From Streptosporangium minutum (GTDB lineage: Bacteria > Actinomycetota > Actinomycetes > Streptosporangiales > Streptosporangiaceae): DNA of 45,977 nt. Position 1 is the stretch's first letter; every line of letters begins with the position of its first letter. The position numbers were made by a program, and so were the translations under genes. This document shows positions 1 to 45,977 of this stretch, piece by piece. Location: contig NZ_NGFP01000027.1 in assembly GCF_002149035.1 (NCBI RefSeq), forward strand, positions 6,608 to 52,584, in the 5' to 3' direction. A model generated the notes under the pieces. The model saw only the letters and a list, made by a program, of their open reading frames with translations. It made no database searches and was not told the DNA's origin.

Positions 1-1180
1 CGTCCAGCAGCACGAGCACCGCCCGGTCGGCGACCTTGGCCCGGTACATCGCCGCCCGCTCCTCGACGGAGGAGGGCAGGCCGGCGGAGTCCACGCCGAG
101 CGCCCGCAACAGCTCCGCGAGCGCGTCGGCCGGGTCGCGGGGCGACGCCGAGGCGTCACACAGCCGGACGAACAGCTGGCCGTCCGGATACCGCTGCCGC
201 ACCAGATGCGCGACATGGACCGCCAGCGCGCTCTTCCCGACGCCGGGCGGCCCCGACACCGTCACGATCACCGGCGCCGTCCCGGTGCCGTCCAGCGCGG
301 CGACCAGGTCACGGGTCTCGCCCTCGCGGCCGGCGAAGTCGGCGATGTCGGCCGGGAGCAGGCAGATCCCCGTCCAGGCGGGTTCCCGGACCGTCTCCCA
401 CGCGGGAGCCGGGACGGGGGCGTCGTCGAGGACCGCCGCCTGCAGGCCGCGTAGTTCCTGGCCGGGTTCCACGCCCAGCTCGGCGACGAGCGTCGAGCGG
501 GCCCGCCGGTACGCCTCCAGCGCCTCGGCGCGCCGGCCCGCCCGGTGCAGCGCCAGCATGAACCGGTGCCACAGGCGTTCGTTGAGCGGCGCGGCCTCCA
601 CCAGCGGTGTCAGCTCACCGACGAGCTCGTCGTGCAGGCCGAGCCGCAGGCGCACGTCGATCCAGCCGAGCCGGGCGTTCTCCCGGCGCTCCTCCAGCTC
701 GGCGACGCGCGCCTGCATCGTCGCGGCCAGCGGCACGTCCTCGGCCGGTCGGCCGCGCCACAGCGCCAGCGCCTCGGCGAACAGCCGGTTCGCCGTGGCG
801 GCGTCGCCGCCCGCCGCCTCCAGCCGGGCTCGCCGTACGGCCTCGTCGAAGGCGAGCAGATCCAGCCGGTCGGGGCCGAGGCGCAGGCGGTAGCCGTACG
901 GCACGGTCTCGACCTCGATCGCGGCACGGCGCAGCGCGGTCAGGTACGTCTGAAGGTTCGGCAGGGCGGACCGGGGCGGGTCGTCCCACACCGAGGCGAT
1001 CAGCCGGTCCCTGGACAGCACGGTGTCCGGATGGAGCAGGAAGACGCCGAGCACCGCGCGCACCTTGGCGGCCAGCCGGAGCGGCTGCCCGGCATCGGTG
1101 ACCCGGACCGGTCCGAGGACCGCGAAGTCCACTTCGTCTCCCGGAACGATCAGCGGTTCTGCAGCTTCTATGGCGACCAT
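1..1180 (-). CDS. SARP/AfsR-type transcriptional activator, C-terminus beyond window
   Basis: About 393 codons are visible; the rest lies beyond base 1. An OmpR-like winged helix (about residues 15-100, beginning DFAVLGPVRV) is followed by a bacterial transcriptional activation (BTAD) domain (about 105-260). An NB-ARC ATPase then starts with the P-loop GPPGVGKS (310-317, Lys316), and a Walker-B-like AVLVLLD sits at the cut edge. This is the AfsR/SARP architecture, which typically activates secondary-metabolite clusters. I chose the ATG at 1180 because it gives a few residues before the first beta strand; no good Shine-Dalgarno precedes it, so an internal GTG is possible. It diverges from the micro-ORF/E1/M50 genes with about 60 bp between start codons, so it is the natural candidate regulator of that locus (inference). 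Confidence 0.88.
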   Translation of the reverse strand, partial: MVAIEAAEPLIVPGDEVDFAVLGPVRVTDAGQPLRLAAKVRAVLGVFLLHPDTVLSRDRLIASVWDDPPRSALPNLQTYLTALRRAAIEVETVPYGYRLRLGPDRLDLLAFDEAVRRARLEAAGGDAATANRLFAEALALWRGRPAEDVPLAATMQARVAELEERRENARLGWIDVRLRLGLHDELVGELTPLVEAAPLNERLWHRFMLALHRAGRRAEALEAYRRARSTLVAELGVEPGQELRGLQAAVLDDAPVPAPAWETVREPAWTGICLLPADIADFAGREGETRDLVAALDGTGTAPVIVTVSGPPGVGKSALAVHVAHLVRQRYPDGQLFVRLCDASASPRDPADALAELLRALGVDSAGLPSSVEERAAMYRAKVADRAVLVLLD

Positions 1181-1227
1181 ATGCGGTTTCTGTGGGCGAA
1201 GGGAGGAGCTTGATCAAAGACATCCGG

Positions 1228-1235
1228 AAGGAGGT
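1228..1235 (+). promoter_or_regulatory. Perfect Shine-Dalgarno before the micro-ORF
   Basis: AAGGAGGT is an exact match to the anti-Shine-Dalgarno. It ends 7 bases before the ATG at 1243. It decides the start of the 18-codon ORF and argues that this tiny frame is translated. Confidence 0.7.
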
Positions 1236-1242
1236 GGATGAG

Positions 1243-1299
1243 ATGAAGATCGAGGTTCGCAAGGTGGAAGCCGTCAAGGCCACCCAGTTCATGACCTGA
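1243..1299 (+). CDS. Candidate RiPP precursor micropeptide (18 aa)
   Basis: The ORF encodes MKIEVRKVEAVKATQFMT and stops at TGA 1297-1299. It is preceded by a perfect Shine-Dalgarno at 7-base spacing. A longer form from TTG 1210 (29 aa, in frame, adding IKDIRKEVDE before the Met) is possible, but GGGAGG lies only 3 bases upstream of that TTG. I do not recognise the peptide. It is charged and amphipathic at the N-terminus (leader-like), with a short Thr/Gln/Phe/Met/Thr tail that could be a core. It is the first gene of a co-directional set with an E1-like enzyme and an M50 protease, both carrying PqqD-like domains that usually bind RiPP leaders. A strong hairpin follows directly. The precursor role is an inference from context. 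It could instead be a regulatory upstream ORF controlling translation or attenuation of the genes behind it. Confidence 0.55.
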   Translation: MKIEVRKVEAVKATQFMT

Positions 1300-1313
1300 G
1301 GCACCGCCTCTCA

Positions 1314-1350
1314 GCCGGTCGGGAGGTGGCACGGCCGCCTCCCGGCCGGC
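1314..1350 (+). terminator. Hairpin between micro-ORF and E1 gene (attenuator or partial terminator)
   Basis: The left arm GCCGGTCGGGAGG (1314-1326) pairs with CCTCCCGGCCGGC (1338-1350). This gives 13 pairs with a single G-U, around an 11-base loop. No T-tract follows. It lies 14 bases after the micro-ORF stop and 29 bases before the E1 start. That position suits partial termination giving more precursor than enzyme mRNA, as seen in many RiPP operons, or 3'-end protection (inference). Confidence 0.6.
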
Positions 1351-1379
1351 TCCGTCCCGACGAGCGATGCGGATGAGCG

Positions 1380-2468
1380 ATGCTGGTGATGTTGAAAGAG
1401 TGCGCCTGGGAGTCTCTCGGTGACGAACTGGTGGTGGTCCACGACCCGCGCGAGGCGTACACGCTGGCTGATCCGGACGGCCGGATCGCGGCTCTCCTCG
1501 ACGAGCTGGCCCGCGGGCCGGCCACGGCGGAGGAGCTGAGCGAGGCGCTGACCGCGCGAGGCGTGGCCGTCACGGGAGACAACGTCCGCGACGGTCTCAC
1601 CGGGCTCGACTCCCTCGGCCTGGTCGAGAACGCCGACGAACGCCTGCTGGGCGACCCGGACGCCGACGAGCGGCATTTCTCCAACCTGACGTTCTTCGGG
1701 GTCTTCGCCCGGCTCGGCAGGTCGCGAGCGGAGTTCGTCCGGCGGCTGCGCGACTCCCACGTCCTCGTGCTCGGTGCGGGCGGCGGCGGCTCGTCCCTCG
1801 TGCAGTGCCTGGCCGGGCTCGGCGTCGGCGCGCTGACGCTGGTGGACCGCGACGACATCGCTCCGCGCAACTTCGCCCGCCAGTTCCTCTACCGGCACGC
1901 CGACATCGGCCGGTCGAAGGCGGAACGCGCCGCCGAATGGGTGCGCGAGTACGACCCGGGCATCGAGGTCCGCGCCGTGGACCGGTGGATCTCCGGCCCG
2001 GACGACCTCAAGGACCTGACCGGGGACGTCCATGTGATCGCCGGCGGCCTCGACGGCGCGCTGGACGCGAACCTGTGGGTCAACGAGGCGGCGCTGCGCG
2101 CGGGCGTCCCCTGGGTGGCCGGCGGGATGACCCGCACCCAGCTCATCTACTTCTCCGTCGACCCGGGCAAGAGCGCCTGCCTGCGCTGCGACGAGTCCGA
2201 CCTGCCCCGCCTGGACGAACGCACGACCGCGGCGGTCGCCCATCGGCTCACCCGCGGGCTGCGGCTCGCCAACGGCCTCACCGGGCCGATGGCGATGCAG
2301 GTCGGGTCGCTGGTCGCCTACGAGGTCATGCGTTACCTGACCGGCGTCGAGCCGCCGCGCGCGGCCGGGTTCCGGGTGGTCGTCGACCTGCTCAACGGGC
2401 TCGTCCCAGTGTGGCGACCGTTTCCCCGTGATCCCGCCTGCCCGGCGTGCGCACTGGCCCGGCGGTGA
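1380..2468 (+). CDS. ThiF/E1-like adenylyltransferase with N-terminal PqqD-like domain
   Basis: The protein has 362 aa. Residues about 5-85 look like a PqqD/RRE winged helix (VVVHDPREAYTLAD, then helices ending LDSLGLVE). This fold binds leader peptides in RiPP pathways. Residues about 115-350 form an E1/ThiF/MccB-like adenylating domain with the nucleotide loop GAGGGGS (132-138), VDRDDI, and a Lys in GRSKAE. Two cysteine pairs, C267/C270 and C354/C357, match the structural zinc site of MoeB/ThiF/MccB proteins. Relatives such as MccB (microcin C7) and PaaA (pantocin A) adenylate a carboxylate of a short ribosomal peptide. No YcaO partner lies nearby, so this is not a typical azole (TOMM) cluster. 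The ATG at 1380 lacks a clear Shine-Dalgarno; the in-frame ATG at 1389 is an alternative. The stop is 4 bases before the M50 gene. Fold confidence is high; the reaction is unknown. Confidence 0.88.
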   Translation: MLVMLKECAWESLGDELVVVHDPREAYTLADPDGRIAALLDELARGPATAEELSEALTARGVAVTGDNVRDGLTGLDSLGLVENADERLLGDPDADERHFSNLTFFGVFARLGRSRAEFVRRLRDSHVLVLGAGGGGSSLVQCLAGLGVGALTLVDRDDIAPRNFARQFLYRHADIGRSKAERAAEWVREYDPGIEVRAVDRWISGPDDLKDLTGDVHVIAGGLDGALDANLWVNEAALRAGVPWVAGGMTRTQLIYFSVDPGKSACLRCDESDLPRLDERTTAAVAHRLTRGLRLANGLTGPMAMQVGSLVAYEVMRYLTGVEPPRAAGFRVVVDLLNGLVPVWRPFPRDPACPACALARR

Positions 2469-2472
2469 GCCG

Positions 2473-3666
2473 ATGAGCGGCAGGGTCCCGCTGCGCCCGC
2501 TCAGCGTGGTCGAGGAGGACGATGAGGTACTGGTCGGCGATCCCGCCACCGGCACCTTCGTGACCATGCCGGCCGTGGGCGGAGTGGTGATCTCGGCGCT
2601 GCTGCGCGGCGCGACCGAGGAGGAGGCCGCAGCCGAGGCCGAGGCGTTCGCCGGTGAGCCCGTGGACATGCCGTCGTTCGTGGCGACCCTCGCCGAGCTG
2701 GGATTCGTCGACGACCGGCCCGACGTGGAACGCCGGGCCGTACGCACCGCGCCCATCCAGATGCGGCGCTGGATGGCGGGGGTCAGCCAGCGCGCGGCCC
2801 GCCCCTTCTTCGGACCGGTGGCCTGGACCTGCTACACCGTCCTGGCGCTGTTCTGCCTGGCCGTCTTCGCCGCCTCGCCGTCCCTGTTCCCGAGCCCGGC
2901 CCGGGACGCGTTCCTGCTCGACGACGTCGGGCTGAGCGCGCTGCTGCTCGTGCCGTTCGTCCTGGTCTCCACGGCTCTGCACGAGGGCGGCCACTGGCTC
3001 GCCGCCCGGGCGATCGGCGTCGAGTCCCGGTTCGGGATGGACCGGCGGATGATGCTGCCCGTCCTGGAGACCGACCTCTCCCAGATCTGGACGGTGCCGC
3101 GCCGCCGCCGCTACGGGCCGCTGCTCGGCGGGACGGCGGTGGACGTGGTCCTGCTCAGCCTGCTGCTGGGCGCCCGCCTGCTGATCCGGCAGGGGACGTG
3201 GTCACCGGACCCCCTGGTGGACGCGACGCTCTCGACATGGGTGTTCGTGAAGCTGGCGGGCCTGCTGTGGCAGTGCATGGTCTTCCTGCGCACCGACCTG
3301 TACGGGGTGCTGGTCAACGCGCTCGGCTGCCGCGACCTGTGGCGGGTCAAGACGCTGATGCTGCGGCGCGCGTTCGGCAGGCTCACCCCGGCGCAGGCGG
3401 CGGAGCTGGACTCGGCCGCGCCCGCCGACGTGCGGGCCGGGCGGTGGTTCCGGTGGCTGTGGCTGGCCGGGTTCGCCGGGGTGCTGGCCTGGTCCGTCTT
3501 CTTCGTGGCCCCCGTCGTGGTGACCGTGCTGGTGTGGGCGGCCGGGGGGCTTCTGCTCGGGCCGCTCAGCTCGCGGTTCTGGTACGCGTTGCTGTGCGCC
3601 GTCCTGCTGCTCGGCCCGTACCTCCTGGCCGCCTCCCTGGCCGTCCGGGAGTACACCCGGCGGTAG
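2473..3666 (+). CDS. Membrane M50-type zinc metalloprotease with N-terminal PqqD-like domain
   Basis: The protein has 397 aa. Residues about 5-85 resemble another PqqD-like domain (VLVGDPATGTFVTMPAVGG, then LAELGFVDD). Next are about six hydrophobic segments. HEGGH at 170-174 is the HExxH zinc motif of M50 intramembrane proteases, followed downstream by FLRTDLYGVLVN, which places an Asp as in YydH-like peptide metalloproteases. YydH-type enzymes accompany RiPP precursors, where a role in peptide processing or export is assumed. Here leader cleavage is the obvious proposal (inference). The start is the ATG 4 bases after the E1 stop, and the two genes are surely co-transcribed. A longer in-frame start at 2428 would overlap the E1 gene by 41 bases and lacks a Shine-Dalgarno. 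Confidence 0.87.
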   Translation: MSGRVPLRPLSVVEEDDEVLVGDPATGTFVTMPAVGGVVISALLRGATEEEAAAEAEAFAGEPVDMPSFVATLAELGFVDDRPDVERRAVRTAPIQMRRWMAGVSQRAARPFFGPVAWTCYTVLALFCLAVFAASPSLFPSPARDAFLLDDVGLSALLLVPFVLVSTALHEGGHWLAARAIGVESRFGMDRRMMLPVLETDLSQIWTVPRRRRYGPLLGGTAVDVVLLSLLLGARLLIRQGTWSPDPLVDATLSTWVFVKLAGLLWQCMVFLRTDLYGVLVNALGCRDLWRVKTLMLRRAFGRLTPAQAAELDSAAPADVRAGRWFRWLWLAGFAGVLAWSVFFVAPVVVTVLVWAAGGLLLGPLSSRFWYALLCAVLLLGPYLLAASLAVREYTRR

Positions 3667-3750
3667 ACGGGGGCATCGTACGGCAACCGGCTCGCGAGCC
3701 TCGCCGGTCGGTACGGCGGGCGGCCCAACAAACCTGATCAAGGAGTTGAC

Positions 3751-4902
3751 GTGTGGGAAATCAACGGTCGTCGGGGAAAGGCCCTGCGTGGCGCCGGCCT
3801 CGCGCTGCTTCTGGCGGCGGTTCTCGCGGGCTGCGGGGACGGCGACGGACGGTCCGCGGGCCCGGCCGGATCCGCGTCCCGTGCGCCGGAAGGATCGGCG
3901 TCCCCTACGACGGAAGGGTCGGCGTCCGCCACGCCGACGGTTTCCAGGACCGGGCTGCTCTACCGGGACAGGGAGATCTCGCTGAGTGACATCCAGGCGA
4001 TCAAGAACGGATGCCCGTCGGACATCTACGTGGAGTTCGCGGACAGCGGGCCGCGCGTCCTCGGGTCCGACGAGTCGAACCCGCGCCTGAATGACTACGG
4101 GGATCAGACGGAGGAGGGCAGGCCGCCCATCCTGGCGTGGTCGCCCCCATGCTCCTCGGCGAACGGGCGGTTCGACTTCGACGACGTGGCCGTCGCCAAG
4201 GCGGCCGCGGACGCCGGGGACCTCGATGAGGCGGGCTGCCGGGACGCCGCACGGGCGGCGGTCGGCAGCGGTACGGACATCGACCGCTACGGCACCCAGG
4301 CCCTGGCGGTGGGAGACCGGTTCTGTGAGGACTTCGCCGCCGAGGGCCGCGTGGTCCTCCTGCGTGTGGTGAAGGTGAGCGGCTCCCCGGTCGCGGAGCT
4401 CACGTTGTCGGCGACCCTGTGGGCCGGGCCGGCCAAGGCCGAGGGCCCGCCGGCGCAGCCCGGTGACAAGGTCTACGAGAACCAGCCCTTCACGGTGGCC
4501 GACGACGTGGCCAAGACACAGGACTGCGGCATCGGCGGTGTCGGGATCGGTTCGGACATGCCGCGCGTCAGGTATCGGCACACACTGTCCGGTGGCGGAG
4601 GGGACGTCGAGTACTTCCCGAGCTGCCTGTCCGGAAGCCCGAAAGTGCGGTTCGGCGGATACGTGGCCCGGGTGGAGGGCGGCGCCGACCCGGACATCAC
4701 CGCCTGCCAGGACGCCGCGGCGCGCGGCGAGCGCGACGACCTCGACGTGCCGGTGTCCGAACTGCGGACCGGGGACCGGTTCTGCATGTTCGACAGCTTC
4801 GAGAAGTACGTCGCCCTGTTGAAGGTGACCGCCGTGACCGCCGAGGCCCCCGTGTCCGCGACCTTCTCGGTCACCCGCTGGGAAGCTCCCGAACCGTCCT
4901 AG
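3751..4902 (+). CDS. Lipoprotein with internal duplication, unknown function
   Basis: The protein has 383 aa. GTG start with AAGGAG 6 bases upstream. A basic N-terminus and hydrophobic stretch end in the lipobox LAGC (Cys28), so it should be anchored outside the membrane. A Ser/Ala/Pro/Thr-rich linker (about 32-66) with tandem EGSAS-like units follows. The rest is two copies of one module. Each starts with a segment ending in Cys (after IQAIKNG and VAKTQD), and each has a later block C-x-DAA...GDRFC...VLLRVVKVSG / VALLKVTAVT (from Cys163 and Cys319). The paired cysteines suggest extracellular disulfides. I do not recognise a named family. It lies 84 bases behind the protease gene on the same strand. 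Roles as an immunity, receptor or delivery lipoprotein for the peptide are speculative. Confidence 0.8.
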   Translation: MWEINGRRGKALRGAGLALLLAAVLAGCGDGDGRSAGPAGSASRAPEGSASPTTEGSASATPTVSRTGLLYRDREISLSDIQAIKNGCPSDIYVEFADSGPRVLGSDESNPRLNDYGDQTEEGRPPILAWSPPCSSANGRFDFDDVAVAKAAADAGDLDEAGCRDAARAAVGSGTDIDRYGTQALAVGDRFCEDFAAEGRVVLLRVVKVSGSPVAELTLSATLWAGPAKAEGPPAQPGDKVYENQPFTVADDVAKTQDCGIGGVGIGSDMPRVRYRHTLSGGGGDVEYFPSCLSGSPKVRFGGYVARVEGGADPDITACQDAAARGERDDLDVPVSELRTGDRFCMFDSFEKYVALLKVTAVTAEAPVSATFSVTRWEAPEPS

Positions 4903-4956
4903 TGCCGCGTTCCTCATAGCAGGTGGACGAACTCATGGCGCAGGACCCGGGAGCGC

Positions 4957-5955
4957 CTAGAGCCATCGTTCCCGGGCGGCGTGCCAGGCGAGCTGCATCC
5001 TGGTCTGCGCGCCGGCGAGCTCCATGATGTGCGACAGGCGCCGCTGCACGGTCCGCTGGCTGAGCCCGAGCTGGCTGGCGATCGACTTGTCCGGCACCCC
5101 GGCGACCAGCAGCGACAGCAGGTACAGGTCGTCGGAGTTCAGCGGGCAGGGATGGGTTCCCTCGGTGAGGGCGCCGTCCTCGGCGATCCGCAGCGGCGTC
5201 GCCCGGTCCCAGTAGCTGTCGAACAGCGCGATCAGCACCTCCAGCAGCTCGCCGCCCCGGATCAGCGCGGCCGTCGGCTCCGCCGTCCCGGCATGCCGTA
5301 CCAGCGGCATCAGGCCGACCTCCCGGTCCACGACCATCAGGCGGACCGGCAGCCGGGGCAGGGCTCGGGCGCTCTCCCCCAGCTTGACGCCGTAGGCCAC
5401 GTTGGCCTGCATCCCCGGCTCCTCCAGCAGGTCGCGCTCGTAGATCACCCGGTAGACCACCCCGCGGCGCAGCGCGTCGAGCTCCTCGTCGTTCTCGGTC
5501 GCGTGCATCACGATCGCGCGTCCCCGGCAGAAGCAGAGAACCTCCTCGCGGGCGTTCTCCTGCAGGTGTTCGAGCTGCTCGCGCATGGCGATCCGGTTGG
5601 GGAGCACCTCGACGAGCCGGTCGGCGTCGCGGCGGCGGGCGTTGCCCCGGTGTTCCTCGGCCAGTTGCTCCACCTCGCGCCGCGCCCAGTCGAGCGACTG
5701 CTGCTGGCGCAGCAGCCGGGCGCCCAGCACGATGTCGGGGGCCACCGCGGTGAAACGCCGCTCCGCCGGGGCGGCCGGCTCCGGGACGGCCGGCCGGACC
5801 AGGCCCCTGGCCTCCATCGACCGCAGCGCCGCCTCGGCCGTCGCGATGTCGAGCCCGAGCTCGCCGGCCAGGTCGGTGACGTCGGCCTCGGCTGCCGTGA
5901 CCAGGAACCGGTAGACGCGTTCCTCCAGCGGATCCAGCCCGACCGTTTCCAACAT
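4957..5955 (-). CDS. TrmB-like/LuxR-type HTH regulator
   Basis: The protein has 332 aa. The N-terminus (LDPLEERVYRFLVTAAEADV...) is a TrmB/MarR-like winged helix at about residues 5-70. A middle sensor-like region of about 180 residues follows. A C-terminal LuxR helix-turn-helix occupies about 275-325 (LSLLVAGVPDKSIASQLGL, then SQRTVQRRLSHI). This architecture is common in actinomycetes. It is convergent with the lipoprotein gene (54 bases apart) and could belong to the peptide locus or stand alone. The ATG at 5955 lacks a visible Shine-Dalgarno. Target genes cannot be read from the sequence. Confidence 0.8.
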   Translation of the reverse strand: MLETVGLDPLEERVYRFLVTAAEADVTDLAGELGLDIATAEAALRSMEARGLVRPAVPEPAAPAERRFTAVAPDIVLGARLLRQQQSLDWARREVEQLAEEHRGNARRRDADRLVEVLPNRIAMREQLEHLQENAREEVLCFCRGRAIVMHATENDEELDALRRGVVYRVIYERDLLEEPGMQANVAYGVKLGESARALPRLPVRLMVVDREVGLMPLVRHAGTAEPTAALIRGGELLEVLIALFDSYWDRATPLRIAEDGALTEGTHPCPLNSDDLYLLSLLVAGVPDKSIASQLGLSQRTVQRRLSHIMELAGAQTRMQLAWHAARERWL

Positions 5956-6127
5956 GTCGCAATAATGCCATCCGAAACACGCATAACGGACGCAACTTCA
6001 CTTCAGAGCCGAGGCCGCCGTGGTGGGCGGTGGAGCAAATCCTCCGGCTGCTCGTGACACCCGAGCGTCTGCCGGAGAATCCGTACGAGAAGGGAGCGCG
6101 CCTCCCCTCCTGACCTCGCACGCGGGT

Positions 6128-6158
6128 ACGGCCGCCGCGCGTCACGGACGGCGGCCGT
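6128..6158 (-). terminator. Hairpin at the end of the steroid side-chain operon
   Basis: ACGGCCGCC (6128-6136) pairs perfectly with GGCGGCCGT (6150-6158) around a 13-base loop. It sits directly at the stop codon of the last gene of the operon. There is no T-tract, as is usual in very GC-rich actinomycetes. Confidence 0.55.
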
Positions 6159-7330
6159 CACTCCGCCGACAGGATCAGGCCACTGGTGGGCACGCCGGTC
6201 CCGGCGGTGACCAGGACGTTACGGACCCCGGCGACCTGGTTCACCGAGGTGCCCCGGATCTGCCTGACGGCCTCGGCGATGCCGTTCATGCCGTGGATGT
6301 AGGCCTCGCCGAGCTGGCCGCCGTGCGGGTTGACCGGCAGGCGGCCGTCGATCTCGATGCCGCCGCCGGCCACGAAGTCCCGCGCCTCGCCCCGGCCGCA
6401 GAAGCCGAGCTCCTCCAGCTGGGTGAGCACGAACGGGGTGAAGTGGTCGTACAGGATGGCGGTCTGGATGTCGGCGGGCCCCAGGCCGGACTGCTCCCAG
6501 AGCCGGCGGCCGACCACCCCCATCTCCGGCAGGCCGGTCATCTCGTCGCGGTAGTAGCTGGTCATCATCAGCTGGCCGGCCCCGGCGCCCTGGGCCGCGG
6601 CGCCGATCAGCGCGGGCGACCGGCGCAGGTCCCTGGCCCGCTCGGCGGAGGTGACCACCAGGGCCACCGCACCGTCGCTCTCCTGGCAGCAGTCGAGCAG
6701 GTGCAGCGGCTCGACGATCCACTTGGACGCCTGGTGCTCCTCCAGCGTGATCGGGCGGCCGTGGAACCACGCCGCGGGGTTGGTGGCCGCGTGCCGGCGC
6801 ATGGCCACGGCCACCCGGCCGAAGTCCTCGGACGTCACACCGTAGGCGTGCATGTAGCGCCGGGCGAACATGGCGACCCAGGCCGCCGGGGTCATCAGCC
6901 CGTACGGCACGTGCCAGCTCATCTCAAGGCCCTGCGACGAGGGCTCGCCGCCGATCCGCGCGTCGGGCTGGCCGAACCTGCGCCCCGAGCGCTCGTTGAA
7001 CGCGCGGTAGCAGACCACGGTCTCGGCGACCCCGGTGGCCACCGCCATCGCCGCGTGCAGCACGGTGCCGCACGCGGCGCCGCCGCCGTAGTGCACGCGG
7101 GAGAAGAACGTCAGATCGCCGATGCCCACCTCGCGGGCCACGGCGATCTCCTGGTTGGTGTCCTGGGTGTAGGTCACCAGCCCGTCCACGTCCGAGGGGC
7201 TCAGGCCCGCGTCGTCCAGCGCCGCGAACACCGCCTCGGCGGCGAGCTGGAGCTCGGACCGGCCTGACTGCTTGGAGAACTCGGTCGCGCCGATGCCGGC
7301 GACAGCCGTACTCCCCGGAAGGGAGACCAC
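6158..7330 (-). CDS. ltp2: Thiolase-fold steroid side-chain aldolase (Ltp2)
   Basis: The protein has 390 aa and belongs to the SCP-x/thiolase-like family. Ltp2 performs a retro-aldol cleavage of the C17 side chain of 17-hydroxy-3-oxo-pregnene-carboxyl-CoA, together with the DUF35 domain of ChsH2. The C-terminal NPHGGQLGEAYIHG block replaces the classical thiolase active-site region; Tyr344 in it is a candidate catalytic residue, since this family is described as using tyrosines instead of the thiolase cysteine. The gene order chsE1-chsE2-chsH2-chsH1-ltp2 equals that of the mycobacterial igr operon, which strongly supports the name. GTG start at 7330, with AAAGG about 12 bases upstream; it lies 44 bases behind chsH1. 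A generic lipid-transfer-protein thiolase is the alternative if context is ignored. Confidence 0.88.
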   Translation of the reverse strand: MVSLPGSTAVAGIGATEFSKQSGRSELQLAAEAVFAALDDAGLSPSDVDGLVTYTQDTNQEIAVAREVGIGDLTFFSRVHYGGGAACGTVLHAAMAVATGVAETVVCYRAFNERSGRRFGQPDARIGGEPSSQGLEMSWHVPYGLMTPAAWVAMFARRYMHAYGVTSEDFGRVAVAMRRHAATNPAAWFHGRPITLEEHQASKWIVEPLHLLDCCQESDGAVALVVTSAERARDLRRSPALIGAAAQGAGAGQLMMTSYYRDEMTGLPEMGVVGRRLWEQSGLGPADIQTAILYDHFTPFVLTQLEELGFCGRGEARDFVAGGGIEIDGRLPVNPHGGQLGEAYIHGMNGIAEAVRQIRGTSVNQVAGVRNVLVTAGTGVPTSGLILSAE

Positions 7331-7374
7331 GGTGATGGGTGCCTTTCTTCGGATGGAGCGCGCGGAGGCCGCGG

Positions 7375-7785
7375 TCAGCGGTCGGGGAGGGCGAACCGGA
7401 CGGTGCCGGAGGCGTGGTCGCCGAGGCTGACCTTGCCCCGGACCTCGACGGTGAACTCGCCGTTCTCGCAGGCGACGACGGTGCCGGTGAAGGTCAGCGT
7501 GTCACCCGCGTAGGCGGGGACGCCGAGCTTGACGTTGATGCCGCGGATCAGCGCCTCGGGACCCGCCCAGTCGGTGACGTAGCGCTCGACGAGGCCCATC
7601 GTGGTCAGGATGTTGAGGAAGATGTCCTTGGAACCCTGTGCTCTGGCGCGTCCGACGTCGTGGTGGACCGGGGTGAAGTCCATCGTCGCCAGCGCCGTCG
7701 AGACGATCGCGGTGGGCGTCAGCTCGATCACGAGATCGGGGAGGACGGATCCGATCTCGACCTGGTCTCCGGTAAGCGTCCGCAT
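7375..7785 (-). CDS. chsH1: MaoC-like enoyl-CoA hydratase small subunit (ChsH1)
   Basis: The protein has 136 aa and is a single hot-dog MaoC-like domain (begins MRTLTGDQVEIGSV; contains DFTPVHHDVGRARAQG). That segment aligns with the hydratase-2 motif, in which an Asp and a His activate water. In the igr pathway ChsH1 pairs with ChsH2 to hydrate the C22 enoyl-CoA before Ltp2 cleavage. The ATG at 7785 overlaps the chsH2 stop by one base (TGATG), so translation is coupled. A GTG 21 bases upstream is in frame but would lie inside chsH2. Confidence 0.87.
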   Translation of the reverse strand: MRTLTGDQVEIGSVLPDLVIELTPTAIVSTALATMDFTPVHHDVGRARAQGSKDIFLNILTTMGLVERYVTDWAGPEALIRGINVKLGVPAYAGDTLTFTGTVVACENGEFTVEVRGKVSLGDHASGTVRFALPDR

Positions 7786-8744
7786 CACGACTCCTGGGGG
7801 ACCCACATGGGCAGGATCAGCTCGTCGTCCATCTGGCGATACGTCACACGCACCTGCATACCGATACCCACTTCTTCAGGCGGACAGTCCACAACATTGC
7901 CTACGATCCGCACACCTTCCGGCAGCTCCACCACTGCGACCACGAAAGGGGTGCTCCGCCCCGGGACCGGGGGGTTGTGGTGCACGACGTAGCTGTAGAC
8001 CTCACCCACGCCGCTCGCCACGACGTGCGTCCGCTCGACCGAACGGCACGACGGGCAGACCGGCCCCGGGGGGTGCCGGAGCTCACCGCAGTCGGCGCAT
8101 CTCTGGATCCGCAGCTCGCCTCTGCCGACACCCTCCCAGAAGAACGCGGTGTCCTTGTTGATCGCGGGCTTGAGCGGGTACGGCTCGCGCGCCTCGGGCT
8201 TGGTTTTCCGCTCCCGGGGGCGAAATTTCAGTACCCGGAACAGCATGTCGGCCACGGGCTCGTCCTGGGAGTACCACGTGATGTTCCAGGTGACGAAGTA
8301 GCCCTCGCCGAGCGCCGTCCTCTTCGGCCCGGAGAGCCCGGCGAACCGGGTGGCCGGGACCGGCCGCTCGCCGAGCCTCAGGTAGCGGTGGTAGGTCTGC
8401 TCGCAGTTGGTCGCGACCACCCCGGTGTAGCCGCTGCCGTCCAGCGCCCGGAGCACGTCGTCGACCGGGGTGGTCGCCTGCCTGCCGTCCCTGTCCACGC
8501 CGGGCATGGTCCAGACCTGGATCATCGCCGGAGGCGCCACGATCTCCCCGTGCGCGCTGCCCGCCGCGGCCTCCGCGTCGGTGTAGACCGGGTTGGCGTC
8601 CCCCATGGCCGCGGCCCAGTGCCGGATCATCGGGAGGTTCACCGGGTCCGCCGCCGCGACGCCCCGGACCTCGCCGACCGCGATCTGCCGCTCGGCCAGG
8701 GCCATGAGCCGGTCGTGGAGGTCCGCCTCCGCCGTCGCGGTCAT
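7785..8744 (-). CDS. chsH2: MaoC-DUF35 fusion enoyl-CoA hydratase subunit (ChsH2)
   Basis: The protein has 319 aa. The N-terminal half (about 1-170) is a MaoC-like hot-dog domain. The C-terminal half (about 195-319) is a DUF35 zinc-ribbon plus OB-fold, with cysteines C216/C219 and C230/C233 in CADC...CPSC. In Mycobacterium and Thermomonospora, the MaoC part works with ChsH1 while DUF35 binds and activates the Ltp2 aldolase. The start ATG overlaps the chsE2 stop (ATGA), and its own stop overlaps chsH1. Both domains and all four zinc ligands are intact. Confidence 0.9.
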   Translation of the reverse strand: MTATAEADLHDRLMALAERQIAVGEVRGVAAADPVNLPMIRHWAAAMGDANPVYTDAEAAAGSAHGEIVAPPAMIQVWTMPGVDRDGRQATTPVDDVLRALDGSGYTGVVATNCEQTYHRYLRLGERPVPATRFAGLSGPKRTALGEGYFVTWNITWYSQDEPVADMLFRVLKFRPRERKTKPEAREPYPLKPAINKDTAFFWEGVGRGELRIQRCADCGELRHPPGPVCPSCRSVERTHVVASGVGEVYSYVVHHNPPVPGRSTPFVVAVVELPEGVRIVGNVVDCPPEEVGIGMQVRVTYRQMDDELILPMWVPQES

Positions 8745-9895
8745 CGGGGCGGCCTCGGCAGGCTCAGGCCGAGCATGGCGATCAGCTCGCGCTGGACCTC
8801 GTTGACGCCGCCGCCGAAGGTGAGCACGATCGCGCCCTTGACGCCGTGGTCGAGACGGCCGATGAAGTCGGCCGTCGCCGGGTCGGCCGGGTCGCCGAAG
8901 CGGGCCAGGACGTCGCCGACGATCCTGCCGACCTCCTGCATCCGCTCCGAGCCGTAGATCTTGGTGGCCGAGGCGTCGGGGGCGCCCAGCCAGCCCAGGT
9001 CCATGTTGGCCGCGACCTGCCAGTTCAGCAGCTCGTTGGTCCGGAGGTATGCGTAGACCCGGCCGAGCGCCCGCCGTACGGCGGGCTCCTCGATCAGGCC
9101 GGTGTCGCGCGCCCAGCGCAGGAAGCGGTCGTAGGTGTGGGCGATGTTGCCCGCCGGGCCCAGCGTGACCCGTTCGTGGTTGAGCTGGTTGACGATCAGG
9201 TCCCAGCCCTTGTTCTCCTCCCCCACCACCATGTCCACCGGCACGCGCACGTCGGCGTAGTAGGTGGAGTTGGTGTGGTGCCGCCCGTCCATGGTGGTGA
9301 TCGGGGTCCACGAGAAGCCGGGGTCGGCGCAGTCGACGATCATCATCGTGATGCCGCGGTGCTTCTTGGCGGCCGGGTCGGTGCGGGCGGCCAGCCAGAT
9401 ATACTGGGAGTAGTGCGCCCCCGAGGTGAAGATCTTCTGGCCGTTGACGACGTAGTGGTCCCCGTCGCGGAGCGCGGTGGTGCGCAGGGACGCCAGGTCG
9501 GTGCCCGCCTCGGGCTCGCTGTAGCCGATCGCGAAGTGGCACTCCCCCGCCAGGATGCGCGGCAGGAAGAACTCCTTCTGCGCCGCCGTGCCGTACTGCA
9601 TGAGGGTGGGGCCGACGGTCTGCACGGTGATGATCGGGTAGGGCACCTCGGCGCGGGCGATCTCGTTGGCGAAGATCTGCTGCTCCAGCGGGCCGTACCC
9701 GCCGCCGCCGTACTCCTTCGGCCAGCCCAGCCCGAGCTTGCCGTCGCGGCCGAGGTTGCGGCAGTGCTCCATGTAGGTGTGGCCGAACGGGTCGGTGGAG
9801 ATCTTCTTGCGGTCCTCGGCGGTCAGGCAGCCCCGGAAGTAGTCGCGCAGCTCGTTGCGGAGCCGCCTCTGCTCGGGGGTCAGGTCGATCAGCAT
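8741..9895 (-). CDS. chsE2: Steroid side-chain acyl-CoA dehydrogenase subunit ChsE2 (FadE29-like)
   Basis: The protein has 384 aa. It begins MLIDLTPEQRRLRNELRDYF and contains FAIGYSEPEAGTDLASL, VNGQKIFTSGAHY and the ending FGGGVNEVQRELIA. It resembles mycobacterial FadE29 closely along its whole length, as I recall that sequence. ChsE2 forms an alpha2beta2 heterotetramer with ChsE1 that dehydrogenates the three-carbon side-chain CoA thioester. The start ATG overlaps the chsE1 stop by one base. Assignment as ChsE2 rather than ChsE1 rests on this similarity and on position. Confidence 0.9.
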   Translation of the reverse strand: MLIDLTPEQRRLRNELRDYFRGCLTAEDRKKISTDPFGHTYMEHCRNLGRDGKLGLGWPKEYGGGGYGPLEQQIFANEIARAEVPYPIITVQTVGPTLMQYGTAAQKEFFLPRILAGECHFAIGYSEPEAGTDLASLRTTALRDGDHYVVNGQKIFTSGAHYSQYIWLAARTDPAAKKHRGITMMIVDCADPGFSWTPITTMDGRHHTNSTYYADVRVPVDMVVGEENKGWDLIVNQLNHERVTLGPAGNIAHTYDRFLRWARDTGLIEEPAVRRALGRVYAYLRTNELLNWQVAANMDLGWLGAPDASATKIYGSERMQEVGRIVGDVLARFGDPADPATADFIGRLDHGVKGAIVLTFGGGVNEVQRELIAMLGLSLPRPPR

Positions 9896-10980
9896 CAGAC
9901 GAGCGCTCCGATCGTGTCGAGCCGGGCCTCCACACCGCCCAGCAGGTGGGCGTGGTGCTTGCCCCAGGCGAAGTAGCGGTGCAGCGGGTAGGTCACGTCC
10001 AGGCCGATCCCTCCGTGCAGGTGCTGACAGGTGTAGAGCGCCTTGAGCACCGGGTCCGTCACGGTGAGGGCCGCGACGGCCAGGTCCGTCTCGGCCTCCT
10101 CGGCCGATCCCTCGGCCAGCCGCCACGCCCCGGACCACACGGCCACGTCCAGCGCGCGGCCGGCGATGTAGACGTCGGCGATCTGCACGGTCACCGCCTG
10201 GAACTCGGCCAGCGCCCGGTCGAACTGCCTGCGGGTCCTGATGTACTCCGTGGTCAGCGCCAGTGCCCCGGCCAGCACGCCGGAGGAGACGGCGACGATC
10301 CCGGCCAGCGCCAGCCGCCGCAGCCCGGCGAACGCCTCGCCGTCCCGCGCGCCCACCGGCTCGCCCGGGGCGCCGTCCAGCGTGAGCGTGGCGGCGGGCT
10401 CGCCGGTGGAGACCGGCTCCGCCCGCACGGTCATCGCCTCCGGGGCGACCAGGAACAGCCCGACGCCCTCCTCGGTGGTGGCGGGGACGAGGACCTTGGA
10501 CGCCTGGGCCGCGTACGACACCGTGCTCTTGCGCCCGTGCAGCACCCATCCGCCGCCCTCCTCCCGTGCGGTCGCGGCCGGTGCGGCGCCGAGGCCGCGG
10601 CCCGGCTCGCGCAGCGCGGAGGTCAGCACGAGGTCGCCCCCGGCCAGGGGCGCCAGCGCCTCGCGCTGCTCGCGGGAGCCGTACCGGGCGATGGCCAGCG
10701 CGGTGACCAGGCTCTGCTGGACGGGGACCGGGGCCACGCGCGCGCCGATCTCCCGCAGGACGACCGCCAGCTCCACCGGTCCGAGCCCGGCGCCGCCCGC
10801 CTCCTCCGGGAGGCAGGCGCCCAGCAGCCCGGCCTGGGCCAGGGAGCGCCACAGCTTCGCGTCGTACGGCGCGCCGCTCGCCTCGTGGGCTTCGAGCCTG
10901 CTGGATGTCACCTCGCGGCCGAGCAGCTCGGCCGCGAGGTCGCGCAGGTCACTCTGCGTCTCGTCAAGGTTGAAGTCCAC
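9895..10980 (-). CDS. chsE1: Steroid side-chain acyl-CoA dehydrogenase subunit ChsE1 (FadE28-like)
   Basis: The protein has 361 aa and is an acyl-CoA dehydrogenase. The C-terminus CQHLHGGIGLDVTYPLHRYF matches the FadE28/ChsE1 signature. It is shorter than ordinary FadE proteins, as ChsE1 is, and is expected to pair with the ChsE2 subunit encoded immediately downstream. The GTG at 10980 overlaps the TAG of the upstream ligase by one base (TAGTG), so the operon is translationally coupled here. Confidence 0.88.
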   Translation of the reverse strand: MDFNLDETQSDLRDLAAELLGREVTSSRLEAHEASGAPYDAKLWRSLAQAGLLGACLPEEAGGAGLGPVELAVVLREIGARVAPVPVQQSLVTALAIARYGSREQREALAPLAGGDLVLTSALREPGRGLGAAPAATAREEGGGWVLHGRKSTVSYAAQASKVLVPATTEEGVGLFLVAPEAMTVRAEPVSTGEPAATLTLDGAPGEPVGARDGEAFAGLRRLALAGIVAVSSGVLAGALALTTEYIRTRRQFDRALAEFQAVTVQIADVYIAGRALDVAVWSGAWRLAEGSAEEAETDLAVAALTVTDPVLKALYTCQHLHGGIGLDVTYPLHRYFAWGKHHAHLLGGVEARLDTIGALV

Positions 10981-12548
10981 TAGCGCTCCAGGGGGTGCGG
11001 CCGGCCGTGCCGGACGAACTCGTCGTCGATCTCGGTGATGTCGTCGGGGGTCAGCGGCCGCCATCCCCGCCGGCCCGGGGGGCGCCACCAGACGGGGTCG
11101 CCGGTGTGCCAGCCCTCCGCGGCGAGGATCCGCTTGACGACCTTGTTCGAGGCGGTCTGCGGCAACTCCTTACATATGCGGATATATCGAGGTATGGCTT
11201 TCGGGCCGACGTCCCTCCGGCCGGCCAGGAAGTCCTCGAAGGCCGCCTGGTCGAAGCCGTTCTCCAGCACCAGGGCCGCCATGACCTGGTCGCCCGCCGC
11301 CGCGTCGGGCACCGGGTAGACGGCCGCCTCGACCACGCCGGGGAACTCGCGGACGACCGCCTCGATCGGCGCGACCGCCAGGTTCTCCCCGTCCACGCGG
11401 AGCCGCTCGGTGCCCCGCCCGGCGAAGAACACGTAGCCCCGGGAGTCGGCGTAGGCCAGGTCTCCCGACCAGAACACGCCCTCCCTGATCCGCTCGCGGT
11501 CGCCCTCGGGGTCGTTGTAGTAACCGTCGAACAGGCCGGGCCCCTCGGTGTTGACCAGCTCCCCGATCGCCTCGTCCCCGTTGAGCAGCCGCCCGTCCTC
11601 GATGACCGCGGCCGGGCACCTCCGCCCGTCGGCGGGGTCGCGGATCTCGACGCCGTCGGGCAGCCTGCCCAGGCAGCCGCTCGGCCCCGCGGGGTCGGGG
11701 GTGATCGCGATCGCGGTCTCGGTGGATCCGAACGCGTCGATGACGTGGCAGCCGAACCGTTCCCCGAACCTGCGGACCGCGGTGGCGCTGCCCTCGTTGC
11801 CGAAGGCGATCCTGAGCGTGTTGTCCCGGTCGCCGGGCTCCGGCGGGGTGGACAGGACGTAGGAGAGCGCCTTGCCGACGTAGTGGAGGTACGTGACCCC
11901 GTAGCGCCTGACGTCGGCCATCAGCCCGGACGCGGAGAATCTGCGCCGGATCACCAAGGCCGCCCCGGACGCCACGGCCGGCGCGTACGCCGCCATGACG
12001 GCCCCCGAGTGGAACAGCGGCATGGAGCAGTAGACGACGTCCTGCGGCGAGAGCATCGCCGCCAGGTTGACGCCCGGGACGGCGATCTTCCGCTGCGTGA
12101 CCCGCACCGCCCGGGGCCGGCCCGACGTCCCCGAGGTGAAGATCAGCATGACCAGCCCGTCTCCGGTGTCGCGCTCGGCGGGCGGCGGCGCGGCCCGGAG
12201 TCCGGCGACCTCCTCGGCCAGCTCCGCGTACGCCGGTTCGTGGACGATGAGGTCCACATGGGTCGCGTCCGCGTCGCGGGCGAGCTCGGCGGCGCTCCTG
12301 GTCGTGTTCAGCGCGACGAGCACATGGCCGGACAGGGCGGCCCCGCCCAGCAGGAAGAGCATCTCGGGAACGTTGTCGGACAGCACCCCGACATGCACGG
12401 CCCGGCCTCGGGCGTCCATCCGGGCGCCCCTGACCCGGCACTCCGCGACGTACTCGCGCCAGCTCCACACCTGGTCCTCGAAGAGCAGCCCGGGCCGATC
12501 GTCCCCGGCACGCCGCTCCAGCAGCTCCGCCAACGTCTCCCCGGACAT
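10980..12548 (-). CDS. fadD17: FadD17-like acyl-CoA synthetase
   Basis: The protein has 522 aa and is an AMP-forming ligase (ANL family). The phosphate loop is FTSGTSGRPRAV. Further motifs are SMPLFHSGAV, FSASGLMADVRRYGVTYLHY, DAFGSTETA and RVDGENLAVAPIE, with a C-terminal Lys in NKVVKRI. These follow mycobacterial FadD17, which makes CoA thioesters of cholesterol side-chain acids. It is first in the minus-strand operon behind a KstR-type box. The start is the ATG at 12548 because GGGAGG stands 5 bases upstream. Codons around 11163-11205 are unusually AT-rich for this genome (see findings). The exact steroid substrate is inferred. Confidence 0.85.
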   Translation of the reverse strand: MSGETLAELLERRAGDDRPGLLFEDQVWSWREYVAECRVRGARMDARGRAVHVGVLSDNVPEMLFLLGGAALSGHVLVALNTTRSAAELARDADATHVDLIVHEPAYAELAEEVAGLRAAPPPAERDTGDGLVMLIFTSGTSGRPRAVRVTQRKIAVPGVNLAAMLSPQDVVYCSMPLFHSGAVMAAYAPAVASGAALVIRRRFSASGLMADVRRYGVTYLHYVGKALSYVLSTPPEPGDRDNTLRIAFGNEGSATAVRRFGERFGCHVIDAFGSTETAIAITPDPAGPSGCLGRLPDGVEIRDPADGRRCPAAVIEDGRLLNGDEAIGELVNTEGPGLFDGYYNDPEGDRERIREGVFWSGDLAYADSRGYVFFAGRGTERLRVDGENLAVAPIEAVVREFPGVVEAAVYPVPDAAAGDQVMAALVLENGFDQAAFEDFLAGRRDVGPKAIPRYIRICKELPQTASNKVVKRILAAEGWHTGDPVWWRPPGRRGWRPLTPDDITEIDDEFVRHGRPHPLER

Positions 12549-12591
12549 AACGCCTCCCAGCAATGAAGCTCAGGCCAGCAGTTCCGAAAAG

Positions 12592-12605
12592 TAGAACACA
12601 TTCTA
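12592..12605. promoter_or_regulatory. KstR-type operator upstream of fadD17-chsE-chsH-ltp2
   Basis: TAGAACACATTCTA matches the described KstR motif TnnAACnnGTTnnA with one mismatch (ATT for GTT). It lies 44 bases upstream of the fadD17-like start. Confidence 0.75.
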
Positions 12606-12725
12606 TTATTTGTCCAGGGGCGGCCGGCCGCAATAAGCCGCGACATGCCGATCAAACGCATATGCGGTGTAAGGAAGGGGCGCCTTTGTGACCGGCGAGT
12701 AACCCATCGGATCATCCGGAAATCA

Positions 12726-12739
12726 GATAACGTGTTCTC
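12726..12739. promoter_or_regulatory. KstR-type operator abutting the kstR start
   Basis: The core AACGTGTT fits AACnnGTT exactly, while both outer positions (G and C) deviate from TnnAACnnGTTnnA. It ends one base before the kstR ATG at 12740, consistent with autorepression of a nearly leaderless transcript. Confidence 0.6.
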
Positions 12740-13453
12740 ATGCGTACCCCGCATGTGACCATCGAGGCGCCGGTCGCCTCGCGCCTCCCCGGCCCGCCGC
12801 CCCCGAGCGCCGCCGGACCGGCCAAGACCAAGGGGGCACCCGGCGTGCAGAGCGAATCGGCGTCCACCGGCGTCCGCACGAGAAGCCAGCATCAGCGGCG
12901 CAAGCGCATCGTCCAGGCGGCCGCCGCCCTCGCCTCGCGCGGCGGCGTCGAGGCCATGCAGATGCGCACCGTCGCCGAGCGCGCGGGAGTCGCCCTCGGC
13001 ACCCTCTACCGCTACTTCCCCTCCAAGATGGATCTGGTCGTCGCCGTCGTCGGCGAGGAGATCGACCTCCTGGAGAGCAGCATCGAGCGGCGTCCGCCCG
13101 GCGCCACCACACCCCCGGGCCGCGCCGTCGACGTCCTGATGCGCGCCACCCGCGGCCTGATGCGCGAGCCCGAGCTCGCCGACGCGCTCATCCGCTCGCT
13201 GATCATGGCCGAGGTGGACACCCCGTTCGGGGACCGCATGGCGGGCCTGCTGCTCCGCGTCGCCGGAGACGGCCTCACCGCCGAGACCGCGACCGAGGAG
13301 CAGTTCGCCCTCGCGGGCTCGCTGGCCAGCGTCTGGGTGCACGAGCTGCTGGAGATGCTCCGCGGCCGCCGCACGTACGAGCAGATCCAGCGCCGCATCG
13401 AGATCGCCGCCACCCGCCTGCTCGTCGATTTCCAGCCCCCTCCTTCCGCCTGA
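12740..13453 (+). CDS. kstR: KstR-like TetR repressor of steroid catabolism
   Basis: The protein has 237 aa. It has a disordered Pro/Ala-rich N-terminus of about 45 residues, then a TetR helix-turn-helix (about 50-98) with RRKRIVQAAAALASRGG, MQMRTVAERAGVALGTLYRY and FPSK. This is very close to the DNA-binding domain of mycobacterial KstR as I recall it. KstR represses cholesterol genes and is released by a CoA thioester of a steroid acid. KstR-type boxes lie on both sides of the gene and far downstream. The ATG at 12740 directly abuts an operator; the in-frame GTG at 12845 with a G-rich stretch upstream would give a protein lacking the long N-terminal extension and may be the real start. Confidence 0.88.
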   Translation: MRTPHVTIEAPVASRLPGPPPPSAAGPAKTKGAPGVQSESASTGVRTRSQHQRRKRIVQAAAALASRGGVEAMQMRTVAERAGVALGTLYRYFPSKMDLVVAVVGEEIDLLESSIERRPPGATTPPGRAVDVLMRATRGLMREPELADALIRSLIMAEVDTPFGDRMAGLLLRVAGDGLTAETATEEQFALAGSLASVWVHELLEMLRGRRTYEQIQRRIEIAATRLLVDFQPPPSA

Positions 13454-13456
13454 AAT

Positions 13457-14725
<1,269 letters not shown>

Positions 14726-14741
14726 GAGCAAGGAGCACCGT

Positions 14742-15761
14742 TTGAAATCCCGCCGCAGGCCGTACAGCGAGCAGCGTCCGATCGACGTCGGCGGCGGGGT
14801 GTGGAGCGTGCCCGTCCCGATCCCCGGCAACCCGCTCGGCTACACCCTGGTCTACGCGATCGAGTCCCCCGCCGGGCCGGTGCTGGTCGACGCGGGCTGG
14901 AACCACCCGGAGGCCTGGCTGGCGCTGCGGGACGGGCTGGCCGCCGTCGGGATGGACGTCCGCGAGGTCCGGGGGGTGGTGGTCACCCACTTCCACCCGG
15001 ACCACGCCGGGCTGGCCGGGCAGGTCCGGGAGGAGTCCGGGGCGTGGGTCGCCATGCACGAGGCCGACGCCGCGCTGGTCAAGCTCATGTGGAGCTTCGG
15101 GGAGGGCGCGCAGCGCGACCTCCAGGCCGACATGCTGCGCCGGGCGGGGGCCGCCAAGGTCGAGGTGGAGGAGGTGACGGCGGAGCGGCCGCGGCCGCCC
15201 GCGCCGCCCGACCGGACGCTCCACGACGGCGACCTGGTCGACCTGCCCGGACGCGCGCTCCGCGCGATCTGGACCCCCGGCCACACCCCGGGTCACATCT
15301 GCCTGCACCTGGAGGACACCGGCCGGCTGTTCACCGGCGACCACGTGCTGCCGGCCATCACCCCGCACATCGGCCTCTACCCCTACGACCGCAGCGACGT
15401 GGATCCGCTCAGCGACTTCCTGGACTCGCTGGCGAAGGTGGCGGACCTGGGCGAGCTCGAAGCCCTGCCCGCCCATGAATGGATATTTCAAGATACGGCC
15501 GCTCGGGCGACGGAGATCCGCACGCACCACGAGGAGAAGCTCGTACGGCTGACCGCCCTGCTGGCCGAGGCCGGGGAGCCCCTCACCATCTGGGAGACCG
15601 CCGGCCGGATGAGCTGGAACCGCCCCTGGGAGGAGCTCCCGGCGATGCTGCGGGGCATGGCCGCCGGGGAGGCGGCGGCCCATCTGCGCACCTTGGAGGT
15701 CCGAGGTGTGATCCGCCGCGTACCCGGGGTGGACCCGGTCCACTACGCCCTACACTCTTAG
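14742..15761 (+). CDS. Metallo-beta-lactamase-fold hydrolase
   Basis: The protein has 339 aa. The zinc motif THFHPDHAGL (about residues 84-93) is present, as are GHTPGHICLHL and a downstream FTGDHVLP Asp. These are the ligands of a binuclear MBL hydrolase. The start is TTG with AGGAG 6 bases upstream. The C-terminal 70 residues form a helical/winged-helix-like tail, as in some thioesterase or glyoxalase-II relatives. Position behind fadA5 in the KstR region suggests action on a CoA thioester or lactone in steroid breakdown, but the substrate cannot be read. Codons near 15470-15500 are locally AT-rich. Confidence 0.82.
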   Translation: MKSRRRPYSEQRPIDVGGGVWSVPVPIPGNPLGYTLVYAIESPAGPVLVDAGWNHPEAWLALRDGLAAVGMDVREVRGVVVTHFHPDHAGLAGQVREESGAWVAMHEADAALVKLMWSFGEGAQRDLQADMLRRAGAAKVEVEEVTAERPRPPAPPDRTLHDGDLVDLPGRALRAIWTPGHTPGHICLHLEDTGRLFTGDHVLPAITPHIGLYPYDRSDVDPLSDFLDSLAKVADLGELEALPAHEWIFQDTAARATEIRTHHEEKLVRLTALLAEAGEPLTIWETAGRMSWNRPWEELPAMLRGMAAGEAAAHLRTLEVRGVIRRVPGVDPVHYALHS

Positions 15762-15774
15762 ACATCCGATGTCT
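15760..15774. promoter_or_regulatory. FadR/GntR-type operator before the GntR gene
   Basis: AGACATCCGATGTCT is a perfect palindrome around a central base (AGACATC-C-GATGTCT). It lies 24 bases upstream of the GntR start. A nearly identical palindrome occurs at 32512-32526, in front of the fucose operon. Confidence 0.78.
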
Positions 15775-15797
15775 GAGGGACCCGAGGATGGTGAAGC

Positions 15798-16472
15798 GTG
15801 GCGGTCACCGACGCCGCTATCGACAAGATCAAGCAGATGATCCTCTCGGGCGAGCTCGCTCCGGGCAGCAGGCTGCCGAAGGAGGCCGACCTGGCCGAGC
15901 GGCTCGGCCTGTCCCGCAACTCCCTGCGTGAGGCCGTCCGCGCCCTGGCCCTGATCAACGTACTGGACGTGCGCCAGGGCGACGGCACCTACGTGACCAG
16001 CCTGGAGCCCCGGCTGCTGCTGGACGCGATGTCGTTCGTGGTGGACTTCCACCAGGACGACACCGTGCTGCAGTTCTTCCAGGTCCGGCGGATCCTGGAG
16101 CCGGCGGCGACCGCGATGGCGGCGACGCGGATGAGCGAGTCCGAGGTCGCCGAGCTGCGCAAGATCCTCGCAGAGCTGCCCGCCGACCCGAGCGTCGAGC
16201 AGCTCGTCGCCAACGACCTGGAGTTCCACCAGCACATCGCGGCGGGCTCGGGCAACGCGGTGCTGTGCTCCCTCATAGAGAGCCTGTCGGGCCCCACCAC
16301 CAGGGCCCGGATCTGGCGGGGCCTGACCCAGGAGAACGCGCTGGAGAAGACCCGCGAGCAGCACGCCGCGATCTGCGACGCCATCGCCTCCCGGCAGCCC
16401 GAGGTCGCCCGTGCCTGGGCGACGGTCCACATCGCCGGGGTCGAGGAGTGGCTCCGCAGCGCTCTCGCCTGA
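15798..16472 (+). CDS. GntR/FadR-family (FCD) regulator, probable L-fucose operon repressor
   Basis: The protein has 224 aa. The winged helix (about 5-70) has LPKEADLAERLGLSRNSLREAVRAL and the wing VRQGDGTYV. The C-terminal FCD ligand domain follows (about 85-220), with a metal-binding His in EFHQHIA and others near EQHAAI and TVHI. This subfamily often senses sugar acids. The shared palindrome ACATCnGATGT before this gene and before the fucose catabolic operon at 32.5 kb suggests it controls both (inference). GTG start; the upstream GAGG is about 10 bases away. Confidence 0.88.
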   Translation: MAVTDAAIDKIKQMILSGELAPGSRLPKEADLAERLGLSRNSLREAVRALALINVLDVRQGDGTYVTSLEPRLLLDAMSFVVDFHQDDTVLQFFQVRRILEPAATAMAATRMSESEVAELRKILAELPADPSVEQLVANDLEFHQHIAAGSGNAVLCSLIESLSGPTTRARIWRGLTQENALEKTREQHAAICDAIASRQPEVARAWATVHIAGVEEWLRSALA

Positions 16473-16548
16473 GCCAATCGCACATCAGGAAAGATCACGA
16501 AGTCGTACTCTTGGGGCGGACCGGTCCCGCGACTACGAGGATGACCCG

Positions 16549-17544
16549 ATGCAGCCACTCGACGGAGCCGATCTCAGGGTGGTCGCCGCCCTCCAGGTGA
16601 ACGGGCGGGCCACCTGGGACCGGATCGGCCGGGTGCTGGCGGAGCCCACCCGCAACGTGGCGCGCCGGGCGACCCGGCTGATGGATTCGGGCGTGCTCTC
16701 GGTGATCGGGCTGCTCGACGACCGGCGGCTCAGCTCGGCCGCGCTCCGGCTGCGCTGCCGCCCCGGATCGGTGATCGAGGTGGGAACGGCCCTCACCGAG
16801 CTGCCGCAGACCCGCTCCGTCGCGCTGGTCTCGGGCTCGGTGGACTGCGCGGCGGAGCTCTCCGTGGCCGACGAGTCGCTGGTGGACCTGCTCTTCCGGG
16901 ACATCCCGGCGATCGACGGCGTGCTGGAGAGCACCGCGTATCCGGCGCTGAAATACTTCAGCACGCCCCTCGACTGGCACCTCGGCGTGCTCACCCCGCA
17001 GGAGGTCGAGGGGCTGCGCGAGCGGTACGCCCCGCCGGAGCGCTCCCCGCGCGGGGTCGAGGAGCCCTCCGCCGAGGACGGGCGGATCATCGCGGCGGTG
17101 GTCACCGACGGCCGCGCCACCCACGCCGAGGTCGCGGCGGCCACCGGGATCAGCGAGTCGACGGCCCGCCGCCGCCTGGACTCCCTGCTCCGCAGGGGCG
17201 TCCTGCGCATCCGGGCCGAGATCGAACCCGCCTACCTGGGGCTGCCGGCCGAAGCCGTGCTCTGGCTGCGGGTGGCCGAGAACGAGGTGGAGGCCGTGGG
17301 CCACACGCTGGCCGCCCGCCCGGAGGTCAGATACGCCGTGGCCGTGGCCGGCGACCACCAGCTGGTGGCGCAGGTCGCCATGCCCGGCCGGACGGAGCTG
17401 TACGGGTTCCTGCGGGAGATCGGCGGGATGCCGGGCATACGGGCCATCGAGACGACCATGATGCTCCGGCCGCTCAAGCGCGGCTTCATGATCAAGCGAG
17501 ACGGCCGGGTGGAGCGCTGGGCCGGACCCATCGGCTCTCCGTGA
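16549..17544 (+). CDS. Double-domain Lrp/AsnC-family regulator
   Basis: The protein has 331 aa and consists of two AsnC modules in tandem. Each has an N-terminal helix-turn-helix (LRVVAALQVNGRATWDRIGR near residue 5; GRIIAAVVTDGRATHAEVAA near residue 180) and a RAM-like sensing domain. Full-length double AsnC proteins are typical of actinomycetes. ATG with GAGG 8 bases upstream. Its last 53 bases overlap the 3' end of the opposite-strand membrane protein. Target genes are unknown. Confidence 0.85.
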   Translation: MQPLDGADLRVVAALQVNGRATWDRIGRVLAEPTRNVARRATRLMDSGVLSVIGLLDDRRLSSAALRLRCRPGSVIEVGTALTELPQTRSVALVSGSVDCAAELSVADESLVDLLFRDIPAIDGVLESTAYPALKYFSTPLDWHLGVLTPQEVEGLRERYAPPERSPRGVEEPSAEDGRIIAAVVTDGRATHAEVAAATGISESTARRRLDSLLRRGVLRIRAEIEPAYLGLPAEAVLWLRVAENEVEAVGHTLAARPEVRYAVAVAGDHQLVAQVAMPGRTELYGFLREIGGMPGIRAIETTMMLRPLKRGFMIKRDGRVERWAGPIGSP

Positions 17545-18916
17545 CGCCCAGCGCGGCGGCGACGCAGGCCACGGGGATCGCGGGCAGCACGTAGCGGTGG
17601 TCGAAGTCCAGTGCGGCGACAGGCGCGACGAGCAGGAACACGGCCGCCGCCCACGGCAGCAGCGCCACCCGCCGCCGGCCGATCGAGCCGAGGCCGCCCA
17701 GCAGCAGCACGATGCCGAACAACGGACCGTGCAGCACGGCGGGATAGGCGTAGGCGGCGAGGACGCTCCCGTACGGCTCGACAGAGGACATCCCGCGGAT
17801 GCCGCCGTCGTACTCCCCGCGTACCTTGTCGATCAGCGGGAAGGCGGGCAGCGGCCACGAACCGTGGGGGAACGTCAGCGCGGGCGAGACGCGCAGGGGG
17901 TGGCGTACCGGGGTCCACGCGAAGGTGAGCGAGGTGTCGTGGACGACCTCGCCCAGGTAGTCCAGCGGCTGCGCGGCGATGGCGCGCAGGGCGAAGGAAC
18001 GGGCCAGGTCGTTGTGGGCGAAGCGGCCGCCCGGCAGCCTGTTCAGCGAGGCGTCCGCTGCCCACACGTACTCCGAGGCGGCGTCGACCACGGTGCCGTT
18101 CGGGCAGAGCTTCGCCTCCTCGTCCGGCGGCTTGATCACGGAGCAGTCGGCGAACGTCATCGTGCGCGCCCACAGCGCCACACCGTCCGAACCGCTGAGC
18201 GCGAACCGGCCGTGATGCGCCTGGTACCACCCCGCGTAGCCGGCGAGAGGGAGCAGCCCGGCGAGGGCGAGCGCGATCAGCTGCCGGCGGCCGGCCCGCT
18301 GGATGATCAGATGGATCAGGACGAGGCCGAGCAGCGGCACCGCGACCGTCCGGGTGAGCCCGGCCAGCGCCAGCAGCAGGCCCACCGCGGCGCAGGCGCG
18401 CACCGACGGCCTGGTCCGCCACAGCAGGACGGTCAGCGCGGCCACGACGAGGAAGATGACCTGGGTGTCGGAGAGCACGGCGTGTTCCAACCTCAGGAAC
18501 GCCGGGTCGAACAGCACGGGCAGGGTGGCCGGCGTCGCCCCCCACCCGGGAAGCGACCGGCGGCGGAGCACCAGATAGATCATCGAACCCATGCCGATCC
18601 CCATGACGTGCTGTACGCCCGCCACGAGTTCGACGCTGTGGAACGGCAGGAGCAGCTTCAGGAAGAAGGAGTACCCGGCGGGGTGGAACGCACCGCCGGG
18701 CTGGAGGTGGACGGCGGTGTCCAGGTAGGTGAAGGAGTCGTACCAGTAGAGCTGCGCGGTGTCGTAGCCCAGCATGACGAGGCAGCGAAGCGCCGCCGCG
18801 AGAGCGAGCACGACGGCGAAGACCCCGTGGCCGGTGGCGAAGAACCGGCGGGGGAAGGACGGTCTGCCCTGGTCCACGGGGTGGACGGCCTGGGCGCCGG
18901 CGGTGGAGACAAGCAT
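17492..18916 (-). CDS. Polytopic membrane protein, GT39/ArnT-like glycosyltransferase candidate
   Basis: The protein has 474 aa with about 10-12 hydrophobic helices. After the first helix comes GYDTAQLYWYDSFTYLDTAV, with acidic residues where dolichyl- or polyprenyl-phosphate-sugar transferases keep their catalytic Asp. GGAFHPAGYSFFLKLLLPF resembles the loop of GT39/DUF2029-like proteins. A large soluble loop (about 250-370) follows. ATG at 18916, with GGGGG upstream. It is divergent from the two-component system, and its 3' end overlaps the AsnC gene antisense. The exact sugar donor is unknown. Confidence 0.75.
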   Translation of the reverse strand: MLVSTAGAQAVHPVDQGRPSFPRRFFATGHGVFAVVLALAAALRCLVMLGYDTAQLYWYDSFTYLDTAVHLQPGGAFHPAGYSFFLKLLLPFHSVELVAGVQHVMGIGMGSMIYLVLRRRSLPGWGATPATLPVLFDPAFLRLEHAVLSDTQVIFLVVAALTVLLWRTRPSVRACAAVGLLLALAGLTRTVAVPLLGLVLIHLIIQRAGRRQLIALALAGLLPLAGYAGWYQAHHGRFALSGSDGVALWARTMTFADCSVIKPPDEEAKLCPNGTVVDAASEYVWAADASLNRLPGGRFAHNDLARSFALRAIAAQPLDYLGEVVHDTSLTFAWTPVRHPLRVSPALTFPHGSWPLPAFPLIDKVRGEYDGGIRGMSSVEPYGSVLAAYAYPAVLHGPLFGIVLLLGGLGSIGRRRVALLPWAAAVFLLVAPVAALDFDHRYVLPAIPVACVAAALGVTESRWVRPSAPPGRLA

Positions 18917-19072
18917 GGTCGAGCCCCCGATCAGGCGCCGGGCGGTCCCGGCGCGGTGAGGGCAGTCCAGCGATCGACCGATAACCTTGGCGTGATCAAA
19001 TCCGGTTATGTCGGCGTTATGCCGCCTCTGGCACGCTGGCACGCTGCACGATCCAACGATCAAGGAGCTGCC

Positions 19073-19729
19073 GTGCGGGTACTGGTCGCCGAGGACGAGC
19101 GCATGCTCGCCGACTCCATCGGTGCGGGGTTGCGTGGCGAGGCACTCGCCGTCGACATCGCCTACGACGGCGAGACGGCGCTGGAGCGGCTCCGTGTCCA
19201 CGACTACGACGTGCTCATCCTGGACCGCGATCTGCCGGGCGTGCACGGTGACGACGTGTGCAGGGCGCTGGTGACCGACGGCGCACTGGTCCGCGTCATC
19301 ATGCTCACCGCGTCCGGCGACGTGCGCTCCCGGGTGGAGGGCCTGTCCCTCGGCGCCGACGACTACCTGCCCAAGCCGTTCGCCTTCGAGGAACTCGTCG
19401 CCCGCGTCCACGCGCTGGGCCGCCGGGTGCGTCCGGCCGACCCCCCGATGCTGGAGCGGGCCGGCATCCGCCTGGACTGGGCGCACCGCCAGGTGTTCCG
19501 GGACGGCCGCTACGTACCGCTCGCCCGCAAGGAGTTCGGCGTGCTGGCCGAGTTGCTGCGCGCCGACGGAGCGGTGGTCTCCGCCGAGACGCTGCTGGAA
19601 AAGGTGTGGGACGAGCACATCGACCCGTTCACCAACACCGTGAGGACGACGATGATGAAACTACGGCGCAAGATCGGCGAGCCGGCGGTCATCGAGACCG
19701 TCACCGGGGCCGGGTACCGCATCCCGTGA
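19073..19729 (+). CDS. OmpR-family response regulator
   Basis: The protein has 218 aa. The receiver domain has acidic residues E7/D8, phosphoacceptor Asp51 (LILDRDLPG), Thr79 and Lys101 (LPKPF). The C-terminal winged helix (about 125-218) ends VRTTMMKLRRKIG...TVTGAGYRIP, the OmpR/PhoB type. GTG start with AAGGAG 5 bases upstream. Its stop overlaps the GTG of the sensor kinase gene. Confidence 0.95.
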   Translation: MRVLVAEDERMLADSIGAGLRGEALAVDIAYDGETALERLRVHDYDVLILDRDLPGVHGDDVCRALVTDGALVRVIMLTASGDVRSRVEGLSLGADDYLPKPFAFEELVARVHALGRRVRPADPPMLERAGIRLDWAHRQVFRDGRYVPLARKEFGVLAELLRADGAVVSAETLLEKVWDEHIDPFTNTVRTTMMKLRRKIGEPAVIETVTGAGYRIP

Positions 19730-20925
19730 AGACGAGCGTACGGCTGCGCTTCGCCCTCGCCTGCGGCGTGGTGTTCGTCCTCGTCGGCGCGGTGCTGCTG
19801 GTCGCGGTCTCCTTCGTCGTGCGGCAGAGCCTGGAACCCCGTGACGGGCTGCGCCGGCCCGAGTTCATCACGGTCGCGGGCAAGAGATACGTGCCCCCGC
19901 CCACCGATGCGTACGCCCTGAAGATGTTCTACTCGTCGGGGCAGTCCGATGCGTACTACGTGGCCCAGCAGCGGGTTGCGCAGGTCAGGCGGGTCTACCA
20001 GCGCGACACCGTCAAGAACGTGCTGACCGTGGGCGGTCTCGGGCTCCTCGCGGCCGGCGGCCTCGCCACCGCGGCCGGCTGGCGGGTCGCCGGATGGGTG
20101 ATCCGCCCCGTCAGGTCGATGACCGCGAGCGTGCGACAGGTCGCGCAGAGCCACGATCTCGCCGAACGCATCGCCCATGACGGGCCGCAGGACGAGATCA
20201 AGGAGCTCGCCGACGTCATCGACGGCGTCCTCGGCCGTCTGGCCCGCTCGTACGACGGCCAGCGGCGCTTCATCGCCAACGCCTCACACGAGCTGCGCAC
20301 CCCGCTGACCATCAACCGCACGCTCGTGGACGTGGCGGTCCGCCGGCCCGACGCGACCGAGGACGTCAGGCGCCTCGGCGAGTCCCTTCTGGTGGTCAAC
20401 ACCAGGCACGAGCGGCTGATCGACGCGCTGCTCGCCCTGTCGGAAGGCGAGCGCACGGTTCTCGAGCGGCGCCCCTTCGACCTGGCCGACGTGGTCGAGC
20501 ACGTGCTGGACCTGGCGGCCGAGGAGGCCGGGGACAGCGAGGTCACCGTCCACCGGCTGCTGGATCCCGCGCCGACCGCCGGCGAGGCGGTGCTGGTCGA
20601 GCGGCTCGCGCAGAACCTCGTGGAGAACGCCATCCGGCACAACCACCCCGGCGGCGAGGTGTGGGTGTCCACCCGGCAGCGGGCCGACCGGGTGGAGCTG
20701 GTGGTGGCGAACACCGGGCTCCCCGTGCCTCCCTACGAGATCGAGACGATCTTCGAGCCGTTCCGGCGGCTGCACGGCGACCGGCTGCGCTCCGACCGCG
20801 GCAGCGGCCTCGGGCTGTCGATCGTCAGGGTCGTGGCCGAGGCCCATGGCGGCGACGTGACCGCCAGCCCTCGCGAGGAGGGCGGCCTCACCATCGCCGT
20901 CGAACTGCCACGCGAGCGATTGTGA
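19726..20925 (+). CDS. Two-component sensor histidine kinase
   Basis: The protein has 399 aa. There are two membrane helices (about 8-32 and 100-122) around a small extracytoplasmic loop, then a HAMP domain (after GWVIRPVRSM). The dimerisation box NASHELRTPL has phospho-His188. The HATPase boxes are N (NLVENAIRHN), a G1-like VVANTG and G2 (DRGSGLGLSIV). It lacks a DxG in the G1 box (ANTG instead), an often tolerated variation in actinomycete kinases. The GTG start lies inside the regulator's stop (GTGA), so the pair is coupled. The last 32 bases are the first copy of a 57-bp tandem repeat. Confidence 0.93.
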   Translation: MKTSVRLRFALACGVVFVLVGAVLLVAVSFVVRQSLEPRDGLRRPEFITVAGKRYVPPPTDAYALKMFYSSGQSDAYYVAQQRVAQVRRVYQRDTVKNVLTVGGLGLLAAGGLATAAGWRVAGWVIRPVRSMTASVRQVAQSHDLAERIAHDGPQDEIKELADVIDGVLGRLARSYDGQRRFIANASHELRTPLTINRTLVDVAVRRPDATEDVRRLGESLLVVNTRHERLIDALLALSEGERTVLERRPFDLADVVEHVLDLAAEEAGDSEVTVHRLLDPAPTAGEAVLVERLAQNLVENAIRHNHPGGEVWVSTRQRADRVELVVANTGLPVPPYEIETIFEPFRRLHGDRLRSDRGSGLGLSIVRVVAEAHGGDVTASPREEGGLTIAVELPRERL

Positions 20926-21022
20926 ACGCCTCCCGGTCACGCGGCCGTCCTCGCCGTCGAACTGCCACGCGAGCGATTGTGAACGTCCCCCGGTCACGCG
21001 GCCGTCCTCGCCGTCGAACTCA
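20894..21022. repeat. 57-bp tandem repeat duplicating the kinase gene 3' end
   Basis: TCGCCGTCGAACTGCCACGC begins at 20894, recurs at 20951, and starts again (13 bases) at 21008. The period is exactly 57. The first copy contains the last codons and stop of the kinase gene, so the gene end has been copied into the spacer. Copies one and two differ only at a few bases. Confidence 0.9.
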
Positions 21023-21130
21023 CGCGGTTCGGCCCCGGCCGCTCGCCCCGGTTCACTCAGGCGGCCCCTCCACTCCAGCTCGCCCGGGCGGTGCGGCCGT
21101 CCGCGCCAGGCCCGCCCGGATGGTCGTCTC

Positions 21131-21541
21131 TCAGACGACCCAGGCCGGCAGGATCTTGTCGCCGTCGGGGACGGCGCAGTCCGCCGAGACCCGGGTGTCG
21201 TCGACCACGTAGGCGCGCATGCCCGCGGGGGCGGCGACGATGGCGGCGAGGCCGGTCGCCGGGTCCGCGCTCAGGCGGCGCGGCACGTCGGCCGGGAGGA
21301 CGAGGGTGTCGCCCGGCCCGACGGCGAGCTTCTCGCCGCCGAGCTCGACGGTCGCGCCGCCGTCCAACAGGGTCCACACCTGCTCGGTGTCGATGGCGTG
21401 CAACGGGCCCGCCTGGCCGGGGCGCATGTCGACGCGCCAGACGGCCTGCCCCGAACCTCCCTGGGTCGGTGAGGCGAGCGTGGTCATGACGGCGTTGGCC
21501 GTCTCGGTCCGGCGGCTTTCCGCATGGCGGATGACAGTCAT
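21131..21541 (-). CDS. Small cupin-domain protein
   Basis: The protein has 136 aa and is a single cupin barrel. Motif 1 is GPLHAIDTEQVWTLLDG; motif 2 is near VGPGDTLVLPADVPRRL. The His content is low for a metal cupin, so it may bind a ligand rather than catalyse oxidation. ATG with GGGGAT about 9 bases upstream. It is divergent from the MarR regulator across a shared palindrome, so it is probably the regulated target, for example in response to a small aromatic or electrophile (inference). Confidence 0.78.
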   Translation of the reverse strand: MTVIRHAESRRTETANAVMTTLASPTQGGSGQAVWRVDMRPGQAGPLHAIDTEQVWTLLDGGATVELGGEKLAVGPGDTLVLPADVPRRLSADPATGLAAIVAAPAGMRAYVVDDTRVSADCAVPDGDKILPAWVV

Positions 21542-21558
21542 CGCGTGATCCCCTAAAT

Positions 21559-21598
21559 TAGACAACGTGGTTGCCCAAATAGTGAACCAGGTTGTCTA
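21559..21598. promoter_or_regulatory. MarR operator: long inverted repeat between cupin and MarR genes
   Basis: TAGACAACGTGGTT (21559-21572) is the inverted complement of AACCAGGTTGTCTA (21585-21598) with one mismatch. The right arm ends 2 bases before the MarR GTG. It covers both divergent starts, a standard MarR autoregulation layout. Confidence 0.8.
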
Positions 21599-21600
21599 TC

Positions 21601-22071
21601 GTGTCAAGTGACCCTCCCGGATTCGAGCTGCCGCTCCGGCTGTTCCTCGGCTTCCGCGTCCTCATCGACGAACTGCACGCCGAGCTGGCCCGGCAGGGCC
21701 ATCCGGACATGCGGCCGATGCACGGCTTCGTCTTCCAGGCGATCGGCGTCGACGGCACGACGGCGGCCGAGCTCGGCCGCCGCCTGGGGGTGTCCAAACA
21801 GGCGGCGGGCAAGACCGTCGACGCGCTGGAGCGGCTCGGCTACGTGGAACGCGGCTCCGACCCGCACGACGCGCGGCGCAAGGTCGTACGGCTCACCGAG
21901 CACGGCGTCGACTCCCTGGTGCGTTCGGCCCGCATCTTCGACGAGCTGCGGGCCCGCTGGGCCGAGACGCTCGGCGAGGAGCGGCTGCGCGCGCTGGAGG
22001 CCGACCTGCGCAAGGTCACCCCGCCGGACGCCTTCCCGCTCGACGTCCCCGGCTGGTTCGGCGGCCACTGA
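21601..22071 (+). CDS. MarR-family transcriptional regulator
   Basis: The protein has 156 aa. The winged helix is at about residues 45-115 (TTAAELGRRLGVSKQAAGKT, then ERGSDPHDARRKVVRLTEHG), with helices for dimerisation on both sides. The GTG at 21601 is preferred because it follows the operator directly; a TTG at 21592 would lie inside the operator. No Shine-Dalgarno fits, so the transcript may be leaderless. It likely represses itself and the cupin gene. Confidence 0.88.
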   Translation: MSSDPPGFELPLRLFLGFRVLIDELHAELARQGHPDMRPMHGFVFQAIGVDGTTAAELGRRLGVSKQAAGKTVDALERLGYVERGSDPHDARRKVVRLTEHGVDSLVRSARIFDELRARWAETLGEERLRALEADLRKVTPPDAFPLDVPGWFGGH

Positions 22072-22081
22072 CCGGCGGTCG

Positions 22082-22176
22082 CCCGGGGCCGCCTCCACAC
22101 GGGCAAGCCCGGGGCCGCCTCCACACGGGCAGGCCCGGCCGGCTCCCACGCGGGCAGGCCCGGCCGGCTCAGCCGG
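22082..22176. repeat. 26-bp GC-rich tandem repeats in the MarR/TetR spacer
   Basis: Units starting CCCGGGGCCGCCTCCACACG occur at 22082 and 22108. A diverged 25-base unit (CCCGGCCGGCTCCCACGCGG) is at 22134 and a partial fourth at 22159. They lie between two convergent genes. Confidence 0.82.
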
Positions 22177-22207
22177 CGATCGCCGGCCCATGAGGGGCGA
22201 CACCCCT

Positions 22208-22930
22208 TCACGCCGGAGCGGCCGGCCTTCCCTCAAGCCCCAGACTGCGGGTGAGGTCGCGCAGTTCGTCGAGGTATAGCCGCCCCGCGTCCTTCGTCTG
22301 GCCGCGCAGGTGGCCGTAGACCTCAAGGGCGACCAGACCGTGCATACGGCCCCAGACGCGTAGTGCCAGCGCCACCGCCGCGGGAGGCAGTCCGGGGAAC
22401 TCCGCACGGACCAGGCCCGTCAGGATCGGATCGAAGTCGGTCCAGTCGTATCCGCCCGGCTGCCGGGCCACCGCCTGCGGCCAGGCTGCGGCCACCAAGC
22501 CGGTGAGACCCGCGCAGGCGCGGTGCGCGGCCTCGGCGGCGGCCCCGCCCTCCGGCGCCTGGTAGCCGGGGACCGGGTCCCCGTAGATGAGCCGGAAGCC
22601 CTCGGGATTGGCCAGGGCCCACTCCCGCAACGTCTGCCCCCAGGCCAGGATCCGGCCCGCCGCGTCGTCGGCGGGCACGGCGTCGCGCGCCGCCTCCACC
22701 GTGTCGACCAGCGAGGTGTAGACGTCCGTGATCAGCGCGCTGACCAGCGTGTCGCGGGTCTCGTAGTAGCCGTAGATGGCTCCCGCCGTCATGCCCATCT
22801 CACGGGCGATGGCCCGCAGCGTGATGGCGTCGGGCCCACCCTCGGCCATCAGCCCGAGCGCGACCGTCTTGATTTCGGCGGCCGTCTCCGCTCGCAGGCG
22901 TTCCCTGCGGCTCGGCGTCGAGACTCCCAT
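22208..22930 (-). CDS. TetR-family transcriptional regulator
   Basis: The protein has 240 aa. The TetR helix-turn-helix is at about 10-58 (ITLRAIAREMGMTAGAIYGY, YETRDTLVSAL). The C-terminus resembles the TetR_C_13/WHG-type domain (REWALANPEGFRLIYGDPVP). It is divergent from the MFS transporter with an inverted repeat between, so it probably represses the exporter. ATG 22930 is preferred; GTG 22939 is in frame just upstream, and neither has a clear Shine-Dalgarno. Confidence 0.88.
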   Translation of the reverse strand: MGVSTPSRRERLRAETAAEIKTVALGLMAEGGPDAITLRAIAREMGMTAGAIYGYYETRDTLVSALITDVYTSLVDTVEAARDAVPADDAAGRILAWGQTLREWALANPEGFRLIYGDPVPGYQAPEGGAAAEAAHRACAGLTGLVAAAWPQAVARQPGGYDWTDFDPILTGLVRAEFPGLPPAAVALALRVWGRMHGLVALEVYGHLRGQTKDAGRLYLDELRDLTRSLGLEGRPAAPA

Positions 22931-22960
22931 GGTTGACACTCTACAGGGTTGCGCTACCGT

Positions 22961-22985
22961 ACGGCGTGTTCTAACTTAACGCCGT
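22961..22985. promoter_or_regulatory. Probable TetR operator between TetR and MFS genes
   Basis: ACGGCGT (22961-22967) and ACGCCGT (22979-22985) form an inverted repeat around an AT-rich 11-base centre. It lies 30 bases from the TetR start and 36 bases from the MFS start. Confidence 0.55.
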
Positions 22986-23021
22986 GTAGTAAATGTTCGG
23001 CATGCAGAGAAAGCTCAACGC

Positions 23022-24413
23022 GTGAATGCGAAACGACTGATCCTCCTGGCGTTCTCCCAACTGATCGTCGCCCTCGACTACAACATCGTTTATGTCGCGC
23101 TCCCCGATATCGGGCGTGAGCTCGGTTTCTCCCCCCAGAGCCTCCAATGGGTCGTCAGCGGCTACGCCATCGGGTTCGGCGGCTTCCTGCTGCTCGGTGG
23201 CCGTGCGGTCGACCGGCTCGGCGCGCGGCGCATGCTCGTCCTCGGCCTCGCGCTCTACGGCATCTCGTCGCTGGCCGGAGGGCTCGCCGCCGGTCCGGGC
23301 CTGCTCGTGGCCGCCCGCGCGGTCCAGGGACTGGGCGGCGCGCTGCTCGCCCCCGCGACCCTGGCGCTGATCTACTCCGGCTTCGCCGAAGGGCCGGCGC
23401 GCAACCGGGCGCTGGGCGCCTGGGGAACCGCGGGCAGCGCCGGCCTGGCCGCGGGTGCGCTGCTCGGTGGCGTGCTCACCGCGACGTGGGGCTGGCAGTG
23501 GGTCTTCTACGTCAATGTCCCGCTGGCACTCGTCGCGATCATCGCGGCGCTGCGGCTGCTGCCCCCCGACCCGGCACGCGGGCACGGCGGCTTCGACGCG
23601 CTGGGCGCGCTGCTGGCCACCGCCGGCTCGACGCTGATGGTGCTCGGCCTCGTCAGCGGCCCCGAGGCGGGCTGGACCACACTCCGCGGCCTGGGCTCCC
23701 TGGCCGCCGGGGTCGTCCTGATCGGAGCCTTCCTCCTGGTCGAGGCCCGTGCCCGGGAACCACTCGCCCCGCCGCGCCTGCTCGGCGACCGCAACCTGAC
23801 CACCTCGATGCTGGTGATCCTGTTCTTCCAGAGCGCGCTCGGCGGCGGCTACTACCTGCTCACGATGTACCTGCAGCCCGTGCTCGGCTACAGCGCCCTG
23901 CAGGCCGGTCTGGCCTTCCTGCCGCTGACGCTGCTGTCCATGGTCGCCGCCGGCCGGCTCGCACCCGCCCTGCTGGGACGGTGGGGAGTGCGGACCACCC
24001 TGATCGCCGGAATGCTGGGCAGCGGCGTCGGAATGGCCGTCCTCTACGCGGGCATGTCGGCGGACGGCTCCTTCTGGGCGCTCATGCCCGGCACCGTGAT
24101 CTGGGGCCTGTCGGGAGGCTTCACCTTCGTCGCCATGTTCGCGGCGGCCGGGTCCGGCATCGCCCCGACAGAACAGGGCGTCGCCTCGGGGCTGGCGACC
24201 ACGGCCCAGCAGATCGGCGGGGCCATCGGCCTGGCCGTCATCATCGCGGTGGCCAACGCGGGCGAGCCGGGAGCCGGCGGCCTGCGTACGGCCGGCTGGG
24301 TGGCGGCCGCGGCCTCCATCGCGGGCGCCCTCATCGCACTCACCCTCAAGCGACGGCCGACCGCCGCCGCGCAGGAGACGACCACCACCTCCATGGAAGG
24401 GATCAACAGGTGA
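23022..24413 (+). CDS. MFS drug-efflux transporter (DHA2/EmrB-like)
   Basis: The protein has 463 aa, with about 12-14 membrane helices. The start (LIVALDYNIVYVALPDIGREL) and the motif LQWVVSGYAIGFGGFLLLGGRAVDRLGARR are DHA2 hallmarks. The helix-5 motif C region (GTAGSAGLAAGALLGG) marks an antiporter exporter. GTG start. Next to a TetR repressor and translationally coupled to a SnoaL-like protein (GTGA overlap), it probably exports a small toxic compound. Confidence 0.9.
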   Translation: MNAKRLILLAFSQLIVALDYNIVYVALPDIGRELGFSPQSLQWVVSGYAIGFGGFLLLGGRAVDRLGARRMLVLGLALYGISSLAGGLAAGPGLLVAARAVQGLGGALLAPATLALIYSGFAEGPARNRALGAWGTAGSAGLAAGALLGGVLTATWGWQWVFYVNVPLALVAIIAALRLLPPDPARGHGGFDALGALLATAGSTLMVLGLVSGPEAGWTTLRGLGSLAAGVVLIGAFLLVEARAREPLAPPRLLGDRNLTTSMLVILFFQSALGGGYYLLTMYLQPVLGYSALQAGLAFLPLTLLSMVAAGRLAPALLGRWGVRTTLIAGMLGSGVGMAVLYAGMSADGSFWALMPGTVIWGLSGGFTFVAMFAAAGSGIAPTEQGVASGLATTAQQIGGAIGLAVIIAVANAGEPGAGGLRTAGWVAAAASIAGALIALTLKRRPTAAAQETTTTSMEGINR

Positions 24414-24757
24414 ACCGCACCAACCTCGCACAGAAGTACATCGAGATCTGGAACGAGAGGGACGCCGGCCGCCGCCGGTCCGCGATCGACGCGGTCCTCA
24501 CCGAGGACAGCGTCTACAGCGACCCCGACTGGGAGGCGGTCGAGGGCCGCGACGGCATCGACACCATGATCGGCCGAGCCCGGGAGAAGTTCGGCGACCT
24601 CGCCTTCAGCCTTGGCGAGGTGATCAACGAGCGCCACGACCTCATGCTGTTCACCTGGCACCTCGGGCGGCCCGGCGAGCCGCCGGTGGCCACCGGCTAC
24701 GACGTCGTCCGTTTCGAGAAAGAGTCGATCCGCCGGATCGACGGCTTCTTCGTCTGA
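24410..24757 (+). CDS. SnoaL/NTF2-like fold protein
   Basis: The protein has 115 aa and is a cone-shaped NTF2-like fold (LAQKYIEIWNERDAGRRRSA, then SVYSDPDWEAVEGRDGIDTM). Family members bind or isomerise small hydrophobic molecules. The GTG overlaps the MFS stop, and GAAGGGA lies 8 bases upstream. Its link to the exporter is by operon only. Confidence 0.82.
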   Translation: MNRTNLAQKYIEIWNERDAGRRRSAIDAVLTEDSVYSDPDWEAVEGRDGIDTMIGRAREKFGDLAFSLGEVINERHDLMLFTWHLGRPGEPPVATGYDVVRFEKESIRRIDGFFV

Positions 24758-24800
24758 TCACGCCCGCGCGTCGGTGCCGGCCGGCCGGCCGCCGCCCCGT

Positions 24801-25745
24801 TCAGCCGGGGATCAGGTCCTCGGCCGCCAGTTCGGCCCAGAGGTCCTCGGGGACGGGCCTGGCGGTCAGGGCGGCGTTGCGGGTGACCTCGGCGGCGGAC
24901 CTGGCGCCGACGACCACCGAGGCGACCGCCGGGTGGCGGAGCGGGAAGGCCAGCGCCGCTTGGGGCAGGGTGACGCCGTGGCGTTCGCACACGGCCGCGA
25001 TGCGGCGGGCGCGGGCAAGCAGCGGCTCGGAGGCGGGGGCGTAGTCGTAGGTGCCCGACGGCTCGTGGGTGGCGAGCAGTCCGCTGTTGAACACTCCGGC
25101 GGCGACCACCGAGACGCCCCGTTCCTGGCAGAGCGGCAGCAGCTCCTCCTCCCCCGACTGGTCGAGGAGGGTGTGGCGGCCGGCCAGCATGACCATGTCC
25201 ACGCCGGTCTCCCGGACGAACCGGGTGAGCATCTCCGACTGGTTCATGCCGACCCCGACGGCCTTGACGACCCCCTGGTCGCGCAGTTCGGCCAGGGCCG
25301 GATACGCCTCGGAGACGGCCTGTTCCCAGTGGTCGTCCGGGTCGTGGATGAGCACGATGTCGACCGCGTCGAGACCGAGCCGGAGCAGGCTCTCCTCCAG
25401 CGACCGCCGTACGCCGTCACGGGAGAAGTCCCACACCCGGCGGAGGTCGGCCGGGACGTCGAACCCCTGGTCGTCCCGGGCGGCCGGGACGCCGGTGGGC
25501 GCCGGCACGAGCAGGCGGCCGACCTTGGTGGACAGGGTGTAGGAGTCGCGGGGCCGCCCGGCCAGGGCGGTGCCGAGCCGCCGTTCCGACAGGCCGAGCC
25601 CGTAGTGGGGCGCGGTGTCGAAGTAGCGGAACCCGGCGTCGTAGGCGGCGTCCACCGTCGCCCTGGCCTCGTCGTCGCCCACGGCGGTGAAGAGGTTGCC
25701 GATGGGGGCGGCGCCGAAGCCGTACTCGCTCACGGAGAGGGTCAT
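24801..25745 (-). CDS. Aldo/keto reductase, probable L-fucose (D-threo-aldose) 1-dehydrogenase
   Basis: The protein has 314 aa and is an AKR barrel. FDTAPHYGLGLSERRLG has the catalytic Asp and Tyr; Lys occurs in LSTKVGRL and His in LIHDPDDH. The beginning GFGAAPIGNLFTAVGDDEA and the length fit D-threo-aldose 1-dehydrogenases, which oxidise L-fucose to its lactone. It is the last gene of the operon with L-fuconate dehydratase and downstream enzymes, which supports that substrate. A repeat-filled spacer of 181 bases separates it from the transporter genes. The ATG at 25745 is the obvious start. Confidence 0.85.
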   Translation of the reverse strand: MTLSVSEYGFGAAPIGNLFTAVGDDEARATVDAAYDAGFRYFDTAPHYGLGLSERRLGTALAGRPRDSYTLSTKVGRLLVPAPTGVPAARDDQGFDVPADLRRVWDFSRDGVRRSLEESLLRLGLDAVDIVLIHDPDDHWEQAVSEAYPALAELRDQGVVKAVGVGMNQSEMLTRFVRETGVDMVMLAGRHTLLDQSGEEELLPLCQERGVSVVAAGVFNSGLLATHEPSGTYDYAPASEPLLARARRIAAVCERHGVTLPQAALAFPLRHPAVASVVVGARSAAEVTRNAALTARPVPEDLWAELAAEDLIPG

Positions 25746-25752
25746 GACCGCC

Positions 25753-25945
25753 GATCCTGTGCCTTGCCGTAGTCCCCCGGGGAGAGGGATGGTCGATCCT
25801 GCGCGTTGCCGTAGTCCCCCGGGGAGGGGGTGGTCGGTCCTGGGCCTTGCCGTACCCGCCTGGGAGCGGGAGCGATCCCCGCTCCCGCGCCCTGCCGTAC
25901 CCGCCCGGGAGCGGGTACGGCCGTCGTCAATCCTGTGCCTTGCCG
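25753..25945. repeat. Degenerate tandem repeats (41-48 bp) copying the permease gene 3' end
   Basis: A 17-base core of type GATCCTGTGCCTTGCCG recurs at 25753, 25794, 25836, 25881 and 25929. The copy at 25929 is the real 3' end of the permease gene (reverse strand, coding GKAQD). Outer copies carry the same plus GC-rich filler and fill the space before the aldo/keto reductase. Confidence 0.8.
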
Positions 25946-26940
25946 CCGGCGAGGCGGCTGATCATCAGGGCGACCAGGATGATCGAGCCGTAGACGAGCT
26001 GCTTCCACTCGCCGGGGACGCCCTTCAGCGTCAGGATGTTCTCGACGAGACCGATCACCAGGACACCGGTGAGGGCGCCGAGGATCGTGCCCTTGCCGCC
26101 GTCCATGCTGACCCCGCCGATGACCGCGGCGGCGAAGGCCATGAAGATCCAGCCGACGCCCTGGTTGGCGCTGATGCCGCCCAGGCGGCCGGTCTCCAGC
26201 ACTCCGGCGAGCGCGGCGATCACGCCGCCGATGATGAAGACGATCCACAGGACCCGCTCGACCCGGATGCCCGCCGCGCGGGCGGCGTCGGCGTTGCCGC
26301 CGATGGCGTAGAGCGAGCGGCCGGCCCGGAAGTAGCCGAGCGCGACGATGGCCGCGGCGAAGAGCAGGCCGGTGATCCAGATGGCCGCCGGGAGGCCCAG
26401 CCAGGTGGCGCTGCCGAGGTAGAGGAACGACTCGGGCAGCTCGAACAGGCTCTTGCCCTGGGTGAGGCCGAGCTGGAGTCCGTGGACGACGATCATCATC
26501 GCCAGGGTGACGATGAAGGCCGACAGCTGGAACCGCATGATCAGGAAGCCGTTGAAGGCTCCGACCAGCCCGCCGACCAGCAGGCAGAGCGGGATCGCCA
26601 GGATGCCGGGGAGCTCCAGGCCGAACCCGCCGGCCGCGACCGGGATGACCAGCATCACGCCGACGGCGGGGGCCATGCCGACCGTGGACTCCAGCGACAG
26701 GTCGAACTTGCCGGCGATCAGGATCAACGCCTCGGCGAGCACCACCAGCGCCAGGGCCGACTGCTGCTGGAGGACGTTGGTCAGGTTGCCGGCGGTGAGG
26801 AACACCGGGTCCACGAACGACCCGACGATCAGCAGCACGATGATCACCGGGACCAGCGTGAGGTCCCGGAACCGCCCGAGCTGGAACCGCCGGCCCTGTG
26901 CGGGCAGGGTCGCCACGGGCGTCGTCTTTGTAGTGGCCAT
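25927..26940 (-). CDS. RbsC-type sugar ABC transporter permease
   Basis: The protein has 337 aa with 8-10 membrane helices. GKFDLSLESTVGMAPAVGVM and the RbsC signature region near GGNADAARAAGIRVERV are clear. Its start ATG overlaps the ATPase stop (ATGA). It forms the channel of the importer with the neighbouring ATPase and binding protein. Substrate L-fucose is inferred from the operon. Confidence 0.92.
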   Translation of the reverse strand: MATTKTTPVATLPAQGRRFQLGRFRDLTLVPVIIVLLIVGSFVDPVFLTAGNLTNVLQQQSALALVVLAEALILIAGKFDLSLESTVGMAPAVGVMLVIPVAAGGFGLELPGILAIPLCLLVGGLVGAFNGFLIMRFQLSAFIVTLAMMIVVHGLQLGLTQGKSLFELPESFLYLGSATWLGLPAAIWITGLLFAAAIVALGYFRAGRSLYAIGGNADAARAAGIRVERVLWIVFIIGGVIAALAGVLETGRLGGISANQGVGWIFMAFAAAVIGGVSMDGGKGTILGALTGVLVIGLVENILTLKGVPGEWKQLVYGSIILVALMISRLAGGKAQD

Positions 26941-28433
26941 CAGTGTTCGATACCTTCCATCGCCGCCACCAGCTCGCTGTCGGTCCAGCCGCGGGGCACG
27001 TCCTTCACGACCTTGCCGTGAAACATGACCAGGACCCGGTCGCAGATCCGCAGGTCGTCGAGTTCGTCGGAGACCAGTACGGCTCCGGTCCCCTGGGCCA
27101 CCGCGTCCTCCACGGCGCCGAGGAGCGAGTGCTTGGCCTTCACGTCCACCCCTGCGGTCGGGTTGATGACCACGAGCGCCCGGGGGTCGTCCGCGAGCGC
27201 CCTCGCCAGCACGACCTTCTGCGCGTTGCCGCCGGACAGGTCGGCCACCGGCTGGTCGGGTCCGGTCGTCTTGATGTCCAGCTCGGCGATCATCCGGGCG
27301 CCGTGCTCGCGCCGTCTCGCCGGGGAGATCATGCCGTACCGGCCGAGCTTGCCCGCGATCGGGATGGTGGCGTTCTCGGCGATCGACAGCAGCGGCACGA
27401 AGCCCTCGTGGTGCCGGTCCTGGGGGACGAAGCCGAGACCGGCGGCGAGCACGGACGGCACGTCTCCCGGCTTGACCTCGGTGCCGTTGACGGTCACCGT
27501 GCCGGCGTCGGCGCGGCGGAGGCCGACCAGCGTCTCGGCCAGGCCGACCTTGCCGCTGCTGCCGGACCCGGCCAGGCCGACGATCTCCCCGGACCTGATG
27601 GCCAGGTCCACGTCCTCGTAGCGGCCGTCGAGGCTGAGCCCCCGGGCGGCCAGGACGACGGGGGCGGAGGCGTCGACCGTACGGGAGCGGTATTCGTAGG
27701 CGGCGGTGGCCTCGCCGGTCATCGCGTCGACCAGCTGGGCGTGCGGGAGGTCGCCGACCGTGGTGGTGACGATGTGCCGGGCGTCGCGGAAGACCGAGAC
27801 GCTCTGGCAGATCTCGTACACCTCCTCCAGGTGGTGCGAGATGAACATCATCGTCACACCCTGTTCCCGGAGGGAGCGCATCCGGTCGAAGAGCCGCTGG
27901 ATGGCCGGGCCGTCGAGCTGGGCGGTGGGCTCGTCCAGGATGATGAACCGGGCGCCGAACGACAGCGCCCGGGCGATCTCCAGAAGCTGGCGCTGCTCGA
28001 CGCTCAGGTCTCCGGCGAGGCCGTCGGCGTCCACGTCCACGCCGTACTGCTCCAGGAGCTGCCTGGCCCGCGCGCGCAGGCCGCGCCACTTGATCGCGCC
28101 CCGGTCGGTCTGCCGGTTCAGGAAGAGGTTCTCCGCGACGGTGAGCGTGGGGATGATCGTCGACTTCTGGTAGACGCACGCGACGCGCTGCCGCCAGGCG
28201 TCCCGATCGGCCAGCGGCGGCGCGAGCTCCCCGCCGAAGCGGACCTCGCCCTCGTCGGGGCGCTGGAGCCCGGTCAGGATCGACACCAGCGTGGACTTGC
28301 CCGCGCCGTTCCGGCCGACCAGCGCGTGCGTCTCCCCCTCGGTGATGGCGATCCCGGCACCGTTGAGGGCGGTGGTCGGGCCGAAGCGCTTGGTGATACC
28401 AAGCGCTTCAACCGCTTTAACGGAAGATGTCAT
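26940..28433 (-). CDS. RbsA-type sugar ABC transporter ATPase, two nucleotide-binding domains
   Basis: The protein has 497 aa. The first domain has Walker A GRNGAGKST, signature LSVEQRQLLEIARAL and Walker B FIILDEPTA. The second has the degenerate Walker A typical of RbsA/XylG (GSGSSGKVG) and signature LSGGNAQKVVLARAL. ATG 28433 overlaps the stop of the binding-protein gene (TGATG); the in-frame GTG at 28436 is less likely. Confidence 0.93.
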   Translation of the reverse strand: MTSSVKAVEALGITKRFGPTTALNGAGIAITEGETHALVGRNGAGKSTLVSILTGLQRPDEGEVRFGGELAPPLADRDAWRQRVACVYQKSTIIPTLTVAENLFLNRQTDRGAIKWRGLRARARQLLEQYGVDVDADGLAGDLSVEQRQLLEIARALSFGARFIILDEPTAQLDGPAIQRLFDRMRSLREQGVTMMFISHHLEEVYEICQSVSVFRDARHIVTTTVGDLPHAQLVDAMTGEATAAYEYRSRTVDASAPVVLAARGLSLDGRYEDVDLAIRSGEIVGLAGSGSSGKVGLAETLVGLRRADAGTVTVNGTEVKPGDVPSVLAAGLGFVPQDRHHEGFVPLLSIAENATIPIAGKLGRYGMISPARRREHGARMIAELDIKTTGPDQPVADLSGGNAQKVVLARALADDPRALVVINPTAGVDVKAKHSLLGAVEDAVAQGTGAVLVSDELDDLRICDRVLVMFHGKVVKDVPRGWTDSELVAAMEGIEH

Positions 28434-29494
28434 CACTTGACCTGGTTGCCCCAGAGGCTCTTGTCGTCCACGTTCTCCTTGGTCACCAGCGGGGCGGGAA
28501 GCTGGTCCTCAAGGCCGTTCGGCAGCTGGATGATCGTGCTGTCGTGGTCGGTCGGGCCCGGCTGGAAGGTCTTGCCCTCGATCGCGGCCTTGGCGTAGAA
28601 GAGCGCGTACTTGGCGTACAGGTCGGCCGGCTGGGAGAGCGTGGCGTCGATCTCACCCTTGCGGATCGCCTCGAACTCCTGCGGGATCCCGTCGTTGGAG
28701 ATCACGAAGACGTGCTTGGGGTCCTCCGGCGGCGCGATCAGGCCCTTGGCCTTGAGCACCTGCAGGGTCGGGGCCAGGTGGACGCCTCCGGCGTGCATGT
28801 AGATGCCCTTGACATCCGGGTGCTGCTGGAGGCGGGTCTGCAACATCGAGGCGGCCTTGGTGCCGTCCCACTCGGTCGGCTCGTCGAAGACCGTGATGCC
28901 GGGGAACTTCTCCTTCATGCACGCGCCGAACGCCTCGGCCCTGTCCCTGCCGTTGATCGAGGACAGCGCGCCCATGAGCTGGACGATCTTGCCCTTGCCC
29001 CCCAGCTTCTCGCCGAGGAACTCGCACGCCCTGGTGCCGTAGGCCTTGTTGTCGGCCCGCACGACCATGAAGATCTTGCCCTTGTCGGGGCGGGTGTCCA
29101 CCGAGACGACCGGGATGTTCTTGTTCTCCAGGGTCTGGAGCGTGGAGGCGATCGCGCCGGTGTCCTGCGGGGCCATGACGATCGCCTTGGCGCCCTGGCC
29201 CATCATCGCCTGGGTGTTGGCGACCAGCTTGGCCACGTCGTTCTGGGAGTTGGTCGGCGGCATCAGCTCGACGCCCAGCTCGCCGGCGAGCTGCGGGACG
29301 TACTTGTTGTAGGAGTTCCAGAAGTCGGAGTCGGCGCGCGGGAAGTCGATCCCGACCTTGCCGCCCTTGGCCCCGGCGTCGGCCGCGGGCTTGGCGCTGC
29401 TGTCCGCGCCGGTGGTCTCCGACGAGCCGCATGCCGAGACGGTGAGAGCGAGCGCGAGCAGTGCCGCACCCGTCGCCGCAGTTCCGAGTTTCAT
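28433..29494 (-). CDS. Periplasmic-binding-type sugar lipoprotein of ABC importer
   Basis: The protein has 353 aa. A signal peptide with lipobox (LTVSAC, Cys about residue 22) is followed by a Ser/Ala linker and a type-I (ribose/galactose) binding fold: VGIDFPRADSDFWNSY, KAIVMAPQDTGAIA and FVISNDGIPQEFEAI. The ATG at 29494 is chosen because GAGG lies 7 bases upstream; an in-frame ATG at 29518 would add eight residues. It captures the sugar for the RbsA/RbsC pair. Confidence 0.92.
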   Translation of the reverse strand: MKLGTAATGAALLALALTVSACGSSETTGADSSAKPAADAGAKGGKVGIDFPRADSDFWNSYNKYVPQLAGELGVELMPPTNSQNDVAKLVANTQAMMGQGAKAIVMAPQDTGAIASTLQTLENKNIPVVSVDTRPDKGKIFMVVRADNKAYGTRACEFLGEKLGGKGKIVQLMGALSSINGRDRAEAFGACMKEKFPGITVFDEPTEWDGTKAASMLQTRLQQHPDVKGIYMHAGGVHLAPTLQVLKAKGLIAPPEDPKHVFVISNDGIPQEFEAIRKGEIDATLSQPADLYAKYALFYAKAAIEGKTFQPGPTDHDSTIIQLPNGLEDQLPAPLVTKENVDDKSLWGNQVK

Positions 29495-29571
29495 ACCGTT
29501 GCCTCGATTCGAAACCATGTGGGGGGTGAATTATTTCTAGACCGATATCTCGTACATCTCATTGGGCGGCC

Positions 29572-29589
29572 GGCCTCCGGAGGGAGGCC
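29572..29589 (-). terminator. Hairpin between catabolic and transport genes of the fucose operon
   Basis: GGCCTCC (29572-29578) pairs with GGAGGCC (29583-29589) around a 4-base loop. It lies 30 bases downstream of the SDR stop on the minus strand and before the binding-protein gene. It may lower or separate transporter transcription; there is no T-tract. Confidence 0.45.
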
Positions 29590-29618
29590 CCCGCCGTGTC
29601 ACGCCACGTCGCGCCGTG

Positions 29619-30365
29619 TCACGTCGCGGGCCGGAGCCTGAGTCCCTGCATGCCTCCGTCGACCGCCAGGGCCATGCCGGTGGTCGAGGCCGCGAGCGGG
29701 CTCGCGAGGTAGGCGATCGCGGCCGCGACCTCCTCCGCGCTCACCAGGCGGCCCATCGGCTGACGTCCCTCCAGGGCCGCCCGCTCGGCCGCCGGGTCCG
29801 CCGCCGCGTCGAGCAGGCGCTGCACCCAGGGGGTGTCGGCGGTGCCCGGGTTGACGCAGTTGACACGGATGCCCTCGCGGACATGGTCGGCGGCCATCGC
29901 CAGGGTGAGCGACTGGATGGCCCCCTTGGACGCGCTGTAGAGCGCCCGCTGGGGCAGGCCCGCCGTGGCGGCGATGGAGCAGGTGTTGACGATCGCCGCG
30001 TTCGCCGAGCGCCGCAGGTGCGGCAGGGCCGCCCGCGTCACCCGGACGATGCCGAGGACGTTGACGTCCAGGACCCGGGACCACTCCTCGTAGGGGTTGT
30101 CCTCGATCGTCCCGGCCGCGCCGATCCCGGCATTGTTCACCAGGATATCCAGGCCGCCCAGCCGTTCGGCCGCCTCTGCGACCGCCGTACGGACCGCGTC
30201 CTCGTCAGTGACGTCCGCCGTGACCGGGATGAACGGCTCCCCGGGCGGGTTGAGGTCCAGGCAGGCCACCGCCGCTCCGCGCTCGGCGAGCAGGGTGGCG
30301 GTGGCCAGGCCGATGCCGGAGCCGCCGCCGGTGACCAGGACGCGCAGGCCGTCGAACTCAGCCAT
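29619..30365 (-). CDS. SDR dehydrogenase, probable 2-keto-3-deoxy-L-fuconate dehydrogenase
   Basis: The protein has 248 aa and is a classical short-chain dehydrogenase. The NAD site is [12 protein letters not shown] and the catalytic pair Tyr143-x3-Lys147 in YSASK are present, with an upstream Ser in NTCSIAA. Asp37 after the second strand (CLDLN) indicates NAD rather than NADP. In the oxidative L-fucose route this step oxidises 2-keto-3-deoxy-L-fuconate. The start overlaps the end of the dehydratase gene by 8 bases. Confidence 0.85.
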
Positions 30366-31653
30366 TGAGGGACCTCCAGACGGGGCCGTCGGGGTAGGTG
30401 TGGTCGGTGATCGACCGGGGGTGCATGGCGGCGCCGAAGCCGGGCAGACTCGGCGCGACGTAGGCGCCGTTCCTGATCACCACCGGGTCGGCGAAGTGCT
30501 CGTGGAGGTGGTCGACGTACTCGATCACCCGGTTCTCCATCGAGCCGCTGACCGCGACGTAGTCGAACATCGACAGGTGCTGGACCAGCTCGCACAGGCC
30601 CACGCCGCCCGCGTGCGGGCAGACCGGGACACCGAACTTGGCCGCGAGCAGCAGGATCGCGACGTTCTCGTTCACGCCCGCGACCCGGGCCGCGTCGATC
30701 TGCAGGTAGGAGATCGCCTCGGCCTGCAGGAGCTGCTTGAACATCATGCGGTTCTGCACGTGCTCGCCGGTGGCGACCGGGATCGGCGCGATGCCCCGCG
30801 CGATGGCGGCGTGGCCGAGCACGTCGTCGGGGCTGGTCGGCTCCTCGACCCAGTGCGGCCGGAACTCGGCCAGGGCGTTGACCCAGGCGATGGCGGAGTC
30901 CACGTCCCAGCGCTGGTTGGCGTCGATGGCGATGGGGAAGTCGTCGCCGCAGGTCTCACGCGCGATGCGCATCCGCCGCCGGTCGTCCTCCAGGTCGGCG
31001 CCGACCTTCAGCTTGATCTGGGTGAAGCCCTCGGCCATCGCCTCCTTGCACAGGCGGCGCAGCTTGTCGTCGCTGTAGCCGAGCCAGCCCGGCGAGGTGG
31101 TGTAGGCCGGGTAGCCGTGCTCCCTCAGATGGGCGATCCGCTCCCGCCGGCCCGGCTCCGCGGCGCGCAGGATCTCCAGCGCCTCCTGCGGGGTGAGCGC
31201 GTCGCTGAGGTAGCGGAAGTCGACCAGCGCGACGATCTCCTCGGGCGACATCTCGCCGAGCAGCAGCCACAGCGGCTTGCCCTCCCGCTTGGCCTTCAGG
31301 TCCCAGAGCGCGTTGACCACGGCGGAGATCGCCATGTGCATGACGCCCTTCTCCGGGCCGAGCCAGCGCAGCTGGGAGTCGTGGACCATGTCCTTCCAGA
31401 GCGCGCCCAGGTCCTCGACGTCCTTGCCGATGACGTACGGCTCCAGCGCCTTGATGGCGGCGGTCTGCACCTCGTTGCCCCGGCCGATGGTGAAGGCGAA
31501 GCCGTGGCCCTCGAACCCGTCGTCGGTCTTCAGCACCAGGTAGGCGGCCGAGTAGTCCGGGTCCGGGTTCATCGCGTCGGAGCCGTCGAGCTCCAGCGAG
31601 GTGGGGAAGCGGATGTCGTAGGTCTCCAGCGCGGTGATGCGGTAGGCGCTCAT
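30358..31653 (-). CDS. L-fuconate dehydratase (enolase superfamily)
   Basis: The protein has 431 aa, the length of L-fuconate dehydratases. The catalytic KxK is K214/K216 (IKLKVG). Metal ligands start with Asp in AIDANQRWD, followed by WVEEPT and ATGEH. His347 in CPHAGGVG is the opposite-face base. The KxK and His are both offset by four from the residues I recall for Xanthomonas FucD (K218/K220, H351), supporting the same substrate. It removes water from L-fuconate to give 2-keto-3-deoxy-L-fuconate. The start overlaps the hydrolase stop (ATGA). Confidence 0.9.
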
Positions 31654-32495
31654 GCCTGCCCCACCGTCTGGCGCTGGCGGCCCAAGCCGTCGATCTCCAG
31701 CTCCATGACCTGGCCCGCGCGCAGGTACGGCGTGCCCGGCAGGCCGAGCGCGACGCCGGCCGGGGTGCCGGTGTTGATGACGTCGCCGGGCTCCAGGACC
31801 ATGAACCGGCTGAGGTAGCGGACGACCTCGGCGACATGGAAGATCATGTTCTTGGTGTCGCCGTTCTGGTACGGCTCGCCGTCCACCCACAGCCGCAGCC
31901 CCAGGGACTGCGGGTCGGCGATCTCGTCGGCGGTGACCAGCCAGGGGCCGAGCGGGTTGAAGGTCTCGCAGGACTTGCCCTTGTCCCACTGGCCGCCGCG
32001 CTCGAGCTGGAACTCGCGCTCGGAGACGTCGTTGGAGATCGCGTAGCCCGCGACCGCCGCGAGGGCCTCCTCGTGGGTCTCCGCGTAGCGGACGGTCCGG
32101 CCGATGACGACGGCCAGCTCGACCTCCCAGTCGGTCTTCACGCTGTCTCTGGGGATCAGGACCTCGTCGTAGGGGCCGACGACCGTGTTGGGGGCCTTCA
32201 TGAAGATGATCGGCTCGGCCGGGATCGCAGCGCCCGTCTCCTCCGCGTGGTCGCGGTAGTTGAGCCCGATGCACACGATCTTCCCCGGCCTGGCGACGGG
32301 CGGGCCGATCCGCAGCCCCTCGGTCTCCAGCACGGGCAGTTCGTCCCGTTCCAGCGCCTCGCGGACGCGCGCCACTCCCCCGGAAGCGAGGAAAGCCCCG
32401 TCGATCTCGGGTTCCGAGATTGCGCGGAGGTTACCGGCCTCGTCCATGACGGCCGGGCGCTCCTGGCCGACGGGTCCAACTCGCAGCAGCTTCAC
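31650..32495 (-). CDS. Fumarylacetoacetase-fold hydrolase, probable 2,4-diketo-3-deoxy-L-fuconate hydrolase
   Basis: The protein has 281 aa. The FAH fold has [17 protein letters not shown], the metal-site region EVELAVVIG, and the C-terminal [10 protein letters not shown]. In the oxidative fucose/rhamnose routes this enzyme splits the diketo acid to pyruvate and lactate. It is first in the operon. I prefer GTG 32495 because GAAGGG stands 6 bases upstream; ATG 32513 would start inside the GntR operator. Confidence 0.85.
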
Positions 32496-32511
32496 ACCGC
32501 ACCCTTCAGTC

Positions 32512-32526
32512 ATACATCGGATGTCT
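32512..32526. promoter_or_regulatory. GntR operator 1 before the fucose operon
   Basis: ATACATCGGATGTCT shares ACATCnGATGTCT with the palindrome at 15760-15774 in front of the GntR gene. Confidence 0.75.
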
Positions 32527-32579
32527 TGTCTCGTGATGCTGAACGACACCGAACCTCTATGTCAACCCTTCAGCGGGGT

Positions 32580-32594
32580 ATACATCCGATCTGT
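32580..32594. promoter_or_regulatory. GntR operator 2 (weaker) before the fucose operon
   Basis: ATACATCCGATCTGT keeps the left half and most of the right half of the ACATCnGATGT palindrome. It lies 68 bases upstream of operator 1, a spacing that could allow looping or cooperative binding. Confidence 0.6.
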
Positions 32595-32756
32595 TATAGA
32601 GGATAAACCGCAGGTGACAGTGGTATAGCGGGATCTTCCCCACACTCCCTCCATCAGTCATCGGATTTAACCGGGCGGGCGTCGGCGAGGCTCACCTGTC
32701 GGATCCTCCGGTGTGAACGGCGATCCCGTTGATCGATAACTCCCAAACATCGGAGG

Positions 32757-33185
32757 ATGAGCCTTGTTGCAGCGGGGTTTCGGTGCTATCTCCTTGAGAC
32801 AGGCCGGTCCTGTGATCGGAGGAATCGGTTATCTCACCCTCCAAGACGACGGCTCGACATCACCCTGCCGGCCACACCCACTCTCGCCACCTGCCTTTAT
32901 GGGCAGCACATGGCCCACGCGGAGCCGGAAAAGAGCACAGCAGCCGTACAGACACCCGATGATTTGACGCTCTGGTACGACAAGCCCGCCACCGACTGGG
33001 AGACGCAGGCGCTGCCGATCGGCAACGGCGCGCTGGGCGCCATGGTGTTCGGCGGGGTCGCGAGCGAGCAGATCCAGGTGGTCGCCCAGCACCTGACCGG
33101 AGCCGTCGACCGCATGGCCATCCTCCCGGAGCGCACTGCCCCGGCACCTGGCGCGACCCGGCCTTCCGACCCCCGCCCCGGCTGA
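32757..33185 (+). pseudogene. Broken GH95 alpha-L-fucosidase gene (N-terminal remnant)
   Basis: Residues read from about 32955 to 33081 (DDLTLWYDKPATDWETQALP, then IGNGALGAMVFGGVASEQIQ) are the N-terminal signature of GH95 alpha-L-fucosidases, enzymes of about 750-800 aa. After that, the expected NExTLWxGGP region is absent and the frame runs through unrelated sequence to a stop at 33183-33185. The probable signal peptide (LLQRGFGAISLRQAG, Tat-like) is in a different frame starting at TTG 32764, so a frameshift lies around 32830-32900. Good Shine-Dalgarno GGAGGA upstream. The remnant sits beside the L-fucose catabolic operon and points to fucosylated glycans as the former substrate. Confidence 0.82.
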
Positions 33186-33204
33186 TCCGCACGCCGCCTG
33201 CGGG

Positions 33205-33240
33205 GCTCCCGCGCCCCGTTTCCGGAGCTCCCGCGCCCCG
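33205..33240. repeat. Two-copy 22-bp repeat
   Basis: GCTCCCGCGCCCCG occurs at 33205-33218 and 33227-33240, a 22-base period in the spacer after the GH95 remnant. Confidence 0.7.
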
Positions 33241-33281
33241 GAGGGGGCGTGCCCTCACTTGACTCTCCCGCCCACCCGTAA

Positions 33282-33295
33282 TAGAACACGTTTCA
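33282..33295. promoter_or_regulatory. KstR-type operator before the steroid P450
   Basis: TAGAACACGTTTCA matches TnnAACnnGTTnnA at all defined positions, 127 bases upstream of the P450 start. Confidence 0.82.
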
Positions 33296-33421
33296 GAAAG
33301 CTGTCCGGCCAAGCGCTTGATCAAATGGTCGGCGCCGCACCCGCCGGAGAGCGCGGCGGGCGCGTTCCGGTTCCGTCAGCGGCATCGGGGAGATGCGCGT
33401 ACGGTTCGCCCAGGAGGATCA

Positions 33422-34627
33422 ATGGACATCAATCTTGTCGACCAGGATTTCTACTGGCAGAACGGCGCGCCTCACGACCAGCTCGCCTGGCTGCGGGCCA
33501 ACGCGCCCGTCTACCCGCACCCGGGCGACGCCGAGCGGGGATGGCCCGGGTTCTGGGCCGTCACCGGCCACTCCGACGTGGTTCACGTCTCCCGCCGCTC
33601 CGACCTGTTCTCGTCGAGCAGGAAGCTCGCGCTGTTCGACGAGATGCCCGAGGACCAGCGCGCGCTCCAGCGGATGATGATGCTCAACCAGGACCCGCCG
33701 GAGCACACCCGGCGTCGCTCCCTGGTCAACCGGGGCTTCACCCCGCGCATGATGGGCGCCCTGGAGCAGCACATCCGCGACATCTGCCACGAGCTGGTGG
33801 ACGAGGCCAAGGGACGCGGCTCGGCCGACTTCGTCAGGGACATCGCCGCCCCGCTGCCGCTGTACGTGATCTGCGAGCTGCTCGGCGCCCCCGTCGAGGA
33901 CCGGGACAAGATCTTCAACTGGTCCAACCAGATGATCGGGGCCGAGGACCCGGACTACGCGGCCGACTCCTCCGGGGGCCCGGACGCGGCCATGCAGGTC
34001 TACGCCTACGCCAACGCCCTGGCGGCCGAGCGGCGCGAGCGTCCCCGTGAGGACATCGTCACCAAGCTGATCATGCCCGACGCCGCGGGCGAGACGCTCA
34101 CCGAGGAGGAGTTCGACCTGTTCGTGCTGCTGCTGGTGGTCGCGGGCAACGAGACCACCCGCAACGCGGCCTCCGGCGGCATGCTCGCCTTCTTCGAGCA
34201 CCCCGAGCAGTGGAAGCGCCTGGTCGCCGACCCCGCCCTCGCCCGCACCGCGGCCGACGAGATCGTCCGCTGGGTCTCCCCGGTGAACCTCTTCCGCCGT
34301 ACGGCCACCACTGACACGACGATCGGCGGGCAGGAGATCAAGGAGGACGACAAGGTCGTGGTCTTCTACAGCTCGGCCAACCGGGACGAGAAGGTCTTCG
34401 CCGACCCCGGCGTCTTCGACATCGGCCGCGACCCCAACCCGCACATCGGCTTCGGCGGCGGCGGGGCCCACTTCTGCCTCGGCAACCACCTCGCCAAGCT
34501 GGAGCTCCGGGTGCTGTTCGAGGTCCTGGCCGAGCGGCTGCCCAACCTCACCCAGGCCGGTCCCGCCCGCCGACTCCGCTCCAACTTCATCAACGGCATC
34601 AAGGATCTGCCGGTCACCCTCACCTGA
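33422..34627 (+). CDS. Cytochrome P450, CYP125/CYP142-like steroid side-chain hydroxylase
   Basis: The protein has 401 aa. The I-helix AGNETTRN (about residue 241) and the haem loop FGGGGAHFCLG (Cys352) are intact, as are the ExxR helix (ADEIVRW region follows) and PERF-like region. Segments such as FNWSNQMIGAEDPDYA resemble CYP125, while the N-terminus (VDQDFYWQNGAPHDQLAWLR) and length are closer to CYP142. Both families oxidise the terminal methyl of the cholesterol side chain to a carboxylic acid. A perfect KstR box precedes it, tying it to the island at 6-15 kb. ATG with AGGAGG at 6 bases. Confidence 0.9.
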   Translation: MDINLVDQDFYWQNGAPHDQLAWLRANAPVYPHPGDAERGWPGFWAVTGHSDVVHVSRRSDLFSSSRKLALFDEMPEDQRALQRMMMLNQDPPEHTRRRSLVNRGFTPRMMGALEQHIRDICHELVDEAKGRGSADFVRDIAAPLPLYVICELLGAPVEDRDKIFNWSNQMIGAEDPDYAADSSGGPDAAMQVYAYANALAAERRERPREDIVTKLIMPDAAGETLTEEEFDLFVLLLVVAGNETTRNAASGGMLAFFEHPEQWKRLVADPALARTAADEIVRWVSPVNLFRRTATTDTTIGGQEIKEDDKVVVFYSSANRDEKVFADPGVFDIGRDPNPHIGFGGGGAHFCLGNHLAKLELRVLFEVLAERLPNLTQAGPARRLRSNFINGIKDLPVTLT

Positions 34628-34644
34628 CGGCCCTCCGCTTTGCG

Positions 34645-34842
34645 GGCTGGCCTGAGCCACTTGGCCTCGGAGGTGAAGCCGAGCACGGCCTGCATCATCG
34701 CGAGGGTGACCGGTTCGGCATCGCTCAGACGGGGAGCGATCCCGACCTGCGGACGCCGAGGCGCCAGGCCGGGACGCTCTTTCAGCAGGTCATCCGTCGT
34801 CGCGTAGAGTGCGGTCGCGAGGGTGTCTAGGTTGTTGGTCAC
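34645..34842 (-). pseudogene. IS982-family transposase remnant (N-terminal fragment)
   Basis: Reading from GTG 34842, about 65 residues (MTNNLDTLATALYATTDDLL, then RLSDAEPVTLAMMQAVLGFT and SEAKWLR) are the N-terminus of IS982 transposases, normally about 270-300 aa. Similarity ends at about 34645, directly behind the P450 gene; the DDE domain is missing. It is a dead insertion scar. Confidence 0.78.
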
Positions 34843-34976
34843 AAAACGATCTTTGACACCCTCGTTCTCGTCTCCGCAGGCACCCCTTGGGATAGATCAT
34901 CCAGCTCGCACGACGCGTACTGGTCTGCCAATGACCGAGCGTGCGCGGGATTCCCCCAACCACGCATGCTCGCCGG

Positions 34977-36017
34977 CTATCTGATCTTGATGATCACCTT
35001 TCCGAACGGGCTGGCCGATTCGTAGTACCCGTACGCTGCCACGGCTTCTTCGAACGGGAACACCCGGTCGAGGACTGGTCGGAGCCGATGCGTGGTGATG
35101 ACGTTGTTCATCGAGATGAACTGGGCGCGACTGCCGACAGCCAATGCGCGGACCGTAGCGGCGACGCCGAACAGCAGACGAGGGTCGACCGGTGGCCAGT
35201 TGCCGGAGACGGACCCGACGAAGGCGATGTGCCCGTCGACGGCGACTGACTTCAGCGACTGCTCCAGTGTTCCGGCGGTGTCGACGACGCGGTCGACCCC
35301 TCGCCCGGCGGTGAGTTCACGGGTAGCGGTGTGCCAGTCCGGGATGTCGCGGTAGTTGATCACCTCGTCGGCTCCCAGATCGCGAAGGCGCTGTTCCTTG
35401 TCCGCGCGGCTTGTCGTGGCGATCACTCTCGCGCCCAGGAGTTTGGCGAACTGCACCGTGAACAGCGACACGCCGCCGGAGCCGGTGACCAGCATGGTCT
35501 GTCCGCGCTGGATTCCGCGGCCGTCGCCGGTCAGGGCGTTCCATGCCGTGACGGCGGCGCAGGGAAGAGTTGCCGCCTCGGCGTAGGAGAGGTGGTCGGG
35601 GATGTGCACGAGCGCGTCCTCGGGGAGGATGGCCAGCTCGGTCAGCATTCCGTCGAGCGAGCCACCCAGTTGCGGCAGGTATGCCGGTTCCAGCGGGCCG
35701 TCCAGCCACCGCGGGAACAGTGCGGCGGCGACGCGGTCGCCTGGGCGCACCCGCCGGACATCCGGCCCAACGGCGACGACCTCGCCGGCACCGTCCGAGA
35801 CCGGTATGACGTCCGGTTTGACGGGCAGCACGTACTGCCCCCGTAGCACCAGAAGTTCGCGGAAGCTGAGTGAGGTGGCGTGGACCGCGACCGCGACCTC
35901 CCCCTCCCCGGGTGTGCGTGGTTTGTGCGTGCGCAGCGACAGGCCGTCGATACCGCCGCCGATGGTGACGTGGTAGCTGCGCACCATCGATGGGCGTATC
36001 GCCATCGTCGCGGTCAT
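34977..36017 (-). CDS. Zinc-independent MDR oxidoreductase (quinone-reductase-like)
   Basis: The protein has 346 aa and is a medium-chain reductase. The GroES-like half has RELLVLRGQYVLPVKPDVIPVSDGAGEVV and lacks the structural zinc cysteines. The Rossmann half has the motif VTGSGGVSLFTVQFAK; the residue after the second strand (TTSRADKE) suggests NADPH. The start overlaps the stop of the SnoaL-like gene upstream (ATGA), so the two form an operon, next to a ruined XRE regulator. Substrate unknown. Confidence 0.85.
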   Translation of the reverse strand: MTATMAIRPSMVRSYHVTIGGGIDGLSLRTHKPRTPGEGEVAVAVHATSLSFRELLVLRGQYVLPVKPDVIPVSDGAGEVVAVGPDVRRVRPGDRVAAALFPRWLDGPLEPAYLPQLGGSLDGMLTELAILPEDALVHIPDHLSYAEAATLPCAAVTAWNALTGDGRGIQRGQTMLVTGSGGVSLFTVQFAKLLGARVIATTSRADKEQRLRDLGADEVINYRDIPDWHTATRELTAGRGVDRVVDTAGTLEQSLKSVAVDGHIAFVGSVSGNWPPVDPRLLFGVAATVRALAVGSRAQFISMNNVITTHRLRPVLDRVFPFEEAVAAYGYYESASPFGKVIIKIR

Positions 36018-36436
36018 CCCTCGATGAACTGGTAGTCGCTGACGATGCGGCCGTCGGGGCCGAGCATGAGGATCTCCAGCCCGACGCCGGCGACCTCACC
36101 CCCGTCCCGGGGTGCCATCTCCCAGTTGAACTTGACAACGTCGTGGAGCCGGTCGGCGTTGCCGCGCGACCGGAAGACAAAGGTGCCTGGCGCGACGAAC
36201 TCCTCGTGGGCGCGAGTCACCCGGAACTCCAACGCGTGGTGCCCGCGCGCCTCCAAAAGGAGACGGTTGAAGCCCAGCCCTTCAGCGGTCTGCAGGATCT
36301 CCTTGGGAGGCTGCAGCACATGGACGGCGTCGGCGGACCACAGCTCGCGAATCGAGGCGCGGCGGCGCTCCGCATCGGGTTCGTTCCACACGGCAACGTA
36401 GCGGTCGGTGAGGTCGTGGATGTCAATGTCAGCCAT
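36014..36436 (-). CDS. SnoaL/NTF2-like protein
   Basis: The protein has 140 aa (DLTDRYVAVWNEPDAERRRA, with LWSADAVHVLQPPKE). It is the same fold as the 24.4-kb protein, but clearly diverged. ATG 36436 has GGGGAT 6-7 bases upstream. It is the first gene of the oxidoreductase operon and may bind a small substrate or serve as isomerase. Confidence 0.8.
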   Translation of the reverse strand: MADIDIHDLTDRYVAVWNEPDAERRRASIRELWSADAVHVLQPPKEILQTAEGLGFNRLLLEARGHHALEFRVTRAHEEFVAPGTFVFRSRGNADRLHDVVKFNWEMAPRDGGEVAGVGLEILMLGPDGRIVSDYQFIEG

Positions 36437-36556
36437 GGTTGATCCCCTAGGTTGCGCATGGTCGGCGTGCGGCAACGACCTTGCTGCGCCGGCTGTCGCG
36501 CGGCAATTCCTCGCAGGGAATCGCGGGTCAGCAGCCGATCGGGTTCCACAAGAGGG

Positions 36557-36733
36557 GTGATCAGCGAATCGACCAGAGGCGGGCTCGCCGGAGCGTTGCG
36601 TGAGTGGCGCACTCGGCGGCGCGTCAGCCAGCTGGAACTGGCCATGCGTGCCGGAACCACCCAGCGGCCGTCCCGGAAAATTCTTCAAAGAAATCCGGGA
36701 GGCGGTGTCGGATCGGGGCGGTGGTGTTCGTAG
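36557..36733 (+). pseudogene. Truncated XRE-family regulator
   Basis: From GTG 36557 the frame gives LAGALREWRTRRRVSQLELA, then MRAGTTQR, the first half of an XRE helix-turn-helix as in MmyB-like regulators. Right after TTQR, where the recognition helix should follow (usually H-LSFIE), the sequence becomes unrelated and stops at 36733. It is divergent from the oxidoreductase/SnoaL operon, the place where the full regulator normally sits. Confidence 0.7.
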
Positions 36734-36787
36734 CAGGGGTGAGGCCGCCCGCAAGGGGGGCGGCGCCAAGGCAAAGGAACCGCGATC

Positions 36788-37396
36788 ATGAAGCTGACGA
36801 CCATGACTCAGGTCACCCTCGATGGCGTGATGCAGGGAAACGGCGCCGCGTCGGATGACCGCAGGAACGGATTCGAGCGCGGCGGCTGGGCCCTGGGTAA
36901 GGGCGACGACGAGACCAGGACGTACATCACGCAGACCTATCAGCGCGCCGAGGCGTTCCTGTTCGGCCGGCACACCTACGAACTGTTCGCCGGCTCTTGG
37001 GGATCAATCGACCAGATGCGCGCACATCCCATCGGCGTGGCCTTGAACGAGGCCCCCAAGTACGTTGCCTCGAGCACGCTCACCGCGCCGCGTTGGAAGG
37101 ACACGACCGTTCTCCGCGGTGACCTCGCGGCGGCCGTCAGTGAGCTGAAGGCCAAGCCCGGGGGTGAGCTGCAGGTGCACGGCAGTGGCGCCCTCATCCG
37201 GTGGCTGCTGGAGAACGATCTGGTCGACGAGATGACTCTGATCGTGATCCCGGTGGTCGTCGGCCAGGGCGCGCGGCTGTTCCCGGAGTCCGGTCCGGAC
37301 CTTGCGCTCGACCTGGTCGAGTCGCGGGTCGACTCCAAGGGCGTGTCGATCCAGGTCTACCGGCCGGCTGGGCGCCCGCGGTATGCAACGGCTTGA
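36788..37396 (+). CDS. Dihydrofolate-reductase-like (RibD C-terminal domain) protein
   Basis: The protein has 202 aa. The DHFR/RibD fold has a start strand MKLTTMTQVTLDGVMQGNG, AEAFLFGRHTYELFAGSW and the nucleotide-binding GGELQVHGSGALIRWLLEND. These stand-alone proteins are widespread in actinomycetes and their substrate is generally unknown. AAAGGA is 9 bases upstream of ATG. It precedes the YCII/sigma pair by 53 bases, probably one transcript. Confidence 0.85.
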   Translation: MKLTTMTQVTLDGVMQGNGAASDDRRNGFERGGWALGKGDDETRTYITQTYQRAEAFLFGRHTYELFAGSWGSIDQMRAHPIGVALNEAPKYVASSTLTAPRWKDTTVLRGDLAAAVSELKAKPGGELQVHGSGALIRWLLENDLVDEMTLIVIPVVVGQGARLFPESGPDLALDLVESRVDSKGVSIQVYRPAGRPRYATA

Positions 37397-37449
37397 AGTC
37401 CCTGACCAGCGAACTACGCTGTCTTGACACCAGAGGAGTTGATCTTCAG

Positions 37450-37773
37450 ATGCAGTACCTGGTTTCCGTGATCGATGACAAGAGCAATCCCGGCAGCACG
37501 GACAGGCGGCCCGCCATCAGCACGTTCAACGAACGACTGATCGCCGAGGGCTACTGGGTCTTCTCGGGCGGACTCGCGGACACCGACGCGGCCACGGTCA
37601 TCGACAACCGGGGCGAGCAGGCGGTGTTCAGCGACGGGCCTTTCGTGGAGTCGAAGGAGTACCTCGCCGGCGTCTGGGTGTGGGAGGCCCCCGATCTGGA
37701 TGTGGCGCTCAAGCTCGCCGCCGAGGCGTCGAAGGTCTGCGACCGGAAGATCGAGGTGCGGCCGTTCCAGTGA
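37450..37773 (+). CDS. YCII/DGPF-domain protein
   Basis: The protein has 107 aa and is a ferredoxin-like YCII fold with the signature FSDGPFVESKEYLAGVWV. DGPF proteins are the conserved genetic partner of ECF42 sigma factors. Here its stop overlaps the sigma factor start (GTGA). AGGAG lies upstream of the ATG at 37450. Confidence 0.9.
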   Translation: MQYLVSVIDDKSNPGSTDRRPAISTFNERLIAEGYWVFSGGLADTDAATVIDNRGEQAVFSDGPFVESKEYLAGVWVWEAPDLDVALKLAAEASKVCDRKIEVRPFQ

Positions 37774-39005
37774 GTGACGTCGAGGAGGCGATCACCCGGG
37801 CCCACCACAACGAGTGGGCCCGGGTGGTCGCCGCCCTGACCAGGCGTTTCGGTGACCTCGACATCGCAGAGGAGGCGGCCGCCGAGGCGTTCGCGACCGC
37901 CGTCCAGCGGTGGCCGGCCGACGGCGTACCCCCCAACCCCGGCGCCTGGCTGACCACCACCGCCAACCGCAAGGCCATCGACCGGATCCGACGCGAGAAC
38001 AAGCGCGACGACAAGCACAAGGAGGCTCAGATGGTGTACGGCGACGGCCCGCCCGAGCCTGTCGGCGCCATCGACGACGATCGGCTCCGGCTGATCTTCA
38101 CCTGCTGTCATCCGGCGCTGGCGATGCAGACCCGCGTAGCGCTGACGCTGCGCATGGTCGGCGGTCTGACCGTGCCTGAGATCGCCCGCGCCTTCCTGGT
38201 GCAGGAGACCGCCATGGAGCGGCGGATCACCCGCGCGAAGGCCAAGATCAAGGCGGCCCGCATCCCCTATCGGGTACCGGCCGTGGAGGATCTGCCGGCA
38301 CGCGTGTCTGGCGTCCTCGCCGTGCTGTACCTGGTGTTCAACGAAGGCTACCTGGCCACCGGCCCCGACACCGATCCCCTACGTCACGGCCTGACCGCCG
38401 AGGCGATCCGGCTCACCCGCCTGATCCGTGCCCTCCTGCCGGGCGACGGCGAGGTGGCCGGGCTGCTGGCGCTGATGCTCCTCACCGAGGCCCGCCGCAC
38501 CGCCCGGGTCTCGGCCGGCGGCGAACTGGTCCCCCTGGCCGAGCAGGACCGTGGGGCCTGGGACACAGGCCTGATCGCCGAGGGCCACCGGCTGGTGCGC
38601 GAGCGCCTCGCCGCTGCCGCCGCCGGGGCGGCTGCAGGCCGCTACCAGATCCTCGCCGCGATCAACGCCGTGCACACCGCCGCCCGCGACGTACGCGACA
38701 CCGACTGGTCACAGGTCCTCGCCCTCTACGATCAGCTCGTCCGCCTCGACCCCTCGCCGATCATCGCCCTCAACCGGGCCATCGCGGTCGCCGAACTCGA
38801 CGGCCCGCAGGTGGCATTGGCGGCCGTCGACCGCCTTGAGGACAAGCTGGCCGGCTATCACGCCTACCACGCCACCCGCGCCGACCTGCTGCGCCGGCAG
38901 GGCCACAGCCAGCAGTCACGCGCGGCCTACGACCGGGCTATTGAGCTGGCCGGCAACACCGCCGAGACCGCCTACCTGACCCGCCGCCGCGACCAACTGC
39001 GATAG
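37770..39005 (+). CDS. ECF42-type sigma factor with C-terminal TPR-like extension
   Basis: The protein has 411 aa. The sigma-2 region (about 5-75) has DIAEEAAAEAFATAVQRWPA and TTANRKAIDRIRR. Sigma-4 (about 105-165) has ALTLRMVGGLTVPEIARAFL. A 240-residue helical extension follows with TPR-like repeats near the end (AIALNRAIAVAELDG...LLRRQGHSQQSRAAYDRAIEL). No anti-sigma gene is next to it; ECF42 factors are thought to be controlled through the C-terminal extension and the DGPF protein. GTG start overlaps the YCII stop. Confidence 0.92.
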   Translation: MSDVEEAITRAHHNEWARVVAALTRRFGDLDIAEEAAAEAFATAVQRWPADGVPPNPGAWLTTTANRKAIDRIRRENKRDDKHKEAQMVYGDGPPEPVGAIDDDRLRLIFTCCHPALAMQTRVALTLRMVGGLTVPEIARAFLVQETAMERRITRAKAKIKAARIPYRVPAVEDLPARVSGVLAVLYLVFNEGYLATGPDTDPLRHGLTAEAIRLTRLIRALLPGDGEVAGLLALMLLTEARRTARVSAGGELVPLAEQDRGAWDTGLIAEGHRLVRERLAAAAAGAAAGRYQILAAINAVHTAARDVRDTDWSQVLALYDQLVRLDPSPIIALNRAIAVAELDGPQVALAAVDRLEDKLAGYHAYHATRADLLRRQGHSQQSRAAYDRAIELAGNTAETAYLTRRRDQLR

Positions 39006-39324
39006 CGCCCACAGATCCCCATCAAAACCCCGCGCGCAGCGGCGGCCGACCCGGGCGCCCTGCCGATGCATCCCGCAACCTGTCGCGCCGGCGACGGGTC
39101 TCTGCTTCTTGGCACGGTCGACTCCAGCCCGGCCGTATCCCACGCTTCCCACCGGCGAGGACAGGGCCGGACGAAAGGTCTTCTGTGCTTCCGCGCGGGC
39201 CCCGGAGGACCTCGGCCGACTGTGCCCAGGGCCGACGTGGGCGCTCGGAGCGGCGGCGAACGGCGGTACGCGTCTGGCCGTAGCGTGGTTCCACGGTAGG
39301 GCACCGGTGGCAGAGGGGCCCTTA
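39006..39324. other. Spacer between sigma factor and Tn3 remnant, nothing recognised
   Basis: About 320 bases. A 75-codon plus-strand frame (39109-39336) exists but has no recognisable domain or Shine-Dalgarno. It probably consists of transposon and flank debris. Confidence 0.5.
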
Positions 39325-39939
39325 AGGACGGACTGAACCAGCAGGGTGTTGATGAACACCAGCGCGGACTGCAGCAGGCGCAGGCTGAGCATGGAGACCT
39401 CCTGGTGTTCCTTGTCGCTGCCGGGCAGGGTGCCGGCGCTGCCGTAGAACAGGTCGGTGTTGGCGGAGTTCCAGTTCCCCACGACCTGCAGGTCCTCGTG
39501 GATCTTCCGGCGCAGCTCTGGGGCGGTGACGTACTCGGCGACGAAGATGCTCTTGACCGCCTTGCCGAGTTCCTCAATGGCCTTGTAGGTGGGGTGCTTG
39601 GGGCCGCCGCGGGTGAAGCGTCGCAGCACCTGCTCGGCCTCGGCCGTGCCCAGCCGAAGGGCGGTGGCGTACTTGACCATCTGGTCGTACTGCTGAGCGA
39701 TGATCTTCCAGTCGATCGGCTTGTCGGCCACCATGCCAGTCAGGCCGGACGGGACCTGGTCGACGGCAGCCTTGGGTACCTCGCCCGCGTGCCGCGGGAA
39801 CCGTCCCTCCTGCTCGAAGAATTTCAGCAACACCGAAACCCAGTCGCGTCGCGCCCGTCTTGTTCCCCACCAGTCCCCAGTCACCGTCCAGCAGCGTCCA
39901 GGCCGCGATCAGCTCCTCCGACTCCCACTCTCGACGCAT
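39325..39939 (-). pseudogene. Tn3-family transposase remnant with frameshift and internal deletion
   Basis: From ATG 39939, MRREWESEELIAAWTLLDGD and VGNKTGATRLGF are a Tn3 transposase N-terminus. A frameshift then moves to LLKFFEQEGRFPRHAGEVPK. The sequence jumps to near the C-terminus: IAQQYDQMVKYATALRLGTA, FTRGGPKHPTYKAIEELGKA, NWNSANTDLFYGSAG and LLQSALVFINTLLVQSVL. Intact Tn3 transposases have about 950-1000 residues, so roughly three quarters are missing. Similarity ends near 39325, before the true C-terminus. No intact terminal inverted repeats were identified. Confidence 0.82.
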
Positions 39940-40002
39940 CCCCGCCGTTCCCTTCGCCCGACCCCCGAGAACAGGGCAACACGATCGAACGGGGAACACT
40001 CC

Positions 40003-41079
40003 CTACGCCCCGGTACGCGCGCTTCGTGACGACCACGGACCGCAACCTTGATCTAGCTCATCGCTACTTCGGGGCTGGGGACACGTTCGGGAGCGGAGGG
40101 CCCTGACGAGCAGCGACTCCGTCCAGTCGACATAGGCGGCCGGCAGGCCGTACAGGGTGGCGGCGATCTCCGGGTCGGCGATGACCGGGAGCGAGGCCAG
40201 GGCGTCGGACGCCAGCCCCCGGCAATACTCCAGGGTGTCGTCGATCATGCGGCCGCTCCGCAGGCGGGTGAGCAGGACCGTGATCTCGTCCTCGCTCAGC
40301 CGCCTGCCGAGGAAGGGCCGCAGGTCTCCGTGGTCGTGCTGGAGCGCCAGCAGCAACGGGAGGGTGTAGACACCCTGCCTGAGGTCGTTGCCGACCGGCT
40401 TGCCGAGCCGCTCGGCGGTGGAGGCCAGGTCCAGCAGGTCGTCGAGGACCTGGAACAGGACGCCGAACCGCTCGCCGTACTCGGCCATGCTCCGCCCGTC
40501 CGGGTGTGCGACCAGGCAGCTCGCCCGGAACAGGGACGCGGTCTTGCCCGTGATCGACCGCAGCGCGTCCTCGGGGGTGCGGCCGGGGTCGAACAGCTCG
40601 GCGATCTCCTGGAACTGCCCCTCGGCCAGCTCGACGACCACGGATGCGAGCGTCTGGGCGACCGGCTTGGAGACCACGGAGAGCGCGGCGAGCCCGGCCC
40701 TGGCGAGCATGAAGTCCCCGACCACCAGCGCCCTGGCGTCACCGAGCTCGGCGTTGAGGGTCCGCACCCCCCTGCGCTCGGCCGCCTTGTCCATGAGATC
40801 GTCGTGGACCAGCGACCCGGCGTGGATCAGCTCCACACACGCCGCCGCGGTGACCACCCGGTTGTCGATCCGCCCGCCCAGGGCGAGCGCGGTCGCCAGG
40901 GTCAGCGCGGCCCGCAGCCGTTTACCCCCGGCACCGGTGATGCGCCCGGCCGCGCCGTTGATGAGCGGCAGCCGGGAAGAGGTGCTCAGCCGGTGGATAC
41001 GCTTCTCCACCCGCAGCAACCCGGCCGAGACCGCCGGGCTGTTGAGGATCTCCTCTGGACGCGCGACATGGGTAAGCAC
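40003..41079 (-). CDS. Long-chain polyprenyl diphosphate synthase
   Basis: The protein has 358 aa and is a trans-isoprenyl synthase. The first Asp-rich motif DDLMD is at 93-97 (LVHDDLMD), and the second, DDLLD, is at 213-217 followed by GKPVGNDLRQGVYTLP. GGKRLRA binds the allylic or homoallylic diphosphate. The small residues before the first motif (AGSL) suggest a long-chain product such as the menaquinone or undecaprenyl-type side chain. GTG 41079 start with GAGGAG about 11 bases upstream. The last ~25 residues (after LLVRALRS) look non-homologous and lie next to the Tn3 debris, so the C-terminus may have been altered. Confidence 0.85.
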   Translation of the reverse strand: MLTHVARPEEILNSPAVSAGLLRVEKRIHRLSTSSRLPLINGAAGRITGAGGKRLRAALTLATALALGGRIDNRVVTAAACVELIHAGSLVHDDLMDKAAERRGVRTLNAELGDARALVVGDFMLARAGLAALSVVSKPVAQTLASVVVELAEGQFQEIAELFDPGRTPEDALRSITGKTASLFRASCLVAHPDGRSMAEYGERFGVLFQVLDDLLDLASTAERLGKPVGNDLRQGVYTLPLLLALQHDHGDLRPFLGRRLSEDEITVLLTRLRSGRMIDDTLEYCRGLASDALASLPVIADPEIAATLYGLPAAYVDWTESLLVRALRSRTCPQPRSSDELDQGCGPWSSRSARTGA

Positions 41080-41400
41080 GGCACTCTCTCTCCTCGCCTC
41101 GGCCCCCTGACCGACCGCCTCCCACGCTGCCCGATGATCGCTGTGGCGACGCTGAGCGTCGCTGAGACCCTTCTCAGATCGGGATGTCGCAGTTGCCGGG
41201 GAGGAATGTCTGCCCTTGTGGAATACGCGGCGGATCACGCGCCGGAGCCCCGGTCCGTCCATGGTCACGGCCGCGGCAGCGCCCGCCGGGAGCGAGACGA
41301 CCACGTACCGTATGTGATCACCCAGCGTTCACGCTCGCACCGACCGGCCCCGGCCGCCGAGAGGCCGAGCGGGAACGACCTCAGATCGATAGGCGGATTT
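41080..41400. promoter_or_regulatory. Divergent promoter region with two palindromes
   Basis: About 320 bases between two divergent genes, with no coding sequence recognised. It holds GCGACGC-TGA-GCGTCGC (41146-41162), a perfect 7-base inverted repeat, and CTGAGACCCTTCTCAG at 41162-41177. These could be operators for one or both genes. Confidence 0.45.
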
Positions 41401-42087
41401 TTGAGCACCGTGAACTCCCCCCGCGTCCGAAGGAAGACGATCCTGCCCGTCCTCGTGGCCACGGCCGTCATCTTGGTCACGGTCGCGATCACGTCGAGCA
41501 GGCCCGACGGCATTCCCGCGAACGCCGCCACGCCATCGGATCTGATCACCCTGCGGCCCGACGGCAGCGTCGTCATGGCCCAACGCGGCGTGAGAAGCCC
41601 TGTTCTGGAGGTGTACGAGGACTACCAGTGCCCCTACTGCCAGGAATTCGAGCGGACCAATGGCGAGACCATCAAGCAGTGGGCGGTTCAGGGCAAGATC
41701 AAAGTCGTCTATTATCCGATGACCATTTTCCACAAGGAAAAATCGCCCGTCACTCACGCCAACTCACACCGCGCGCTGAAAGCCTCGTTGTGCGTGACGG
41801 ATCCCCGCAAATGGCTGGCCTATCACGACGAGCTGTACACCCACCAGCCGGAGGAAACGGCGGAGGGCGGGTTCGCCGTCGAGGATCTGGTGACCTACGC
41901 GAGGAAGGTCGGCATCGCCGAGGCCGATTTCGCCGCGTGCCTGAACTCCCGGGAGAGTTCCGACCGCGCCGAAGAGGTGTCCGAACTGGCCCTCACCCGG
42001 AAGGTCGAAGGGACGCCGACAGTACGCCTGAACGGTGAGGACATCGACTGGAGCACGCCCTGGGCCGGCACCCAGCAGCAAGTCTGA
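41401..42087 (+). CDS. Membrane-anchored DsbA-like thioredoxin-fold oxidoreductase
   Basis: The protein has 228 aa. One N-terminal membrane helix (about 12-32) is followed by an extracytoplasmic thioredoxin fold with active site CPYC (Cys77/Cys80) in EDYQCPYCQEF and the cis-Pro in EGTPTVRLNG. This is the actinobacterial DsbA/Mdb type that forms disulfides in exported proteins. TTG 41401 is preferred because AGGCGG lies 4 bases upstream; GTG 41410 is an alternative. Confidence 0.87.
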   Translation: MSTVNSPRVRRKTILPVLVATAVILVTVAITSSRPDGIPANAATPSDLITLRPDGSVVMAQRGVRSPVLEVYEDYQCPYCQEFERTNGETIKQWAVQGKIKVVYYPMTIFHKEKSPVTHANSHRALKASLCVTDPRKWLAYHDELYTHQPEETAEGGFAVEDLVTYARKVGIAEADFAACLNSRESSDRAEEVSELALTRKVEGTPTVRLNGEDIDWSTPWAGTQQQV

Positions 42088-42169
42088 TCACGCGGCTGAA
42101 TCCGGTCGTCGGCAGGTGCGGACGACCGGGACTTCGTTCCCGATGACGGTGTGGGCGTCTCCTCGCGCG

Positions 42170-42397
42170 TCACAGGGCGGGGAAGTCGAACTCCCCGTCC
42201 TTGACGCCGCCGATGAACGCCTCCCACTCGGCGCGGGTGTAGACGATCACCTGGCCGTCGGGGTGATGGCTGTGCCGTACGGCGACCCGCCCGCTGCCAT
42301 CGGTCAGCGGCCCGGCCTCCACGCAGCTTCCGCCGCCGTTGTCGCTTCTCGTGCTGATGTGCCAGGCAACATTGGCCAAGTCCTCGGGGGTAGGCAT
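42170..42397 (-). CDS. DUF397 protein
   Basis: The protein has 75 aa. The DUF397 signature is present: AWHISTRSDNGGGSCVEAG, VAVRHSHHPDGQVIVYTRAE, WEAFIGGVKDGEFDF. DUF397 genes almost always follow XRE-DUF5753 regulators in actinomycetes and act as the antagonist or partner in development and antibiotic control. ATG 42397 has GAAGGG about 8 bases upstream; GTG 42421, overlapping the regulator's stop, is possible. Confidence 0.88.
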   Translation of the reverse strand: MPTPEDLANVAWHISTRSDNGGGSCVEAGPLTDGSGRVAVRHSHHPDGQVIVYTRAEWEAFIGGVKDGEFDFPAL

Positions 42398-42417
42398 GCC
42401 ATGCCCTTCCATCCGGT

Positions 42418-43275
42418 TCACCGCGACAGCTCCTCTGCCGTCGCGGAGATCAGCTCAACCGACTCCTCTGGCGTGAGGGCCAGCTCTCGCAATTCATCGT
42501 ACGTCCGTGCGAAGCGCTGGGTATCGGGTGATTCCACATAGATAGCGCCCTTCGGCGTCTCCGCATAGCCGACCTCGGGAAACGGCTTCTCCATCGTGAA
42601 GATACGGAACGCGCCGGTCGGACTGGCGTGCGCCCCGGCGCTGAACGGCAGCACACGAATCTCGATGTTCGGTCCGGCAGCGCATCCGGCCAGGTGCCGA
42701 AGTTGGGCCGCCAGACATTCCGGACCGCCGACCTCGCGACGCAGTACGGCCTCATCGATGATCGCTGAGAGCCGAGGCGGATCTTCCCGTTCGAGGATTC
42801 CTTGACGGGTCATGCGGAGTTCGACCCAACGGTCGATCTGCTCGCTCTTCGCGTCGTACTCGGCCGCCGTGATCGCCGCCCGCGCGTATTGCGAGGTATG
42901 CAGCAGACCAGGTAGCAGCGTGTTGTCAAAGGTGCGGATCTCCTGTGCCCGGGATTCCAGCCATACGTAGTCGACGAAGGCACCGGCGACCTCGGCGGCA
43001 TACCCGTCCCACCAGCCTTTCTGCCAGACCTCCTGGCTGAGCCTCATCAAACTCTCGCGCCGCCTGCTGTCGGCGACGCCGTACAGGTCGAGGAGAGCCA
43101 GCAGGTCAGGACGCCGGATGGGGTAACCGCCGGACTCGAAGCGGCTGACGGTGGCCGGATCGCGTTGGAGATACTCACCCACGTCTTTAAGGATCAGATC
43201 GTTGGCCTCGCGTAGCTCTTTGAGCTGCTGACCAAGCCACTGGGAACGCAACGTAACCCACTTCGGAGCGGCCAT
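42418..43275 (-). CDS. XRE-family regulator with DUF5753
   Basis: The protein has 285 aa. The helix-turn-helix (about 12-70) has LGQQLKELREANDLILKDVG and EYLQRDPATVSRFESG. DUF5753 follows (about 95-280): WLESRAQEIRTFDNTLLPGL, then LHTSQYARA and IEIRVLPFSAGAHASPTGAF. It pairs with the DUF397 gene just downstream. ATG 43275 is chosen at the conserved N-terminus, with AAAGGG upstream. Confidence 0.9.
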   Translation of the reverse strand: MAAPKWVTLRSQWLGQQLKELREANDLILKDVGEYLQRDPATVSRFESGGYPIRRPDLLALLDLYGVADSRRRESLMRLSQEVWQKGWWDGYAAEVAGAFVDYVWLESRAQEIRTFDNTLLPGLLHTSQYARAAITAAEYDAKSEQIDRWVELRMTRQGILEREDPPRLSAIIDEAVLRREVGGPECLAAQLRHLAGCAAGPNIEIRVLPFSAGAHASPTGAFRIFTMEKPFPEVGYAETPKGAIYVESPDTQRFARTYDELRELALTPEESVELISATAEELSR

Positions 43276-43470
43276 GCCCCACCCTTTCCGAGCCGACCCA
43301 CGCAAATCGGAGAGCGGCGCAATCAATGCAGTTGAACAACTTGTCGACCACCCATCGTGCATGTCACTATACCCAACGTAGCGAGTCGGTTACAGAGGGC
43401 ACAGGGAACGGCAATGTCCGACCACGGAACGGTTACGTGGTCGCGTGAGCACCGAGGAAGAGAAGAGGGC

Positions 43471-43506
43471 CGGGGTGGGCTTCGCTTGCCGGCCACACCC
43501 ACCCCG
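43471..43506 (+). promoter_or_regulatory. Hairpin in the leader of the 43.5-kb small gene
   Basis: CGGGGTGGG (43471-43479) pairs with CCCACCCCG (43498-43506), nine perfect pairs around an 18-base loop. It ends about 30 bases before the ATG at 43536, upstream of its AAGGAAG ribosome site. It could be a leader regulator or a terminator of an upstream transcript. Confidence 0.5.
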
Positions 43507-43535
43507 ACCCCGGACGTCGGAAGGAAGCACCCGAC

Positions 43536-43922
43536 ATGGAGCACTTCAACGGTTCCGACTACCCGCCTGTCTACCACGGCGCGGGCTCGCAGCGAGGCGA
43601 GATCGGAAGCGGCGGGGACGACTTGTCCCGGAAATCCGATCCGCCCCTCGCCGGGGAAGACCTGCCTCTCACCAGAGAAGACGTGCGGGCACTGGCCGGC
43701 GGCCTGCCGCGCATGTTCGCGCTGGTCCAGGAGACCGGGGAGGACGACGAGGAGATCGCCGTGGAGGTCGTGGCCTACGGGCTGGCACTGCCGTGCGGCA
43801 CGGCGGCGACCGTCGGCGTGGTCAACGGGTTCGGCCGATGGACGAGCGCCCACAGCGCCGCGTCGCGGCTCCGCTCCGACCTCGTCTGGCTCGGGGACGA
43901 CGGTGAGTGGCCGAGTTCATGA
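43536..43922 (+). CDS. Small acidic protein of unknown function
   Basis: The protein has 128 aa (begins MEHFNGSDYPPVYHGAGSQR). It is acidic in the middle (QETGEDDEEIAVEVVAYGLA), with a C-terminal GFGRWTSAHSAASRLRSDLV and WLGDDGEWPSS. There is no signal peptide or membrane helix. Such proteins are frequent neighbours of XRE-DUF5753/DUF397 pairs in actinomycetes; no function is known to me. AAGGAAG lies 8 bases upstream of ATG. It is divergent from the XRE gene. Confidence 0.65.
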   Translation: MEHFNGSDYPPVYHGAGSQRGEIGSGGDDLSRKSDPPLAGEDLPLTREDVRALAGGLPRMFALVQETGEDDEEIAVEVVAYGLALPCGTAATVGVVNGFGRWTSAHSAASRLRSDLVWLGDDGEWPSS

Positions 43923-44057
43923 CACTCGAAGACGGCGGCGGCCCGCGCGATCCTGATCGAGCTGCTCGGCATACGGGAGGTGCCGGTCTCCGCCGTGTAC
44001 ACAAGGACTGGATCGACCCCGGTTCATCGATTGACGATCTACGGATGTAGTACCGGG

Positions 44058-44906
44058 TCAGGCCAGAGCCGGTGAGGGAACGGCGCGGCGTGGGTCGAGC
44101 AGGCCGGGGTCGGTCGCCATGAACAGGTCGAAGGAGTCGTTGCGCCATCCGGCCGCGAGCAGGGGCCGGGTCGCCCGATGCGGCGCGGGCAGGCAGATCC
44201 GCGCTCGGCCGCCGGGCGGGTCCAGGGAGGCCAGCACGGCGACGACCGCGTCCCGGACCGCGCCCGCGTCGGCGTGGGGCGCCGTCGCCAGGTGCACGAC
44301 GCCGTACTCCGCCCCGGCGCCGGCCACCGTACCCGCTGCCAGCGGCTCACCGTCGCGACCGGCCACGACCGCCTGCCCGGACGGGCGAGCGGCCCAGGCC
44401 CGGTGATCGGCGGCCCGGTCGATCCCCGTCCACCGCTCCTCCAGGTCGGCGACCTCCCCGGGGTCGGCCGCCGAGACCGCCCAACCTCCGGGGACGCGTA
44501 GCGCCCGCACGTCCCCGGCCAGGTAGAGGAGGGGCCACCAGCCGTCGAGGCCGGACCTCGTGTACAGCGGCAGCGCGTGAGAGTGCACGCTGCTGAAGGT
44601 CATCCGCCGGGAACCGTCCCGCCACAGGGCCGCGAGCATGGCCCGGCCGGCGCCCAGACCGTGGGACCGGGGGTCGACGAACAGGTCGCAGAGCATGGTG
44701 GTCTCCTCCGGACCGTTGCCGATCCGGCGGATCGCGCCGAACCCCGTCACGGCACCGCGATGCTCGGCGACCACCACCCGGCCGCAGGAGAGCAGGTGAC
44801 CCACGTAGGCCGGGTCCGCGCCCGTCCACTCCTCGTCCTGCCCGGCTGAGACCGCCACCGCCGCGATGACGTCCAGGTCACCGATGGTCGCGTCCCTTAC
44901 GTGCAT
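44058..44906 (-). CDS. GNAT-family N-acetyltransferase
   Basis: The protein has 282 aa. The N-terminal GNAT domain (about 1-150) has VVVAEHRGAVTGFGAIRRIG, LFVDPRSHGLGAGRAML (the acetyl-CoA loop) and a Tyr in LPLYTRSGLDGW. A second, degenerate GNAT-like half (about 155-282) follows, with HLATAPHADAGAVRDAVVAV. Tandem GNATs often act on small molecules or peptides; the substrate is unknown. ATG 44906 is used; GTG 44915 with GTAGGG upstream is an alternative. It is adjacent to the WD40 gene on the same strand. Confidence 0.82.
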   Translation of the reverse strand: MHVRDATIGDLDVIAAVAVSAGQDEEWTGADPAYVGHLLSCGRVVVAEHRGAVTGFGAIRRIGNGPEETTMLCDLFVDPRSHGLGAGRAMLAALWRDGSRRMTFSSVHSHALPLYTRSGLDGWWPLLYLAGDVRALRVPGGWAVSAADPGEVADLEERWTGIDRAADHRAWAARPSGQAVVAGRDGEPLAAGTVAGAGAEYGVVHLATAPHADAGAVRDAVVAVLASLDPPGGRARICLPAPHRATRPLLAAGWRNDSFDLFMATDPGLLDPRRAVPSPALA

Positions 44907-44959
44907 GTCCGTCACGGCCCTACTGTGCCACGGACCCCGGCGACGCTCGGATGCTGGGT

Positions 44960-45977
44960 TCAGGAGCCGGACGCCGGGGAGGGCGGGCCCAGGCTCCACA
45001 CCCGCACTCTGCCGTCGAAGTCGCCGGCGAGGAGGACCGGCCGTCCTTCCAGCTCCGTCACCAGCATCGACGTGATCCCGTGGGTGGGGGTGCCGAACAC
45101 CTTGCCGATCTGCTCGCGGGTGGCCAGGTCCCACACCCGTATCCCGTCGTAGCCGCCGGAGACGACGACCTGCCGCCCCTGCAGCTCCGTCACCACCACC
45201 GACTCGACGCCTTCGGTGTGGCCGGTGAACGGCCTGCCGAGCTGCTTACGGGTGGCCAGGTCCCACACCAGCACCGTGCTGTCATCGCCACCGGAGGCGC
45301 CGGAGACGACGACCGGCCGCCCCTCGAACTCCGTCACCGTCACCGTCGTGTCCCCGCCGGTCTGCGCGGTGAACGGCCTGCCGACCTGCTCACGCGTGGC
45401 CAGATCCCACACCCGCGCCCCGTCGCCGCCGGCGGAGACCACGACCCGCCGTCCCTCCAGCTCCGTCACCACCACCGACTCGGCTGCGACTGTGTGGGTG
45501 AACGGCCTGCCGATCTGCTCGCGGGTGGCCAGATCCCACACCCGCACCGTGTTGTCGCCGCCGGCGGAGACGATGACCCGCCGCCCCTCCAGCTCCGTCA
45601 CCACCACCGAGGTGATCCCGCCGGTGTGGCCGGTGAACGGCCTGCCGACCTGCTCGCGGGTGGCCAGATCCCACACCCGCACCGCGCTGTCGCCACCGCC
45701 GGAGACCACGACCCGCCGCCCCTCCAGCTCCGTCACCACGGCGTGGGCACCGGTGTTGTGGGCGGTGAACGGCCTGCCGGTCTCCTTGCGGGTGGCCAGA
45801 TCCCACACCCGCACCGTTCTGTCGCCGTCGGAGACGACGACCTGCCGCCCCTCCAGCTCCGTCACCGCCTCCACCGATGAGGACGCGTCGTTGGAGGCGA
45901 ACGGCCTGCCGACCGGCATGCCGAGAGGGATGGCGCTCGGAGTCCGATCGGGCGACGGCGCGGAGGGACCCGTGGAC
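44960..45977 (-). CDS. WD40-repeat beta-propeller protein, N-terminus beyond window
   Basis: At least 338 residues are visible; the frame stays open to the window end, with a Pro/Ser-rich linker (GPSAPSPDRTPSA) before the repeats. There are seven WD40 units of about 42-45 aa, each with VVVTELEGRRVVVSGGGD, a variable spot, VRVWDLATRE and a loop GRPFTGHT. This fits one seven-bladed propeller. The repeats are nearly identical at DNA level (about 130-base period). In actinomycetes such propellers usually follow a kinase, NACHT or caspase-like domain, which would lie beyond base 45977. Confidence 0.9.
   Translation of the reverse strand, partial: STGPSAPSPDRTPSAIPLGMPVGRPFASNDASSSVEAVTELEGRQVVVSDGDRTVRVWDLATRKETGRPFTAHNTGAHAVVTELEGRRVVVSGGGDSAVRVWDLATREQVGRPFTGHTGGITSVVVTELEGRRVIVSAGGDNTVRVWDLATREQIGRPFTHTVAAESVVVTELEGRRVVVSAGGDGARVWDLATREQVGRPFTAQTGGDTTVTVTEFEGRPVVVSGASGGDDSTVLVWDLATRKQLGRPFTGHTEGVESVVVTELQGRQVVVSGGYDGIRVWDLATREQIGKVFGTPTHGITSMLVTELEGRPVLLAGDFDGRVRVWSLGPPSPASGS

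Follow-up and report, generated by a model that had tools for sequence, protein, structure and literature searches.

A probable minimal RiPP-like locus in Streptosporangium minutum combines an 18-codon micro-ORF with an E1/ThiF-like enzyme and an M50 membrane protease, each with a predicted RRE

The window analyzed here is a 45,977-nucleotide stretch of the Streptosporangium minutum genome (contig NZ_NGFP01000027.1, positions 6,608 to 52,584), near the left edge of which a micro-ORF is followed on the same strand by genes for an E1/ThiF-like adenylating enzyme, a membrane M50 metalloprotease and a lipoprotein, with a SARP-type regulator divergent from them (Table 1). A sequence-only reading had described this arrangement as a minimal RiPP-like locus, and the 18-codon ORF lies where that reading had placed it, with the same start, stop and Shine-Dalgarno sequence. 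When the window is aligned with 12 close relatives, AAGGAGGT is present and the micro-ORF length is constant in 13 of 13 sequences, third codon positions account for 6 of the 11 variable micro-ORF columns, and all five amino acid replacements are mild (M/V at the start, V/I, A/S, F/Y and M/V). The alignment shows a coding signature for the predicted peptide, whose leader/core border probably falls after residue 14. None of seven submitted precursor peptides gave a significant match in Pfam or NCBIfam, and annotation based on those libraries would therefore miss them.

Table 1. Features at the left end of the window
Feature	Position (nt)	Strand	Description
SARP-type regulator	1..1180, extends past left window edge	-	Pfam Trans_reg_C + BTAD + NB-ARC + TPR; 926 aa, assuming the ATG at 1180 that we chose as start codon
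Shine-Dalgarno AAGGAGGT	1228-1235	+	7 bases 5' of ATG
Precursor micro-ORF (predicted)	1243..1299	+	18 aa, MKIEVRKVEAVKATQFMT = MKIEVRKVEAVKAT-QFMT
Leader (putative)	1243-1284	+	residues to 14, part of MKIEVRKVEAVKATQFMT
Presumed core QFMT	1285-1296	+	stop 1297-1299
E1/ThiF-like adenylating enzyme	1380..2468	+	362 aa, N-terminal RRE (predicted)
RRE of E1 (predicted)	1380-1631	+	~residues 1-84; border from the model's secondary structure
Membrane M50 (site-2) metalloprotease	2473..3666	+	397 aa, N-terminal RRE (predicted)
RRE of M50 (predicted)	2479-2715	+	residues 3-81; structure model
HEGGH of M50	2980-2994	+	residues 170-174
Internally duplicated lipoprotein	3751..4902	+	outside the system; match in 1/97 loci

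The first enzyme matches Pfam ThiF over residues 117-355 (E = 2.1e-48). Its AlphaFold model (pLDDT 91.5) has MccB as its closest solved structure, and the match runs the full length of the protein (residues 1-358; Z = 33, r.m.s.d. 3.5 over 339 residues, 19% identity); PaaA aligns over 287 residues spanning 1-349 (Z = 26.4). As modeled, the protein appears to consist of an RRE at the N-terminus joined to an E1 adenylation domain. The glycine-rich loop, Arg-167, Lys-180 and Asp-225 are invariant among 18 aligned E1s, as are two cysteine pairs (C267/C270 and C354/C357), the remaining cysteines being variable. The ATP/Mg catalytic residues thus seem to be retained, and Arg-167, Lys-180 and Asp-225 probably correspond to the same-numbered residues tested in EnfB.

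For the protease, Pfam Peptidase_M50 is sub-threshold (13.5 bits against a cut-off of 27.2), and residues 150-354 of the model match RseP/SpoIVFB-type proteases with Z = 8.3-9.4, which is middling for a helical protein, so that the assignment to M50 rests on the fold together with the motif. His-170, Glu-171, His-174 and Asp-275 are invariant across 28 aligned M50 rows, Asp-275 being a probable metal ligand, and with its HExxH motif, distal Asp, predicted membrane helices and modeled S2P fold the protein has the features of an M50 protease. Model residues 3-81 superpose on the RRE of TbiB1, from a lasso-peptide system, with Z = 9.5 and an r.m.s.d. of 2.3 over 79 residues; unrelated winged-helix-like rows begin about 2 Z units lower (Z = 7.3). 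Elsewhere the signal is marginal (sequence search E = 0.051, Foldseek E = 0.012), and it is through the predicted fold that this RRE is supported. The PqqD-like domains that the sequence-only reading had assigned to both enzymes are accordingly recovered in both structure models.

Using the E1 alone as query, we gathered 57 loci; a related micro-ORF is present in 54, an M50 is adjacent in 54, and 53 have the two together, as anticipated for a micro-ORF conserved beside homologous E1/M50 pairs; no micro-ORF was found in the other three (L112, L127 and L129). A 12-column leader profile scanned over these loci in six frames (710,912 bases) gave 55 matches in 54 of the 57, all on the strand of the enzymes. 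Across 50 permutations of its columns, the matches per scan averaged 1.38 (median 0, maximum 13), and the reversed profile gave a single match; the association of micro-ORF and enzymes exceeds chance. The leader is almost invariant among loci, and the tail that follows it is variable, at 4-14 residues. The position of the micro-ORF also varies: it lies 5' of E1 in type A, to which the window locus belongs, and in type C, is flanked by E1 and M50 in type B, and lies 3' of E1 in type E, and it is present in two or three copies at L044, L056, L106 and L155.

Types N and D have the M50 and the micro-ORF without an E1, and 8 distinct peptides come from E1 loci with no M50 in the stretch read. The E1/M50 pair is therefore one arrangement of a wider family, to which neither enzyme is indispensable. 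Among 40 further loci, a filter requiring a ribosome site missed the micro-ORF in 15, four of which were then filled by a second profile, one blind to the leader/core junction position; M50 is present in 22 of the 40, a figure that is not a frequency because the first 20 loci were picked for a nearby M50 and most others for its absence. A search for an E1 acting in trans at E1-less loci found none of RRE-bearing length in two genomes (G090 and G012) and no match in a third, incomplete genome (G019). In an M50 tree, E1-less loci pair with E1-bearing type A loci at two separate places, and the five cores of those E1-less loci end in I, I, S, N and F.

The system is common in the window's family, the Streptosporangiaceae: of 200 genomes, 73 contain a match to the E1 profile with E no higher than 1e-55, in most cases beginning inside the RRE, and a related M50 occurs in 60. 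In a sample of 396 genomes from the phylum, an E1 match starting at the RRE (E = 1e-40 or better) was found only in the window's genome and in G370; 6 genomes, counting the window's own, have an M50 match with E no higher than 1e-15. Six loci from other genomes of this sample were inspected, and a convincing micro-ORF is present in three (L139, L140 and L141) and absent from three (L138, L142 and L143); L138 is the only other locus of the sample with both enzymes, and there the micro-ORF was sought with a ribosome-site-type filter.

Among 96 loci only three gene families have counts above 12, namely M50 (81), E1 (68) and SARP (65); these counts come from a simple in-house gene finder with some wrong ORFs, and apart from a TPR protein of type D, the next-largest families reach 8 of 96. 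No transporter or exporter family recurs widely among these loci, no self-protection family or import system is widespread, no membrane-substrate gene is conserved, and radical SAM enzymes are absent as a recurrent family. Pfam scans of the window locus, bounded by the upstream subtilase and the acyl-CoA dehydrogenase, likewise revealed no radical SAM gene. One relative, L186, has an FxsB-like radical SAM gene nearby. By tblastn, the divergent SARP noted at the window locus recurs at 22 of 29 loci of the same type (A), 7 of 10 of type B, 5 of 16 of type C, 9 of 14 of type D and none of the three of type N; at one type N locus (L046) a SARP lies on the same strand instead. The lipoprotein fared differently from the rest of the proposed RiPP-like locus. 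Its internal duplication is borne out (the alignment scores 105, and none of 300 shuffles exceeded 62), and we read a putative lipobox in it, but with a match at only 1 of 97 loci searched it is ruled out as a member of a system whose remaining gene set, modeled RREs and conserved peptide stand.

To compare the cores we tabulated 63 peptides, chosen by eye, of which 61 are distinct. Of 37 distinct E1-associated cores (types A-C), 18, QFMT included, have no Asp or Glu, which favors the C-terminal carboxylate as the target of the E1. The last residue of these 37 cores is always one of T, V, A, G, S and H, never Asn. Before type E loci were added, a C-terminal G, S, T, A or V was found in 36 of 37 E1-associated and 5 of 20 E1-less cores (p = 1e-8), in a test set up post hoc whose p values, here and below, ignore phylogenetic dependence among cores. 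Adding 21 later cores, mostly of type E and selected by eye, changes this to 44 of 58 E1-associated and 5 of 20 E1-less cores (p = 1e-4); eight of the 21 end in Asn. The contrast weakens once Asn is admitted to the set (52 of 58 and 12 of 20; p = 0.006), and with Asn, Cys and His admitted p is 2e-4.

A threonine at the leader/core junction was present in 60 of 61 peptides in an earlier count, which is partly circular because the parser demanded a Thr motif; a profile blind to this position recovers it in 83 of 88 distinct entries, and among the five that lack it one is a register artifact. Ala or Pro takes its place in E1-bearing L150 (second peptide), L175 and L177, and also in L182 and L184, E1-bearing loci that fall below the threshold of the Thr-blind profile. 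The residue is retained in 76 of 79 entries with an M50 and 7 of 9 without, a difference that is not significant (p = 0.08). In 10 of the 37 cores, such as AAPPV and GFAV, no other S, T, C, K or Y side chain is available. We rejected the junction threonine as proof of an E1 nucleophile, since it is kept in E1-less peptides; as it is retained in M50-only types too, its role may instead lie in recognition or cleavage.

Taken together, we consider it reasonably probable that these genes encode a minimal RiPP-like pathway, with adenylation of the peptide's C-terminal carboxylate by the E1 and release of a tiny product by an RRE-guided M50. The RRE of the E1 would bind the 18-residue precursor through its basic leader strand KIEVRKVEAVKAT, and the enzyme would use ATP to adenylate the C-terminus, which could then be closed on a nucleophile or capped. 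At the membrane, the RRE of the M50 would bind the same leader, and cleavage near the junction threonine would leave a product of about 4-6 residues. The M50 might itself release this product outwards, as no transporter family recurs widely at the loci, although that absence could equally reflect an exporter encoded elsewhere or an intracellular role. Control of the operon would fall to the neighboring SARP-NB-ARC-TPR regulator, which may also act as a sensor of the product.

We regard as possible, but rather less than probable, a peptide-signal circuit in which the M50 matures a pheromone, linear or macrolactone, with the TPR region of the SARP as its sensor, the E1, where present, closing or capping the C-terminus of the pheromone. 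A divergent SARP is found at 43 of 72 loci (types A, B, C, D and N pooled), the window's own SARP has a TPR region, the peptide and its leader are retained in M50-only members, and the tails are tiny and differ between lineages. Peptide binding by the SARP is, however, a postulate, and SARPs are often simple controllers of the adjoining cluster; moreover, 11 of 16 type C loci and all three of type N lack the divergent SARP, and an import system does not recur. Precedents are the maturation of streptococcal SHP pheromones by Eep and Rgg-linked ThiF genes, both described in PMC13361665, and a four-residue tail closed on the junction threonine would make a ring of five residues, as PMC12250964 gives for the S. 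aureus AIPs. The near-fixed threonine and the cores without another S, T, C, K or Y side chain allow a bolder and improbable version, an actinomycete signal class in which the E1 lactonizes the C-terminus onto this residue, the M50 frees and exports the ring and the SARP senses it; such a class, if real, would be the enzyme-made counterpart of AIP signals. At the window locus this ring would be T-Q-F-M-T.

That the E1 places AMP on the C-terminus to make a microcin C-like peptide-nucleotide antibiotic strikes us as unlikely. MccB is the nearest solved structure across the whole E1, and Asn, the residue that MccB modifies (PMC12250964), ends those eight of the 21 further cores; yet none of the 37 type A-C cores ends in Asn, and neither an exporter nor a self-protection family recurs widely. 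Nucleotide transfer at the window locus itself is unlikely, as its core ends in Thr and has no Asn. A regulatory ORF that works by being translated (attenuation) would suit a micro-ORF 5' of E1, as in types A and C, but is very hard to reconcile with types B and E, with multiple copies and with conservation as a protein beside two proteins with peptide-binding folds. Regulated intramembrane proteolysis of the lipoprotein or regulator, with the micro-ORF as adaptor, fits the resemblance of the M50 catalytic part to RseP/SpoIVFB and is highly improbable given that no membrane substrate is conserved, the lipoprotein included, and that the M50 model contains a peptide-recognition domain.

Among known systems, MccB of microcin C7 shares with the present E1 the RRE and adenylation domain over the whole length and a very short precursor, although its precursor has 7 residues and ends in Asn, whereas here it has 18 with a conserved leader and a core, QFMT, that lacks a terminal Asn; the partner here is an M50 with its own predicted RRE, and no exporter is widely shared. 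PaaA of pantocin A is likewise an RRE-E1 acting on a short leader-bearing precursor, and the pantocin core is Glu-Glu-Asn. These core residues are E16, E17 and N18 (PMC12250964). The window precursor, read directly, contains neither Glu-Glu-Asn nor any acidic residue in its core, and has an M50 as partner.

The epipeptide and pearlin pathways of EpeP and TglG/TmoG rely on radical SAM epimerases or pearlin enzymes, families that do not recur at the present loci; no radical SAM epimerase lies in the window's cluster. What they have in common with it is a membrane M50 that matures, or here adjoins, a ribosomal peptide (PMC10885120). The Eep/SHP-Rgg circuit also combines a membrane metalloprotease, a very short peptide and a dedicated regulator, but its core, as far as PMC13361665 is accessible, has no RRE or E1, and the regulator here is a SARP.

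RRE-E1 enzymes acting on short peptides are already known, and the nearby precursor, conserved leader and variable core that mark such systems are found at 54 of the 57 loci. EnfB (enterofaecin), GrcB and IndF are RRE-E1s that adenylate a carboxylate to give macrocycles or amides, according to PMC12250964 and PMC12150305, and the (V/I)RKA leader motif of EnfA resembles the VRK of the present leader. Their hosts are enterococci and streptococci and their partners transporters, an M16 protease or radical SAM enzymes, the accessible parts of those papers making no mention of an M50. Our searches of the open-access literature turned up no E1/M50 RiPP pair in actinomycetes, and no description of an RRE-E1 partnered by an RRE-bearing M50, of this common leader or of the M50-only or E1-only relatives. 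The locus points to an overlooked actinomycete ribosomal-peptide family with unusually short precursors, to which it adds a protease that seems to locate its substrate through its own RRE, and the members with E1 only, M50 only or both are natural experiments that could separate activation from cleavage.

The sequence-only reading had proposed a minimal RiPP-like locus of a micropeptide, a ThiF-like adenylating enzyme (E1) and an M50 membrane protease, both enzymes with a PqqD-like recognition domain (RRE), and a duplicated lipoprotein. When named genomes were scanned with the E1 alignment, 57 loci emerged, mainly in Nonomuraea but also in Streptosporangium, Actinomadura, others and, once, Streptomyces. 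The conserved micro-ORF expected beside E1/M50 pairs was indeed recovered in 54 of them (55 matches) by a profile of the near-fixed peptide leader that had been trained on the first genome set's peptides, with some species in common with the 57 loci; the permuted profile gave a median of 0 matches. M50 adjoined E1 in 54/57 loci, and micro-ORF and M50 occurred together in 53/57. Among these loci, no leader-profile micro-ORF was found in L112, L127 and L129, and no M50 beside E1 in L118 (E1 match partial), L127 and L129. L112 (6001-8240), with a seemingly N-terminally shortened E1, an adjacent M50 and no detectable micro-ORF, may be decaying. In 200 family genomes, we found an M50 relative in 60 (tblastn, E 1e-10 or better) and an E1 profile match in 73 (E 1e-55 or better).

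The source genome of the window comprises 9.58 Mb in 548 contigs, and the closest E1 among named genomes is that of Streptosporangium canum (96%). When the window is compared with 12 close relatives, the length, frame and ribosome site of the micro-ORF are unchanged, and its base differences are silent or mild. The lipoprotein was dropped as a part of the cluster, its only other occurrence in 97 loci searched being in the close relative L033. It is followed on that flank by a TrmB/LuxR-like regulator and then by genes for a thiolase, a MaoC protein and an acyl-CoA dehydrogenase, and a subtilase gene lies farther out on the other; these flanking genes look like unrelated neighbours.

Positions of the locus features in the window and of the type D micro-peptides
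Feature	Position	Strand	Remark
SARP-type regulator	start 1180		divergent
Ribosome site	7 bases upstream of micro-ORF		AAGGAGGT
Micro-ORF	1243-1299		reads MKIEVRKVEAVKATQFMT
E1	1380-2468		3' of micro-ORF
M50	2473-3666		after E1, 4-base gap
Lipoprotein	3751-4902		true internal duplication
Regulator	4957-5955	-	TrmB-like N-terminus, LuxR-type C-terminal helix-turn-helix
Type D micro-peptides	G000:C13:52410-53609 (L062), L053-L066, L139-L141		before RRE-like M50, e.g. MKKIKIRKVGPIRLTAAACSIYKVPN

The loci fall into several arrangements. In type A, that of the window, the leader is KIEVRKVEAVKAT, the micro-ORF lies 5' of E1, and the variable tails include QFMT, QFVT, QYMT, VKDG, AAPPV, GFAV, VNGPH and others. 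Type B has a leader ending in RLT, a micro-ORF between E1 and M50, and 8 tails with S or T last; the type C leader ends in ETT, with Gly last in 11/12 tails. Type N combines M50 with an A-like leader and lacks E1. Type D, also carried by the window's own genome, likewise has M50 and no E1, with leaders such as KIRKAGPVRLT, tails such as AAACSIYKNAN and, in 12/14 loci (L053-L066), a TPR-rich protein downstream. In type E (L148-L184) the micro-ORF is 3' of E1, with leaders such as IRRLDKIETT and Ser/Asn-rich tails (for example IRRLDKIETT-ADSSGNSN, leader and tail), and M50 is present or absent, several loci lacking it within the sequence read; two DUF6879 proteins lie alongside in L150. Two to three precursor micro-ORFs with differing tails occur in L044 (6826-7200; GCIMI, ICIPS, IYMPI), L056, L106 and L155. 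The tail QNPAT is the same in Streptomyces hainanensis, Nonomuraea and Streptosporangium (L041, L042, L089-L092), tails elsewhere being variable. Near the E1/M50 locus of L186, whose peptide is MKIEIKKVEEVETTSNSNGC, lies an FxsB-like radical SAM/SPASM gene (2113-3918, minus strand; NCBIfam TIGR04269, 364.3 bits, cut-off 370); none stood out in the gene list of L187, which has a similar peptide. Seven submitted precursors gave no significant match in Pfam or NCBIfam.

The E1 AlphaFold model (mean pLDDT 91.5) aligned with MccB of microcin C7 (Z 33, rmsd 3.5, 339 residues) and PaaA of pantocin A (Z 26.4), both described as RRE-E1 enzymes (PMC12250964). In the M50 model (mean pLDDT 89.6; residues 91-98 below 50), the N-terminal 81 residues matched lasso RREs, namely TbiB1 at Z 9.5 (79 residues, rmsd 2.3) and TfuB1 at Z 9.2, and unrelated rows begin at Z ~7.3; Foldseek (E 0.012) and sequence (E 0.051) taken alone give weak support for this RRE. 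Residues 150-354 matched RseP and SpoIVFB-type proteases at Z 8.3-9.4 (rmsd 3.3-5.1), which is middling for a helical protein, yet agrees with the HExxH motif and invariant Asp. Candidate catalytic positions showed no variation in 18 E1 or 28 M50 rows.

In an M50 tree of 56 loci, a supported branch separates type B from all other loci, and another does so for type C. The three N loci are paired with E1-bearing type A loci at two separate supported places (L048 with L047; L044 and L046 with L100), and support for the position of two distant D rows is weak. Only M50, E1 and SARP occur in more than 12 of 96 loci, followed by the type D TPR protein (12) and then families in at most 8 each, one of these being a transporter-like sequence in 8/96. 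With these three alone widespread, the system therefore looks minimal.

In known RiPP systems an RRE-type domain grips the leader. The common leader persists where just one enzyme is present, which fits a scheme in which both RREs would read the same leader strand. E1 would then activate the C-terminal carboxylate; 18 of 37 listed tails, QFMT included, have no acidic side chain, so this is the sole carboxylate available to E1 in those presumed cores. The last residue is G/S/T/A/V in 36/37 E1-bearing versus 5/20 E1-less members (44/58 versus 5/20 after enlargement), in a test that was selected post hoc, takes no account of relatedness and loses strength if Asn is allowed (p 0.006). Asn is last in 8/21 further cores, mostly of type E, as in MccA. 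The activated end might be attacked by the Thr at the inferred leader/core border, by a freed amine, by an outside nucleophile or by a backbone amide, the last being the route reported for EnfB of enterofaecin (PMC12250964). This Thr occurs in 83/88 distinct entries, at a position to which the profile is blind; it is not necessarily the nucleophile, since M50-only and E1-only loci have it too. M50 might finally release the product, for which EpeP, TglG and TmoG offer precedent (PMC10885120).

By tblastn a divergent SARP was found in 22/29 A, 7/10 B, 5/16 C, 9/14 D and 0/3 N loci, counts that leave out diverged or differently placed SARPs such as the same-strand one of L046. The simple reading is that SARP controls the operon; a bolder one is that it might sense the product, by analogy with TPR-based pheromone circuits. 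An antibiotic role is possible, and no immunity-like family recurs widely across the 96 loci.

RRE-E1 enzymes acting on short peptides are already represented by MccB, PaaA, GrcB, EnfB and IndF (PMC12250964; PMC12150305), and unnamed members of the present family may lie within the 27,400 RRE-ThiF candidates counted in PMC12150305. In the open-access literature searched we found no description of an E1/M50 pair with an RRE on both, or of this leader. The product and chemistry of this RiPP-like system are an unproven proposal, and its apparent novelty over the known RRE-E1 enzymes is the pairing of E1 with M50, with two RREs.
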